A stretch of DNA of 40,065 bases from a virus. The notes below the pieces were generated by a model. The model was not told the DNA's origin. It made no database searches and saw only the letters and a list, made by a program, of their open reading frames with translations. Position numbers and translations under genes: made by a program. Shown here one piece after another: positions 1 through 40,065 of the stretch. The stretch spans positions 1-40,065 of the IMG/VR virus record IMGVR_UViG_3300025645_000166; one strand, given 5' to 3'. The first letter of the stretch is position 1, and each line of letters starts with the position of its first letter.

Positions 1-64
1 ACCTTAAATATTTCTGTTTCTAGAATTTCTGCTAGATATTTTTAGAGGGTAATTCCATCCTGCA

Positions 65-84
65 CCCGCACCCCCCGCCCCCCC
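65..84 (-). repeat. C-tract; possible G-quadruplex on the minus strand
   Basis: The plus strand has runs of 3, 6 and 7 C separated by 1-3 other bases. The complementary strand therefore carries closely spaced G-tracts that could fold as a G-quadruplex. No function is shown. Confidence 0.4.
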
Positions 85-372
85 TTGTATCCACAACTAG
101 CCTCGGGTTGTATATACGGAACGAATCGCTATCCTATTGATTTTTAAGTGATTTGTCACCCTGAACAAACCATGAACTTCGATCACATTAAGTTTACTTG
201 ACAATCTCCCGTCCTTGACGCATGCGCACGCACGCGCTCGCGCGCATAGTCGAGTTGCCCATACACCGTCAAGTCACAATAACGTGATCGGCTTCGAGCT
301 TGACTGAACACTGTTTATCGCGTTTTCGCGCGCGCTCGTACCTTTCCCCACACGGGAAAGCGTTCACGAACC

Positions 373-401
373 CGTGATCATTCCGTGATAATTCGTGATC
401 G
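373..401. repeat. Phased CGTGAT repeats (iteron or operator-like)
   Basis: Three direct copies start at 373 (CGTGATCA), 384 (CGTGATAA) and 394 (CGTGATCG), spaced 11 and 10 bp, that is about one helical turn. A fourth copy (CGTGATCG) is at 283-290 and an inverted one (CGATCACA) starts at 180. Same-face spacing is typical of protein-binding arrays. The binding protein is unknown; the ribbon-helix-helix protein at 2840-3040 is one candidate. Confidence 0.45.
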
Positions 402-447
402 AACCCTGCCTTATTTTTGACACAATTCCAGGCGATAAGAGTTTCGT

Positions 448-484
448 TAGCGGTTCAGGAGCGGCCCTCGGGCCTTCGCCGCTA
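448..484 (+). other. Nested hairpin upstream of first gene
   Basis: TAGCGG (448-453) pairs with CCGCTA (479-484), and GGCCC (463-467) pairs with GGGCC (470-474) inside it. A second hairpin, CCGGG (494-498) with CCCGG (505-509), follows. There is no T-run, so a simple terminator is unlikely. It may be a structured 5' leader of the first gene. Confidence 0.4.
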
Positions 485-529
485 GCAATCTGACCGGGCA
501 GCTTCCCGGCTATAACTGGCGAGGCGAAC

Positions 530-937
530 ATGCGCAAAATCCTATCTTTGCGCGGCGAAGCCCTAGCTAAGGTTATGTCTCACACTTCCCCGAAAGCTGG
601 ACAACGGGCCAGATACGGAGATAAAAAGTGTGTGTTTCCTAAACCTAGCAAGCCAATGGTTTACCCTGCTATCTCGGATTTCCGGCAGAATGTCGGTATC
701 CCGTATCGCAAGCAACCTATTGGTGCAAGGCAGCCGCAATGGTCTTATGATCCTGATAGCGCGACGGCACGTGAGGAACGTGTTGCGATGCTAAGTGACG
801 GTGAATGTAGGGCCACATATAAGAGCCATCCTAGCAGCTATGCTAGGTTGGATAAGGCTAAGCACGCTAAGGCTTTAGCTCAGCTCGACTTGATCGAAGC
901 TGCGAAAGCTAAAGCACGGCGAGCCCTTAAGGATTGA
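530..937 (+). CDS. Hypothetical early protein, 135 aa
   Basis: I do not recognise this protein. It is basic, with a Lys/Arg-rich N-terminal half and an Ala/Lys-rich helical C-terminus (about residues 105-135: repeated AKA/KA motifs, ending RRALKD). No membrane segment or cysteine motif is visible. The ATG at 530 is preceded by GGCGAGG at a good distance, supporting the start. It is the leftmost gene and is followed by about 600 nt of hairpin-rich non-coding DNA. A basic helical protein could bind nucleic acid, but that is a guess. Confidence 0.65.
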   Translation: MRKILSLRGEALAKVMSHTSPKAGQRARYGDKKCVFPKPSKPMVYPAISDFRQNVGIPYRKQPIGARQPQWSYDPDSATAREERVAMLSDGECRATYKSHPSSYARLDKAKHAKALAQLDLIEAAKAKARRALKD

Positions 938-1102
938 GGCGCGACTGCCCGCAAGCGAAAGCGTAGTGAGTATGCTTGCGGGTAGGGGTAACAATGTCGC
1001 CAGTTGATAGACGTCACGACATAGCGTGACGCGTAGATGCATGACGCCGCATCTATTACACACACTTGTGTGTCTATGCCATGTAGCGGGACGTGACGCT
1101 TT

Positions 1103-1129
1103 GCTAACAGACAGATGCAGTCTGTTAGC
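1103..1129 (+). repeat. Perfect 10-bp inverted repeat
   Basis: GCTAACAGAC (1103-1112) and GTCTGTTAGC (1120-1129) flank the 7-nt loop AGATGCA. It is the longest perfect stem in the 938-1535 cluster. No T-run follows. Confidence 0.6.
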
Positions 1130-1394
1130 TTGAAGTCTTACGCCGACCGCAAACTAATGCCGCCTAATCAGCGCCATTCATGGGAATGAGTGGGATGCAA
1201 AACCTTATGCGATTGCAATGAAGCAACGTGTCTCGCAAGCATAGCTTGTGCCACGTGTTGCGATGTATTGCCTAGGAGCGTCAACATTGAACGCTCGTCC
1301 AACGTGCTGCTTTAAGCATGTTGCCGACTCAAAAGCTAGAGCTAATGGTGTGGTATTGGTGCGTGTTATGGGCACGCATGTTGGCCACACATAG

Positions 1395-1521
1395 ACAATC
1401 AACCTAACCATTTAACACATGAAACTAGACTAGGGCTAGAGTGTGGTAGGCTTGCCGTCCTTCATTGGGGTATGGCGTCCAATAGGTTGTTGTCGCCTCT
1501 ACCAAAACAATCAACCTAACC
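1395..1521 (+). repeat. 15-bp direct repeat, two copies
   Basis: ACAATCAACCTAACC occurs at 1395-1409 and again at 1507-1521, 112 bp apart. The second copy lies just before the ribosome binding site of the gene at 1536. It may be a regulator site or the trace of a local duplication. Confidence 0.5.
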
Positions 1522-1535
1522 CAATGGAGACAACA

Positions 1536-1802
1536 ATGGCTAAGGCTGTGGCGCTGGAGGTCAGCGCAATCGACATTGCTAACGTGAGCAAGCGGCTCGA
1601 TGGTGGCAATGACAAGATGGAGTTCATGCTGGCTGGTATCAAGAAATCAGCAGCACACTTCCGCAAGAATCTGACGCAGGTTAGTACGTGCTTCATTATG
1701 CACGCTGCTCAGAACATGACAAGCAAGTACATCAATGCTCTCATTCAGGTTCTCGTTGAAGAGAAACGGAATGATGATGCACGTGCAATCATTGACGTCT
1801 AA
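1536..1802 (+). CDS. Hypothetical early protein, 88 aa
   Basis: I do not recognise the family. The chosen ATG (product MAKAVALEVSAIDIAN...) has GGAGA 5 nt upstream. An in-frame ATG exists at 1524 and a much longer 5' extension is open, but neither has a comparable ribosome binding site. The protein looks helical and soluble, with a mixed charged C-terminus (VEEKRNDDARAIIDV). Its last 32 nt overlap the next gene, suggesting translational coupling. Function unknown. Confidence 0.6.
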   Translation: MAKAVALEVSAIDIANVSKRLDGGNDKMEFMLAGIKKSAAHFRKNLTQVSTCFIMHAAQNMTSKYINALIQVLVEEKRNDDARAIIDV

Positions 1803-2103
1803 GAAGACGCGCCTTGAGTTTGTTAAGGATAAGATGGACGCTCTCAAAGCGGACATTGAAAAGGATAAGACGCAGGTTATCACGACGCTGTTGTCCAAGC
1901 CTTATCATCTCAGCATCAAGAAGGAAGATGTCTTCCGTGACTACTCGTTGTTTGCTGATCTTGAGCGTGCGATTAAGCGCGCTAAGGATATGAAGGGCAA
2001 CGCAGAAGCACGCGACAAGGCAGGTGTTAAGACGAACGTCTATGGCATCGCCGAGGCTGAGAAGTTTCTTGCTCAGTTGAAGGGCGAGCTTCCCGCTAAC
2101 TGA
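1771..2103 (+). CDS. Hypothetical charged helical protein, about 110 aa
   Basis: I do not recognise it. The C-terminal 90 residues are rich in Lys, Glu and Asp and probably alpha-helical (FVKDKMDALKADIEKDK, then RAIKRAKDMKGNAEARDK). The start is uncertain. ATG at 1771 (with ATG at 1774 and 1777) follows GAGAAACGG and overlaps the previous gene. ATG at 1834 has AAGGA 4 nt upstream and would give a 90-residue protein without overlap. The composition resembles the product of 6072-6422, but no homology can be claimed. Confidence 0.55.
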   Translation: MMMHVQSLTSKKTRLEFVKDKMDALKADIEKDKTQVITTLLSKPYHLSIKKEDVFRDYSLFADLERAIKRAKDMKGNAEARDKAGVKTNVYGIAEAEKFLAQLKGELPAN

Positions 2104-2115
2104 ACATAGCATGAT

Positions 2116-2130
2116 CCGATCCTAGATCGG
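2116..2130 (+). other. Small hairpin after the previous stop codon
   Basis: CCGATC (2116-2121) and GATCGG (2125-2130) form a 6-bp stem with a 3-nt loop, 12 nt after the stop codon at 2103. No T-run follows. Confidence 0.35.
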
Positions 2131-2166
2131 TGGCTATCGCTGTCACTGGCAGGCTGCTAGTGCTCA

Positions 2167-2189
2167 GCATTGGTGCGTCAAGCCAATGC
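2167..2189 (+). promoter_or_regulatory. Hairpin of the TNNGTCAAG-loop family, copy 1
   Basis: GCATTGG (2167-2173) and CCAATGC (2183-2189) form a perfect 7-bp stem around the 9-nt loop TGCGTCAAG. The stem ends 35 nt before the ATG at 2225. Copies with a different stem but the same geometry and nearly the same loop are at 2632-2654 and 4478-4500. Confidence 0.6.
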
Positions 2190-2224
2190 ATAAGAAACCC
2201 CTATAAAATAAGGACAACTTGCAT

Positions 2225-2401
2225 ATGTCTTTACGTATCTACTATGCTATTCGCAACTTCATACGCTCTCATAGGTATGAGATGCAAGATGTTTGCGCAT
2301 CGCGAGACGATGAGATATGTGCAACGTATGAAGGACGACGTTTGATCATCGGGCCTTTCTACATTGTCTTTGCAAGGAGAACTCATGTTCATCATGACTG
2401 A
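2225..2401 (+). CDS. Small hypothetical protein, 58 aa
   Basis: The start is set by AAGGA about 10 nt upstream of ATG 2225 (product MSLRIYYAIRNFIRSH...). It contains a possible hydrophobic strand near residues 40-50 (RRLIIGPFYIVFAR) and a His-rich C-terminus. I do not recognise a family. The gene is preceded by the conserved hairpin at 2167-2189 and overlaps the next gene by 17 nt. Confidence 0.5.
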   Translation: MSLRIYYAIRNFIRSHRYEMQDVCASRDDEICATYEGRRLIIGPFYIVFARRTHVHHD

Positions 2402-2555
2402 ACGTGGATGGCAGCGCTTGCCATGCAATGCGATACCAGCGCCTGCCGATCCTAAGCCGCACAACAACACCGGCTACAAGGAAGCAGGTTATCTGTCTTA
2501 CCTCGGTTGGATACACAAAGATCCGACGATGGTTGATCCTAACCAAGGATTCTAA
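2385..2555 (+). CDS. Small hypothetical protein, 56 aa
   Basis: ATG 2385 is preceded by AAGGAGA, a strong ribosome binding site, inside the end of the previous gene (product MFIMTERGWQRLPCN...). It is Pro/Gly/Tyr-rich with no membrane segment. Function unknown. Confidence 0.55.
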   Translation: MFIMTERGWQRLPCNAIPAPADPKPHNNTGYKEAGYLSYLGWIHKDPTMVDPNQGF

Positions 2556-2631
2556 TTCCAGTCAGTACCCTGGCTCACGTCTGGGAGAATACTGGATACG
2601 TTGTATCAAGGCGAACCGCTGATGATACTCA

Positions 2632-2654
2632 GTCATGGTACGTCAAGCCATGAC
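2632..2654 (+). promoter_or_regulatory. Hairpin of the TNNGTCAAG-loop family, copy 2
   Basis: GTCATGG (2632-2638) and CCATGAC (2648-2654) form a perfect 7-bp stem around TACGTCAAG. It ends 30 nt before ATG 2685. Most stem pairs differ from copy 1 while pairing is kept, which points to a conserved folded structure. Confidence 0.6.
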
Positions 2655-2684
2655 ATTAGCTTCTCAACATAAGGACACATAACC

Positions 2685-2840
2685 ATGTGGCAGATGTGGA
2701 ATGTATGGTGTCTTAACTGTTACGGTAGACAACGTGTCTACCGTATACACGCTCGCAATGATGTGATGGCTCGGACAATGGTACGTATCCTTAACCCGGC
2801 TGTCACTGTTGTCGCTTGCACGGAAGAGGACATCGTGTGA
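2685..2840 (+). CDS. Small hypothetical protein, 51 aa
   Basis: Start ATG 2685 follows a purine-rich stretch (ATAAGGACACATAACC). The product begins MWQMWNVWCLNCYGRQ. Two cysteines (residues 9 and 12) form a CxxC pair, but no second pair is seen. The stop TGA shares bases with the ATG of the next gene (TGATG), so the pair is probably translationally coupled. Because the next gene encodes a ribbon-helix-helix protein, this could be a partner or leader peptide, which is only context. Confidence 0.5.
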   Translation: MWQMWNVWCLNCYGRQRVYRIHARNDVMARTMVRILNPAVTVVACTEEDIV

Positions 2841-3040
2841 TGAGCGCAGCCAAGACAATACCGATATGTGATGAGCATCACCGCATCCTCAAGTTGCTGG
2901 TTGCTCATGATCGTGGCACCAGCATGACTGCTATCGTTAGCGCTGCTATCGATATGTATGTCGATGCGCTGCATCCTGATGTGCGTGCATACTACAAACG
3001 TATGCAGTCTAAATCAACATCGCTTGATCTTGAGCTGTGA
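2840..3040 (+). CDS. Ribbon-helix-helix (CopG/Arc-like) DNA-binding protein, 66 aa
   Basis: The N-terminal 45 residues fit a ribbon-helix-helix fold: a short beta strand (KTIPICDEH), helix 1 (HRILKLLVAHD), a turn with the usual Gly/Thr-Ser (RGTSMTAI) and helix 2 (VSAAIDMYVDAL). Such proteins act as dimers, inserting the strand pair into the DNA major groove, and usually repress promoters. Start ATG 2840 overlaps the upstream stop; an upstream in-frame ATG at 2816 lies within the previous gene. It is a plausible early regulator for sites such as the CGTGAT repeats, but this is inference. Confidence 0.6.
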   Translation: MSAAKTIPICDEHHRILKLLVAHDRGTSMTAIVSAAIDMYVDALHPDVRAYYKRMQSKSTSLDLEL

Positions 3041-3045
3041 CAGGG

Positions 3046-3095
3046 CCGACTACGGCTCGCGCAAAACGAGCGTAATTTATACGCGAATTTTGGAG
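3046..3095 (+). promoter_or_regulatory. Conserved intergenic element, copy A
   Basis: The element starts 6 nt after the stop codon of the ribbon-helix-helix gene with CCGACTACGG and continues with GCGC, AAAAC, an AATTT block and CGCGAA. The same ordered blocks occur at 8851-8900, also directly after a stop codon. Here GCTCG (3055-3059) can pair with CGAGC (3066-3070). It could be a phage promoter, processing site or terminator variant. Confidence 0.5.
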
Positions 3096-3101
3096 AGCAA
3101 A

Positions 3102-3164
3102 ATGCTTATGCTGATCCTTATGATTGTCGTCATTCACTACATGGCGAAAGAATCGCTTGGCTAA
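3102..3164 (+). CDS. Possible 20-aa membrane peptide
   Basis: ATG 3102 is preceded by GGAGAG, and the product is very hydrophobic (MLMLILMIVVIHYMAKESLG). It could be a tiny membrane peptide. It is supported only by the ribosome binding site and composition; chance is possible. Confidence 0.3.
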   Translation: MLMLILMIVVIHYMAKESLG

Positions 3165-3317
3165 TATAACGGTGTCCCCACACCGTTTGAGGGCGTAGCT
3201 CGCTGCTGGCTTGGTGCGGAATTGCTTGCCCTCTCCTATTCTGCCCGTCATAATGGCTGACGTTAAACAAAATCACACTCCCGCGTGATGCCATATCCCT
3301 CATTAAAGGAGAAGCTT
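3165..3317 (+). other. Short hairpin-rich gap
   Basis: Inverted repeats: AACGGTG/CACCGTT (3168-3174/3181-3187, 6-nt loop), GAGGGC/GCCCTC (3189-3194/3228-3233), CGTCA/TGACG (3246-3250/3258-3262) and ATCAC/GTGAT (3272-3276/3285-3289). No gene is seen. The first, with a short T-stretch, might weakly terminate. Confidence 0.4.
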
Positions 3318-3491
3318 ATGTATGTCTTTTACATAAAGCACAGCAGTATCTGGAATAATGTGAAAGGTGAATGGTCGCAACGCTATTGGTGCGTCTGCAT
3401 CAATAAGCCGCACCCTAAAGCCGTTGCAATGGAGTATACTGGACGCCAAGTATTCATGGTGCCTGGAACCGTTGATCCTATGGAGGATTAG
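3318..3491 (+). CDS. Small hypothetical protein, 57 aa
   Basis: ATG 3318 has AAAGGAGAAG upstream. The product is aromatic-rich (MYVFYIKHSSIWNNVKGEW...) with a CVC motif in the middle, and looks like a small beta-rich domain. No family recognised. It is followed after 1 nt by the next gene. Confidence 0.55.
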   Translation: MYVFYIKHSSIWNNVKGEWSQRYWCVCINKPHPKAVAMEYTGRQVFMVPGTVDPMED

Positions 3492-3492
3492 A

Positions 3493-3696
3493 ATGAACAA
3501 GTATATCCTTACTGAATTCCTTAGCAACAGTGCGCCTCGAAATGCTGATGGTTCTTATGTGACACAGCGCGGATTTCTGACATGCGGTCAGTGGGGCGAA
3601 CTTGATCAGGATATTATTCTAGCTCTGCTTACGCATAATTCAGCGTATAGAAAGACAAAAACCGGCCAAGAGTATTATAAGTTGGTGGAGGGCTAG
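3493..3696 (+). CDS. Small hypothetical protein, 67 aa
   Basis: ATG 3493 has GGAGG 7 nt upstream, inside the end of the previous gene. The product begins MNKYILTEFLSNSAPR and contains a helix with DQDIILALLTHNSAY. Soluble; family unknown. The next gene starts immediately at its stop codon. Confidence 0.55.
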   Translation: MNKYILTEFLSNSAPRNADGSYVTQRGFLTCGQWGELDQDIILALLTHNSAYRKTKTGQEYYKLVEG

Positions 3697-3891
3697 ATGC
3701 TTGCTGTCGTACTGGCTTGGATAGCAGTCGGATGCTTAATTCTTGCTTATACAGACGAGCACTTAGCTAAGAAGTACAAGCTCAGGCATCTCTGTGAAGA
3801 CGAAGGTGATTCGTACATCGCAATGTCAATCATCTTTGTCTTGGTGTGGCCGCTGGTCTATTGGGTATGGAGGAAGAAATTCCATGAGTAA
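3697..3891 (+). CDS. Small two-pass membrane protein, 64 aa
   Basis: Two hydrophobic segments are visible, residues about 2-18 (LAVVLAWIAVGCLILAY) and 42-58 (AMSIIFVLVWPLVYWVW), separated by a charged loop of about 24 residues and ending in a basic tail (RKKFHE). The ATG directly follows the upstream stop TAG. An early membrane protein could be involved in host takeover or superinfection exclusion, but nothing specific is recognisable. It is not near the lysis genes, so a holin role is less likely. Confidence 0.55.
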   Translation: MLAVVLAWIAVGCLILAYTDEHLAKKYKLRHLCEDEGDSYIAMSIIFVLVWPLVYWVWRKKFHE

Positions 3892-3902
3892 AGGAGTCGC
3901 AT

Positions 3903-4196
3903 ATGTCAAGTCGTTTGATAAAAGTAAACGACCTTCCTGGGAAGCGAAGAGCCCGCCTAGGTACATCACGACCGCTCACTATCGGTCACGTCAAACCGAA
4001 GGAAAGCGAGTCGAAGAAGACGGAGGAGTCTGGCTCGGTAGCCAAGCGCAAGCGAAGCGCATCCTTCGGCAGACACATCGACACACTCATAAGAAGGTGC
4101 GAGCAAGCGAGCTACGTGGTGATGGCTTGCGTTATGTTCTTATATATACTTGATGATGGCTACATCTTCTATGGATTAGGTGGGTACATCAACTGA
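3903..4196 (+). CDS. Hypothetical protein with C-terminal membrane segment, 97 aa
   Basis: AAAGGAG lies about 8 nt upstream of ATG 3903. The first 65 residues are strongly basic (GKRRAR, KRKRSAS); residues about 72-90 are hydrophobic (YVVMACVMFLYILDDGYIF). This predicts a basic cytoplasmic head with a tail anchor. An overlapping frame beginning at 3885 is also open to 4153 and has GGAGG upstream, but its protein looks like low-order Arg/His sequence. I prefer the 3903 frame, without certainty. Confidence 0.45.
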   Translation: MSSRLIKVNDLPGKRRARLGTSRPLTIGHVKPKESESKKTEESGSVAKRKRSASFGRHIDTLIRRCEQASYVVMACVMFLYILDDGYIFYGLGGYIN

Positions 4197-4432
4197 ATTG
4201 GCGTGGTCTAGAACTGGGTAAGAGATAAGCAGAGTGTCGAAGAGTTCAAGGTTACACCTTTATCCACCACACCAAGTTCGGTTTGTGGTTTCGGTGGTTC
4301 CGCTTAGTATGTATATGAGAACTAAAAACCACCCTCGAATCTGCCTTACAATCTTGGCCTCAGAAATCAGAGAAATAGTCCTGTTAAATGGATCAAAGCT
4401 CTGGTGATATGAGGGATTGTGGGCGATCCTCT

Positions 4433-4455
4433 CACATGCTGGGTTAACGCATGTG
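4433..4455 (+). other. 7-bp hairpin with 9-nt loop
   Basis: CACATGC (4433-4439) and GCATGTG (4449-4455) flank TGGGTTAAC. The geometry equals the TNNGTCAAG family, and the loop is a looser match. Confidence 0.5.
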
Positions 4456-4477
4456 CGCTGTCACTACTGGTGGCTCA

Positions 4478-4500
4478 TAGGATGTGTGTCAAGCATCTTA
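4478..4500 (+). promoter_or_regulatory. Hairpin of the TNNGTCAAG-loop family, copy 3
   Basis: TAGGATG (4478-4484) pairs with CATCTTA (4494-4500), with one G-U pair, around TGTGTCAAG. It ends 36 nt before ATG 4537, matching the 30-35 nt distance of the other two copies. Confidence 0.55.
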
Positions 4501-4536
4501 GTCTTAGTGCAAGCGTATCAATGATGAGGAAGTATC

Positions 4537-5316
4537 ATGGGTTTAGGTTGGACTAGGGCGTATGAAGAAGCCGTTAAGGTTTCCCAGTTCGCTCCACTGA
4601 CTTACGAAGAACTTGCCCGCGTGGCAAAGGCTTCGTTTGGTGACGCGGGCGATCGCTACATCTGCCCGCTCGAACGTCGAGCTATTCGTAAGGCACGCCG
4701 CAAGGCTCGCTCTACGAATAGCATCTACATCGTGCACGGTAGGTTTGGCAAGCCTCGTCGCTTTAAACACAGGGCTCCTGCTATCAAGCATTACCTTGCA
4801 CTTAAGGCGTCCTACGGGATCGCACACATCACCAACTTGGATGTTGGTATTAGTGTCTCTGCCCCTGAGCAGAAACCTAACGAGAGTGTTGTCGATCTTC
4901 GCAGTCTGCCGGTCAATGTTCCCGTGCTGCTGAGTAAGGTGCTCAATCGTGACTTGTTCACGAAACCTACTCTGTTGCCCGCGGTTCAAAGGCAGGCTAG
5001 CCTTCAGCCTGTTACTATGGCTGAAGTGGACATGGGTCCTGTTATTGAGCATGTCGCAGAGAATCCCGCACGGTGCGAGGGTGGCCTCTGGGCAGGACAG
5101 GTCTCGTATGTGTCCAAGCGTTTCGAACTACTCAAAGATAAGTTCAACGAATTGGAGGTAGTCCGCACGTTTAGGACACTGCCTCCTGTTGATCCTATGC
5201 AGCGAGGTACGATCATGGCCATTGCCGGGTTGTACGCTAGTCTCCTGGGAACAGGTTACTGGCTGGTGGCAAACGCTCTCACTAAGATAGCAGCCGCAGC
5301 ACCGCTGGCCCGCTGA
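4537..5316 (+). CDS. Hypothetical protein with C-terminal hydrophobic segment, 259 aa
   Basis: I do not recognise this protein. Residues about 40-85 are very basic (RRAIRKARRKAR, RRFKHRAP). The middle is mixed, and residues about 230-255 are hydrophobic (GLYASLLGTGYWLVANALTKIAAAAP), possibly a membrane or amphipathic anchor. ATG 4537 has GAGGAAG upstream. It is the largest product of the left-end block, follows the 340-nt structured gap, and is followed by another structured gap. Confidence 0.6.
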   Translation: MGLGWTRAYEEAVKVSQFAPLTYEELARVAKASFGDAGDRYICPLERRAIRKARRKARSTNSIYIVHGRFGKPRRFKHRAPAIKHYLALKASYGIAHITNLDVGISVSAPEQKPNESVVDLRSLPVNVPVLLSKVLNRDLFTKPTLLPAVQRQASLQPVTMAEVDMGPVIEHVAENPARCEGGLWAGQVSYVSKRFELLKDKFNELEVVRTFRTLPPVDPMQRGTIMAIAGLYASLLGTGYWLVANALTKIAAAAPLAR

Positions 5317-5336
5317 GCCCACCGCCAAGGACTAAA

Positions 5337-5356
5337 CTCATGTTCATCTACATGAG
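5337..5356 (+). other. 7-bp hairpin downstream of 4537 gene
   Basis: CTCATGT (5337-5343) and ACATGAG (5350-5356) form a perfect stem with a 6-nt loop, 20 nt after the stop codon. No T-run follows. The rest of the 213-nt gap to 5529 holds only short pairs such as GTCCT/AGGAC (5458-5469). Confidence 0.45.
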
Positions 5357-5529
5357 AGGTCTGAGGAATAACCGAGAGGTTGTTGGCTAAGGCCCTGCCG
5401 TCACTAGGCGTCAACCAGTACACGAGAGTCCTACCCTGAGAGTGGGTTTATCGTGTTGTCCTTTAGGACCGTCGGATACGAGCATATAGGTAACTGTGTT
5501 TCCCTTCCAAACCTTAGAGGGTACTCACT

Positions 5530-5889
5530 ATGTCGAAGATTGAAACCTTTGTAAACTTGCAGAACGTCCAAACTCTGCAAGACATGTTGAGTACCGAGTG
5601 GATGGAACTCACGGAGCTTACTGCCATGGGCAATAGGCGTCCCTATTTCATCCCAGACTGCGCAGTGGATGGTGAAAAGACCATGCACTATAAGGTGCGG
5701 ATCGTGAAGGCTGCGAGTGCACTCGACCACAGACTCAACTTACGCAGAGTTGAGGAGTTGTCAGACTTCCCCGGAAGTAAGGTTGTGTTGACTGGTTGGA
5801 AGGGTGACTTGTACGTCAAGCCCCGACCCACCTTTCGACACAGCCTAGCTTTATCTGGATACGTGGAACCAGTGAAGTACGACGGGTGA
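5530..5889 (+). CDS. Hypothetical protein, 119 aa
   Basis: ATG 5530 follows TTAGAGGGTACTCACT, with GAGGG at an acceptable distance. The protein is soluble, begins MSKIETFVNLQNVQ and has a Pro/aromatic central part and a basic strand-rich C-terminus (VVLTGWKGDLYVKPRPTF). No family recognised. It sits alone between two structured gaps. Confidence 0.55.
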   Translation: MSKIETFVNLQNVQTLQDMLSTEWMELTELTAMGNRRPYFIPDCAVDGEKTMHYKVRIVKAASALDHRLNLRRVEELSDFPGSKVVLTGWKGDLYVKPRPTFRHSLALSGYVEPVKYDG

Positions 5890-5905
5890 AGACCACAAAC
5901 AAGAA

Positions 5906-5967
5906 GGGAGTGAGGAACAGATAAGTGTAGGCTGTCTACCTATGTCTTAGCTGTGTGTCTCACTCCC
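5906..5967 (+). other. Long multi-segment hairpin
   Basis: GGGAGTGAG (5906-5914) pairs perfectly with CTCACTCCC (5959-5967). Inside, CAG/CTG, TAAG/CTTA and TAGG/CCTA can pair in nested order around a 7-nt loop, giving a roughly 62-nt stem with internal bulges. CTCAT/ATGAG (5967-5971/5975-5979) follows. It is the most elaborate folded element in the window and might be a processing site or stable small RNA. Confidence 0.5.
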
Positions 5968-6071
5968 TCATTCTATGAGTGTGCGTATGGAGATCTGGGT
6001 AACTACGGCAAGCGGATGGGCTATGCCGCCGATCATAGTGGTTGAGACCACGGAAAGAAAGTGAGCATACA

Positions 6072-6422
6072 ATGAAACTGCACGAGCGTATTGTCGAATC
6101 TCTGGCCGGTGTCGGCCCGAAGGTTGAAGATGCTGTTGTCGATGCGATGGTTACGCGAGAAGTGAACAAGCGCTCGCAGGCCATCGTCACGGTGATGGAC
6201 AAGCTTCACCGTCTTGAGAACGAGACGAAGAAGATCAGCAAGCCGGATCAGGAGTCTTACGATGGCGAAGGCAAGCTCGTCAGCTCGACGTTCTCGAAAG
6301 AGAAGACAAAGGCAATCAAGGAACATGGAGAGAAGGTTGAGAAAGTCCGCAAGGCGCTCAGCAAGGCTCTCGATGAAGGGGATTATTCCCTCGTGTACGA
6401 CCTCGCATCCAAGTCTGACTAG
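6072..6422 (+). CDS. Charged helical hypothetical protein, 116 aa
   Basis: ATG 6072 is preceded by GGAAAGAAAGTGAG. The product (MKLHERIVESLAGVG...) is rich in Lys and Glu, has long predicted helices (TVMDKLHRLENETKKISK; KEKTKAIKEHGEKVEKVRK) and is probably a coiled coil. No catalytic motif is seen. Composition is like the product of 1771-2103, which may only reflect similar fold type. Function unknown. Confidence 0.6.
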   Translation: MKLHERIVESLAGVGPKVEDAVVDAMVTREVNKRSQAIVTVMDKLHRLENETKKISKPDQESYDGEGKLVSSTFSKEKTKAIKEHGEKVEKVRKALSKALDEGDYSLVYDLASKSD

Positions 6423-6447
6423 ACTTGAAGCGAGGATAGAGCAAGAA

Positions 6448-6699
6448 GTGAGGGCTAGAATATGGCCTTCACTACTACAACTGTCTGTGTTCAAACACTG
6501 CAAACACAGCTGGAAACATGGGTGTGACTGTGACTATTGCACACGCAAGAGGCACATCACTCGTGTCTTATCTGTCGATGCTTTCTATGATGGTGGTGAC
6601 TGGAGCTTTGAACGCTGGTCTGTGTTCAACAGCAAACGTCATTGGTATCGTAGTGAGTTGAAGCAGATGCGCAGTGAGGCGTTAGCTTCACTCTTGTGA
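6448..6699 (+). CDS. Small Cys-rich hypothetical protein, about 83 aa
   Basis: The recognisable part contains CKHSWKHGCDCDYC, a cluster of four Cys with nearby His that could bind zinc, followed by an aromatic, basic C-terminus. The frame is open far upstream through the previous gene, but no ATG exists after that gene ends. GTG 6448 (GAGGA about 12 nt upstream) or GTG 6487 are the possible starts. The start is therefore uncertain, though the frame looks coding. Confidence 0.45.
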   Translation: MRARIWPSLLQLSVFKHCKHSWKHGCDCDYCTRKRHITRVLSVDAFYDGGDWSFERWSVFNSKRHWYRSELKQMRSEALASLL

Positions 6700-6720
6700 G
6701 GCACTAATGGAGTTCACTTA

Positions 6721-7008
6721 ATGAGTAAGCGTGAAGTGCGTACCGTTGATACCGACATGAAGGATGTCGCCGTCGGATCGACGATTGTTCTTGAGGACGG
6801 CTCACTTGCCACGGTTACGACCGTTGAGGCTCGCGACATTGAAGTCAAGCAGGTGAGAAAGGTATTCTACCTTGAGTACGAAGCTGCTGACAAGAAGGGA
6901 CGCAAGCAGCGTTGGCATTCCGTCCACGAGAATGACGAGCAGGTCGAGACTGTCGCCCTGCCGTTCAGCATCAAGGCTTGGTTGCTGGGTTTCTTTCCCA
7001 CCACATAG
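6721..7008 (+). CDS. Hypothetical beta-rich protein, 95 aa
   Basis: ATG 6721 follows AATGGAGTTCACTTA. The product (MSKREVRTVDTDMKDVAVGS...) has alternating hydrophobic residues, suggesting a small beta-barrel (GSTIVLEDGSLATVTTVEARD; KVFYLEYEAADKKG). The end is hydrophobic (ALPFSIKAWLLGFFPTT). No family recognised. Confidence 0.6.
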   Translation: MSKREVRTVDTDMKDVAVGSTIVLEDGSLATVTTVEARDIEVKQVRKVFYLEYEAADKKGRKQRWHSVHENDEQVETVALPFSIKAWLLGFFPTT

Positions 7009-7038
7009 CCTTGTCAAACCCAAAGCGAGGAGGCATAT

Positions 7039-7263
7039 ATGTCCTATACTCTGGTAAAGGATCGTACATACACGATCTACCCGGGAACTGAATCCCAAAT
7101 GGACTACATGCTTTCTCGCTTTGATGTCCAGCGGTGGACCAAGTCGCTCAGTCTTGTAGAAACTGAGTACTACTCACTCGATGGAAATACCACGTTCTTT
7201 AGAAACAATGTAACAGTATATCTGAAGGTGCAGAATGGCGAAGAAAGAGATCGTGCCGGTTGA
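7039..7263 (+). CDS. Hypothetical protein, 74 aa
   Basis: ATG 7039 has GCGAGGAGG upstream, one of the best ribosome binding sites in the window. The product begins MSYTLVKDRTYTIYPG and is polar and Tyr/Thr-rich. Its end overlaps the start of the next gene by 29 nt, linking it to the amidotransferase/ligase operon. Function unknown. Confidence 0.6.
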   Translation: MSYTLVKDRTYTIYPGTESQMDYMLSRFDVQRWTKSLSLVETEYYSLDGNTTFFRNNVTVYLKVQNGEERDRAG

Positions 7264-8143
7264 ATGGCTTGAGAAGCACATGCCTAGAGGTGGTGGTACG
7301 TGCTCGTACTATTTGCAGAGTGAGACTGGTGCTGTCTCTGAACATGCTAACGACATCTGTCATGCTCGTGCCTTACCGGGCAATGACTATCTTGCAGGCA
7401 AAGAGATTGCCTCTATTCACAGCGCACTGCCAGAGAAGTCTGGTGCAGCAGTAGCTAAGAGATACTATGACTTTCTCTTTAGCAAGGAACGCTCACCATA
7501 TCGTCAAGCCTTCAATGGTCTTGAAGTTTACAAACGAGATGACGGAAGCTACATCGGTTTCAGTATTCTTGATACTGATGTACTTACTTGTCTCATTGGT
7601 TCTTTGTGCATCGCAAGCCGTACTCCGTGGGAATTTCCTTCGAAGGCAGAAGTGTTCTCTCAGGCACTTGATGCAGGATTGAAGGACACTGAAGCGTACT
7701 ACATCTGTCAGATTACCTCTAAGGAATTTGGTGGTCATCGACTGTCCGCTGATTACGTCAATGTACACACCACTATCTACAACTATGATGACTATGGTTA
7801 CTATGGTCGAATCAATGAACGATACAAGACTCATAGTCTCAAAGCGCTTGATAGCGGTGAGCTTAACTATCACAACCTTGGTGTGTATGCACACTCTAAC
7901 TACAAGAAGAAGCAGAGCTGTACGAAAATGTATAGGATGTTTGAAGGTGATGATGGTAAGTGCCATCCCTTCTTGTCTGACTTCGCAGCAAAGGTTGAGA
8001 CATATTACTACAAGGGTAGGTTTGGTGCGTTAGCTAAGGCTGATCCTAACTTTCCTATTCCTTTCCGACCTGTTGATAACGGGAATAAGATGGTCTCTAT
8101 TCAGGATTTGGTAAGCGCAAGGGAGCAGTGGTCAGCACTATGA
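7235..8143 (+). CDS. Unknown protein, first gene of the amidotransferase/amidoligase operon, 302 aa
   Basis: I do not recognise the family. It is soluble, Tyr-rich and acidic/basic mixed, with a Gly motif near the N-terminus (MPRGGGTCSYY), a hydrophobic core strand (LTCLIGSLCIAS, about 115-126) and a YDDYGYYGR repeat-like stretch about residue 190. There is no signal peptide. The stop overlaps the ATG of the class I amidotransferase (ATGA), so it is coupled to it. The position suggests a role in the same pathway, perhaps an enzyme or carrier, but no catalytic motif is identified. Confidence 0.6.
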   Translation: MAKKEIVPVEWLEKHMPRGGGTCSYYLQSETGAVSEHANDICHARALPGNDYLAGKEIASIHSALPEKSGAAVAKRYYDFLFSKERSPYRQAFNGLEVYKRDDGSYIGFSILDTDVLTCLIGSLCIASRTPWEFPSKAEVFSQALDAGLKDTEAYYICQITSKEFGGHRLSADYVNVHTTIYNYDDYGYYGRINERYKTHSLKALDSGELNYHNLGVYAHSNYKKKQSCTKMYRMFEGDDGKCHPFLSDFAAKVETYYYKGRFGALAKADPNFPIPFRPVDNGNKMVSIQDLVSAREQWSAL

Positions 8144-8850
8144 AACCTACATATACTATGTCTCGCCCTGATATGGGCATACAACAGATGTTCAATCTCA
8201 TGGGTTGGCAACGGACGAGTGATGTCTCCGAAGCTGACCTTGTTGTATTCCCCGGCGGTGCGGATGTTAATCCGTTTCTCTATGGCGAGAAGAGACATCC
8301 AACGACACAGATTGATTACTTCTCAGACATGGAAGATTTGAAATGTCTGAAGCAGTGCAGCGATAAGCAACCAAAGGTTGGCATCTGTCGTGGTGGTCAG
8401 TTCCTCAATGTTATGGTGGGCAATGGCTCATTGTATCAGCACGTGACGCACCATGCTATCGCGACTCTGCATGAGATGCGGCTAGGCCGTCCACTCGAAG
8501 GTTTCGTCACGTCTGTTGACGTAACCTCAACGCATCATCAGATGATGATCCCCGGCCCAGGCGGTGAAGTTCTCTATGCTGCCAATCGTTCGATGGAGAA
8601 GAACAAGGCCGAAGAGACAACTCGATATGTTATCGAGCATCGAGATAATATCTGGGATGACGCAGAGGTTATTCTTTATGAGGATCGTAACTGCCTCTGC
8701 TATCAGCCGCATCCCGAGTACACGGTCAAGGGTAACTACTACAACCGTGAAGTATTCTTCGGAATGATTGATCGCTTCATGATGGATAGCGAAGCGCAGA
8801 AGGTGAAGATGTGGGAAAACTTCTACAATCATTACCAGCGCCCCGACTAA
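8140..8850 (+). CDS. Class I glutamine amidotransferase (peptidase C26 / PuuD-like), 236 aa
   Basis: This is a triad (Cys-His-Glu) amidotransferase domain. Visible motifs are PGGADVNPFLYGE (residues 38-50), typical of gamma-glutamyl-GABA hydrolase-like enzymes, GICRGGQ (81-87) with the nucleophile Cys83, and QPHPEY near residue 200 with the catalytic His and Glu. Such proteins hydrolyse gamma-glutamyl amides or release ammonia from glutamine for a partner. Length is normal for a stand-alone domain. ATG 8140 overlaps the upstream stop (ATGA); a GTG at 8128 is also in frame. The neighbours are a class II amidotransferase and amide-forming ligases, suggesting either ammonia supply or trimming of a gamma-glutamyl product. 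Confidence 0.85.
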   Translation: MKPTYTMSRPDMGIQQMFNLMGWQRTSDVSEADLVVFPGGADVNPFLYGEKRHPTTQIDYFSDMEDLKCLKQCSDKQPKVGICRGGQFLNVMVGNGSLYQHVTHHAIATLHEMRLGRPLEGFVTSVDVTSTHHQMMIPGPGGEVLYAANRSMEKNKAEETTRYVIEHRDNIWDDAEVILYEDRNCLCYQPHPEYTVKGNYYNREVFFGMIDRFMMDSEAQKVKMWENFYNHYQRPD

Positions 8851-8900
8851 CCGACTACGGTGGCGCTAAAACCACGAATTTTTATCGCGAAAATTTTTGA
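8851..8900 (+). promoter_or_regulatory. Conserved intergenic element, copy B
   Basis: The element begins directly after the stop codon TAA at 8848-8850 with CCGACTACGG, identical over 10 bases to copy A at 3046. It then shows GGCGCTAAAAC, an AATTTTTAT block and CGCGAA in the same order. AATTTT and AAAATT flank TATCGCG, so a second hairpin is possible. It precedes the HNH gene and interrupts the otherwise overlapping operon. Confidence 0.5.
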
Positions 8901-8918
8901 CCAAAACAGGTATTGCGT

Positions 8919-9290
8919 ATGGCAAAAAAGATGAATGAAGATGTTCGAGACAAGAAACTACAGGAGAGTGTGTCTCCTGAGTGGAAAGTCAAGGCAGCGA
9001 AGTATCTCGCTCGTAACTCTCGATGGAGGGCAAAGCGAGATGGTCTCGAACATACTCTGCGTTGGGAAGATCTTATCATTCCTGATGTCTGCCCCATCAC
9101 TGAGGAACCTTTCTGGCCTGTCCTCGGTCAGCAGACACCTTACAGTATCACGATTGATCGTAAGAATGCTAACAAGGGGTATGTGCCAGACAATGTATGG
9201 GTGATCTGTCTCTCTGCTAATATTGCTAAGAGAGATTTCACTCTCGAACAGTTAAAGCGATTGGTTAAACTCTTACAGGAAGGTGAGTGA
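8919..9290 (+). CDS. HNH-type endonuclease, 123 aa
   Basis: The C-terminal half carries the phage HNH pattern: CPITEEPF (Cys/Pro start), SITIDRKNANKGYVPDNVWV, where Asp-Arg replaces the usual Asp-His, and a later ANIAKRDF. Related phage proteins are free-standing homing nucleases or small HNH nucleases. The basic N-terminus (SRWRAKRDGLEH) probably contacts DNA. ATG 8919 follows ACAGG. It lies between the two amidotransferase genes and behind intergenic element B, and ends 3 nt before the next ATG, so it looks like a mobile gene inserted into an existing operon. Confidence 0.65.
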   Translation: MAKKMNEDVRDKKLQESVSPEWKVKAAKYLARNSRWRAKRDGLEHTLRWEDLIIPDVCPITEEPFWPVLGQQTPYSITIDRKNANKGYVPDNVWVICLSANIAKRDFTLEQLKRLVKLLQEGE

Positions 9291-9293
9291 CAC

Positions 9294-10748
9294 ATGTGTG
9301 GATTGTTTGGTGCTGTCGGCACCGCTTTGAACAAGAAGGATGTGGAAGCCGTAAAGGAATTGGGCTTCCTCAGTGCTCTTCGAGGCATGGATAGCACCGG
9401 TGTTGGCTTTGCTTTTCGCAAGATGGGTAAGAAAGAGCGCAACACTACATACTTTAGTTGGATGAAGTCCATTGATCACTCGGTTGACTTCCTTTGGGCT
9501 GGTGATTTTGACAGAATTGTCGCTCAGCACAAGGATACGTTGTGTGTCATGGGGCACACTCGTGCTGCGACGTGCGGAAGTGTCAAAAAAGACAATGCTC
9601 ACCCCTTCCATGCTGCCCATATCATAGGAGCGCAGAATGGGTGCGTCCCCAAGTACCGTTTGGAGGCAAAAGATGGGGATAAAACGGATTCTGAGCTGCT
9701 GATCCGGAGCATCGCTGCTAAAGGGCTCCTAGAAGCCCTAGATTTGGCCGGACACAGCGCTGAGTATGCGGTCAGCTACCTAGATAGCCACCACAATGAA
9801 TTGGTCCTGGTGCGCAACGACAAGCGTCCTCTGGCCTATTGCTTTACGGAGGATAAAAAGAAGCTTTTCTGGGCTTCTGACGGTATGTTCTTGGAATTGG
9901 TCCGAGCACGCTTCCAAGACAGCATCCAGATGGGTGATATTGTGAACCTTGCTGCTGGGTACAAGCTCACTTGGATGTTCGGAAATGCCAAGCACAAACT
10001 CGAGGACATTAAGCCCGAGGTTCCTGAGTTTAAAGGTTGGGGTGATTTCCGGGCAAGGCGAAACAACTATGCTACTCAAGAAAAGGTTACCGAGCAGAAC
10101 AGTGTCTTCAAATCTCAGGAAGAGATTGAGCTTGCTCGTTCACGAGCCCTTCCCATGCTACCGACTTCTAGGAAAGCAGAGGATGATGATCCGACAGCAG
10201 TCCTTGCTGTTGACCACTCAAAGAAACTTGATCCGCCTGCGATTAACGTCAAGAACTTGAATGTGAGCGAAGGCTCAGTGGAGTTTCCTTTTCGTGTATT
10301 TAATGGTCGCTCTCCTCCCTCTTTCGGTTATCCTCCTCTCGTTCTTCTTAATGGTTTTCGAAAAGTTCTTCGATATACTGATTGGTATGGGCAGTTTGTT
10401 GGTCGCGATAAGCTCTATCAGCTGACGGCTAACGGTTGCATGATCAGTGGTAAGCATCCGCTCATGTCTGAGAAGGTATGGTGGTTGCACTACAATCAGT
10501 TTGTCATGGATGATTACATCGATGATCAATTGGTGAAAGATCATATCAAGTGCAACGGGATTGTGCCTCGTCGTGGCCAGCCGATCTACATCGGCACTCG
10601 TTTGTTGCTTGATGCTCACAACAACAAAGAAGCTGGTATTGAGAGAATGCATCAGATTAAAGAACAGCTTCACAATCCTGACCAGTTGTGGTTCGATCCA
10701 GCTTTCGACTGGAAAGATGAGGATGAAGAGGGAGTCTCATGCCACTAA
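9294..10748 (+). CDS. Class II (Ntn) glutamine amidotransferase with extra C-terminal domain, 484 aa
   Basis: The protein starts MCGLFGAVG, leaving Cys2 as the N-terminal nucleophile after Met removal, the hallmark of class II amidotransferases (GlmS, PurF, AsnB). Further motifs are RGMDSTG (30-36), GHTRAATCG (87-95), NAHPF (101-105), NG (115-116, oxyanion) and TDSELL (131-136). The domain ends near residue 235. Residues about 240-484 are not a synthetase or isomerase domain I recognise; they contain an Arg/Pro-rich linker and a second folded part from about 325. The ammonia acceptor domain is thus probably a separate protein, most likely one of the downstream ligases. The stop overlaps the next ATG by 10 nt. 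Confidence 0.85.
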   Translation: MCGLFGAVGTALNKKDVEAVKELGFLSALRGMDSTGVGFAFRKMGKKERNTTYFSWMKSIDHSVDFLWAGDFDRIVAQHKDTLCVMGHTRAATCGSVKKDNAHPFHAAHIIGAQNGCVPKYRLEAKDGDKTDSELLIRSIAAKGLLEALDLAGHSAEYAVSYLDSHHNELVLVRNDKRPLAYCFTEDKKKLFWASDGMFLELVRARFQDSIQMGDIVNLAAGYKLTWMFGNAKHKLEDIKPEVPEFKGWGDFRARRNNYATQEKVTEQNSVFKSQEEIELARSRALPMLPTSRKAEDDDPTAVLAVDHSKKLDPPAINVKNLNVSEGSVEFPFRVFNGRSPPSFGYPPLVLLNGFRKVLRYTDWYGQFVGRDKLYQLTANGCMISGKHPLMSEKVWWLHYNQFVMDDYIDDQLVKDHIKCNGIVPRRGQPIYIGTRLLLDAHNNKEAGIERMHQIKEQLHNPDQLWFDPAFDWKDEDEEGVSCH

Positions 10749-11896
10749 ACAAAGTACTGCATCCTGAGTGGTGGAATAATAGACCAAAGAAACGTAAGAT
10801 CGAGAAGCTTGATCTACGTCCTAAGCAAGAACCTTATGTGAGACCTGATCCTCCACCAGCAAGGGATGGGTGGGAGGTTGAGTGGATTGCAAAGTATGTG
10901 AAATGGGTTGAAGTACCCGTACCTGTTCGCAATCCAGATCCTCTTCGCTACTTTCGGCTAGGTCTTGCAAGGGCTGATGAGGTACGGGGTGATGATTTTG
11001 AATTAGTCTGGGGTATACCAAATCCAGACGGACCAGGAGCAGAGTATCTAGAGGATGGAAGTGTTATGGCTAAAGTAAGTATCGGTGCTGATCCAGAATT
11101 CTTTCTCAAGCATGGCAACAAAAACATCAGTGCACACGGTATTGTGCCTGGTGATAAGGCTGAACCGCACAAGCTTAAGTTTGGTGCAGTCCAGCTGGAT
11201 GGTACGGCTGTTGAATTCAATATCAATCCGTCGTATACTAGGAAAGAGTTCACAGAGAACGTGTTGGGGACTCTCAATGAGGTTCGCAGCATGGTGCCGA
11301 AGAAGTATCGCTTCAACTTCTCTCCTGCTGTGAATTACAACGCAGAATACTTTAAGAAGATTCCATCCAAATGTAAGGAGTTGGGATGTGACCCTGATTT
11401 TGACGCTTACGCTTACGGTAAGCCTAACGAACGCCCTGACAATCGTACTACCATGCGTACTGGTGCAGGGCACCTACATATTGGCTGGGATGAGACTGGC
11501 GGACTTGATGTTAAAGATCAGTCTCACATCTTGGACTGCTGCCTGCTCAGTAAGAACTTGGATGCGATCTTCTCCATGATTGAACGCAACTGGGACGAGG
11601 ATACCAAGCGCCGTAAGATGTACGGTAAGCTGGGTGCCTTCCGTCCCAAGAAATATGGATGTGAGTATCGTTCTCTGAGCAATGCTTGGGTACGGTATCC
11701 GAAGTTGTATCCTTTCATCTTCGATCTGTGCAAGCGTACGTATGCGTACTCTGTGAAAGGTAAGGATCTTGCCAAGTCTTTCAACCTACCTGGAACACTT
11801 AGCCCCGATCAGTTTAATACTTATTGTAAGCGGCTTGGTGTTTTTACAACGGCTATCTTCCCTGTCGACTTTAAAACGGAGATTTACGGTGCCTAA
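10739..11896 (+). CDS. phiEco32-like COOH-NH2 ligase type 2 (amidoligase), 385 aa
   Basis: Residues from about 113 match the glutamine-synthetase-fold amidoligases predicted in phiEco32-like phages: IGADPEFFL (115-123), LDGTAVEFNINPS (153-165) with paired metal/ATP-binding Glu, HLHIGW (245-250), then KMYGKLGAFRPKKYG (293-307) and EYRSLSNAW (309-317). The family is predicted to join a carboxylate and an amine using ATP. The first 110 residues are a Pro/Trp-rich extension not typical of the core domain; an internal ATG at 11066 would give the core alone. The ATG overlaps the upstream amidotransferase, and the 3' end overlaps the next gene by 8 nt. Confidence 0.8.
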   Translation: MPLNKVLHPEWWNNRPKKRKIEKLDLRPKQEPYVRPDPPPARDGWEVEWIAKYVKWVEVPVPVRNPDPLRYFRLGLARADEVRGDDFELVWGIPNPDGPGAEYLEDGSVMAKVSIGADPEFFLKHGNKNISAHGIVPGDKAEPHKLKFGAVQLDGTAVEFNINPSYTRKEFTENVLGTLNEVRSMVPKKYRFNFSPAVNYNAEYFKKIPSKCKELGCDPDFDAYAYGKPNERPDNRTTMRTGAGHLHIGWDETGGLDVKDQSHILDCCLLSKNLDAIFSMIERNWDEDTKRRKMYGKLGAFRPKKYGCEYRSLSNAWVRYPKLYPFIFDLCKRTYAYSVKGKDLAKSFNLPGTLSPDQFNTYCKRLGVFTTAIFPVDFKTEIYGA

Positions 11897-12521
11897 GGTC
11901 GTGCGTAACTTTGACTTTGCTGAACGTCGTGATTGTGTCCGATACTTTCACGATACTGTTTGTCGTTACAAGCAGGAATTCGTACGAGTAACGTGCGACA
12001 ACTACGATTTCGAAAGCATTCACGATATCTCCATCCGATCACTTGGAGGTAGGGATAAGAAGGTTAAGATAAAATGTACTGATGATGACTTCTCTGTTCA
12101 CATGCCTGAGCTTGGCTATGTCAACACGAGAGAAGGTGCATTCTATCTGAAGAGGAAGCCTATCCGAGATCAGAAAGGTGGTCTCTCTCCTCAGTACCTT
12201 ACGTTCCACGGCACTCGTAAACCTTACAATTTCGGTACTTCAATCATCTTTGAAGATTGCGGTCTTCAGATGCTGGAGAACAAGTATCCTGGTTTCGGAG
12301 TTGCTGATGCTTCTCTTGAATACGGAGTGCTTGACTCGGTAGCTTTTGCAAAGCATCTGTGTGTGCGATTGCAAAACCGATGGACAAAAGTAATTGATTA
12401 TCGTGGAGAGACTGCTGCTATCTATGATAATCGAGCAAAGGAATGGTACATTCCCCAGCCTAGGAATGATACCTCATTCATTAAGGCTATCTTGTTGCGT
12501 AACGGAGTTGAGGTTAAGTAG
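11889..12521 (+). CDS. Unknown protein in amidoligase operon, 210 aa
   Basis: The start is GTG 11889 with CGGAG 7 nt upstream, overlapping the end of the amidoligase; longer in-frame extensions would lie wholly within that gene. The protein (MPKVVRNFDFAERRDC...) is soluble and strand-rich with conserved-looking Gly/aromatic turns (PELGYVNTREGAFYL; FHGTRKPYNFGTSIIFEDCG). I recognise no family. Because it separates two ligase-type genes in a coupled operon, it may be a subunit, a substrate carrier or a modifying enzyme of the same pathway. Confidence 0.55.
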   Translation: MPKVVRNFDFAERRDCVRYFHDTVCRYKQEFVRVTCDNYDFESIHDISIRSLGGRDKKVKIKCTDDDFSVHMPELGYVNTREGAFYLKRKPIRDQKGGLSPQYLTFHGTRKPYNFGTSIIFEDCGLQMLENKYPGFGVADASLEYGVLDSVAFAKHLCVRLQNRWTKVIDYRGETAAIYDNRAKEWYIPQPRNDTSFIKAILLRNGVEVK

Positions 12522-12523
12522 AC

Positions 12524-13534
12524 ATGAAATCACTCGGTGAGTACTACAACGCATTTGTCAAGCGTGGCGATGTGGGTATCGAGATTGAATGCGAGGCGGA
12601 TGAAGCCTTGCCGAAAGTAAATGGTAAGGGGTGGGTATCCCATGAGGACCCCTCCCTTCGAGGGTTCAACCAGGAGTACGTGACAGCCGGTCCCATTCCT
12701 CTCAACACTGTTGGAGAGTATATGGATAACCTGCTGCGTCAGGTTGACGCCAAGAAAGTGAAAGACTCGTATCGAACGAGTGTTCACGTTCATAAGAACG
12801 TACTCAAATATTCCCCACTGTCTATCTGGAATGCGCTGTGTGCTTACTGGATTATGGAAGAGATGATCCATAAGTATTGTGGCGAGAACAGGCAGTACAA
12901 TACGTTCTGTCTGAGACTGCGTGATGCAGAGGCTATTCTTGACGCTTGTCTCTACGACATTAGTCTTGATTATCCTTTCCGTTCTTTCAAAGACAACGAT
13001 ACCATCCGATACGGTGGTGCTAACCTTGCTGCTATCCGCAAGTTCGGTACCATTGAGTTCCGTGGTATGCGTGGAACAATGGATAAGGAGATCATTAAGA
13101 CTTGGTGTAATGAAGTCTCCTCTATTGTCGATACGGCAGCTATTCAGTTCGACTCCCCGGAGCACTTGCTGGATACGTTCTATCACGAAGACAAAGATAA
13201 GTTCGTAGATAAGTTCTTGTCTTTCGGCTTCTCCGAAGAAGTCAAGAAGCTCAATCCTGACTGGAAAGATCTACTTCAGAATGGTGCTGAACGTATCATG
13301 CCATTGGCGTATACGTGCGACTGGAATAAATGGATCAAGAAGATGGAGAAGGGTTTCGAGGACAAGGTCTACAATGGCACCATTGGTGCAGATCGTGATC
13401 CTCCGCCCCCTCGTCGTCCCCGTGGTGGAGCGGCTCTTGATCTTGCTGCTGTTAGGGAAAGAGAGCGAGCACGTATCGATCTAATTATGGCTCAGCAAGC
13501 CGCAGGTTTCAATCAGTTCGAAGAAGTTGAATAA
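12524..13534 (+). CDS. Amidoligase-family enzyme (glutamine synthetase-like fold), 336 aa
   Basis: Motifs expected of the putative amidoligase family are present: GIEIECE (18-24) near the N-terminus, EYVTAGP (51-57), SVHVHKN (86-92) with metal-binding-type His residues, and FGTIEFRGMRGTMD (174-187). These suggest ATP-dependent amide or peptide bond formation between a carboxylate and an amine. The C-terminal 50 residues (about 290-336) are Pro/Arg/Ala-rich and probably disordered, ending FEEVE. It starts 3 nt after the previous stop and is followed 12 nt later by an ATP-grasp gene. It is clearly different in sequence from the ligase at 10739, so two distinct amidoligases sit in one operon. 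Confidence 0.75.
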   Translation: MKSLGEYYNAFVKRGDVGIEIECEADEALPKVNGKGWVSHEDPSLRGFNQEYVTAGPIPLNTVGEYMDNLLRQVDAKKVKDSYRTSVHVHKNVLKYSPLSIWNALCAYWIMEEMIHKYCGENRQYNTFCLRLRDAEAILDACLYDISLDYPFRSFKDNDTIRYGGANLAAIRKFGTIEFRGMRGTMDKEIIKTWCNEVSSIVDTAAIQFDSPEHLLDTFYHEDKDKFVDKFLSFGFSEEVKKLNPDWKDLLQNGAERIMPLAYTCDWNKWIKKMEKGFEDKVYNGTIGADRDPPPPRRPRGGAALDLAAVRERERARIDLIMAQQAAGFNQFEEVE

Positions 13535-13546
13535 GGAAACACGTCT

Positions 13547-14302
13547 ATGAATGTGAATGCAGTCTACGCCTATGATGTCCACAGCAAGTCTGCACGTATG
13601 ATTGCAGACGAGCTTGGTATTAAGATCATCAAGCACGACTTCTCTAACTTCAAAGGTAATCAGGATAAGCTGGTTATCAATTGGGGATGTTCTGATCTCC
13701 CTCGTGAAGTGAGAGCTTGTAAGATCATCAATCCTGAGAACGGAGTACGCAATGCATGCAATAAGCTTTTCACCTTCAGAGCCCTATCTGGCAACCCTGA
13801 TATTAAGATCCCTGACTGGACACAAGAGATTGATATCGCTCAAGGATGGGCAGGTAAGGTGTTCTGTCGTACTAAGCTTACCGGACACGACGGAGACGGT
13901 ATCGTACTCGTTAACAACGGCAGAGATATTGTCCCTGCTAAACTCTACACCAAAGGAATTGGTCCAGCTGAAGATCTCCGAGAATACCGGATCAATATCT
14001 TCCGCGATCACGTTGTCACTCGGCAAAAGAAAGTTCGAGTTCGGGCGTGGCAGGGAGGATACAACGACGAAATCAAAACTACGAATGGTGGTTATGGATT
14101 TGATGTAGTCGATCAGGTTCCTCTTGGTGTCATTCCTATGGCCAAGAAAGCTGTAGCTGCATTGGGTCTTGACTTTGGTGGTGTGGATGTGGTAGTGTAC
14201 AAGGACCAGCCATACATTCTTGAGGTCAATACTGCACCGCAGCTTACACCATTTACCTGCCAGCGGCTGGCGAAACTGATCAAGGAGAAAGACAATGAAT
14301 AA
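13547..14302 (+). CDS. ATP-grasp ligase (RimK-like), 251 aa
   Basis: Motifs are those of ATP-grasp carboxylate-amine ligases: a central KVFCRTKLTGHDGDGIVL stretch (104-121) with the nucleotide-binding strand and Gly loop, EYRINIF (146-152), DFGGVDVVV (209-217) and the Mg-binding LEVNTAP (225-231). The family activates a carboxylate as acyl-phosphate and couples it to an amine, as in RimK, D-Ala-D-Ala ligase and peptide-tag synthesis. The N-terminal half (1-90) is a short pre-grasp domain. ATG 13547 follows AAGGAAACACGTCT. It ends the amidotransferase/amidoligase cassette. Confidence 0.8.
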   Translation: MNVNAVYAYDVHSKSARMIADELGIKIIKHDFSNFKGNQDKLVINWGCSDLPREVRACKIINPENGVRNACNKLFTFRALSGNPDIKIPDWTQEIDIAQGWAGKVFCRTKLTGHDGDGIVLVNNGRDIVPAKLYTKGIGPAEDLREYRINIFRDHVVTRQKKVRVRAWQGGYNDEIKTTNGGYGFDVVDQVPLGVIPMAKKAVAALGLDFGGVDVVVYKDQPYILEVNTAPQLTPFTCQRLAKLIKEKDNE

Positions 14303-14321
14303 AGAGATGTTGGAACAATAA

Positions 14322-14669
14322 ATGAAAGACAACGAATATAAAAGGTGTAATCTATGTAACTACACTGACATGGATGAGACGATCCCAAAGCGCAACTTCC
14401 GCCTAGACAAACAGACAAATGAATATCACTGCACTCAATGTATCATGTCCATTGAGGATGTTCTTTTGTACTATGACGAGAAGGAAGATGTGGCTCATGT
14501 TCCATACTGGAAGCGTGAGAAGAGGGGCGGCTTTAAGGAAGGTAATCCTGGTAACAAGAAGAACTGGGATAAGGCAACATTGGACGAACTGCTGAAAACA
14601 GATGGAGAAATTCCATTGTTAAATCAGGAGGTTGAAGAATATATGGAGGAAGATGAAAATTCTTCTTGA
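14322..14669 (+). CDS. Zinc-ribbon-like protein, 115 aa
   Basis: Two CxxC pairs, CNLC (residues 9-12) and CTQC (37-40), separated by 24 residues, indicate a zinc ribbon. The rest is basic then acidic (WKREKRGGFKEGNPGNKKNW; EEYMEEDENSS). The layout resembles small phage HNH-like or DNA-binding proteins, but no nuclease His is obvious. ATG 14322 follows a weak GGAACAAT site. The following promoter overlaps its last codons. Confidence 0.55.
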   Translation: MKDNEYKRCNLCNYTDMDETIPKRNFRLDKQTNEYHCTQCIMSIEDVLLYYDEKEDVAHVPYWKREKRGGFKEGNPGNKKNWDKATLDELLKTDGEIPLLNQEVEEYMEEDENSS

Positions 14670-14694
14670 CATTTAGAGAGATTACCATTATAGT
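14666..14694 (+). promoter_or_regulatory. Near-consensus sigma70-type promoter
   Basis: TTGACA (14666-14671) is a perfect -35 box and TATAGT (14689-14694) a 5/6 -10 box, with a 17-nt spacer. Transcription would start near 14701 and give a leader of about 18 nt before the primase-helicase ATG at 14719. The -35 box overlaps the stop codon of the upstream gene. It is the only clearly consensus bacterial promoter I found in the window, consistent with host RNA polymerase reading the replication module. Confidence 0.75.
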
Positions 14695-14718
14695 AAGAGC
14701 ATAGGGTATGGAGATCTT

Positions 14719-16332
14719 ATGCTCACTCATCAACCGTGCAGTAATTGTGGTTCATCAGACGCCCTTACAGAGTATGATGACCACAATTACTGCTTTTCCT
14801 GTAAAGAATTCAGTTGGTTAAACGATTTTAATAAAAATGACTTGACTTTTAATCATGATTGTGCTACCCTATCTCTTTTAAGTAATACTATTAGTACTCT
14901 TAAGAAAGAAAAAGAAGTAGTGAATACTTATAGTAAAGCTATCAGTGTACCTTATAGGGAAATACCTATCAGTGTACTTAATAGATATAAGATTAAAGGT
15001 AATTATGATAGTAACACTAATGATCTCTTCTCTATAGAATACCCTTATGGTACTGATGCTAGTAAGGTTAGAATAATTCCTAGAAAGGAATTCTATAGCA
15101 TTGGTAAAATGATGGATACTGATGTCTACCTATTTGGTATGGATGTCTTTAGTCCAGGTAGTGACAAAAGTATTACTATCACTGAAGGTGAGAACGATGC
15201 TATGAGTGTCCATGCTATCATGGGTACTCCTGCTGTATCCGTCAAGAGTGCCAGCACAGCACGACGAGATTGCGAACGAGCATACAAGTATCTCAACTCA
15301 TTCGATAGTATTTATCTTTGTCTCGATAATGATGGACCGGGTCAGGAAGCTGCGAAAGAAATCGCAAAGCTGTTTGATGTTAACAAGGTCTATCACGTAG
15401 AGCTAGGTGCGGGTTGTAAGGATGCCAACGACTATCTTACGCAAGGAAGGTCAGCAGAGTTCTACAAGCTGTGGAAGAACAGCAAGAGATGGTTGCCCAA
15501 AGGTATCGTCAATGCCAACTCAGAGGTTGAGGAAATCCTCAGACGATCCCATAACAGTTCTATTGCTAGCTATCCATTTCCTACTCTGCAAGAGATGACG
15601 TATGGCATTCGAGAGGGTGAAGTAATTCTCTTCACTGCTCAAGAAGGTATCGGTAAAACAGAGATCATTCGTGCTATTGAATATTCTCTGTGCAAAGAGA
15701 CAGACAAGAACATTGGTATCATTCATCTTGAAGAGGAAGAGAAGCGATCAGTTCAAGGTCTTCTATCTTACGAATTGAATGTGCCGGTTCATCTTGATGA
15801 CTCGAATGTTTCTATTGAGGAACAGATTGAAGCCTACAAGAGAATGGTTAGACAGGATGGCCGTCTGCATTACTACACTCATTTCGGTAGTGATGATCCC
15901 GACATTATTCTAGACATGATACGTTATCTTGTGTCTTCGTGTCATTGTAAGTTTGTGTTTCTTGATCACATCACCATGCTAGTGACAGGCTTTGAGGGTG
16001 AAGATGAACGAAGAAAGCTGGACTACTTATCTACACGATTGGCAATGCTCACACGAGAATTACGCTTTACACTTTTTCTTGTGTCACACGTTAACGATGA
16101 AGGAAAGACAAGAGGTTCTAGAAATATTAGTAAGGTCGCAGACCTCGTCGTCTACCTCAATCGGGACCCTGAAGCAGCCACCTTCGATAAGCGAAATACT
16201 ACAGAATTGCTTGTCAAGAAAAACAGATTTGCAGCTAAGTCAGGGCCAGCAGGATACCTTAAATTCGATCCTTCAACATATAAAATCGCTGAAGCCAGCA
16301 TAGAAGAAGTAGTTGAGGAAATGCCTTTCTAA
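14719..16332 (+). CDS. T7 gp4-like primase-helicase, 537 aa
   Basis: Domains in order: an N-terminal zinc ribbon (C7xxC10, C25xxC28) for template recognition; a TOPRIM primase core with TEGENDAMS (155-163) and LDNDGPGQEAA (202-212); then a DnaB/RecA-type helicase with Walker A EGIGKTE (309-315), HLEEEE (336-341) and a Walker B-like FVFLDHITML about residue 420. It makes RNA primers and unwinds the fork for the PolA-type polymerase downstream. The length is close to T7 gp4. Codons for about residues 30-155 are markedly A/T-rich compared with the rest. The stop overlaps the next ATG (TAATG). Confidence 0.92.
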   Translation: MLTHQPCSNCGSSDALTEYDDHNYCFSCKEFSWLNDFNKNDLTFNHDCATLSLLSNTISTLKKEKEVVNTYSKAISVPYREIPISVLNRYKIKGNYDSNTNDLFSIEYPYGTDASKVRIIPRKEFYSIGKMMDTDVYLFGMDVFSPGSDKSITITEGENDAMSVHAIMGTPAVSVKSASTARRDCERAYKYLNSFDSIYLCLDNDGPGQEAAKEIAKLFDVNKVYHVELGAGCKDANDYLTQGRSAEFYKLWKNSKRWLPKGIVNANSEVEEILRRSHNSSIASYPFPTLQEMTYGIREGEVILFTAQEGIGKTEIIRAIEYSLCKETDKNIGIIHLEEEEKRSVQGLLSYELNVPVHLDDSNVSIEEQIEAYKRMVRQDGRLHYYTHFGSDDPDIILDMIRYLVSSCHCKFVFLDHITMLVTGFEGEDERRKLDYLSTRLAMLTRELRFTLFLVSHVNDEGKTRGSRNISKVADLVVYLNRDPEAATFDKRNTTELLVKKNRFAAKSGPAGYLKFDPSTYKIAEASIEEVVEEMPF

Positions 16333-17015
16333 TGACTAATGATTATATTGTTCAAGGAGACTTTATCCCTGAAGGATGGGAAGCTCTACGGTTCTGGAAG
16401 AAAGAATATACTGACGTTGAGATCTTTCTACGTAATCAAGAGAGACAAGGTATTGAGATATACCCGGCTAAGCCTCTACGTATGAGAGCTTTGGAAACCC
16501 TTAAGCCGGGAGATGTGAAGGTGGTGATCCTTGGTCAAGACCCTTACCATACACCTGGCATGGCTAACGGTCTGGCTTTCAGTGTGCAACCGCACATCAA
16601 GAATCTACCACCTTCACTGCTGAATATCTTTAAGGAGTATTCTAATGACCTTCATTATCCCATGCCTAGGTCTGGCGATCTTAGTTGGTGGGCTTCAGAG
16701 TGTGGCATACTACTGCTTAACACAGTCCTCACGGTCGAAGCTGGTAAACCCAATTCTCATGCTGGTAAAGGATGGGAGAAGTTAACAGAAGATACAATCA
16801 AACATCTTAGTAGTCTTGGTAATCGTATTGTCTTTATGTTGTGGGGTAAGCAAGCAAATAGTTTCCGAGGATTAATTGACGAGACAAACAACTTTGTAGT
16901 GTCTAGTGCTCATCCTTCCCCGCTTGCTGCTAATCAGGCTAATCCATTTTTAGGAAGCAGACCATTTAGCAAAGCTCTGGGATATAACCCAGACATAGAT
17001 TTTAGGTTGAGATGA
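16332..17015 (+). CDS. ung: Family 1 uracil-DNA glycosylase, 227 aa
   Basis: It removes uracil from DNA. The catalytic water-activating motif GQDPYH (68-73) and the minor-groove motif HPSPLAA near residue 195 are intact, as are LLLNTVLTVE and the LWGKQA stretch. Length is normal for a family 1 enzyme. ATG 16332 shares a base with the helicase stop codon, and the gene overlaps the polymerase by 4 nt (ATGA), so it is translated as part of the replication operon. A phage-borne Ung suggests the genome is ordinary DNA, or that dUMP incorporation must be corrected during replication. Confidence 0.93.
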   Translation: MTNDYIVQGDFIPEGWEALRFWKKEYTDVEIFLRNQERQGIEIYPAKPLRMRALETLKPGDVKVVILGQDPYHTPGMANGLAFSVQPHIKNLPPSLLNIFKEYSNDLHYPMPRSGDLSWWASECGILLLNTVLTVEAGKPNSHAGKGWEKLTEDTIKHLSSLGNRIVFMLWGKQANSFRGLIDETNNFVVSSAHPSPLAANQANPFLGSRPFSKALGYNPDIDFRLR

Positions 17016-19162
17016 GAATTGTACTTGACATTGAGGCTAACGGACTAAATCCTACTGACGTATGGTGTGTTGTAACAAGGGATATTGACAATGATGAAGT
17101 GCGATTGTTCTCGGGCGAAGCGTTGCAAAAAGAGTTTCCCGTGTGGATCTCCGGAGCCGACCAGATCATTGGTCACAATTGCCTTGAGTATGATATTCCT
17201 GTTCTGCGGCGCTTGTTGGGCTGCAATATACCTGATGAGGTAGTCTATGACACACTTGTTGTTGGACGTGTTCTTGATAGCGGCAGGGCTGATGGCCATT
17301 CTCTTGAGTCGTACGGCCAGCTTCTAAAGCACCCTAAGACCGAGCATAATGATTGGTCTAAATTCTCCCCTGAAATGTTAGAGTACTGTAAGAATGACGT
17401 CGAACTTAACCTCAAACTCTATAGATACTTCGACAGAATTATTTCTCGAAACCGAGAAGCCTTTCGAAAAGCTATTGAGTGCGAGCATAGAATACAATGT
17501 ATGTGTCTTGAGATGTCCCGAAACGGGTTCGTCTTTGACATACACGGGCTCGAAGAACTCGACGCTTCACTTGCAGCTTCTATTTCTGAGCTTGACGAAA
17601 AGATCAAAGGAAGCTTTCCTGACAAAGTTGAGATCATCCAACTTAAAACCAAAACTAAAGAGAAAGTTACTCCGTTCAATCCTAGGTCTGTTAGACAAAT
17701 CGTTGAGCGACTACATGAAGCCGGATGGAAACCCTACGAACGAACTAAAACTTACATAACAAAGAAACGTAATAGGGAAAAGATTAGTGAAACACTTGAC
17801 ACATACGGCTGGAAGGTTAACGAAGCGAACCTGTCTACGTTGCCGGAAGATGCTCCAGAAGGTTGCAAGTACCTTATCGAACACATTCTCCTCTCAGCCA
17901 GACGACGAACTCTCGCCGAATGGAGAGCTGCTTTCGTTAACAGTACCGGCAGAATACATGGAAGATATAACCCGCTCGGTACAGTTACACAAAGGTGCTC
18001 CCATAGCAATCCTAATATGGGGAACATCGCAACGAAAAAAACTATTAAGTACAATTCCCAACGATTGCGAACCCTTGCTACCGACCTTGGTGGAAGGATG
18101 CGTTCGTTCTGGCTGGCACCTGAAGGGGGATGGCTCGTTGGTTTTAATTTGGAAGCTACGAACGTAACGTGTACACACCAGCACACAATGAGTATAATAA
18201 GAAGTGGGCAAAGAGAAAGCGCAGGCTTGGAGCCCTCTACCGAGACGTGGAAAAGGATCGCCGTTTACGATCCAAGTATGGCATCTCTCTTACAGACTAC
18301 AACCGAATGGTTGCAGAGCAAGAATGTAAATGTAAGTTCTGTGGTAAAGAAAAACCATTGGTGGTCGATCATTGTCATCGAACAGGGAGAGTTAGAGGAT
18401 TGCTATGCCGACACTGTAATACGAGCCTTGGGTGGTTCGAAGGTAAGCAATTGGTCATACTCTCTTACATCGGAGAACAAGAAATTCAATGAGGGTTTCT
18501 TGGTCGGAACAGATATGGAAAGCGCGCACTTAAGGATCTTCGCGCACTTAATTGATGATAAAGAATTTACTCAATCGCTAATCAGCGGAAAGAAAGAAGA
18601 TGGAACAGACCCGCATTCGGTCAACAAACGACGACTTGGTATTCTCTGCCCTGACAGAGATCGAGCAAAGACTTTCATCTTTAGTTTCCTCAATGGAGCA
18701 GGAGCAAGCAAAGTCGCAGAGATATTCGGTTGCTCATTACCGGAAGCGACGGAAGTCCTTGATGCTTATGTCAAAGCATATCCGGGACTTGAAAAACTTA
18801 AACAAGAAGTTATACCCCGAGATGCACAAAGAGGATACTTCGTCGGGATCGATGGTCGTCTTGTAAAAGCTGACAGCGAACACAAGATGATAGGCATGTA
18901 CCTCCAGAATATGGAGAGTGTCCTTATGAAGTACGCATGGATAGACTGGTATGATGAACTCTGTAAAGGTAGAATGGACGTCAGACCCGTCAATTGGGTA
19001 CACGATGAGTGGGTCACTGAGTGCCTTGGAGATGAAGGACTTGCTCACCAGGTTGGAAAAAGACAATCAGAAAGTATTAGAAGGACAGGAGAAAGGTTCT
19101 CCCTTCGCTGCCCGATGGGTGGTGAGTATAAAGTTGGAAAGAATTGGTTAGAAGTTCACTAA
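17012..19162 (+). CDS. PolA-family DNA polymerase with internal insertion, 716 aa
   Basis: A 3'-5' exonuclease domain is visible (LDIEANG with D6 and E8; GHNCLEYD, 54-61; YCKND, 125-129), then the polymerase domain: YNPLGTVTQRCSHSNPN (about 318-334), motif A LVGTDMESAHLRIFAH (from 497), motif B K553TFIFSFLNGAG and motif C VHDEW with H664-D665-E666. Residues about 378-499 do not belong to the family; they come from a 366-nt insertion (18143-18508) exactly before the motif A Asp. Without it the protein would be 594 aa, a usual size. The insertion has no in-frame stop, so the gene can in principle be translated as one chain, but activity with 122 extra residues at motif A is doubtful. Confidence 0.88.
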   Translation: MRIVLDIEANGLNPTDVWCVVTRDIDNDEVRLFSGEALQKEFPVWISGADQIIGHNCLEYDIPVLRRLLGCNIPDEVVYDTLVVGRVLDSGRADGHSLESYGQLLKHPKTEHNDWSKFSPEMLEYCKNDVELNLKLYRYFDRIISRNREAFRKAIECEHRIQCMCLEMSRNGFVFDIHGLEELDASLAASISELDEKIKGSFPDKVEIIQLKTKTKEKVTPFNPRSVRQIVERLHEAGWKPYERTKTYITKKRNREKISETLDTYGWKVNEANLSTLPEDAPEGCKYLIEHILLSARRRTLAEWRAAFVNSTGRIHGRYNPLGTVTQRCSHSNPNMGNIATKKTIKYNSQRLRTLATDLGGRMRSFWLAPEGGWLVGFNLEATNVTCTHQHTMSIIRSGQRESAGLEPSTETWKRIAVYDPSMASLLQTTTEWLQSKNVNVSSVVKKNHWWSIIVIEQGELEDCYADTVIRALGGSKVSNWSYSLTSENKKFNEGFLVGTDMESAHLRIFAHLIDDKEFTQSLISGKKEDGTDPHSVNKRRLGILCPDRDRAKTFIFSFLNGAGASKVAEIFGCSLPEATEVLDAYVKAYPGLEKLKQEVIPRDAQRGYFVGIDGRLVKADSEHKMIGMYLQNMESVLMKYAWIDWYDELCKGRMDVRPVNWVHDEWVTECLGDEGLAHQVGKRQSESIRRTGERFSLRCPMGGEYKVGKNWLEVH
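18143..18508 (+). mobile_element. 366-nt HNH-coding insertion in DNA polymerase motif A
   Basis: The polymerase alignment by eye jumps from WLVG (codons ending 18142) to TDMESAH (from 18509). The sequence between is almost filled by an endonuclease gene. It stays open in the polymerase frame for 122 codons. It lacks intein signs (first residue is Phe, no His-Asn at the end). I see no group I core, and only 42 nt lie outside the endonuclease ORF. LVG is repeated at both edges (LVGFNLEATN and LVGTDMESAH), suggesting an old target duplication. Confidence 0.65.
18169..18492 (+). CDS. Endonuclease VII-like HNH (His-Me finger) homing endonuclease, 107 aa
   Basis: The frame is shifted relative to the polymerase. 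The product shows the recombination endonuclease VII/HNH pattern: YGISLTDYNRMVAEQ, then CKFC (zinc pair), VVDHCHRTGRVRGLLC with the catalytic His, and CRHCNTSLGWF with the second zinc pair. The basic N-terminus has KKWAKRKRRLG. GTG 18169 is the first possible start; the ribosome binding site (GGAAG) is distant, so expression is uncertain. Such proteins mobilise introns or free-standing genes by cutting a target without the insert. The target is expected to be the uninterrupted polymerase motif A. Confidence 0.75.
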   Translation: MYTPAHNEYNKKWAKRKRRLGALYRDVEKDRRLRSKYGISLTDYNRMVAEQECKCKFCGKEKPLVVDHCHRTGRVRGLLCRHCNTSLGWFEGKQLVILSYIGEQEIQ

Positions 19163-19175
19163 CCTAAATAGGATG

Positions 19176-19230
19176 CCAAGGTCGCGCCTTGGACGACGAG
19201 TGAAATCGTGACAGGCGGGGAGAGACCCGC
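19176..19230 (+). other. Two hairpins between polymerase and next gene
   Basis: CCAAGG (19176-19181) pairs with CCTTGG (19187-19192) around TCGCG, and GCGGG (19215-19219) pairs with CCCGC (19226-19230). No T-run follows. The strong stems could pause or process the transcript between the polymerase and the SSB-region genes. Confidence 0.45.
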
Positions 19231-19255
19231 ACATCATAACAAAAAGGATATTAAA

Positions 19256-19522
19256 TTGGAAACTCAAAAGAAACTTTGGCACATCGCATTCAGCTTTGAC
19301 GAACCGCGACCTGGTGTCATTACTGTCCCTGCTGATGACAGTGAAGGAGCAAAGAAACTTTTCCTTGATATGGCCAAGGGTATGCGTAATGTAGAGGTCT
19401 TCGAGATCGTAGACGCTGCTACGCTCCCCAACATCCAAGATATGTTGAAAGCACAGGCTGAGGCTCACGAAGCAGCAGCTGATGATGTCTCTATTGATCC
19501 TGATAACAAGAAGCTCAACTAA
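19256..19522 (+). CDS. Hypothetical protein upstream of SSB, 88 aa
   Basis: TTG 19256 is chosen because AAAGGA lies 8 nt upstream; the open frame continues upstream to a GTG at 19208, but that would place two hairpins inside the gene. The product has a beta-alpha fold look (KKLWHIAFSFDEPRPGVITV; GAKKLFLDMAKGMRNVEVFEI) and an acidic tail (DDVSIDPDNKKLN). I recognise no family. Its place between polymerase and SSB-like gene suggests a replication accessory role. Confidence 0.55.
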   Translation: METQKKLWHIAFSFDEPRPGVITVPADDSEGAKKLFLDMAKGMRNVEVFEIVDAATLPNIQDMLKAQAEAHEAAADDVSIDPDNKKLN

Positions 19523-19538
19523 GGAGCCACGTAGACTT

Positions 19539-19976
19539 ATGGCTACACAACAGCTTTATTTCAAAGGTAAGTGCCAGTGGGCGAAGGTATTCAAAGCGGA
19601 TACTAAATTCAATCCACAGGGTGAATATAAGATCGATCTCTTCCTTGATGCAGAGAACCTGAAGAAGTTCAAAGACAGTGGACTTCAGCTCAAGCTTCGA
19701 CACAATGAGGAAGGTGATGAACCTTACGTAACCTTCAAGCGTCCTGATAAGCAGATGATTAAGGGTGAGATCGTTGATCGCGGTCGACCTCAGATCCTAG
19801 ACAAGGATAATAATACTCTGCCCGAAGACACAGTAATTGGTAACGGCAGTGTCGTTACTTGTAAGATTGTGTCGTACGATGGTGCCAAAGGTAAGGGCCA
19901 TCGGCTTGAAGCAGTTCGTATTGAAGATCTCGTTGAGTACAACGCAGACAAACCTGAAGATGGATTGCCCTTCTAA
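19539..19976 (+). CDS. Single-stranded DNA-binding protein-like, 145 aa
   Basis: The protein resembles phage SSB proteins of the T7 gp2.5 functional type: an aromatic-rich OB-fold-like core (LYFKGKCQWAKVF; GEYKIDLFLDAENL; NGSVVTCKIVSYDGAKGKG) and an acidic C-terminus ending PEDGLPF, the tail type through which SSBs bind replication partners. ATG 19539 follows AAGGAG. It lies directly between polymerase and nuclease genes. Assignment rests on context, tail and composition; sequence identity to a named SSB is not established. Confidence 0.6.
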   Translation: MATQQLYFKGKCQWAKVFKADTKFNPQGEYKIDLFLDAENLKKFKDSGLQLKLRHNEEGDEPYVTFKRPDKQMIKGEIVDRGRPQILDKDNNTLPEDTVIGNGSVVTCKIVSYDGAKGKGHRLEAVRIEDLVEYNADKPEDGLPF

Positions 19977-19994
19977 GGCATCGTAAGGACGATT

Positions 19995-20852
19995 ATGAAA
20001 AGTATCTATGGTCTATTCGGCTCGGGTGCACACGTAAGTGAGCAAGAAGCGCTTGACTTAGGAACGGCGATGGCCAGCCATGTCGAAGAGGCTATAGCTG
20101 AGAGGAGGCCCCGGGGTATTCTCCGGGCCTCCAACCTCGGTACTAAGTGCGAGCGGAAGCTTTGGTACACCGTAAACACTCCAGAGAAAGCAGAACCTGT
20201 CGAACCACATGCTCAGAATAAGTTTCTGTATGGGCATCTGATCGAAGAATACATTCTTTGGATGCTTAAGAAAGCAGGACACAAAGTTGAAAAGAGACAA
20301 GAGACAGTTGGAATTACCCTTCCCAACGGTAAGACGGTCGAAGGTCACATTGATTGTATACTTGACGGTCGCATTACTGACGTTAAGTCTGCTAACTCTC
20401 GTGGCATGGACAAGTTCAAATATCATAAACTCGAGCAGGATGATCCCTTTGGATACATCGATCAGCTTGACTTCTATCGAGCAGCGCTAGATGACGATCC
20501 TGCAGTTTCCGACAAGGACAATGTCCAATTCGTCGCAATCGACAAAGAGCTTGGACATGTCGTCCTCGACGAATACAACAGATCGCACGTATCAATAGCA
20601 GCAATTAAAGCTAAGGTACAGACTGCAGATGACATGTGTAGTTTGCCTGAGCCTCCTGCTAGGGGTTATTTTGCTGAACCTGATGGCAAAAGCGGTAACC
20701 TGCAGCTATGCATGGAATGCAGATACTGTGAATACAAGTGGACTTGTTGGCCTTCTTTAAGAAAGTTTATCTACGCAAATGGACCACGCTGGCTTGTTAA
20801 AGTTCTTAGAGAGCCTGATGTTCCAGAAGACACAAACAGGCATCGTACATAA
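19995..20852 (+). CDS. PD-(D/E)XK exonuclease with Cas4/AddB-type cysteine cluster, 285 aa
   Basis: Cys52 in NLGTKCERKLWY and three closely spaced C-terminal cysteines (CMECRYCEYKWTC, only three needed) form the arrangement of Cas4/RecB-type nucleases with a 4Fe-4S cluster. The catalytic core is GHIDC followed by ITDVKSAN, the Asp and Asp-x-Lys of the PD-(D/E)XK fold, plus QLDFYRAAL as the Q-x3-Y motif. It probably acts as a 5'-3' exonuclease in recombination or host DNA breakdown, in the place of T7 gp6. ATG 19995 has AAGGA at good distance. Confidence 0.75.
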   Translation: MKSIYGLFGSGAHVSEQEALDLGTAMASHVEEAIAERRPRGILRASNLGTKCERKLWYTVNTPEKAEPVEPHAQNKFLYGHLIEEYILWMLKKAGHKVEKRQETVGITLPNGKTVEGHIDCILDGRITDVKSANSRGMDKFKYHKLEQDDPFGYIDQLDFYRAALDDDPAVSDKDNVQFVAIDKELGHVVLDEYNRSHVSIAAIKAKVQTADDMCSLPEPPARGYFAEPDGKSGNLQLCMECRYCEYKWTCWPSLRKFIYANGPRWLVKVLREPDVPEDTNRHRT

Positions 20853-20854
20853 GC

Positions 20855-21298
20855 ATGGCTTTCCGAAAGAGAACAAAGAAGAGCCTACGCAAAGGGCTCC
20901 TTTACAAAGACAGAGAATACCGCTCTCTCCTAGAGATCAAGATGTTCAAGGAGATGGAGCGTATCAAAAAGGTAAAGATAGAATATGAAACTGCGCGCAT
21001 ACCATACACCATACGAAGATACTATGTGCCGGATTTTATCTGCCAGCGAGCAGACGGAACTACGTTCTATATTGAAGTCAAAGGGTACCTACGACCCAGC
21101 GATCGCACGAAACTTCTGGCGGTTAAGGAAGCTGTCCCCACGATCGACCTTAAGCTCATTTTTGCTCAAGATAATAAACTGTACTCTGGATCGAAGACAC
21201 GATACTCCGAGTGGGCAATGAAGAATGGTTTCGAATATGCAATAGGCCATGTGCCCAAGGAGTGGTTTAAGAATGCCGTCCCATCTATTTATAACTGA
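20855..21298 (+). CDS. T7 endonuclease I-like Holliday junction resolvase, 147 aa
   Basis: It matches T7 gp3 by its catalytic pattern: E27 in SLLEIKMF, D60 in YYVPDFI, E74 and K76 in FYIEVKGYLR, followed by DRTKLLAVKE and the typical YSGSKTRYSEWAMKNGF stretch. It cuts branched DNA such as replication and recombination intermediates before packaging. The length equals T7 endonuclease I (149 aa). The start lies 2 nt after the nuclease stop codon, and the end overlaps the next gene by 26 nt. Confidence 0.88.
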   Translation: MAFRKRTKKSLRKGLLYKDREYRSLLEIKMFKEMERIKKVKIEYETARIPYTIRRYYVPDFICQRADGTTFYIEVKGYLRPSDRTKLLAVKEAVPTIDLKLIFAQDNKLYSGSKTRYSEWAMKNGFEYAIGHVPKEWFKNAVPSIYN

Positions 21299-22040
21299 TT
21301 GTCATGCAAACCCGGAACACAACAATGATCGAGCAGATTGGCTTGGAAAACTCATCTTCGATTTGCGACCAGACGTTGTGGTCAACGGAGGCGATACGGC
21401 AGACATGTCCTCACTCTGTTCCTATGACAGAGGTAAACGTTCATTCCAGGGTCGCACTTACTCTGCTGACATCTCTTCACATAATGATTTCCAATCTAGA
21501 CTATGGAGTCCTTACCGAAGAGCAAAGAAAAAGCTTCCAAGACGTATTACACTCATTGGGAACCACGAGCAACGAATTGACAGAGCTATTGATCTCCAGC
21601 CAGAACTCGACGGAGTTGTATCGTATAAAGATCTTGACCTAGAGAGATACTATGACACAATCGTTCCTTACTCAGGTTCTACCCCAGGTGGCATCATTGT
21701 CGACGGTATTTACTACGCTCATTACTTGGTTAGTGGTATTTCTGGTAGACCCATCGGTGGAGAAAATAGCGCGGCTTCCATTCTTAGTAAGCGTTACACT
21801 AGCTGCTGTGTCGGCCATAGCCATTTGGTCGACTGGTCTGTAAAGACAAGAGCAGACGGTAAGAAGATCATGGGCCTTGTCGGCGGCTGCATGATTGATT
21901 ATAGTATGTCTTATGCTGGCGATAGTGCTCGTCTATGGTGGCAGGGAGTGACGCTCCTGCAGAACGTAGAGGATGGACAATATGACCCTAAGTTTATCTC
22001 TCTCAAATCAATCAAAAAAGAATACAGTAAGAAGAAGTAA
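21273..22040 (+). CDS. Metallophosphoesterase (calcineurin-like), 255 aa
   Basis: All blocks of the dimetal phosphoesterase fold are present: D9-x-H11 (ITDCHANP), GGD41 (VNGGDTAD), GNHE (96-99) and GHSH (181-184). Substrate could be a nucleotide, a DNA end or a phosphoprotein; phage members are often placed near recombination nucleases, as here. ATG 21273 overlaps the end of the resolvase gene and has AAGGAG 10 nt upstream. The C-terminal lysine-rich tail (SIKKEYSKKK) is likely flexible. Confidence 0.85.
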   Translation: MPSHLFITDCHANPEHNNDRADWLGKLIFDLRPDVVVNGGDTADMSSLCSYDRGKRSFQGRTYSADISSHNDFQSRLWSPYRRAKKKLPRRITLIGNHEQRIDRAIDLQPELDGVVSYKDLDLERYYDTIVPYSGSTPGGIIVDGIYYAHYLVSGISGRPIGGENSAASILSKRYTSCCVGHSHLVDWSVKTRADGKKIMGLVGGCMIDYSMSYAGDSARLWWQGVTLLQNVEDGQYDPKFISLKSIKKEYSKKK

Positions 22041-22044
22041 AACC

Positions 22045-22230
22045 GTGTTTGGTGAGCGAGATAAGTTCGAAGCCGAGATCGGAGAACTTCTAGATCTTTA
22101 TAATCTAGAGGATGCTCTCGAAGAGATGGACCTTTCCCCAGAGGAATGTTTGTCTATTCTACTCAATGGTGGTTACGCATGTCTCCCCCCATTCCTCAAA
22201 CGAGAAGTGGATGAAGATGGAATTTCCTAA
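22045..22230 (+). CDS. Small acidic hypothetical protein, 61 aa
   Basis: Start GTG 22045, just after the previous stop, gives MFGERDKFEAEIGELLDLYN..., an acidic helical protein with Leu/Glu repeats (DALEEMDLSPEECLSILLNGG). The frame is also open upstream to ATG 21973 within the previous gene. The end overlaps the ribonucleotide reductase start. No family recognised; the weak ribosome binding site lowers certainty on the start. Confidence 0.5.
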   Translation: MFGERDKFEAEIGELLDLYNLEDALEEMDLSPEECLSILLNGGYACLPPFLKREVDEDGIS

Positions 22231-23878
22231 GCCTTTTAATAGCAAGCTGTCCTACGACACGTATATGCGTAAGTATTCCCACACTGGTTGTGAGCAGTGG
22301 GAAGACTTGTGTCGGGTACTGGTTAATGAAGTTGTTGAAGATGTCTTGTCTCCAGAAGACAAATCACAACTGATTAAGTACATGTCTGACATGAAGTTTA
22401 TTCCTGGAGGAAGGTATCTTTACTATGCAGGACGTGCTAATCGGTTTTACAATAACTGCTACCTACTCCGAGCTGAAGAAGATACTCGAGAAGATTGGGC
22501 CACTCTGTCATGGAAGGCAGAGTCGTGTCTACTCACGGGAGGCGGAATTGGAGTGGACTACTCCATTTACCGTGACAGCAAGCAAACAATCAAGCGTACC
22601 GGAGGAAAAGCTTCTGGTCCAATCCCAAAGATGTTTATGGTCAATGAACTTGGCCGGAATGTCATGCAAGGAGGCAGTCGCCGTAGTGCGATCTATGCAT
22701 CGCTTAACTGGAAACATGGGGATATCGATTGGTTTCTTAAATGTAAAGACTGGCACTCGATGGAAGTCGCTGGTACTGATGGCAAGACTGTGGCCGATCT
22801 TAAGGAAGCAGACTTTAATTATCATGCACCATTGGACATGACAAACATATCGGTGAACTATGATACAGAGTGGTTACAGAATTACTATCGAACCGGTGAG
22901 GTTGGTGAAGTCTTCCTCACTAACGTGGAGCAGGCCCTTAAGACCGGTGAACCCGGCTTCTCGTTCAACTTCTTCGACAAAGAAAATGAGACACTCAGAA
23001 ATGCTTGCACGGAAGTCACGAGCAGTGATGACAGCGACGTATGTAATCTCGGCTCTCTTAATCTCAGCCGCATTCGCGACATTGATGAACTTGCTGCCGT
23101 CACAGAACTTAGTACAGTCTTCCTACTCTGCGGGACTCTCAAAGCTGACCTGCCCTACGACAAAGTAAAGAACATCAGAGAGAAGAACCGTAGACTTGGT
23201 CTTGGTCTTATGGGTGTTCATGAATGGTTGATTAAACGAGGATATAAGTATGAAGTTGTCCCAGAACTCCACAAATGGCTCTCAGTCTATAAAGGAGTAT
23301 CAGACGCTACTTCGAGAATTGCTTCTTGCAGACTTGGAATATCTACACCTGTCGCTAACCGCGCTATCGCGCCAACCGGGACAATCGGAATGGTCGCGGG
23401 AACGTCTACGGGTATTGAGCCGTTGTATGCGGTTGCTTACAAGAGACGATACCTTACGGGAGGCAATCGTTGGAAGTACCAGTACGGAATAGACGCGATT
23501 GCTAACATTCTCGTTAAGCAAGGTATTGATCCAGAGAGTATTGAGACTGCATCTGATCTTGCTGAAGATTATGAACGACGTATTAAATTCCAAGCGGATG
23601 TACAAGACTATGTTGACATGTCTATCAGCAGCACTATCAACCTACCTTCTGTGGATAATCAATCATTCACAGCAACATCCTTCGCCGATTGCCTTGCAAA
23701 GTATGCTAGTCGTCTTCGGGGCTTTACTTGCTATCCCGATGGCGCTCGCGGTGGACAGCCTCTTTCTAGGGTGGACTATAAAGATGTTGTCGACAAACTA
23801 GGTGAAGAGTTCGACGAACACGTAGAAGAGAATGATATTTGTCTTATTGGAGGTAAAGGTGGACACTGTGGAATGTAA
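22217..23878 (+). CDS. nrdJ: Class II (adenosylcobalamin-dependent) ribonucleotide reductase, 553 aa
   Basis: It reduces ribonucleotides to deoxyribonucleotides for phage DNA synthesis. The active-site pattern is visible: an N-terminal Cys81 in NNCYLL; N262-A-C264-T-E266, the catalytic N-x-C-x-E with the thiyl radical Cys; Cys276 in CNLGSLNLSR; and PTGTIGMVAGTSTGIEP near residue 390. The C-terminus ends GGKGGHCGM with a cysteine suited to re-reduction. No separate radical-generating small subunit is nearby, supporting class II. It is shorter than cellular enzymes (usually over 700 aa), as in other phage NrdJ. ATG 22217 or 22211 are both possible starts. The host must supply or import B12. Confidence 0.82.
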   Translation: MEFPKPFNSKLSYDTYMRKYSHTGCEQWEDLCRVLVNEVVEDVLSPEDKSQLIKYMSDMKFIPGGRYLYYAGRANRFYNNCYLLRAEEDTREDWATLSWKAESCLLTGGGIGVDYSIYRDSKQTIKRTGGKASGPIPKMFMVNELGRNVMQGGSRRSAIYASLNWKHGDIDWFLKCKDWHSMEVAGTDGKTVADLKEADFNYHAPLDMTNISVNYDTEWLQNYYRTGEVGEVFLTNVEQALKTGEPGFSFNFFDKENETLRNACTEVTSSDDSDVCNLGSLNLSRIRDIDELAAVTELSTVFLLCGTLKADLPYDKVKNIREKNRRLGLGLMGVHEWLIKRGYKYEVVPELHKWLSVYKGVSDATSRIASCRLGISTPVANRAIAPTGTIGMVAGTSTGIEPLYAVAYKRRYLTGGNRWKYQYGIDAIANILVKQGIDPESIETASDLAEDYERRIKFQADVQDYVDMSISSTINLPSVDNQSFTATSFADCLAKYASRLRGFTCYPDGARGGQPLSRVDYKDVVDKLGEEFDEHVEENDICLIGGKGGHCGM

Positions 23879-24197
23879 CTTGGAAGAATACCAGAACTTT
23901 GTTGCTAATGTACCTCAGCCTACTGGTAATGAGTTTAAGTTCAAGGACCAGCTCTTCTTGAAAGGATACTGGGCAGCTTCACAGATGAACTGCGAAGCAA
24001 GTGAAGTTCTCGAACTGTACGAGAAGTCTCTACGTAAAGATATCGAACTAGATCCGAAGAAAGTTCTTGATGAATGCGGTGATGTCCTCTGGGGCATCAC
24101 TTGTATTCTCAATACTCTGGGTCTCACTCTCGATGAAGCTATCGCACATAACACAAGCAAACTGAGTGAACGACATGGCATTGCCAAACAAGATTAA
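23859..24197 (+). CDS. MazG-like nucleotide pyrophosphohydrolase, 112 aa
   Basis: GTG 23859 has GGAGG 5 nt upstream and overlaps the reductase stop. The MazG metal-binding pattern is seen: CEASEVLELYEK (45-56) and DECGDVLWG (71-79), followed by LDEAIAHNTSKLSERH. The family hydrolyses (d)NTPs to monophosphates, and in phages is thought to adjust nucleotide or ppGpp pools. Coupling to the ribonucleotide reductase fits a dNTP role. Confidence 0.8.
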   Translation: MDTVECNLEEYQNFVANVPQPTGNEFKFKDQLFLKGYWAASQMNCEASEVLELYEKSLRKDIELDPKKVLDECGDVLWGITCILNTLGLTLDEAIAHNTSKLSERHGIAKQD

Positions 24198-24492
24198 AAT
24201 AGGACCTTTCACTTTCAAGGTTAATCATATTGATGGTCTCAGAAATGTAGATGATGCACGACTTCATGGACGACATGATAGTGTCTTCAAAGTCATCGAT
24301 ATTGAGAAAAAGCAATGTGAACAAATGAAAAAGGAGACTCTCATTCACGAGTGTCTTCATGCAATGATTGACGTAGCTGGTCTTGACTTTAAAGGACTTG
24401 AGGAAGCTTACGTTACTGCCATGTCTCCTATCATCTTTGGTTGGATTAAGGACAACCCTAAGACAATTACATGGATATTAAATGAAAGATAA
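24175..24492 (+). CDS. HExxH zinc metallopeptidase-like protein, 105 aa
   Basis: The motif H58-E-C-L-H62 in ETLIHECLHAMID matches zinc peptidases (SprT/ImmA-like small phage forms). A downstream acidic residue in GLEEAYVTAM could be the third ligand. The N-terminal half is a short beta domain (IKIGPFTFKVNHID). ATG 24175 overlaps the MazG gene by 23 nt. Substrate unknown; phage forms are commonly found in nucleotide-metabolism operons. Confidence 0.6.
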   Translation: MALPNKIKIGPFTFKVNHIDGLRNVDDARLHGRHDSVFKVIDIEKKQCEQMKKETLIHECLHAMIDVAGLDFKGLEEAYVTAMSPIIFGWIKDNPKTITWILNER

Positions 24493-24940
24493 CATTCTAT
24501 TTCTAGACCTAGACGGAGTTCTACTCCCGTTTGGATCATACGATGATCTTGATACAAGAGCCATGCTTCAGAAACCTTTAGAGTTTAAAGACGCTCTCGT
24601 AGAACGTACTCCTAAAGAGAATATCGATGCTCTCCACAAGCTTGGAGAAGATCATACATTTGTGTTGATTTCTACTTGGCGATACTTGGTTCCGGATGAG
24701 ATGATTAAAGAGTACATGAGTGCTCTTGACCTATGGAAGTACTTTCATAAGGAACGCCCTATCGCTAATTTCTCTATTCAGTATGCTGATAAGCCTGTAG
24801 ATATTAATCGATGGCTCGCAGAATACGAGCACGGTGGGACTGGTATCCTTGTTATCGATGATCGGGATATGACTCATCACTTTAAGCACTCAACAATTAA
24901 GCAGATCGCTCCTGATCCGAAGGTAGGCTATCTTGGTTAG
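24482..24940 (+). CDS. HAD-family hydrolase, 152 aa
   Basis: The HAD signature is complete: FLDLDGVLL with D9 and D11, STW (64-66) for motif II and DDRD (126-129) for motif IV. There is no large cap insertion, so a macromolecular or small phosphate such as a nucleotide 5'-phosphate or a DNA end is likely. The gene overlaps both neighbours by 8-11 nt in the nucleotide-metabolism operon. Confidence 0.75.
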   Translation: MKDNILFLDLDGVLLPFGSYDDLDTRAMLQKPLEFKDALVERTPKENIDALHKLGEDHTFVLISTWRYLVPDEMIKEYMSALDLWKYFHKERPIANFSIQYADKPVDINRWLAEYEHGGTGILVIDDRDMTHHFKHSTIKQIAPDPKVGYLG

Positions 24941-25481
24941 TCCTAATCCTAAAGACCTAGTCGGCATAAAAAAGCCGCCAGTACACTTGGTACCAGCGGC
25001 TGGTATTATCGAGATGGCTATGGCCATGAAGAACGGAGCGTTAAAGTATGGACCTTACAACTGGCGTAGTCACCCTGTTAACCTCACTGTTTATATCGGG
25101 GCTGCTCAGCGACATCTACTCCAACTCTTGGACGGGGAGGACGAAGCTAGTGATTCTGGGTGTCACCACGCTGCTCACGTGGCCGCTTGTATGGCTATCA
25201 TACTTGATGCTCTTGCAACCGGTAACCTTATCGATGACCGGCCAGTAAAGGGAGCAGCTAGTAAACTTATCGATAGCCTAACTACGAAAGGCGATGGGCT
25301 TACCCATCCGGCTAAGGGGGACATCAGCGACCCTGTTGTTCCAGTTCCCGGAACGTACGATCCATCCCTGATTATTCCTGCCCACGATGTACCCGACGTG
25401 GTGGGGCCACACCACAACCGCACCTATCTGAGCGTTGGACGGGGAACCCCATCTAGCCCAATTACGGGCGACGTTGAATGA
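24933..25481 (+). CDS. dATP/dGTP diphosphohydrolase-like protein (MazZ/DUF5664-type), 182 aa
   Basis: Residues 13-100 match the phage family named dATP/dGTP diphosphohydrolase: KKPPVHLVPAAG (13-24), KYGPYNWR (38-45), QRH (59-61), GEDEASDSGCHHAAH (68-82) with the metal ligands. It is an all-helical MazG relative. TTG 24933 is the likely start (AAGG upstream, overlap with the HAD gene). The C-terminal 80 residues are Pro/Asp-rich and lie over the converging CHAP-like gene (25278-25751), so that tail may be there only because the frame is open. It is the last early gene. A terminator for the opposite strand lies within its first codons. Confidence 0.7.
   Translation: MVSPNPKDLVGIKKPPVHLVPAAGIIEMAMAMKNGALKYGPYNWRSHPVNLTVYIGAAQRHLLQLLDGEDEASDSGCHHAAHVAACMAIILDALATGNLIDDRPVKGAASKLIDSLTTKGDGLTHPAKGDISDPVVPVPGTYDPSLIIPAHDVPDVVGPHHNRTYLSVGRGTPSSPITGDVE
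24968..25000 (-). terminator. Rho-independent terminator of the late (leftward) transcript
   Basis: On the minus strand GCCGC and GCGGC pair, then after a symmetrical 2-nt internal loop GTAC pairs with GTAC around a 5-nt loop, directly followed by TTTTTT (24973-24968). It is a good intrinsic terminator, 278 nt beyond the stop codon of the last late gene (25278). It lies inside the coding sequence for the KKPPVHLVPAA motif of the opposing early gene. Confidence 0.7.
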
Positions 25482-25751
25482 TGGATCGCCACCTTTGATC
25501 TGACGAATATACCATCCACACCACGCCTTAGGACGGCCGTCATAGAATTTACGGCTGACAACCATGGTTCCTGATGTGTGGTGAGATCGATGACGCCTCT
25601 GAGTATGCCGACTTGCCGCGGTATGCTTGGGGGCGTTGTTGTATCCACTATCAGATACGTTGTATGTAAAGCTATCTGCTATTCCATAGGCGTGGGATGT
25701 AGTGGGAGCTGCTATTAAGACCATAAGACTTATTAGAATTGCTCTTAACAT
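25278..25751 (-). CDS. Secreted CHAP-like cysteine peptidase or amidase, 157 aa
   Basis: The N-terminus is a signal peptide (MLRAILISLMVLIAAPTTSHA, cut before YG). After a His/Arg-rich linker (about 40-60) comes a domain with Cys78 in KAWCGWYIR and His in VVVWPHHVGYIVG (117-118), the Cys/His pair of CHAP/NlpC-type peptidoglycan hydrolases. This layout is, from memory, common in Rhizobiales genomes, a hint at the host group. It is the last gene of the leftward operon, with AAGGAAA upstream of its ATG, and overlaps the 3' end of the converging early gene by 204 nt. Role: wall degradation at lysis, or an acquired host-like protein. Confidence 0.65.
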   Translation of the reverse strand: MLRAILISLMVLIAAPTTSHAYGIADSFTYNVSDSGYNNAPKHTAASRHTQRRHRSHHTSGTMVVSRKFYDGRPKAWCGWYIRQIKGGDPSFNVARNWARWGSPSNAQIGAVVVWPHHVGYIVGRNNQGWIVRSGNWNNRVADVPLSRMGKPIAFRS

Positions 25752-25760
25752 CTTGTTTCC

Positions 25761-28532
25761 TTATTCTGTTTTACCACCATCTATCACTTCAAGTCCTTTA
25801 TTCTTAGCGAGCTTTTTATCTCGCTCCAGGCTTTGAAGTGTTTTGAGATTGCTGTCTCTCATTACCTGTTCTGCAGGAGTAAGAGGAGTACGACGCCCTA
25901 GTTCAATGCTTACTTCTTTAATTTTATCGAAGATAGCTGAGATCTGATCATTGCTCAAGTTCTTACTAGCAAGACCCATTCTCAATTGATTTTCAACATT
26001 AGATAAGCCTTCATCGCTAAGCTTAGATACATCAATACTTTTCAGTTCTTGGATAGCTGAAGCTTCTCTAGCAGTCTGTGCTTCAAGACCTTTAGCTGCT
26101 CCACGAGCTTCTCGTGTAACGTTGTCTATAACCTTAGCACCACCTTCTACAGCCTTCTCTCCTAACTTAGCTGCCTTACCGCCAGGGAAGGGAAGGATAG
26201 TTGCAGCAGCTAATGCAGCTCCGGCAGCATCTCCTCGCTGGACAGCCTCCATGAAGGAAGGAATGCCAGTCAGCATGTCAATAGCATCTCTGCCCTGCAG
26301 CTGCTGTTCATCCGTAGGAGTTCCAGCATTAGGAGCGCCTCTGGGGTTAGGACCACCAAAGGTAGGAGAAGGCTCAGGACCTTTCTGGAGACTCTTCATC
26401 TCTTGCTTGAGCATAGCTCTTACTTCAGGATCTTCAGTCTTGTTGAAGGCGTCAGTAAGATCTTTAAGCTGAGCACGTCTGCTTGCTTCATCCTCACCGC
26501 TTACTTGACGGTCATTAGGATTGCCTTCAGGGCTTTGTCCCTGACCACCTGTGTCAGGACCACCAAGCTTACTTGCTCCGCTTTGCAGCTTAACTGCAGC
26601 AGCTGTATCAAAGAATGCTCCACCCATCTGTTGCCAGGGATTATCTGATTGTCTCCAGCCACCCGGAGGTCCAGTCATACCGGACTCTTCGAACTGTCTC
26701 TGAAGATACTCATCAACATTCTGTCCATTTGCTTCAAGCACTGGAGCAATAACCTTGAGACCTTGGTTGATCTGATCGATCTCAGGATGAGAAGGAACAG
26801 CAACTGGATTGCCTCTAGGATTAAACTTGTCTAGTGTAGGATCAAACTGGAACTGATGTGTATTAGCATTGTAAGACACACGATAGGAATTAGGATCAAT
26901 TGAGTTCTGCTGCATAGACATAGCAGACTGACGGAACGTAGGACCAAACATACGCTTGGCAGAAGTTACGTAAGCATTCCAGCTATTGATGTCTCCAGAG
27001 TCTCTAATACGTTCCATACTCTTGGTACGCTGAGGAGAGTACAGAGAAGCATAGGCCTGAGCCTTCTGGCTGTCAGGCAAGCGAGCAATGAACTGATAGT
27101 TATCTGCTCCGTACAGGAAACGTACAGACTTCTGGACCTCATCAGGACTTGACTGTGCATTGTCAATCATAGCACCTGATGTCCCAGTCAAGCTGTCGAA
27201 AGCTTTCTGATCCTTGACACCACGATCTTTAAGGTTCTGATAAGAGTCTGAGAGACTGAGACCATTAGGTGTACCATAGACCTGATATAGTTCGTCTCTA
27301 GCAAAGATACGATCAGCAGCCTTAGTAATCCGTGGCAGCCAGCTTTGCATAGCTGCAGCACCAGCAAGGTTACCGAGAACTCGGTTAGCTGCACCAGCTG
27401 CACGAACACCAGGGACATCCATAAACTTGATGTCATCATTGGTCTTCATTGCATTAAGACGATCAGTAATATCTTTCAGGTATTCTTGGTTACCACTGAC
27501 CACTGCTTGGCGGTAGTTGTCCAGAAGCATCTGTGCTGGCTGAAGGATCTGATCAGACTTCTCTTTAGTAAGATTGCCTGCAGTATAGTTCTTGACAACC
27601 CAAGCTCTGGCTGTGGCCATAACCTGATCTGCCCACTGGTTAGTCTTAGCGACAAGCAAAGCTTTCTTCTCGCCAGTCATGGTGGACATCTGGCTGATAG
27701 CACTATCAATCTCAGCTTTAGTCTTGCCAAGGTTAGTGTGGATGTTGTTGAAGTTCTGTATAACAACACCAGTCAAGCCGTTTTGAGCAGCACGAATATG
27801 ATCATCATCAGCAAGAGTTTGCTTGGTCTTGTCATCATCAGAAGCTGCTTGAAAGCGCTTATGCTGATCGAGATACTTCTGAGACACTGCAGTATTGTTG
27901 ATCAGTTCCGTGAGAGACATGTTCTCCCAACCAGGAACTGAGACACCATCCTTAGCCAAATCAGTAGCAAGACTAATCTTCTTCTTGTTCTCTTCAAGAG
28001 CAGAGTCTTTATTCTTCTCTACTGCTGCAAAGATATCTCTGCGTACCTGGTTCTGAGGATCAACACCAGTTACGTCCTGTACCTTCTTGTCAATGTAGTC
28101 TCTAAGATACGGAGATCCGTACTGTGCACGAAGATCTGAAGCCATGCTAGCAACCTTAATATCAAAGGTTGTCTTGCTGATTGCTCCAGTCTGATATGCC
28201 TGGTTAACTCTCTGAAGGTTCTTAGCGCTGTCTTCAAGAGAGCTAGGGATAGCCGGGACCTTAGCATCATTCAAAGCGATCATATCTGTAGCGCCAAACT
28301 CTCTATTGAGTTTGTCGTTCTGATCGTAGATGCTGTTATCAATGGCCAACTTCGTTAACCGATCACCACCTTGAGCCAACGGAGGAATTACGTTGGTAAG
28401 GTTGTTCATGATTATATCAGCAGTAGAAGAATCTGCAGCAGCATTGTACTGAGCAGACCTAGGTTGTTCAGACCTATTGCTGATGAAGTTAGGGTCCTTG
28501 GTCTGCTGGACGCTTGGATTAAAGTCAGCCAT
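25761..28532 (-). CDS. Internal virion (ejection) protein, T7 gp15-like position, 923 aa
   Basis: Large, soluble, Gln/Asn/Ala-rich protein with many predicted helices and a low-complexity Gly/Pro/Gln region about residues 640-750 (PGGWRQSDNPW; GPEPSPTFGGPNPRGAPN). Size and position after the nozzle and gp14/gp16-like genes match the ejection proteins that form the channel through the envelope in T7-like phages. No catalytic domain recognised. A hydrophobic Ala-rich stretch is near residue 785. The ATG shares bases with the upstream stop (TAATG). Confidence 0.6.
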   Translation of the reverse strand: MADFNPSVQQTKDPNFISNRSEQPRSAQYNAAADSSTADIIMNNLTNVIPPLAQGGDRLTKLAIDNSIYDQNDKLNREFGATDMIALNDAKVPAIPSSLEDSAKNLQRVNQAYQTGAISKTTFDIKVASMASDLRAQYGSPYLRDYIDKKVQDVTGVDPQNQVRRDIFAAVEKNKDSALEENKKKISLATDLAKDGVSVPGWENMSLTELINNTAVSQKYLDQHKRFQAASDDDKTKQTLADDDHIRAAQNGLTGVVIQNFNNIHTNLGKTKAEIDSAISQMSTMTGEKKALLVAKTNQWADQVMATARAWVVKNYTAGNLTKEKSDQILQPAQMLLDNYRQAVVSGNQEYLKDITDRLNAMKTNDDIKFMDVPGVRAAGAANRVLGNLAGAAAMQSWLPRITKAADRIFARDELYQVYGTPNGLSLSDSYQNLKDRGVKDQKAFDSLTGTSGAMIDNAQSSPDEVQKSVRFLYGADNYQFIARLPDSQKAQAYASLYSPQRTKSMERIRDSGDINSWNAYVTSAKRMFGPTFRQSAMSMQQNSIDPNSYRVSYNANTHQFQFDPTLDKFNPRGNPVAVPSHPEIDQINQGLKVIAPVLEANGQNVDEYLQRQFEESGMTGPPGGWRQSDNPWQQMGGAFFDTAAAVKLQSGASKLGGPDTGGQGQSPEGNPNDRQVSGEDEASRRAQLKDLTDAFNKTEDPEVRAMLKQEMKSLQKGPEPSPTFGGPNPRGAPNAGTPTDEQQLQGRDAIDMLTGIPSFMEAVQRGDAAGAALAAATILPFPGGKAAKLGEKAVEGGAKVIDNVTREARGAAKGLEAQTAREASAIQELKSIDVSKLSDEGLSNVENQLRMGLASKNLSNDQISAIFDKIKEVSIELGRRTPLTPAEQVMRDSNLKTLQSLERDKKLAKNKGLEVIDGGKTE

Positions 28533-31500
28533 TAGTTGTGTTGTCCTTCATTGGCAGTATCGAGCCAGCGCATGAATGACTCATGCGAGCCCAAGTTAAT
28601 CTTTCTTTCGAGTTGTTCAACTTCACTCAGCTTAGGACCAAAGGCTTCCTTAAGAATATTTGGTCTTTGTATGACACTGAAACCACCAGCCTCAATCCAT
28701 TTGTGGGCTGTGTTGATCTCTTCAAGAGCATCTTCAGTAGACAAAGTAGGGTTCATAGAACGCTTATAGGCATTCACTGCTTCCTGCTTAGCCATGGACT
28801 GGAGCTGTTGTCTAGCCTTATCATTCTCAATATCACCATACCAGTCTGCAACTTTCTGAGGCATAGTACCAAAGACAAGTTGCATGGCTGCATCGGTACC
28901 ATTCAGGCTATTGTCAGGCAGAACCTGCTGGCCAGAGTTGGTAAAGTACGTACCTACGTTATAGGCAAACCAAGCACGCTGAGCGTTGTTGGTCAAACTG
29001 GTGGTTTTTAGAAGCCCGGCAAAGTCATGGACGGTGTAGGGATTACCTGCCCCAGGGATCATGTGGTTCAAAAGAACCCCTACCAGAGGTGAGGAGTTAT
29101 CCATAGCCGTCTTCAGAGAGCTTCCAGAAGCCCCTAGGAGGACCGTCAGCAGGTCTGATTTATCCTCCCTACCCCAGGCCCCAGTAGTCGTCTTAAGCCA
29201 GTCAGGAGCCAATTTTGAGCTTCCTATGATGTCTGGGATAACGGACTGTCCTGCAGGTCCTAAAGTCTGGGCTAAATTCTGGTCTGCTCCGGTAGCCACG
29301 TTAACCAAAGTCTGGGGGATACCATTCAGGATACCCTGGACAACAGGGTTGCTGAGGTCCCAGCCTTCATAGTCAGCCAGCTTACGAATAGCCTGAGAGG
29401 GCTGCCAGAAGACACCAGTGGTGTTTCCTAGGACGCCAATCGGCACTCCGTACAGCATAGACTGATACGTGAGGAACTTGAGCTTCTGGGTTGCTGAGAG
29501 TTCTTTACCCAGCATAGCATCCATCAGACGAGACTGATAAGACCAGAACTGTGTGGTAAGAGACGCCCATCCCTTGAGACCTTCACCACCAGCCTGGTTG
29601 GCTGCTGCTGAGGCTCTAGTCATGTTCATTGTAAGGAAGTCAGCGTAACTGTGGACTTGCTTCATCGAAGCATCATTCCAAACACCAAGCGGATTCTCTC
29701 GTCTCCACTTCATATACGATACATTCCAAGCAGTAATCTTGTTGGCTCGTTCACCTTTGTTGAAGAAGACAAGAGAACTATCTGCGATGTTACGCATGGT
29801 GCTGATTGAACCAGCTGAACGAATGTCGTTGACATCAGCCCAGTTGTCACCAACTCTCCAGAAGTCTGTCCTCTGGAGACCTTCCATAGATTCTCTAAAG
29901 TGTCTTGGTTTCCAGCCGTAGTACTTAAGAGCAGAGCGAGTAAGCTCATCGATGACTCCTTTGTCACCGTTAAGCATCGCTGCACGCATGTACCATCCAG
30001 CTCCTGCAGCCTTAGCAGTATTAGCCCAGCCTTCAATACTAGCTGTAACAGCCATACCTTGGCCCTGCATGAAGAGCTGCTTAGGATTCCACACACCCAT
30101 CCTAGGAACAAAGCCTGCCCAGTAACGAAGGAATGCTTTAGGATCTGTGGTCATTAGTTTGTCAAGCCAGTTCGTAGCTGTCTCTTGTGCAGAGAAACCA
30201 CTGATCCTAGCGAGTACCTGTTCCTTAACCCAGTTACCCTTAGTCACATCTCTCGGTTCATCGTTCAGGAATTCCATCACTGCACGACGATAGTTCTGAG
30301 CCTTAGCGACTAGTTCTTTATTAGTATGTGTCTTGTCAATCAGATTTGCATCATAAAGTGCTCTGACTGGGAAGCGCTCCAATTCATCATAAGGTTTAAG
30401 AAGAACAGAATTGAACTCTTGAACGTAACGGCTGGCAGCACCAATCTTCAAGTCATCTGTAAAGCGACTTGCCATAATGGTATTGGTTGCTCGACGTACA
30501 GCATTGTACGGATCAAGCAGTCTGCTAGGTTCCATTCTCCAGATAGGGTTACGTTCGTCACCGATATTATAGATACCAGAGAGACGCTCACCTTTCTCTT
30601 GTCCATAACGGAACAAGACATTATCACTTAATGGATTGTGGATCGACTTACCGTAATCCGAGAAATTGGCAAAACCGGCGCTAATCTTATGAGTCTCTTC
30701 AATCGTTTGATTTTGCGGGTGCCAGTTAAGCGCAATCTTGGGATCAAGGTTACCAAACTTCGGGTTGAACGCACGACGAAACTCCTTCCAAGACATAGGA
30801 AGATTATTAGCTACATACAGCCTGGCAGCTGGTAGATCCTGTACTTCGAATGCAAGCTTACGAGCCTGCTCAGCATGTTTGAGCATCTCCTTTGCTTCTT
30901 TCTCAGTACGAGCACTGAACCAGTTCTTATCTCCAAGATAATCGTTAGAGATCTCACCACCAGGAAACTTACTGTTTACAACGTGAGGCTGACCGACAAA
31001 GTAGGGATCACGATATCTATAGTGACCACCATCTTGGAAAGGCATTTGCTGGAAGTCAAGGTTCTTAGCCTTCATATCCTTGACAACGATATAGTCAATA
31101 CGCCCCTTAGGGAAGTCTTTCAGAGCATTGTCTGAAGCCCACTGTCTAAGAGCATCCTGTCCATACTTGCTGACGTTAAGGATACGATAACCATCGTTCT
31201 GAACAAGACCATCTACTGATGCTCGTTGAGCCTTCGTAGAGAAGACACGACGGAAGTATTCAAAGCTCTTGCCCTGTTGATTAGGCCACATAACGATACC
31301 AGCATCATCCCCATGTTCCCACGGAATGTTTGCTACGGTTCTAGACTCTACCCACGGCAATGCTTCGCCCTTCCAACCCTTAAGTGCAGGCTGGAATTGC
31401 ATGAGACCTTCACGTCCTTTAGTACCAAGACCACTAAGGTTGTTGGTTACAAACTCAGCAGCGTTAACTGCTTTCATTGCAAAGTAAGACTGAGCCTGCT

Positions 31501-33463
31501 CAATAGACGGGTACTTTCCATGGAACTGATACCAGTCATGTTCAAAGTTACCAATCGTATTTGAGAAGACTTTATTGTCTTGCTGATGAACCAAGAAGTC
31601 ATCAAGCTCTTGACTTGGTTTACGACCAAGACTAGTAAACTCTTTGTTGAGAATGTTGCGGCTAAGACTGGTAAGCTTGTTTGCTCCACCAGCAGTTGCC
31701 TTAACTTCTTGATTGATGTCTTTAGGAAGGAACTTATCCGATGCTCGGAAGAAGTTAATAACCTGAGACTGAATAGTATTAGGTGTAGCCTCTGCCTGTA
31801 CGTGCTTCTGTAGAGCTTTAGCAACACTCGTATGTGTTTCATCCACAGGAATAATGACACGCAAAGCGTAGTCAGATACAGGTCCATACGTCATATCATG
31901 GACTATCTCACCATGACGCACGATCTCGTATTCAGTCAGTCCGTATCTACGAGCTGCCTGTTTAGCCTGTGTGATTGTAACAAAAGGTTGAGCACCAGGA
32001 CCACCAATGTTCACAGCGATACGGTCAAGATTAGACAACGTATCATTTGCAGAACGTAATGGTTCAATACTGACGATGTTCTGGTTTGTCTTAGGGTATA
32101 CTCGAGCAGCAGTATCCTGCGCTACTTCAAGCATAGCCTTCCAAGCTTCACTGCCAGGAGGAATGCGAGCAACGTTTAGAGGATCAATTGCTGTCGATTT
32201 GATCAGACCTACACCATAGTTCTTAAGCATGTCTCCAAAGCTGGCAACTTCACCAGCTGTGAAGCGAGTGTTCTGAGCATCCTTAAGAATAGCATTGGGA
32301 TTGGTAAGATCAGGAACAACACCAAAAAGACTATCGAGAGACTGTCTAGCAGCCTTACCACCTTGACGTTCAGCCAAACCTAAAGCTTGAGTAACGACCT
32401 CACGCATAGCCGCGTCAGCGTGCTGTCCACTGAGATCGAGAATGCCAGGAATAGTTGCTGTCTGTGTCGCAGCCTTCATTGCTGGACGAAGCAAAGCCTT
32501 AGCTCCTTCACCAGCATTTACTGCATCAAGCACAGTAAACATAGTGTCTACGAGCTGATCAGTATCACTATAAGAGAGGAACTTCTGAGCAAGATCATGC
32601 GCCATCGAAGGGTTTGTAGCGTAAGCTTTCTCAAGACCAGCTCTAAGAATCTCCGTACCTTCACGAGCACCTACTTTTGTAGGATCATAAAGAGTATTGA
32701 TCTGATCTTTGAATCCACCACTCAATTCAAGAGGAGTGGGTGTCAAAGCATCCTGAGTATGATACCAGTTATAGAAAGGAATTAGCTGCTTTGCACGATT
32801 GTAGAAAGCCGTGCCGTATCCTTCTTGCTCGTACTTGTCAATGATGTCCTGAGCAACACGACCATAAAGCATTCGTCTAGTGACGAAGTCTTGGTTGATC
32901 ATCATTCCCTGACGTTCATCAGGTTCAGGAATAACATCTGTTTCAAAGTAACGATTAGGCTGCATCATAGCATCGAATGCACTTCGAGCTATGTACGGTC
33001 TGCTTTCGTCATCATCGAATGTGGTAAGAGTTCTAAGAACCTGATCAGCATACTTCTGTTCGAAGAAGACTGAGGGATCAATACTATCTGGGAACGAAGA
33101 CTTCTGACCAAGGTCATAGAGATACTTAATCTCTTTCTCAGTGAAAGGCTCATCTCCCTTATTGTTAAGGAATTCTTGAGCTGATTGCTGAGGAGATTGA
33201 AGATCTCTCATGTATTGGGTCTGAGCCTGTTCCTGGCGTAGACGCTGCTCACGACCACTAGTGATAGTGTCGTAGATTGCGTCTCTACCAGGAGAGTTCT
33301 CGTCTAGTGCAAAGTGATATCTGTCTGCAAGATCCTTAGCGGTATTCTCAGGGACCTTAGGGATTTCAGCATCGATAGTAGGAGCCGTATCTTCATTGAA
33401 GAACGGCTGTACTCCCTGCTCGTCATCCGGGATAGCAACTCTGTTAAATGCGCTATTGTCCAC
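28532..33463 (-). CDS. Giant internal virion protein, T7 gp16-like position, 1643 aa
   Basis: The largest gene of the window. The protein is soluble and helix-rich, with long charged stretches. From about residue 1,150 onward are more hydrophobic segments (LKFLTYQSMLYGVPIGVLGNTTGVF). Size, place next to the 923-aa protein and the tail module fit T7 gp16, which is ejected into the host and spans the envelope. I do not see the soluble lytic transglycosylase motif (ES.., GLMQ) that T7 gp16 carries at its N-terminus, so wall-degrading activity is not supported. Confidence 0.6.
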   Translation of the reverse strand: MDNSAFNRVAIPDDEQGVQPFFNEDTAPTIDAEIPKVPENTAKDLADRYHFALDENSPGRDAIYDTITSGREQRLRQEQAQTQYMRDLQSPQQSAQEFLNNKGDEPFTEKEIKYLYDLGQKSSFPDSIDPSVFFEQKYADQVLRTLTTFDDDESRPYIARSAFDAMMQPNRYFETDVIPEPDERQGMMINQDFVTRRMLYGRVAQDIIDKYEQEGYGTAFYNRAKQLIPFYNWYHTQDALTPTPLELSGGFKDQINTLYDPTKVGAREGTEILRAGLEKAYATNPSMAHDLAQKFLSYSDTDQLVDTMFTVLDAVNAGEGAKALLRPAMKAATQTATIPGILDLSGQHADAAMREVVTQALGLAERQGGKAARQSLDSLFGVVPDLTNPNAILKDAQNTRFTAGEVASFGDMLKNYGVGLIKSTAIDPLNVARIPPGSEAWKAMLEVAQDTAARVYPKTNQNIVSIEPLRSANDTLSNLDRIAVNIGGPGAQPFVTITQAKQAARRYGLTEYEIVRHGEIVHDMTYGPVSDYALRVIIPVDETHTSVAKALQKHVQAEATPNTIQSQVINFFRASDKFLPKDINQEVKATAGGANKLTSLSRNILNKEFTSLGRKPSQELDDFLVHQQDNKVFSNTIGNFEHDWYQFHGKYPSIEQAQSYFAMKAVNAAEFVTNNLSGLGTKGREGLMQFQPALKGWKGEALPWVESRTVANIPWEHGDDAGIVMWPNQQGKSFEYFRRVFSTKAQRASVDGLVQNDGYRILNVSKYGQDALRQWASDNALKDFPKGRIDYIVVKDMKAKNLDFQQMPFQDGGHYRYRDPYFVGQPHVVNSKFPGGEISNDYLGDKNWFSARTEKEAKEMLKHAEQARKLAFEVQDLPAARLYVANNLPMSWKEFRRAFNPKFGNLDPKIALNWHPQNQTIEETHKISAGFANFSDYGKSIHNPLSDNVLFRYGQEKGERLSGIYNIGDERNPIWRMEPSRLLDPYNAVRRATNTIMASRFTDDLKIGAASRYVQEFNSVLLKPYDELERFPVRALYDANLIDKTHTNKELVAKAQNYRRAVMEFLNDEPRDVTKGNWVKEQVLARISGFSAQETATNWLDKLMTTDPKAFLRYWAGFVPRMGVWNPKQLFMQGQGMAVTASIEGWANTAKAAGAGWYMRAAMLNGDKGVIDELTRSALKYYGWKPRHFRESMEGLQRTDFWRVGDNWADVNDIRSAGSISTMRNIADSSLVFFNKGERANKITAWNVSYMKWRRENPLGVWNDASMKQVHSYADFLTMNMTRASAAANQAGGEGLKGWASLTTQFWSYQSRLMDAMLGKELSATQKLKFLTYQSMLYGVPIGVLGNTTGVFWQPSQAIRKLADYEGWDLSNPVVQGILNGIPQTLVNVATGADQNLAQTLGPAGQSVIPDIIGSSKLAPDWLKTTTGAWGREDKSDLLTVLLGASGSSLKTAMDNSSPLVGVLLNHMIPGAGNPYTVHDFAGLLKTTSLTNNAQRAWFAYNVGTYFTNSGQQVLPDNSLNGTDAAMQLVFGTMPQKVADWYGDIENDKARQQLQSMAKQEAVNAYKRSMNPTLSTEDALEEINTAHKWIEAGGFSVIQRPNILKEAFGPKLSEVEQLERKINLGSHESFMRWLDTANEGQHN

Positions 33464-33466
33464 GTA

Positions 33467-34006
33467 TTAAAGTCCTGCAAAGATGTTCTTGATACCAGAC
33501 ATTGAGTTATTAATTTGTGGAGCGTAGCCCACCAATGTCGATCCAAGTTTCATCAAACTATCACCTTGACTTTGAGCCAACTGAATCTTTCCACCAAGCT
33601 GATTATACTTCGTCTGGAGATCAGCATTCGCATTGTCAAGATCAAACATCTTCTGACCAGCTGTGTAATCACCAGCCAATCCAGCCTGGATTTCACCAGC
33701 CTGACCAAGTATCTGGCCGTACCCACCTTGAAGACCAGAGCCATAAGATGCACCTTGGCTAGTTGCATTAGACAATGCAGTAGCATGAGCAACCTGAGCA
33801 GCTCTAATACTTTGTCTCATAGATGTCATATAATCGTTAGTTGCTGCTTCCTTTCTAAGGTTATTCTGTTCCTTAGAGTTAGCAGCAATCTGCGTAGCAA
33901 TCTTGTTTTGCTGGCGTGCAAGCTCTTTAGCTCTATCATCTCCGAAGAGACTACTGATAAAACCACCAGCACTAATTGCCATACCAATTGCGGTAATTGG
34001 ATCCAC
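33467..34006 (-). CDS. Internal virion protein, gp14-like, 179 aa
   Basis: The N-terminus is hydrophobic and Gly-rich (MDPITAIGMAISAGGFISSLFGDD), followed by a Gln/Asn-rich helix (RQQNKIATQIAANSKEQNN) and an Ala/Gly-rich centre (SQGASYGSGLQGGYGQILGQAG). This is the usual look of T7 gp14-type ejection proteins, which insert into the outer membrane. It lies between nozzle and large ejection proteins, in the T7 order. ATG 34006 starts 6 nt after the nozzle stop. Confidence 0.65.
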   Translation of the reverse strand: MDPITAIGMAISAGGFISSLFGDDRAKELARQQNKIATQIAANSKEQNNLRKEAATNDYMTSMRQSIRAAQVAHATALSNATSQGASYGSGLQGGYGQILGQAGEIQAGLAGDYTAGQKMFDLDNANADLQTKYNQLGGKIQLAQSQGDSLMKLGSTLVGYAPQINNSMSGIKNIFAGL

Positions 34007-34011
34007 GTTTA

Positions 34012-36765
34012 TTAATCCTGAGCGTTAGCGGTCTTCCAGACAGACCAACCTATAATACTAAAGGGTTTACCTGTCTCGCTGTGAATGCGGAACTGTAAGC
34101 ATCTTCCCTTGCCTCTGATCTTGAGACGACGGAAGTTGACAGACCTTAGCGGAAGATTTTCATTGAAGATTTGCTGACTTGACTGAGCAGTGCTAGACCA
34201 TTTACCAGTGTCACCACTGATAGCGAAGTCAAACACTCCTCGTAGAAAAGCTGACTGCTCGATCCGATCACCAGCATCATCGTAAGGCTGATCAAGGAAC
34301 AACATAACGTAGTTAGGTTGGACAAATCTCTGAGTGTCGCCATCAAGTTCATAATTGGTTACAAAGTAAGACACATAGTCTTGTTCTTGAGTAGCATTAC
34401 CAACAATATCATGAGAGTAGTTGTACCAATCAATATAGTGTGGAGTTGTGTGATCGATCGATGCGTACGTAAGATACTGATGTGTGCTGTCGATATTCAC
34501 TGTCGTTGTCAGTTTCAACTGAGGCATCGTCTGCCCCAGAATATCTTCAACGAACTTGATACCAACAATTCTAGGCGTGCCTATCCCAGTGTTAGTTGAG
34601 AACGAGAAGAAGCCATTGGTTCTAGCGTTGTAAACCAGTATGTGATCAAAGCCAACCATATCTTGATCAGTATTGTTTGTATAGACCCAATAAGCATACT
34701 GATTATACTGATCGTAGTCTCCCTTGACTTCTGACCGATTGGTCATTGGAATGTCAAGAAAGAACTTACGAATAGTCGTATCAGTAATAGAGTTGACACT
34801 GAACGAGTCAAACTGAGGATTATAATCCAGTTTCATCAAACCAGACTCAGCCCACCAGTAAGGAATACCATTAATATCTACAACGCTTAGCGGCGATGTT
34901 GATCCTTGCGAACTTATCTTACGAACAACATAATCGGTAGCTTTGAAAGACTGACCGCTAGATCCTCGTATAATCCACACACCGTTTGTTGCGATAGCAA
35001 TAAGAGCTGTCTGATAGACAAACAGTGTTTGCAACTGTCCCATATCTGGGATTGTTATAACACCACCATCACTATCTAGAAGAGTAAATAGATCTTCACT
35101 TGTCGGATCGTTCAGCTGATAACAGAAACCATACTGAGCATCTTTCTCAATAATCTGAGAGAAGAAGATACTAGTAGCAAAGCTATTGCTGTTAAGAGCA
35201 CCGTAGAAGGCTCGTCCAGCATAGTACGTTACTGTCTGAGGTCTCTCAGTTGTTTTCTCGATATCGTTATAGGTTGCAGTATTTGAAACAGTCTTTGCTT
35301 CCCACAATTCAAGTTCAGAAGCATAGAGAGTACTTTCGGATTGAGTAAGTGCAAGAGTATCTTTGACTTCAGTATAAGTTGCAGTTAACCAGACGTATCT
35401 GTAAGCTGTAGACTTGTCTGAGCTAGGTATATTAATCTTATTATTTGCACCTGCTTTGTAAACTGCGGAACCTAATAACGTTCCATTGGTCGCAGATATA
35501 GGTGCTGAATTGCTTGCATAGAGGCTGATAGTTACATCAGGATAGTATGTTTTATTTGGTTGATTGAAATAAGTCACACGATAACTAGCGGCATGATAAG
35601 TAACAGTTATCTTATTACCATACCAAGTTCCGTGGTCAATCTTCTTAGCATTACCAGATCCAAGATCCTTACCAAGATAGTGTGTACGAGTTACTGTTGT
35701 ACCAGAAAAAGAATCACTCTGAGATGCAAGAGAAGAAGAAGGGTTGTAGTTATTATCGAATGCTTGAGCAGAGTTTGTACCAATATCTCCAAGAAGAGTA
35801 CCAGTAGAATACGGTATGATCTCGACGACAACACCATTAAGATCTAGCGTCAAACCACTATTAAGAACTGCTTGTCTGCGATCAGTATTACCTACATCAA
35901 GAATAAAGTGCCCCTTAGGAGCGGGAGTATTACCCTGCTGGAAGTTAATCAATCGCTGAGGATCATAAGCGTCAGTTGCACTTGCTCGGTAGTAACCGAC
36001 ATAGTCGTAGTTACTTGGCATAGTACCAACGGCTGGTGATCCAGATGTAGCGTCTGCGTCCCACTGACCAAGAGCACTAGTAGCACTCAAATCACCTGCA
36101 GTGATCGTACCCTGCCACCAACCTTGATTGAGTAGATTGTAGTAGTGAATAACTCCGTTAGCGCTTGCTTTCATATCTGTGATTGTGTTGAAAGACGGGC
36201 GTGTCTGATCACTGTACGGATCAGTGAGACCAGCAAAGTCTCTGAACTGAAGAGTGATTGGAGTTACTGAAACTGTGTTTGTTGCTGGATCGTATTTAAC
36301 CAATAGAGGATTAATCGCTCGACTGACGATAATCAGTGAGCCGTTACCCTGAGCATACTGGCAGGGCCAGGAAGCTGGAACAAGTGTTGAACCACTAGCC
36401 AGATACGAATTAAGATTGATCGTATTAACGTTCTTATTTGCAGACACAGTCGTAGTAGATGACACATCATAGAAGTGTATCATGTTACCAGCTTGCTGCA
36501 CAAGGAACGAGAAGAAGCCTTTATCACTGGCCTGTTGCCAACGATACTCGGTGTAGACATCTGAAGCTGTAAACGTTAATGAAGAACCAAGAGAGTAACC
36601 ATCCTCAAGATCAATCTCTTGACGACGAATTACTCTCCCAGTATAATCAAAGATAACGTTGTCCGCATCCGTAGATGCGTTCTTCGGAAAATTGAGAGGC
36701 GTACTCTCAGTGATCAAACCCTGAGAGAAGTTATTCTGGATTGTGATACCGCTTGTACGCGACAT
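34012..36765 (-). CDS. Tail nozzle / tail tubular protein B (gp12-like), 917 aa
   Basis: The N-terminus ITIQNNFSQGLITESTP followed by LNFPKNASTDADNVIFD and RRQEIDLEDGY is the characteristic start of T7 gp12-like nozzle proteins. The rest is strand-rich with many Tyr, Asn, Ser and Thr, as expected of a beta-propeller tube. Length is a little over T7 gp12 (794 aa). It forms the distal part of the short tail through which DNA and ejection proteins pass. Confidence 0.85.
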   Translation of the reverse strand: MSRTSGITIQNNFSQGLITESTPLNFPKNASTDADNVIFDYTGRVIRRQEIDLEDGYSLGSSLTFTASDVYTEYRWQQASDKGFFSFLVQQAGNMIHFYDVSSTTTVSANKNVNTINLNSYLASGSTLVPASWPCQYAQGNGSLIIVSRAINPLLVKYDPATNTVSVTPITLQFRDFAGLTDPYSDQTRPSFNTITDMKASANGVIHYYNLLNQGWWQGTITAGDLSATSALGQWDADATSGSPAVGTMPSNYDYVGYYRASATDAYDPQRLINFQQGNTPAPKGHFILDVGNTDRRQAVLNSGLTLDLNGVVVEIIPYSTGTLLGDIGTNSAQAFDNNYNPSSSLASQSDSFSGTTVTRTHYLGKDLGSGNAKKIDHGTWYGNKITVTYHAASYRVTYFNQPNKTYYPDVTISLYASNSAPISATNGTLLGSAVYKAGANNKINIPSSDKSTAYRYVWLTATYTEVKDTLALTQSESTLYASELELWEAKTVSNTATYNDIEKTTERPQTVTYYAGRAFYGALNSNSFATSIFFSQIIEKDAQYGFCYQLNDPTSEDLFTLLDSDGGVITIPDMGQLQTLFVYQTALIAIATNGVWIIRGSSGQSFKATDYVVRKISSQGSTSPLSVVDINGIPYWWAESGLMKLDYNPQFDSFSVNSITDTTIRKFFLDIPMTNRSEVKGDYDQYNQYAYWVYTNNTDQDMVGFDHILVYNARTNGFFSFSTNTGIGTPRIVGIKFVEDILGQTMPQLKLTTTVNIDSTHQYLTYASIDHTTPHYIDWYNYSHDIVGNATQEQDYVSYFVTNYELDGDTQRFVQPNYVMLFLDQPYDDAGDRIEQSAFLRGVFDFAISGDTGKWSSTAQSSQQIFNENLPLRSVNFRRLKIRGKGRCLQFRIHSETGKPFSIIGWSVWKTANAQD

Positions 36766-36768
36766 GAA

Positions 36769-37065
36769 TTACAGCTCAATTTCTTTCGGTTTATTCTTAT
36801 TCTTCTTATCTTCTTTACGATCCAAGAGATGACCTACTTGTCTTTCGTAGTTCTCAATTGCCCGCCAGGCTAGATCCATCGTAGTGAAATCTTGTTTAAG
36901 GTCGTCTGGCATTCGACCACCGTTACTCTTGGATTCTACTTTCCAGAAGCCGTAAGGATCGTGGCATCTGATAGTGTATGTACGTCCGTTGAAAGTCTTA
37001 GTTCTCGTACGTTCATTATAAACTTCATCAAGTTGGTCTTCGAAGTTTTCATAGGCAGTGTTCAT
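36769..37065 (-). CDS. Small hypothetical protein in tail module, 98 aa
   Basis: It lies between the tail adaptor and nozzle genes. The sequence (MNTAYENFEDQLDEVYNER...) has a beta-hairpin-like middle (TFNGRTYTIRCHDPYGFWKVES) and a strongly charged C-terminus (LLDRKEDKKNKNKPKEIEL). No family recognised; it could be a minor tail or assembly protein. Confidence 0.6.
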   Translation of the reverse strand: MNTAYENFEDQLDEVYNERTRTKTFNGRTYTIRCHDPYGFWKVESKSNGGRMPDDLKQDFTTMDLAWRAIENYERQVGHLLDRKEDKKNKNKPKEIEL

Positions 37066-37066
37066 A

Positions 37067-37885
37067 TTATGATCCGCTTCTTAATGATCTGGGTATCTTG
37101 TCAGATGACCTGGTTGTTCCAGACTTGCCGAAGCGAGCTGGGATAGTAAATACTGCTGGAAGATCTTCTGTCTTGCCTTTACGCTTTTGCTGCATGATCT
37201 TCTGTCTGCGCGTTTCAGCAGCTGCTTCCTGGTTGGCAGTTTGTTTCAGTTCGTTAAATGCACGTACCTTACACTTATTAATGTAGTACGAAAACTGATT
37301 AGCTTCTAGATCAGGAATGAAGGAGTCTTCAAGCAGGAAGGTTTGAATTGTTCTTCCCGTACACATAGTATTGACTTTTTGTAGAGTATCTTCCTTAACG
37401 GAATTGTAAGAGTCAAAGATCAATGTGTTGTCGTTAAAGGTAGTGTAGAACTTAGGATCAGCGTTGTTTCTGTAGTAGAACTGAAAGTCTTCTCCACCTA
37501 CAGTAACTGTTTGAACCTGGATACTATTGTCTACTGCTTCACCAGGAATCTGACGAAGCATAAAGTCTTCAAAGGTTAGAAGTTCGATGATGCGATAATC
37601 AGGAGTCTCACCAGGAACTGCAGTATAATCATACCGAACATTCTCTACCTTGAAGATATCTGCCGGTACTGTCATAACACAGGGAACAGTAATATCACCA
37701 CTTGCGTTAAGTTGGAATATGGTCTGCTTTCCAGGAAGATTAAGGTCTGTAGTAATATCGTAATAGACATTCTTACAGATCAATGCTACCTGCTTTGCCT
37801 CAACAGTATCAGCGATAGAGTTGATCTCTTCGCTATCCATTGCAGCCAAGATAGCTTGGACAATATCAAGTAGAGTTTGTTTCAC
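37067..37885 (-). CDS. Tail adaptor / tail tubular protein A (gp11-like), 272 aa
   Basis: The N-terminal helix bundle (TLLDIVQAILAAMDSEEINSI; AKQVALICKNVYYDIT) and the following strand part (VPADIFKVENVRYDYTAV) match phage podovirus adaptors that link portal and nozzle. The C-terminus has a helix (INKCKVRAFNELKQTANQEA), then a basic tail (RSSDKIPRSLRSGS). T7 gp11 is 196 aa; longer forms are usual in other podoviruses. It is placed immediately upstream of the nozzle module. Confidence 0.75.
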   Translation of the reverse strand: MKQTLLDIVQAILAAMDSEEINSIADTVEAKQVALICKNVYYDITTDLNLPGKQTIFQLNASGDITVPCVMTVPADIFKVENVRYDYTAVPGETPDYRIIELLTFEDFMLRQIPGEAVDNSIQVQTVTVGGEDFQFYYRNNADPKFYTTFNDNTLIFDSYNSVKEDTLQKVNTMCTGRTIQTFLLEDSFIPDLEANQFSYYINKCKVRAFNELKQTANQEAAAETRRQKIMQQKRKGKTEDLPAVFTIPARFGKSGTTRSSDKIPRSLRSGS

Positions 37886-38143
37886 TTAGTTAACTCCGAA
37901 TATCTTTGCTTTAATCCAGTCAATAACAATGAAGAAAGGAATGGCAGCTAGCGCCATAGCACCAGCAGCCCAGTTAATCTTTTCCTTCAACACTGAAATG
38001 TCCGCTTCAATAGCATCCATTCGAGTATTGTTATCGATGTGCATTTCTTTTTGATTTACTTTATACTCATCAAAACGAATTAGCAATTGTTCTTGCGTCG
38101 CTTGAAGACGAGCCAAAGCAACTAGTACATCATCTCTTTCCAT
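37886..38143 (-). CDS. Small membrane protein with coiled coil, possible holin or spanin component, 85 aa
   Basis: Residues about 1-55 are a charged helix (LARLQATQEQLLIRFDEYK; ADISVLKEKI) and residues about 60-78 are a membrane segment (AAGAMALAAIPFFIVIDW). The start at 38143 is preferred: it shares bases with the upstream stop (TAATG) and has GGTGGAAG at a good distance; a start at 38161 has none. Position next to the endolysin suggests a lysis role, but which one is unresolved. Confidence 0.55.
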   Translation of the reverse strand: MERDDVLVALARLQATQEQLLIRFDEYKVNQKEMHIDNNTRMDAIEADISVLKEKINWAAGAMALAAIPFFIVIDWIKAKIFGVN

Positions 38144-38472
38144 TACCAGAACTTCCACCATGCGGAAGTTACGGTTTTCTTAGCTATCCAACGATAGTGC
38201 TCATGACCCCAATCGATTGCACCCCACCAACCATAGTGGTAGCCGACAGCGAAAGCAACTACACCGACAACAAGAGCAAACATCCAGTTTGCAAACTTAT
38301 TTGTCTTTGCTCCTTCCCAAACTGTTGAGACGAAGCCTGCACCACCTTCACTAAGGTTCTTGAACAATGGAGAGACAAAGTTAAGAACAGCTGGAGCAAC
38401 AGCAAGCAATAGTACCCATATGTGGGTAGCAATCCAAGCAACTGCTCCGGTAATCATACTAAGCGATAGCAT
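38143..38472 (-). CDS. Membrane protein in lysis module (holin candidate), 109 aa
   Basis: Two hydrophobic stretches are clear: about residues 6-33 (MITGAVAWIATHIWVLLLAVAPAVL region) and about 62-80 (NWMFALVVGVVAFAVGYHY), then an aromatic-rich tail (HEHYRWIAKKTVTSAWWKFW). The gene overlaps the endolysin 3' end by 14 nt, with GGAGG before the ATG. Small multi-pass protein beside an endolysin fits a holin, without sequence-family proof. Confidence 0.55.
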   Translation of the reverse strand: MLSLSMITGAVAWIATHIWVLLLAVAPAVLNFVSPLFKNLSEGGAGFVSTVWEGAKTNKFANWMFALVVGVVAFAVGYHYGWWGAIDWGHEHYRWIAKKTVTSAWWKFW

Positions 38473-39253
38473 CAGCTTCTGCCTCCTCTACCGGAAGTTC
38501 TTCCTCAGGGATTACAGGAACTGGCTTCGTACCCGTGGGTACATACGTACCTTCATCAAAGGCATTATGCCAATGCTTCTGATACAGGTAGTTGATACCG
38601 AGTACGGTACCTACCACTGCAAGAAGAATCATACCGGTGTGATCCTGCATGAATTCCTTTACCTGAGGCAGGTAGTTCCACATCGCTGCCAGTGAGAATC
38701 CACCGACGGCTGTCGTATTCTGAATCGTATTGGCCTGTTGAAGTGGTTTCGATAGTGCCACTACTTCTTCCTTCGTTTCCCACTCGAACAGTTCCTTCTC
38801 AGCATAACGTCTACGCGTCAATCCAGCAACGACCTTGCCGCTAGCGTGGTTATGGTTAACCAAGCGCCGCATGGCCAATTCATTATCACCAGCGTTTATA
38901 GCATCCAGTACAGTGCGCATCCCAGCAACGCCGAGATTGTAAGCAGCACAGCAGAGAGCATCAAACTGGTTCTGATTAAGCTTGACCCGCAGGTATGCAT
39001 TGAGTTGGACCGCCTTTGCATTCATCTCTTTCAGAAGACCAGCTTCACACTGTTCCTTCGTCCAGATAGTGCCTTCAGTAATGTACGGTCCAGTCGAACC
39101 ATAGCCGATAGTCCACAAGCCATTGTAGCCTGGAGACCAGAACTTAGGACCTGCAAGCGTATCAAGGTAAGCGATGTATCGACCGTCTTTCAGCCGTTTC
39201 TCGCACCCTTCAAACTGCTTACAGAGGTCCAGACCTCGTTTACCGCAATTCAT
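38459..39253 (-). CDS. GH24 (T4-type) endolysin with C-terminal membrane anchor, 264 aa
   Basis: The N-terminal domain has the T4 lysozyme-type triad: E15 in KQFEG, D31 in AYLDTLAG and T48 in LWTIGYGS, then NQNQFDALCCAAYNLGVAG as the family helix. It cuts the glycan chain of peptidoglycan. After the usual catalytic domain (to about 160) there is a linker, a membrane segment at about 207-225 (MILLAVVGTVLGINYLY) and a Pro/Glu-rich acidic tail (EEELPVEEAEADAIA). No N-terminal signal is seen. A C-terminal anchor on a GH24 endolysin is uncommon. It is coupled to the 45-aa gene upstream (TAATG). Confidence 0.85.
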   Translation of the reverse strand: MNCGKRGLDLCKQFEGCEKRLKDGRYIAYLDTLAGPKFWSPGYNGLWTIGYGSTGPYITEGTIWTKEQCEAGLLKEMNAKAVQLNAYLRVKLNQNQFDALCCAAYNLGVAGMRTVLDAINAGDNELAMRRLVNHNHASGKVVAGLTRRRYAEKELFEWETKEEVVALSKPLQQANTIQNTTAVGGFSLAAMWNYLPQVKEFMQDHTGMILLAVVGTVLGINYLYQKHWHNAFDEGTYVPTGTKPVPVIPEEELPVEEAEADAIA

Positions 39254-39390
39254 TATTCAACTTCCTCTTCAATAACCGGAGGGGTCCAGAGTTCTAGAGT
39301 ACACCCTTCACCAGGATTGTAATCTGAAACACCATCCCAAAGAATTGTATTGATTACTTCACCGTCTTTAATTATATTGTACTTAGGCAT
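39253..39390 (-). CDS. Small protein downstream of tail fibre, 45 aa
   Basis: The product begins MPKYNIIKDGEVINTILWDG and ends EEEVE. Start and stop both overlap neighbours (TAATG on each side). The first half (Tyr-x-Ile, GEVINTI) looks like the short proteins often placed after tail fibres, some of which help fibre folding. No firm family is assigned. Confidence 0.5.
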   Translation of the reverse strand: MPKYNIIKDGEVINTILWDGVSDYNPGEGCTLELWTPPVIEEEVE

Positions 39391-40065
39391 TAATAGAATT
39401 CCTCAATAAGAACGATACCAGGAGCACCAGCTCCACCTGTCCTATTGGTACTGGTTCTTACTGCGCCACTTCCACCAGATCCATATGCAGCTCCATTATT
39501 ACCATTAGAATTGGCCCCAACACCAGCTCCGCCAGGACCCCAAAATGACGAAGCTGCTGTGTATGAGTGGCTATTTGTTGTAGAACCTATTCCTAAAGGA
39601 CCATCTGCACCGTTAAGATTGATCGTACCATTTGAAGCAGTACCCGCAGTTCCTCCAATGCGTGGAGATACAGAGGTAGAGTTTGAACCATCCGATCCAC
39701 CTGTAGCATTACCATTGGCACCTGATGCTCCCAACTGGCTTGTGCCTCCAGCTGCTCCGACGGTTACAGAAAGAGAAGAGATCGACGACACATCTAGGTA
39801 GGTAATAGCTGTAGCACCTGATGCTCCTCCACCTCCAACAGTACCGGTGGTGCTGGAGGCGTCACCGCCATTACCACCACCGCCAGTAATCGTAGCTTTA
39901 ATTCTACGACAACCAGTAGGTCTATTCCAAGTACCACTAGAAGTGAATACCTGTACAGTACACTGCGGGTAGACGATGTCTTTTAGCAGGACACTTTTGT
40001 GGACAGATGCACTAGCATCGTATGTAACAACTTTATCTGCCTGGCGGTCAGGAGACGTATCAGCG
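39390..40065 (-). CDS. Tail fibre, glycine-rich C-terminal part (incomplete)
   Basis: The open frame runs from the window edge to the stop at 39390-39392; the N-terminus lies beyond 40065. The visible 225 residues contain VFTSSGTWNRPTGCRRIKATITG followed by a long Gly/Ser/Thr/Asn-rich stretch (GGGGNGG; GGGGASG; GGSGA) and end in GAPGIVLIEEFY. This is the pattern of glycine-rich receptor-binding tips of phage fibres. An internal GTG at 39791 is not the true start. Its end overlaps the 45-aa gene. Confidence 0.7.
   Translation of the reverse strand, partial: ADTSPDRQADKVVTYDASASVHKSVLLKDIVYPQCTVQVFTSSGTWNRPTGCRRIKATITGGGGNGGDASSTTGTVGGGGASGATAITYLDVSSISSLSVTVGAAGGTSQLGASGANGNATGGSDGSNSTSVSPRIGGTAGTASNGTINLNGADGPLGIGSTTNSHSYTAASSFWGPGGAGVGANSNGNNGAAYGSGGSGAVRTSTNRTGGAGAPGIVLIEEFY

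Follow-up and report, generated by a model that had tools for sequence, protein, structure and literature searches.

The locus described here raises the question of what a phage makes with two glutamine-synthetase-fold ligases, an ATP-grasp ligase and two glutamine amidotransferase (GATase)-type proteins encoded side by side. The DNA analysed (the window) is a 40,065-base virus record from a virulent phage, in which seven cassette genes are present as open reading frames on the + strand between 7235 and 14302 (Table 1), most of them overlapping or less than 20 bases apart. An earlier sequence-only reading had named five enzymes and two proteins of no assigned function in this order on one strand, with which the open reading frames and their Pfam and PHROGs matches agree; its description of overlapping starts and stops holds for the overlaps and short gaps but overlooked the HNH gene that sits between the class-I and class-II GATase genes. 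This gene is absent from the conserved cassette gene set and is read as an insertion within the cassette, outside the pathway. Neither a strong terminator nor a promoter pattern stood out inside the cassette, and because the total count of promoter matches in the region is not above that in shuffled sequences, the one match listed is weak evidence. The cassette proteins have no obvious signal peptide or membrane helix, and a cytoplasmic location is their best reading.

Table 1. Features of the cassette region in the window.
Feature	Position	Strand	Profile match
UNK302, first cassette gene (302 aa)	7235..8143	+	phrog_34254 (6.7e-11)
Class-I GATase domain / Peptidase_C26	8140..8850	+	PF07722 (3e-13)
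HNH / endonuclease-VII-like gene	8919..9290	+	phrog_3322 (1e-27), phrog_1035 (1.1e-13)
Class-II (Ntn) GATase, Cys2 nucleophile, ATG start	9294..10748	+	PF13522 (7e-12)
phiEco32-type COOH-NH2 ligase	10739..11896	+	PF14395 (1.1e-7), phrog_3815 (1.4e-61)
UNK210 (210 aa), GTG start	11889..12521	+	phrog_11055 (1.7e-12)
Amidoligase_2	12524..13534	+	PF12224 (3.7e-8), phrog_7469 (9.4e-47)
RimK-like ATP-grasp ligase	13547..14302	+	PF02655/RimK; phrog_2599 (4.5e-58)
Sigma-70-like promoter match (11/12), between cassette and primase/helicase gene	14666..14694	+	

Outside the cassette, the window encodes a primase/helicase, DNA polymerase I, a Cas4-type exonuclease, endonuclease I, RNR and MazG, with the structural genes on the opposite strand from this replication backbone. 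With Roseobacter phage SIO1 as comparison genome, the set of backbone genes is that of the Zobellviridae, and the window matches a Zobellviridae-type phage as far as the gene backbone can tell. The cassette lies directly upstream of the primase/helicase gene, beside the replication genes. It was not found in SIO1, a member of the Zobellviridae whose backbone resembles that of the window, indicating that the module is an accessory block that is dispensable in SIO1.

Comparison with described phages confirms the window cassette, at the level of sequence, as an intact member of a known phage amidoligase module. A "peptidoglycan modification" module has been named in phiRIO-1, PA11, CW02, phiEco32, LUZ24 and others (PMC5498523, PMC6256558, PMC11945000); one of these papers, with reference to Hardies 2013 and Iyer, speaks of a seven-gene peptidoglycan modification cassette (PMC5498523), another counts 7 ORFs for peptide-bond synthesis (PMC6256558), and the cassette is also described in LUZ24-like phages (PMC3890496, PMC11945000). 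The phiRIO-1 / PSA-HP1 cassette (PMC5498523) resembles that of the window in having a gamma-glutamyl amidoligase, a second amidoligase, an ATP-grasp and a glutamine amidotransferase, and in lying among replication genes; PSA-HP1 also has a gamma-glutamyl cyclotransferase, whereas in the window, which has the HNH insertion, none was found. Closest in layout are PA11, CVT22 and PQ867851 of the Zobellviridae, which share the seven genes, their order and their place upstream of the primase/helicase gene, although their ligases are 36-39% identical to those of the window, whose COOH-NH2 ligase has an N-terminal extension of about 110 residues. In phiEco32 (gp77-gp87) the COOH-NH2 ligase, UNK210 and Amidoligase_2 are adjacent as in the window, with the class-II GATase and the ATP-grasp following, but the gene order differs, a gamma-glutamyl cyclotransferase is present, no class-I GATase was detected, and the class-II GATase starts at ATT instead of ATG. 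LUZ24-like phages (UFV-P2, PMC3890496; phiIBB-PAA2) share the ligase, UNK210, Amidoligase_2, the class-II GATase and the ATP-grasp with the window; unlike the window, they have the class-II GATase after Amidoligase_2 and a gamma-glutamyl cyclotransferase, and no class-I GATase was detected in them.

Co-occurrence of the genes was assessed in 80 IMG/VR loci collected with the ligase, of which 67 had enough flank for gene comparison by profile HMM. Counted over these related phages, which are of the Zobellviridae type and not independent events, the class-II GATase, UNK210, Amidoligase_2 and the ATP-grasp are each found in 67/67 comparable loci, the class-I gene in 62/67 and UNK302 in 60/67, and the exact gene order of the window is found in 45. 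Since it recurs across dozens of divergent phages, the cassette gene order is judged to be far beyond chance. The trio of COOH-NH2 ligase, UNK210 and Amidoligase_2 keeps together also in phiEco32 and LUZ24-like phages, in which the remaining genes change position. Among annotated phages, the ligase (317 records) and the class-II GATase (329 records) are distributed almost alike, with hardly any difference between their counts in each genus. A search of 84,980 prokaryote genomes returned only 11 loci, all on MAG contigs, and the cassette reads as phage-restricted; the cultured hosts listed for cassette phages are Gram-negative. In alignments that comprised the window and nine phages of different groups, all cassette enzymes have intact catalytic residues. 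In larger sets of 78-91 sequences per enzyme family these residues are about 93-100% conserved. The COOH-NH2 ligase, Amidoligase_2, the ATP-grasp and the class-II GATase are co-located in the window. The sequence-only reading had staked its pathway on conserved catalytic residues and genes that travel together, and both are borne out (the genes co-occur in 60-67 of the 67 loci); the motifs that it quoted vary little or not at all among relatives. Its proposal of a linked amide- or peptide-bond-forming pathway thus stands, but the description of that pathway as new does not (PMC5498523, PMC6256558, PMC3890496, PMC11945000).

By family description, the COOH-NH2 ligase belongs to the glutamine-synthetase/GCS superfamily and Amidoligase_2 is a second glutamine-synthetase-fold ligase. 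In the former, GADPE, Gln152, Asp154, Glu159, His245, Arg302 and Arg311 are at least 98% conserved in 91 sequences; in the latter, Glu20, Glu22, Glu24, His88, His90, Arg123, Glu178 and Arg180 are 98-100% conserved in 89 sequences. Profile comparison of the two gave no usable similarity, and sequence searches gave no solved-structure match for either, so that the substrate is not readable from a template. The N-terminal extension of the COOH-NH2 ligase was not seen in relatives; an alternative start lies at ATG 11066. The ATP-grasp ligase has RimK alpha-L-glutamate ligases (7qyr, 8.8e-9; 4iwx) as its nearest solved relatives, and its conserved residues are Lys73, Arg108, Glu146, Lys162, Asp214, Glu226 and Asn228.

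The class-I gene starts at ATG 8140 or GTG 8128. Its product matches the profiles of 3fij (2.8e-15), 7d4r and 6vtv (PuuD), the nearest being Lin1909 and other Peptidase_C26 proteins, and it combines membership of this family with the Cys-His-Glu triad of PuuD/SpuA-type enzymes (Cys81-His189-Glu191, 100% in 78 sequences). Characterised members of the PuuD/SpuA group cleave gamma-glutamyl amides. The earlier assignment as a class-I amidotransferase is right for the domain, but the protein is closer to the gamma-glutamyl hydrolases Lin1909 and PuuD, and a gamma-glutamyl hydrolase of the PuuD/SpuA kind is a better reading of it than an ammonia-donating subunit. Genes for a second enzyme of gamma-glutamyl chemistry, gamma-glutamyl cyclotransferase, are found no more than a few kilobases away in 34 of 90 loci and are present in phiEco32, CW02, phiM6 and LUZ24-like phages. 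An HMM search found none in the window, which is possibly an incomplete genome or a fragment; the neighbour is frequent, not universal.

The class-II GATase matches the glutaminase domains of GlmS and PurF, with Arg90, Asn115, Gly116 and Asp132 conserved, and Cys2 was checked separately through the start codon. Because Cys2 is required as the N-terminal nucleophile, the start codon of this gene is pinned. Across 177 distinct loci, the Cys is preceded by ATG in 127, ATT in 29, ATC in 9, TTG in 8 and GTG in 4; one of the ATG loci (L023) reads Met-Cys-Cys-Gly. All 38 loci with ATT or ATC have a Shine-Dalgarno sequence (38/38). The window gene starts at ATG, and the pattern concerns the family, not this phage. 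Within the range searched, a canonical start was missing from none of the genes for the COOH-NH2 ligase (0/91), the class-I protein (0/69) or Amidoligase_2 (0/88), although the start positions of these genes are less firmly fixed. The ATT/ATC trait requires 21 changes on a tree of 80; well-supported branches force 13 of these, and the clustering of the trait does not exceed that of shuffled labels. The start differs even between the near-identical enzymes of PA11 (TTG) and O4 (ATC). A propeptide was considered as an explanation and rejected for most of these genes, 31 of the 38 having no canonical in-frame start upstream. In the O4 and K4 records the annotated gene begins at a start codon further downstream, and the catalytic Cys is thereby lost. 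This recurrent ATT/ATC start directly before the catalytic Cys is new here, and the class-II GATase likely initiates genuinely at these codons. The infC genes of E. coli and Streptomyces use ATT and ATC as start codons, and initiation at such codons is repressed by IF3 (PMC5472188). We tentatively suggest that the class-II GATase has recurrently come under an IF3-repressed, infC-type start, by which its translation might be throttled or tied to the IF3 level during infection; any regulatory role for the ATT/ATC starts is speculation.

The two remaining proteins, whose PHROG families have no assigned function, are core members of the module rather than bystanders, and their recognition as such, with no recognisable solved fold (neither profile nor fold searches against solved structures yielded a usable match for either), is also new here. 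A single-protein search of viral contigs with UNK302 gave no relatives, whereas a profile HMM iterated over neighbouring ORFs placed it in 68 loci, with Cys42 and Arg129 97% conserved. Its predicted model is of medium confidence (pLDDT 72) and had no match in the PDB; the fold matches only proteins of other phages, mostly of the cassette type, among them CW02, CVT22, GAP52 and LAh_6, and the extra N-terminal parts of long relatives contain no confident Pfam domain. UNK302 is a diverged phage-only family. UNK210 always lies between the COOH-NH2 ligase and Amidoligase_2; its model is confident (pLDDT 91.6) and matched nothing in the PDB at E<=0.001, and its conserved residues are few (Gly76, Arg89 and Gly98).

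Taken together, the best explanation, which we regard as reasonably probable, is a cytoplasmic, phage-only pathway of gamma-glutamyl/amide ligation with cell-wall peptide precursors as its most likely target. The chemistry is suggested by the nearness of the class-I protein to Lin1909/PuuD and of the ATP-grasp to RimK, and by the frequent cyclotransferase neighbour. In the proposed mechanism, the two glutamine-synthetase-fold ligases and the RimK-like ATP-grasp would work in the host cytoplasm during infection, using ATP to build amide or gamma-glutamyl bonds one after another on a small peptide, with the class-II GATase as a source of ammonia or of an amidated product; the PuuD/SpuA-like enzyme, and in many relatives the gamma-glutamyl cyclotransferase, would trim gamma-glutamyl groups, and UNK302 and UNK210 may be scaffold or substrate-binding partners. 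The wall would thereby be altered during infection, for example against superinfection. The literature likewise reads the module as modifying the side chains of peptidoglycan, perhaps to counter superinfection (PMC5498523, PMC6256558, PMC11945000, PMC10580990); our literature search found no experimental demonstration of a substrate or product, and the substrate is still as unproven as the sequence-only reading had held. A wall substrate is plausible by argument, and the gamma-D-Glu-containing stem peptide of peptidoglycan precursors is the leading candidate, at somewhat less than even chances. Counting against the best explanation are SIO1, without the cassette, and the window, perhaps a fragment, without a detected cyclotransferase; the replication-gene setting, just as compatible with a role directed at nucleotides or proteins, counts against the wall.

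Next to the stem peptide, the likeliest substrate is a soluble gamma-glutamyl peptide or polyamine conjugate of the glutathione or gamma-glutamylputrescine type, serving for example as DNA counter-ion or redox buffer. The PuuD/SpuA likeness of the class-I enzyme and the cyclotransferase neighbour fit such a product, and linked ligases often assemble small peptides stepwise (PMC4431377), but no transporter, polyamine or thiol gene was found in the cassette and a degrading hydrolase beside synthetic enzymes would require separate targets, and we consider this product rather unlikely. Addition of amino acids by the ATP-grasp and the ligases to a protein (a ribosomal protein, RNA polymerase or a phage protein such as UNK210), as RimK does on S6, is improbable: RimK enzymes are indeed the nearest solved relatives of the ATP-grasp, and UNK210, with its confident, unmatched predicted fold beside the ligases, could be a carrier, yet RimK-like folds make small peptides too, and UNK210 has no obvious conserved C-terminal acceptor among its few conserved residues. 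Hypermodification of phage DNA, with amino acid or amide groups attached to its bases, is very improbable despite the neighbouring primase/helicase and polymerase genes, since no base-modifying partner was found among the annotated genes and RsaI, HpaI, EcoRV, SmaI and HaeIII cut the DNA of phage tf, which carries the cassette (PMC3517423).

Hundreds of sequenced virulent phages carry the module, among them phages of Pseudomonas aeruginosa and E. coli. At the ATT/ATC starts, gene callers truncate the class-II enzyme and drop its catalytic Cys from deposited records (O4 and K4), and these starts may reveal translational control. With a tight seven-gene core defined, its two phage-only proteins included, the pathway becomes open to testing in an ordinary phiEco32-group phage of E. 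coli.

The start codon of the class-II glutamine amidotransferase (GATase) varies among the phages that carry the amidoligase cassette. An ATT or ATC codon lying immediately 5ˊ of the codon for the catalytic Cys serves as the start in 38 of the 177 related loci, including those of phiEco32 (L005), O4 (L017/L259) and K4 (L261); all 38 possess a Shine-Dalgarno sequence, and the use of ATT/ATC has switched many times along the tree. The window itself has an ATG start. The catalytic Cys is lost from the O4 and K4 records through their annotated start. In the record of Aeromonas phage LAh_8 (L260), no gene is annotated over an ATG-initiated reading frame that strongly matches the class-II GATase.

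Two other cassette proteins vary at their N-termini. The COOH-NH2 ligase of the window carries about 110 additional N-terminal residues that its relatives lack, and a further ATG, with a possible Shine-Dalgarno sequence, directly follows this segment. Five relatives of UNK302, the first gene product of the cassette, are 516-661 aa long with additional N-terminal segments (L082, L054, L034, L069 and L080); a Pfam scan of the first four gave no confident match.

Locations of the features in the window and in the LAh_8 record
Feature	Location	Remark
HNH/endonuclease-VII-like gene	8919-9290	insertion separating the two GATase genes
Class-II GATase start	9294	ATG
COOH-NH2 ligase, additional N-terminal segment	10739-11065	
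COOH-NH2 ligase, further ATG	11066	
HAD_SAK_2 protein	24482-24937	PF18143, 9.4e-11
LAh_8 class-II GATase frame	L260:1501-2241	

Surrounded by nucleotide metabolism genes, the window also encodes a protein with HAD_SAK_2, the HAD domain that occurs in the RNA repair proteins called 'Swiss Army Knife'.

Escherichia phage AidaStucki_Bas93 (H185) encodes a COOH-NH2 ligase homologue; this E. coli phage, apparently from a laboratory collection, offers a handy system for experiments.
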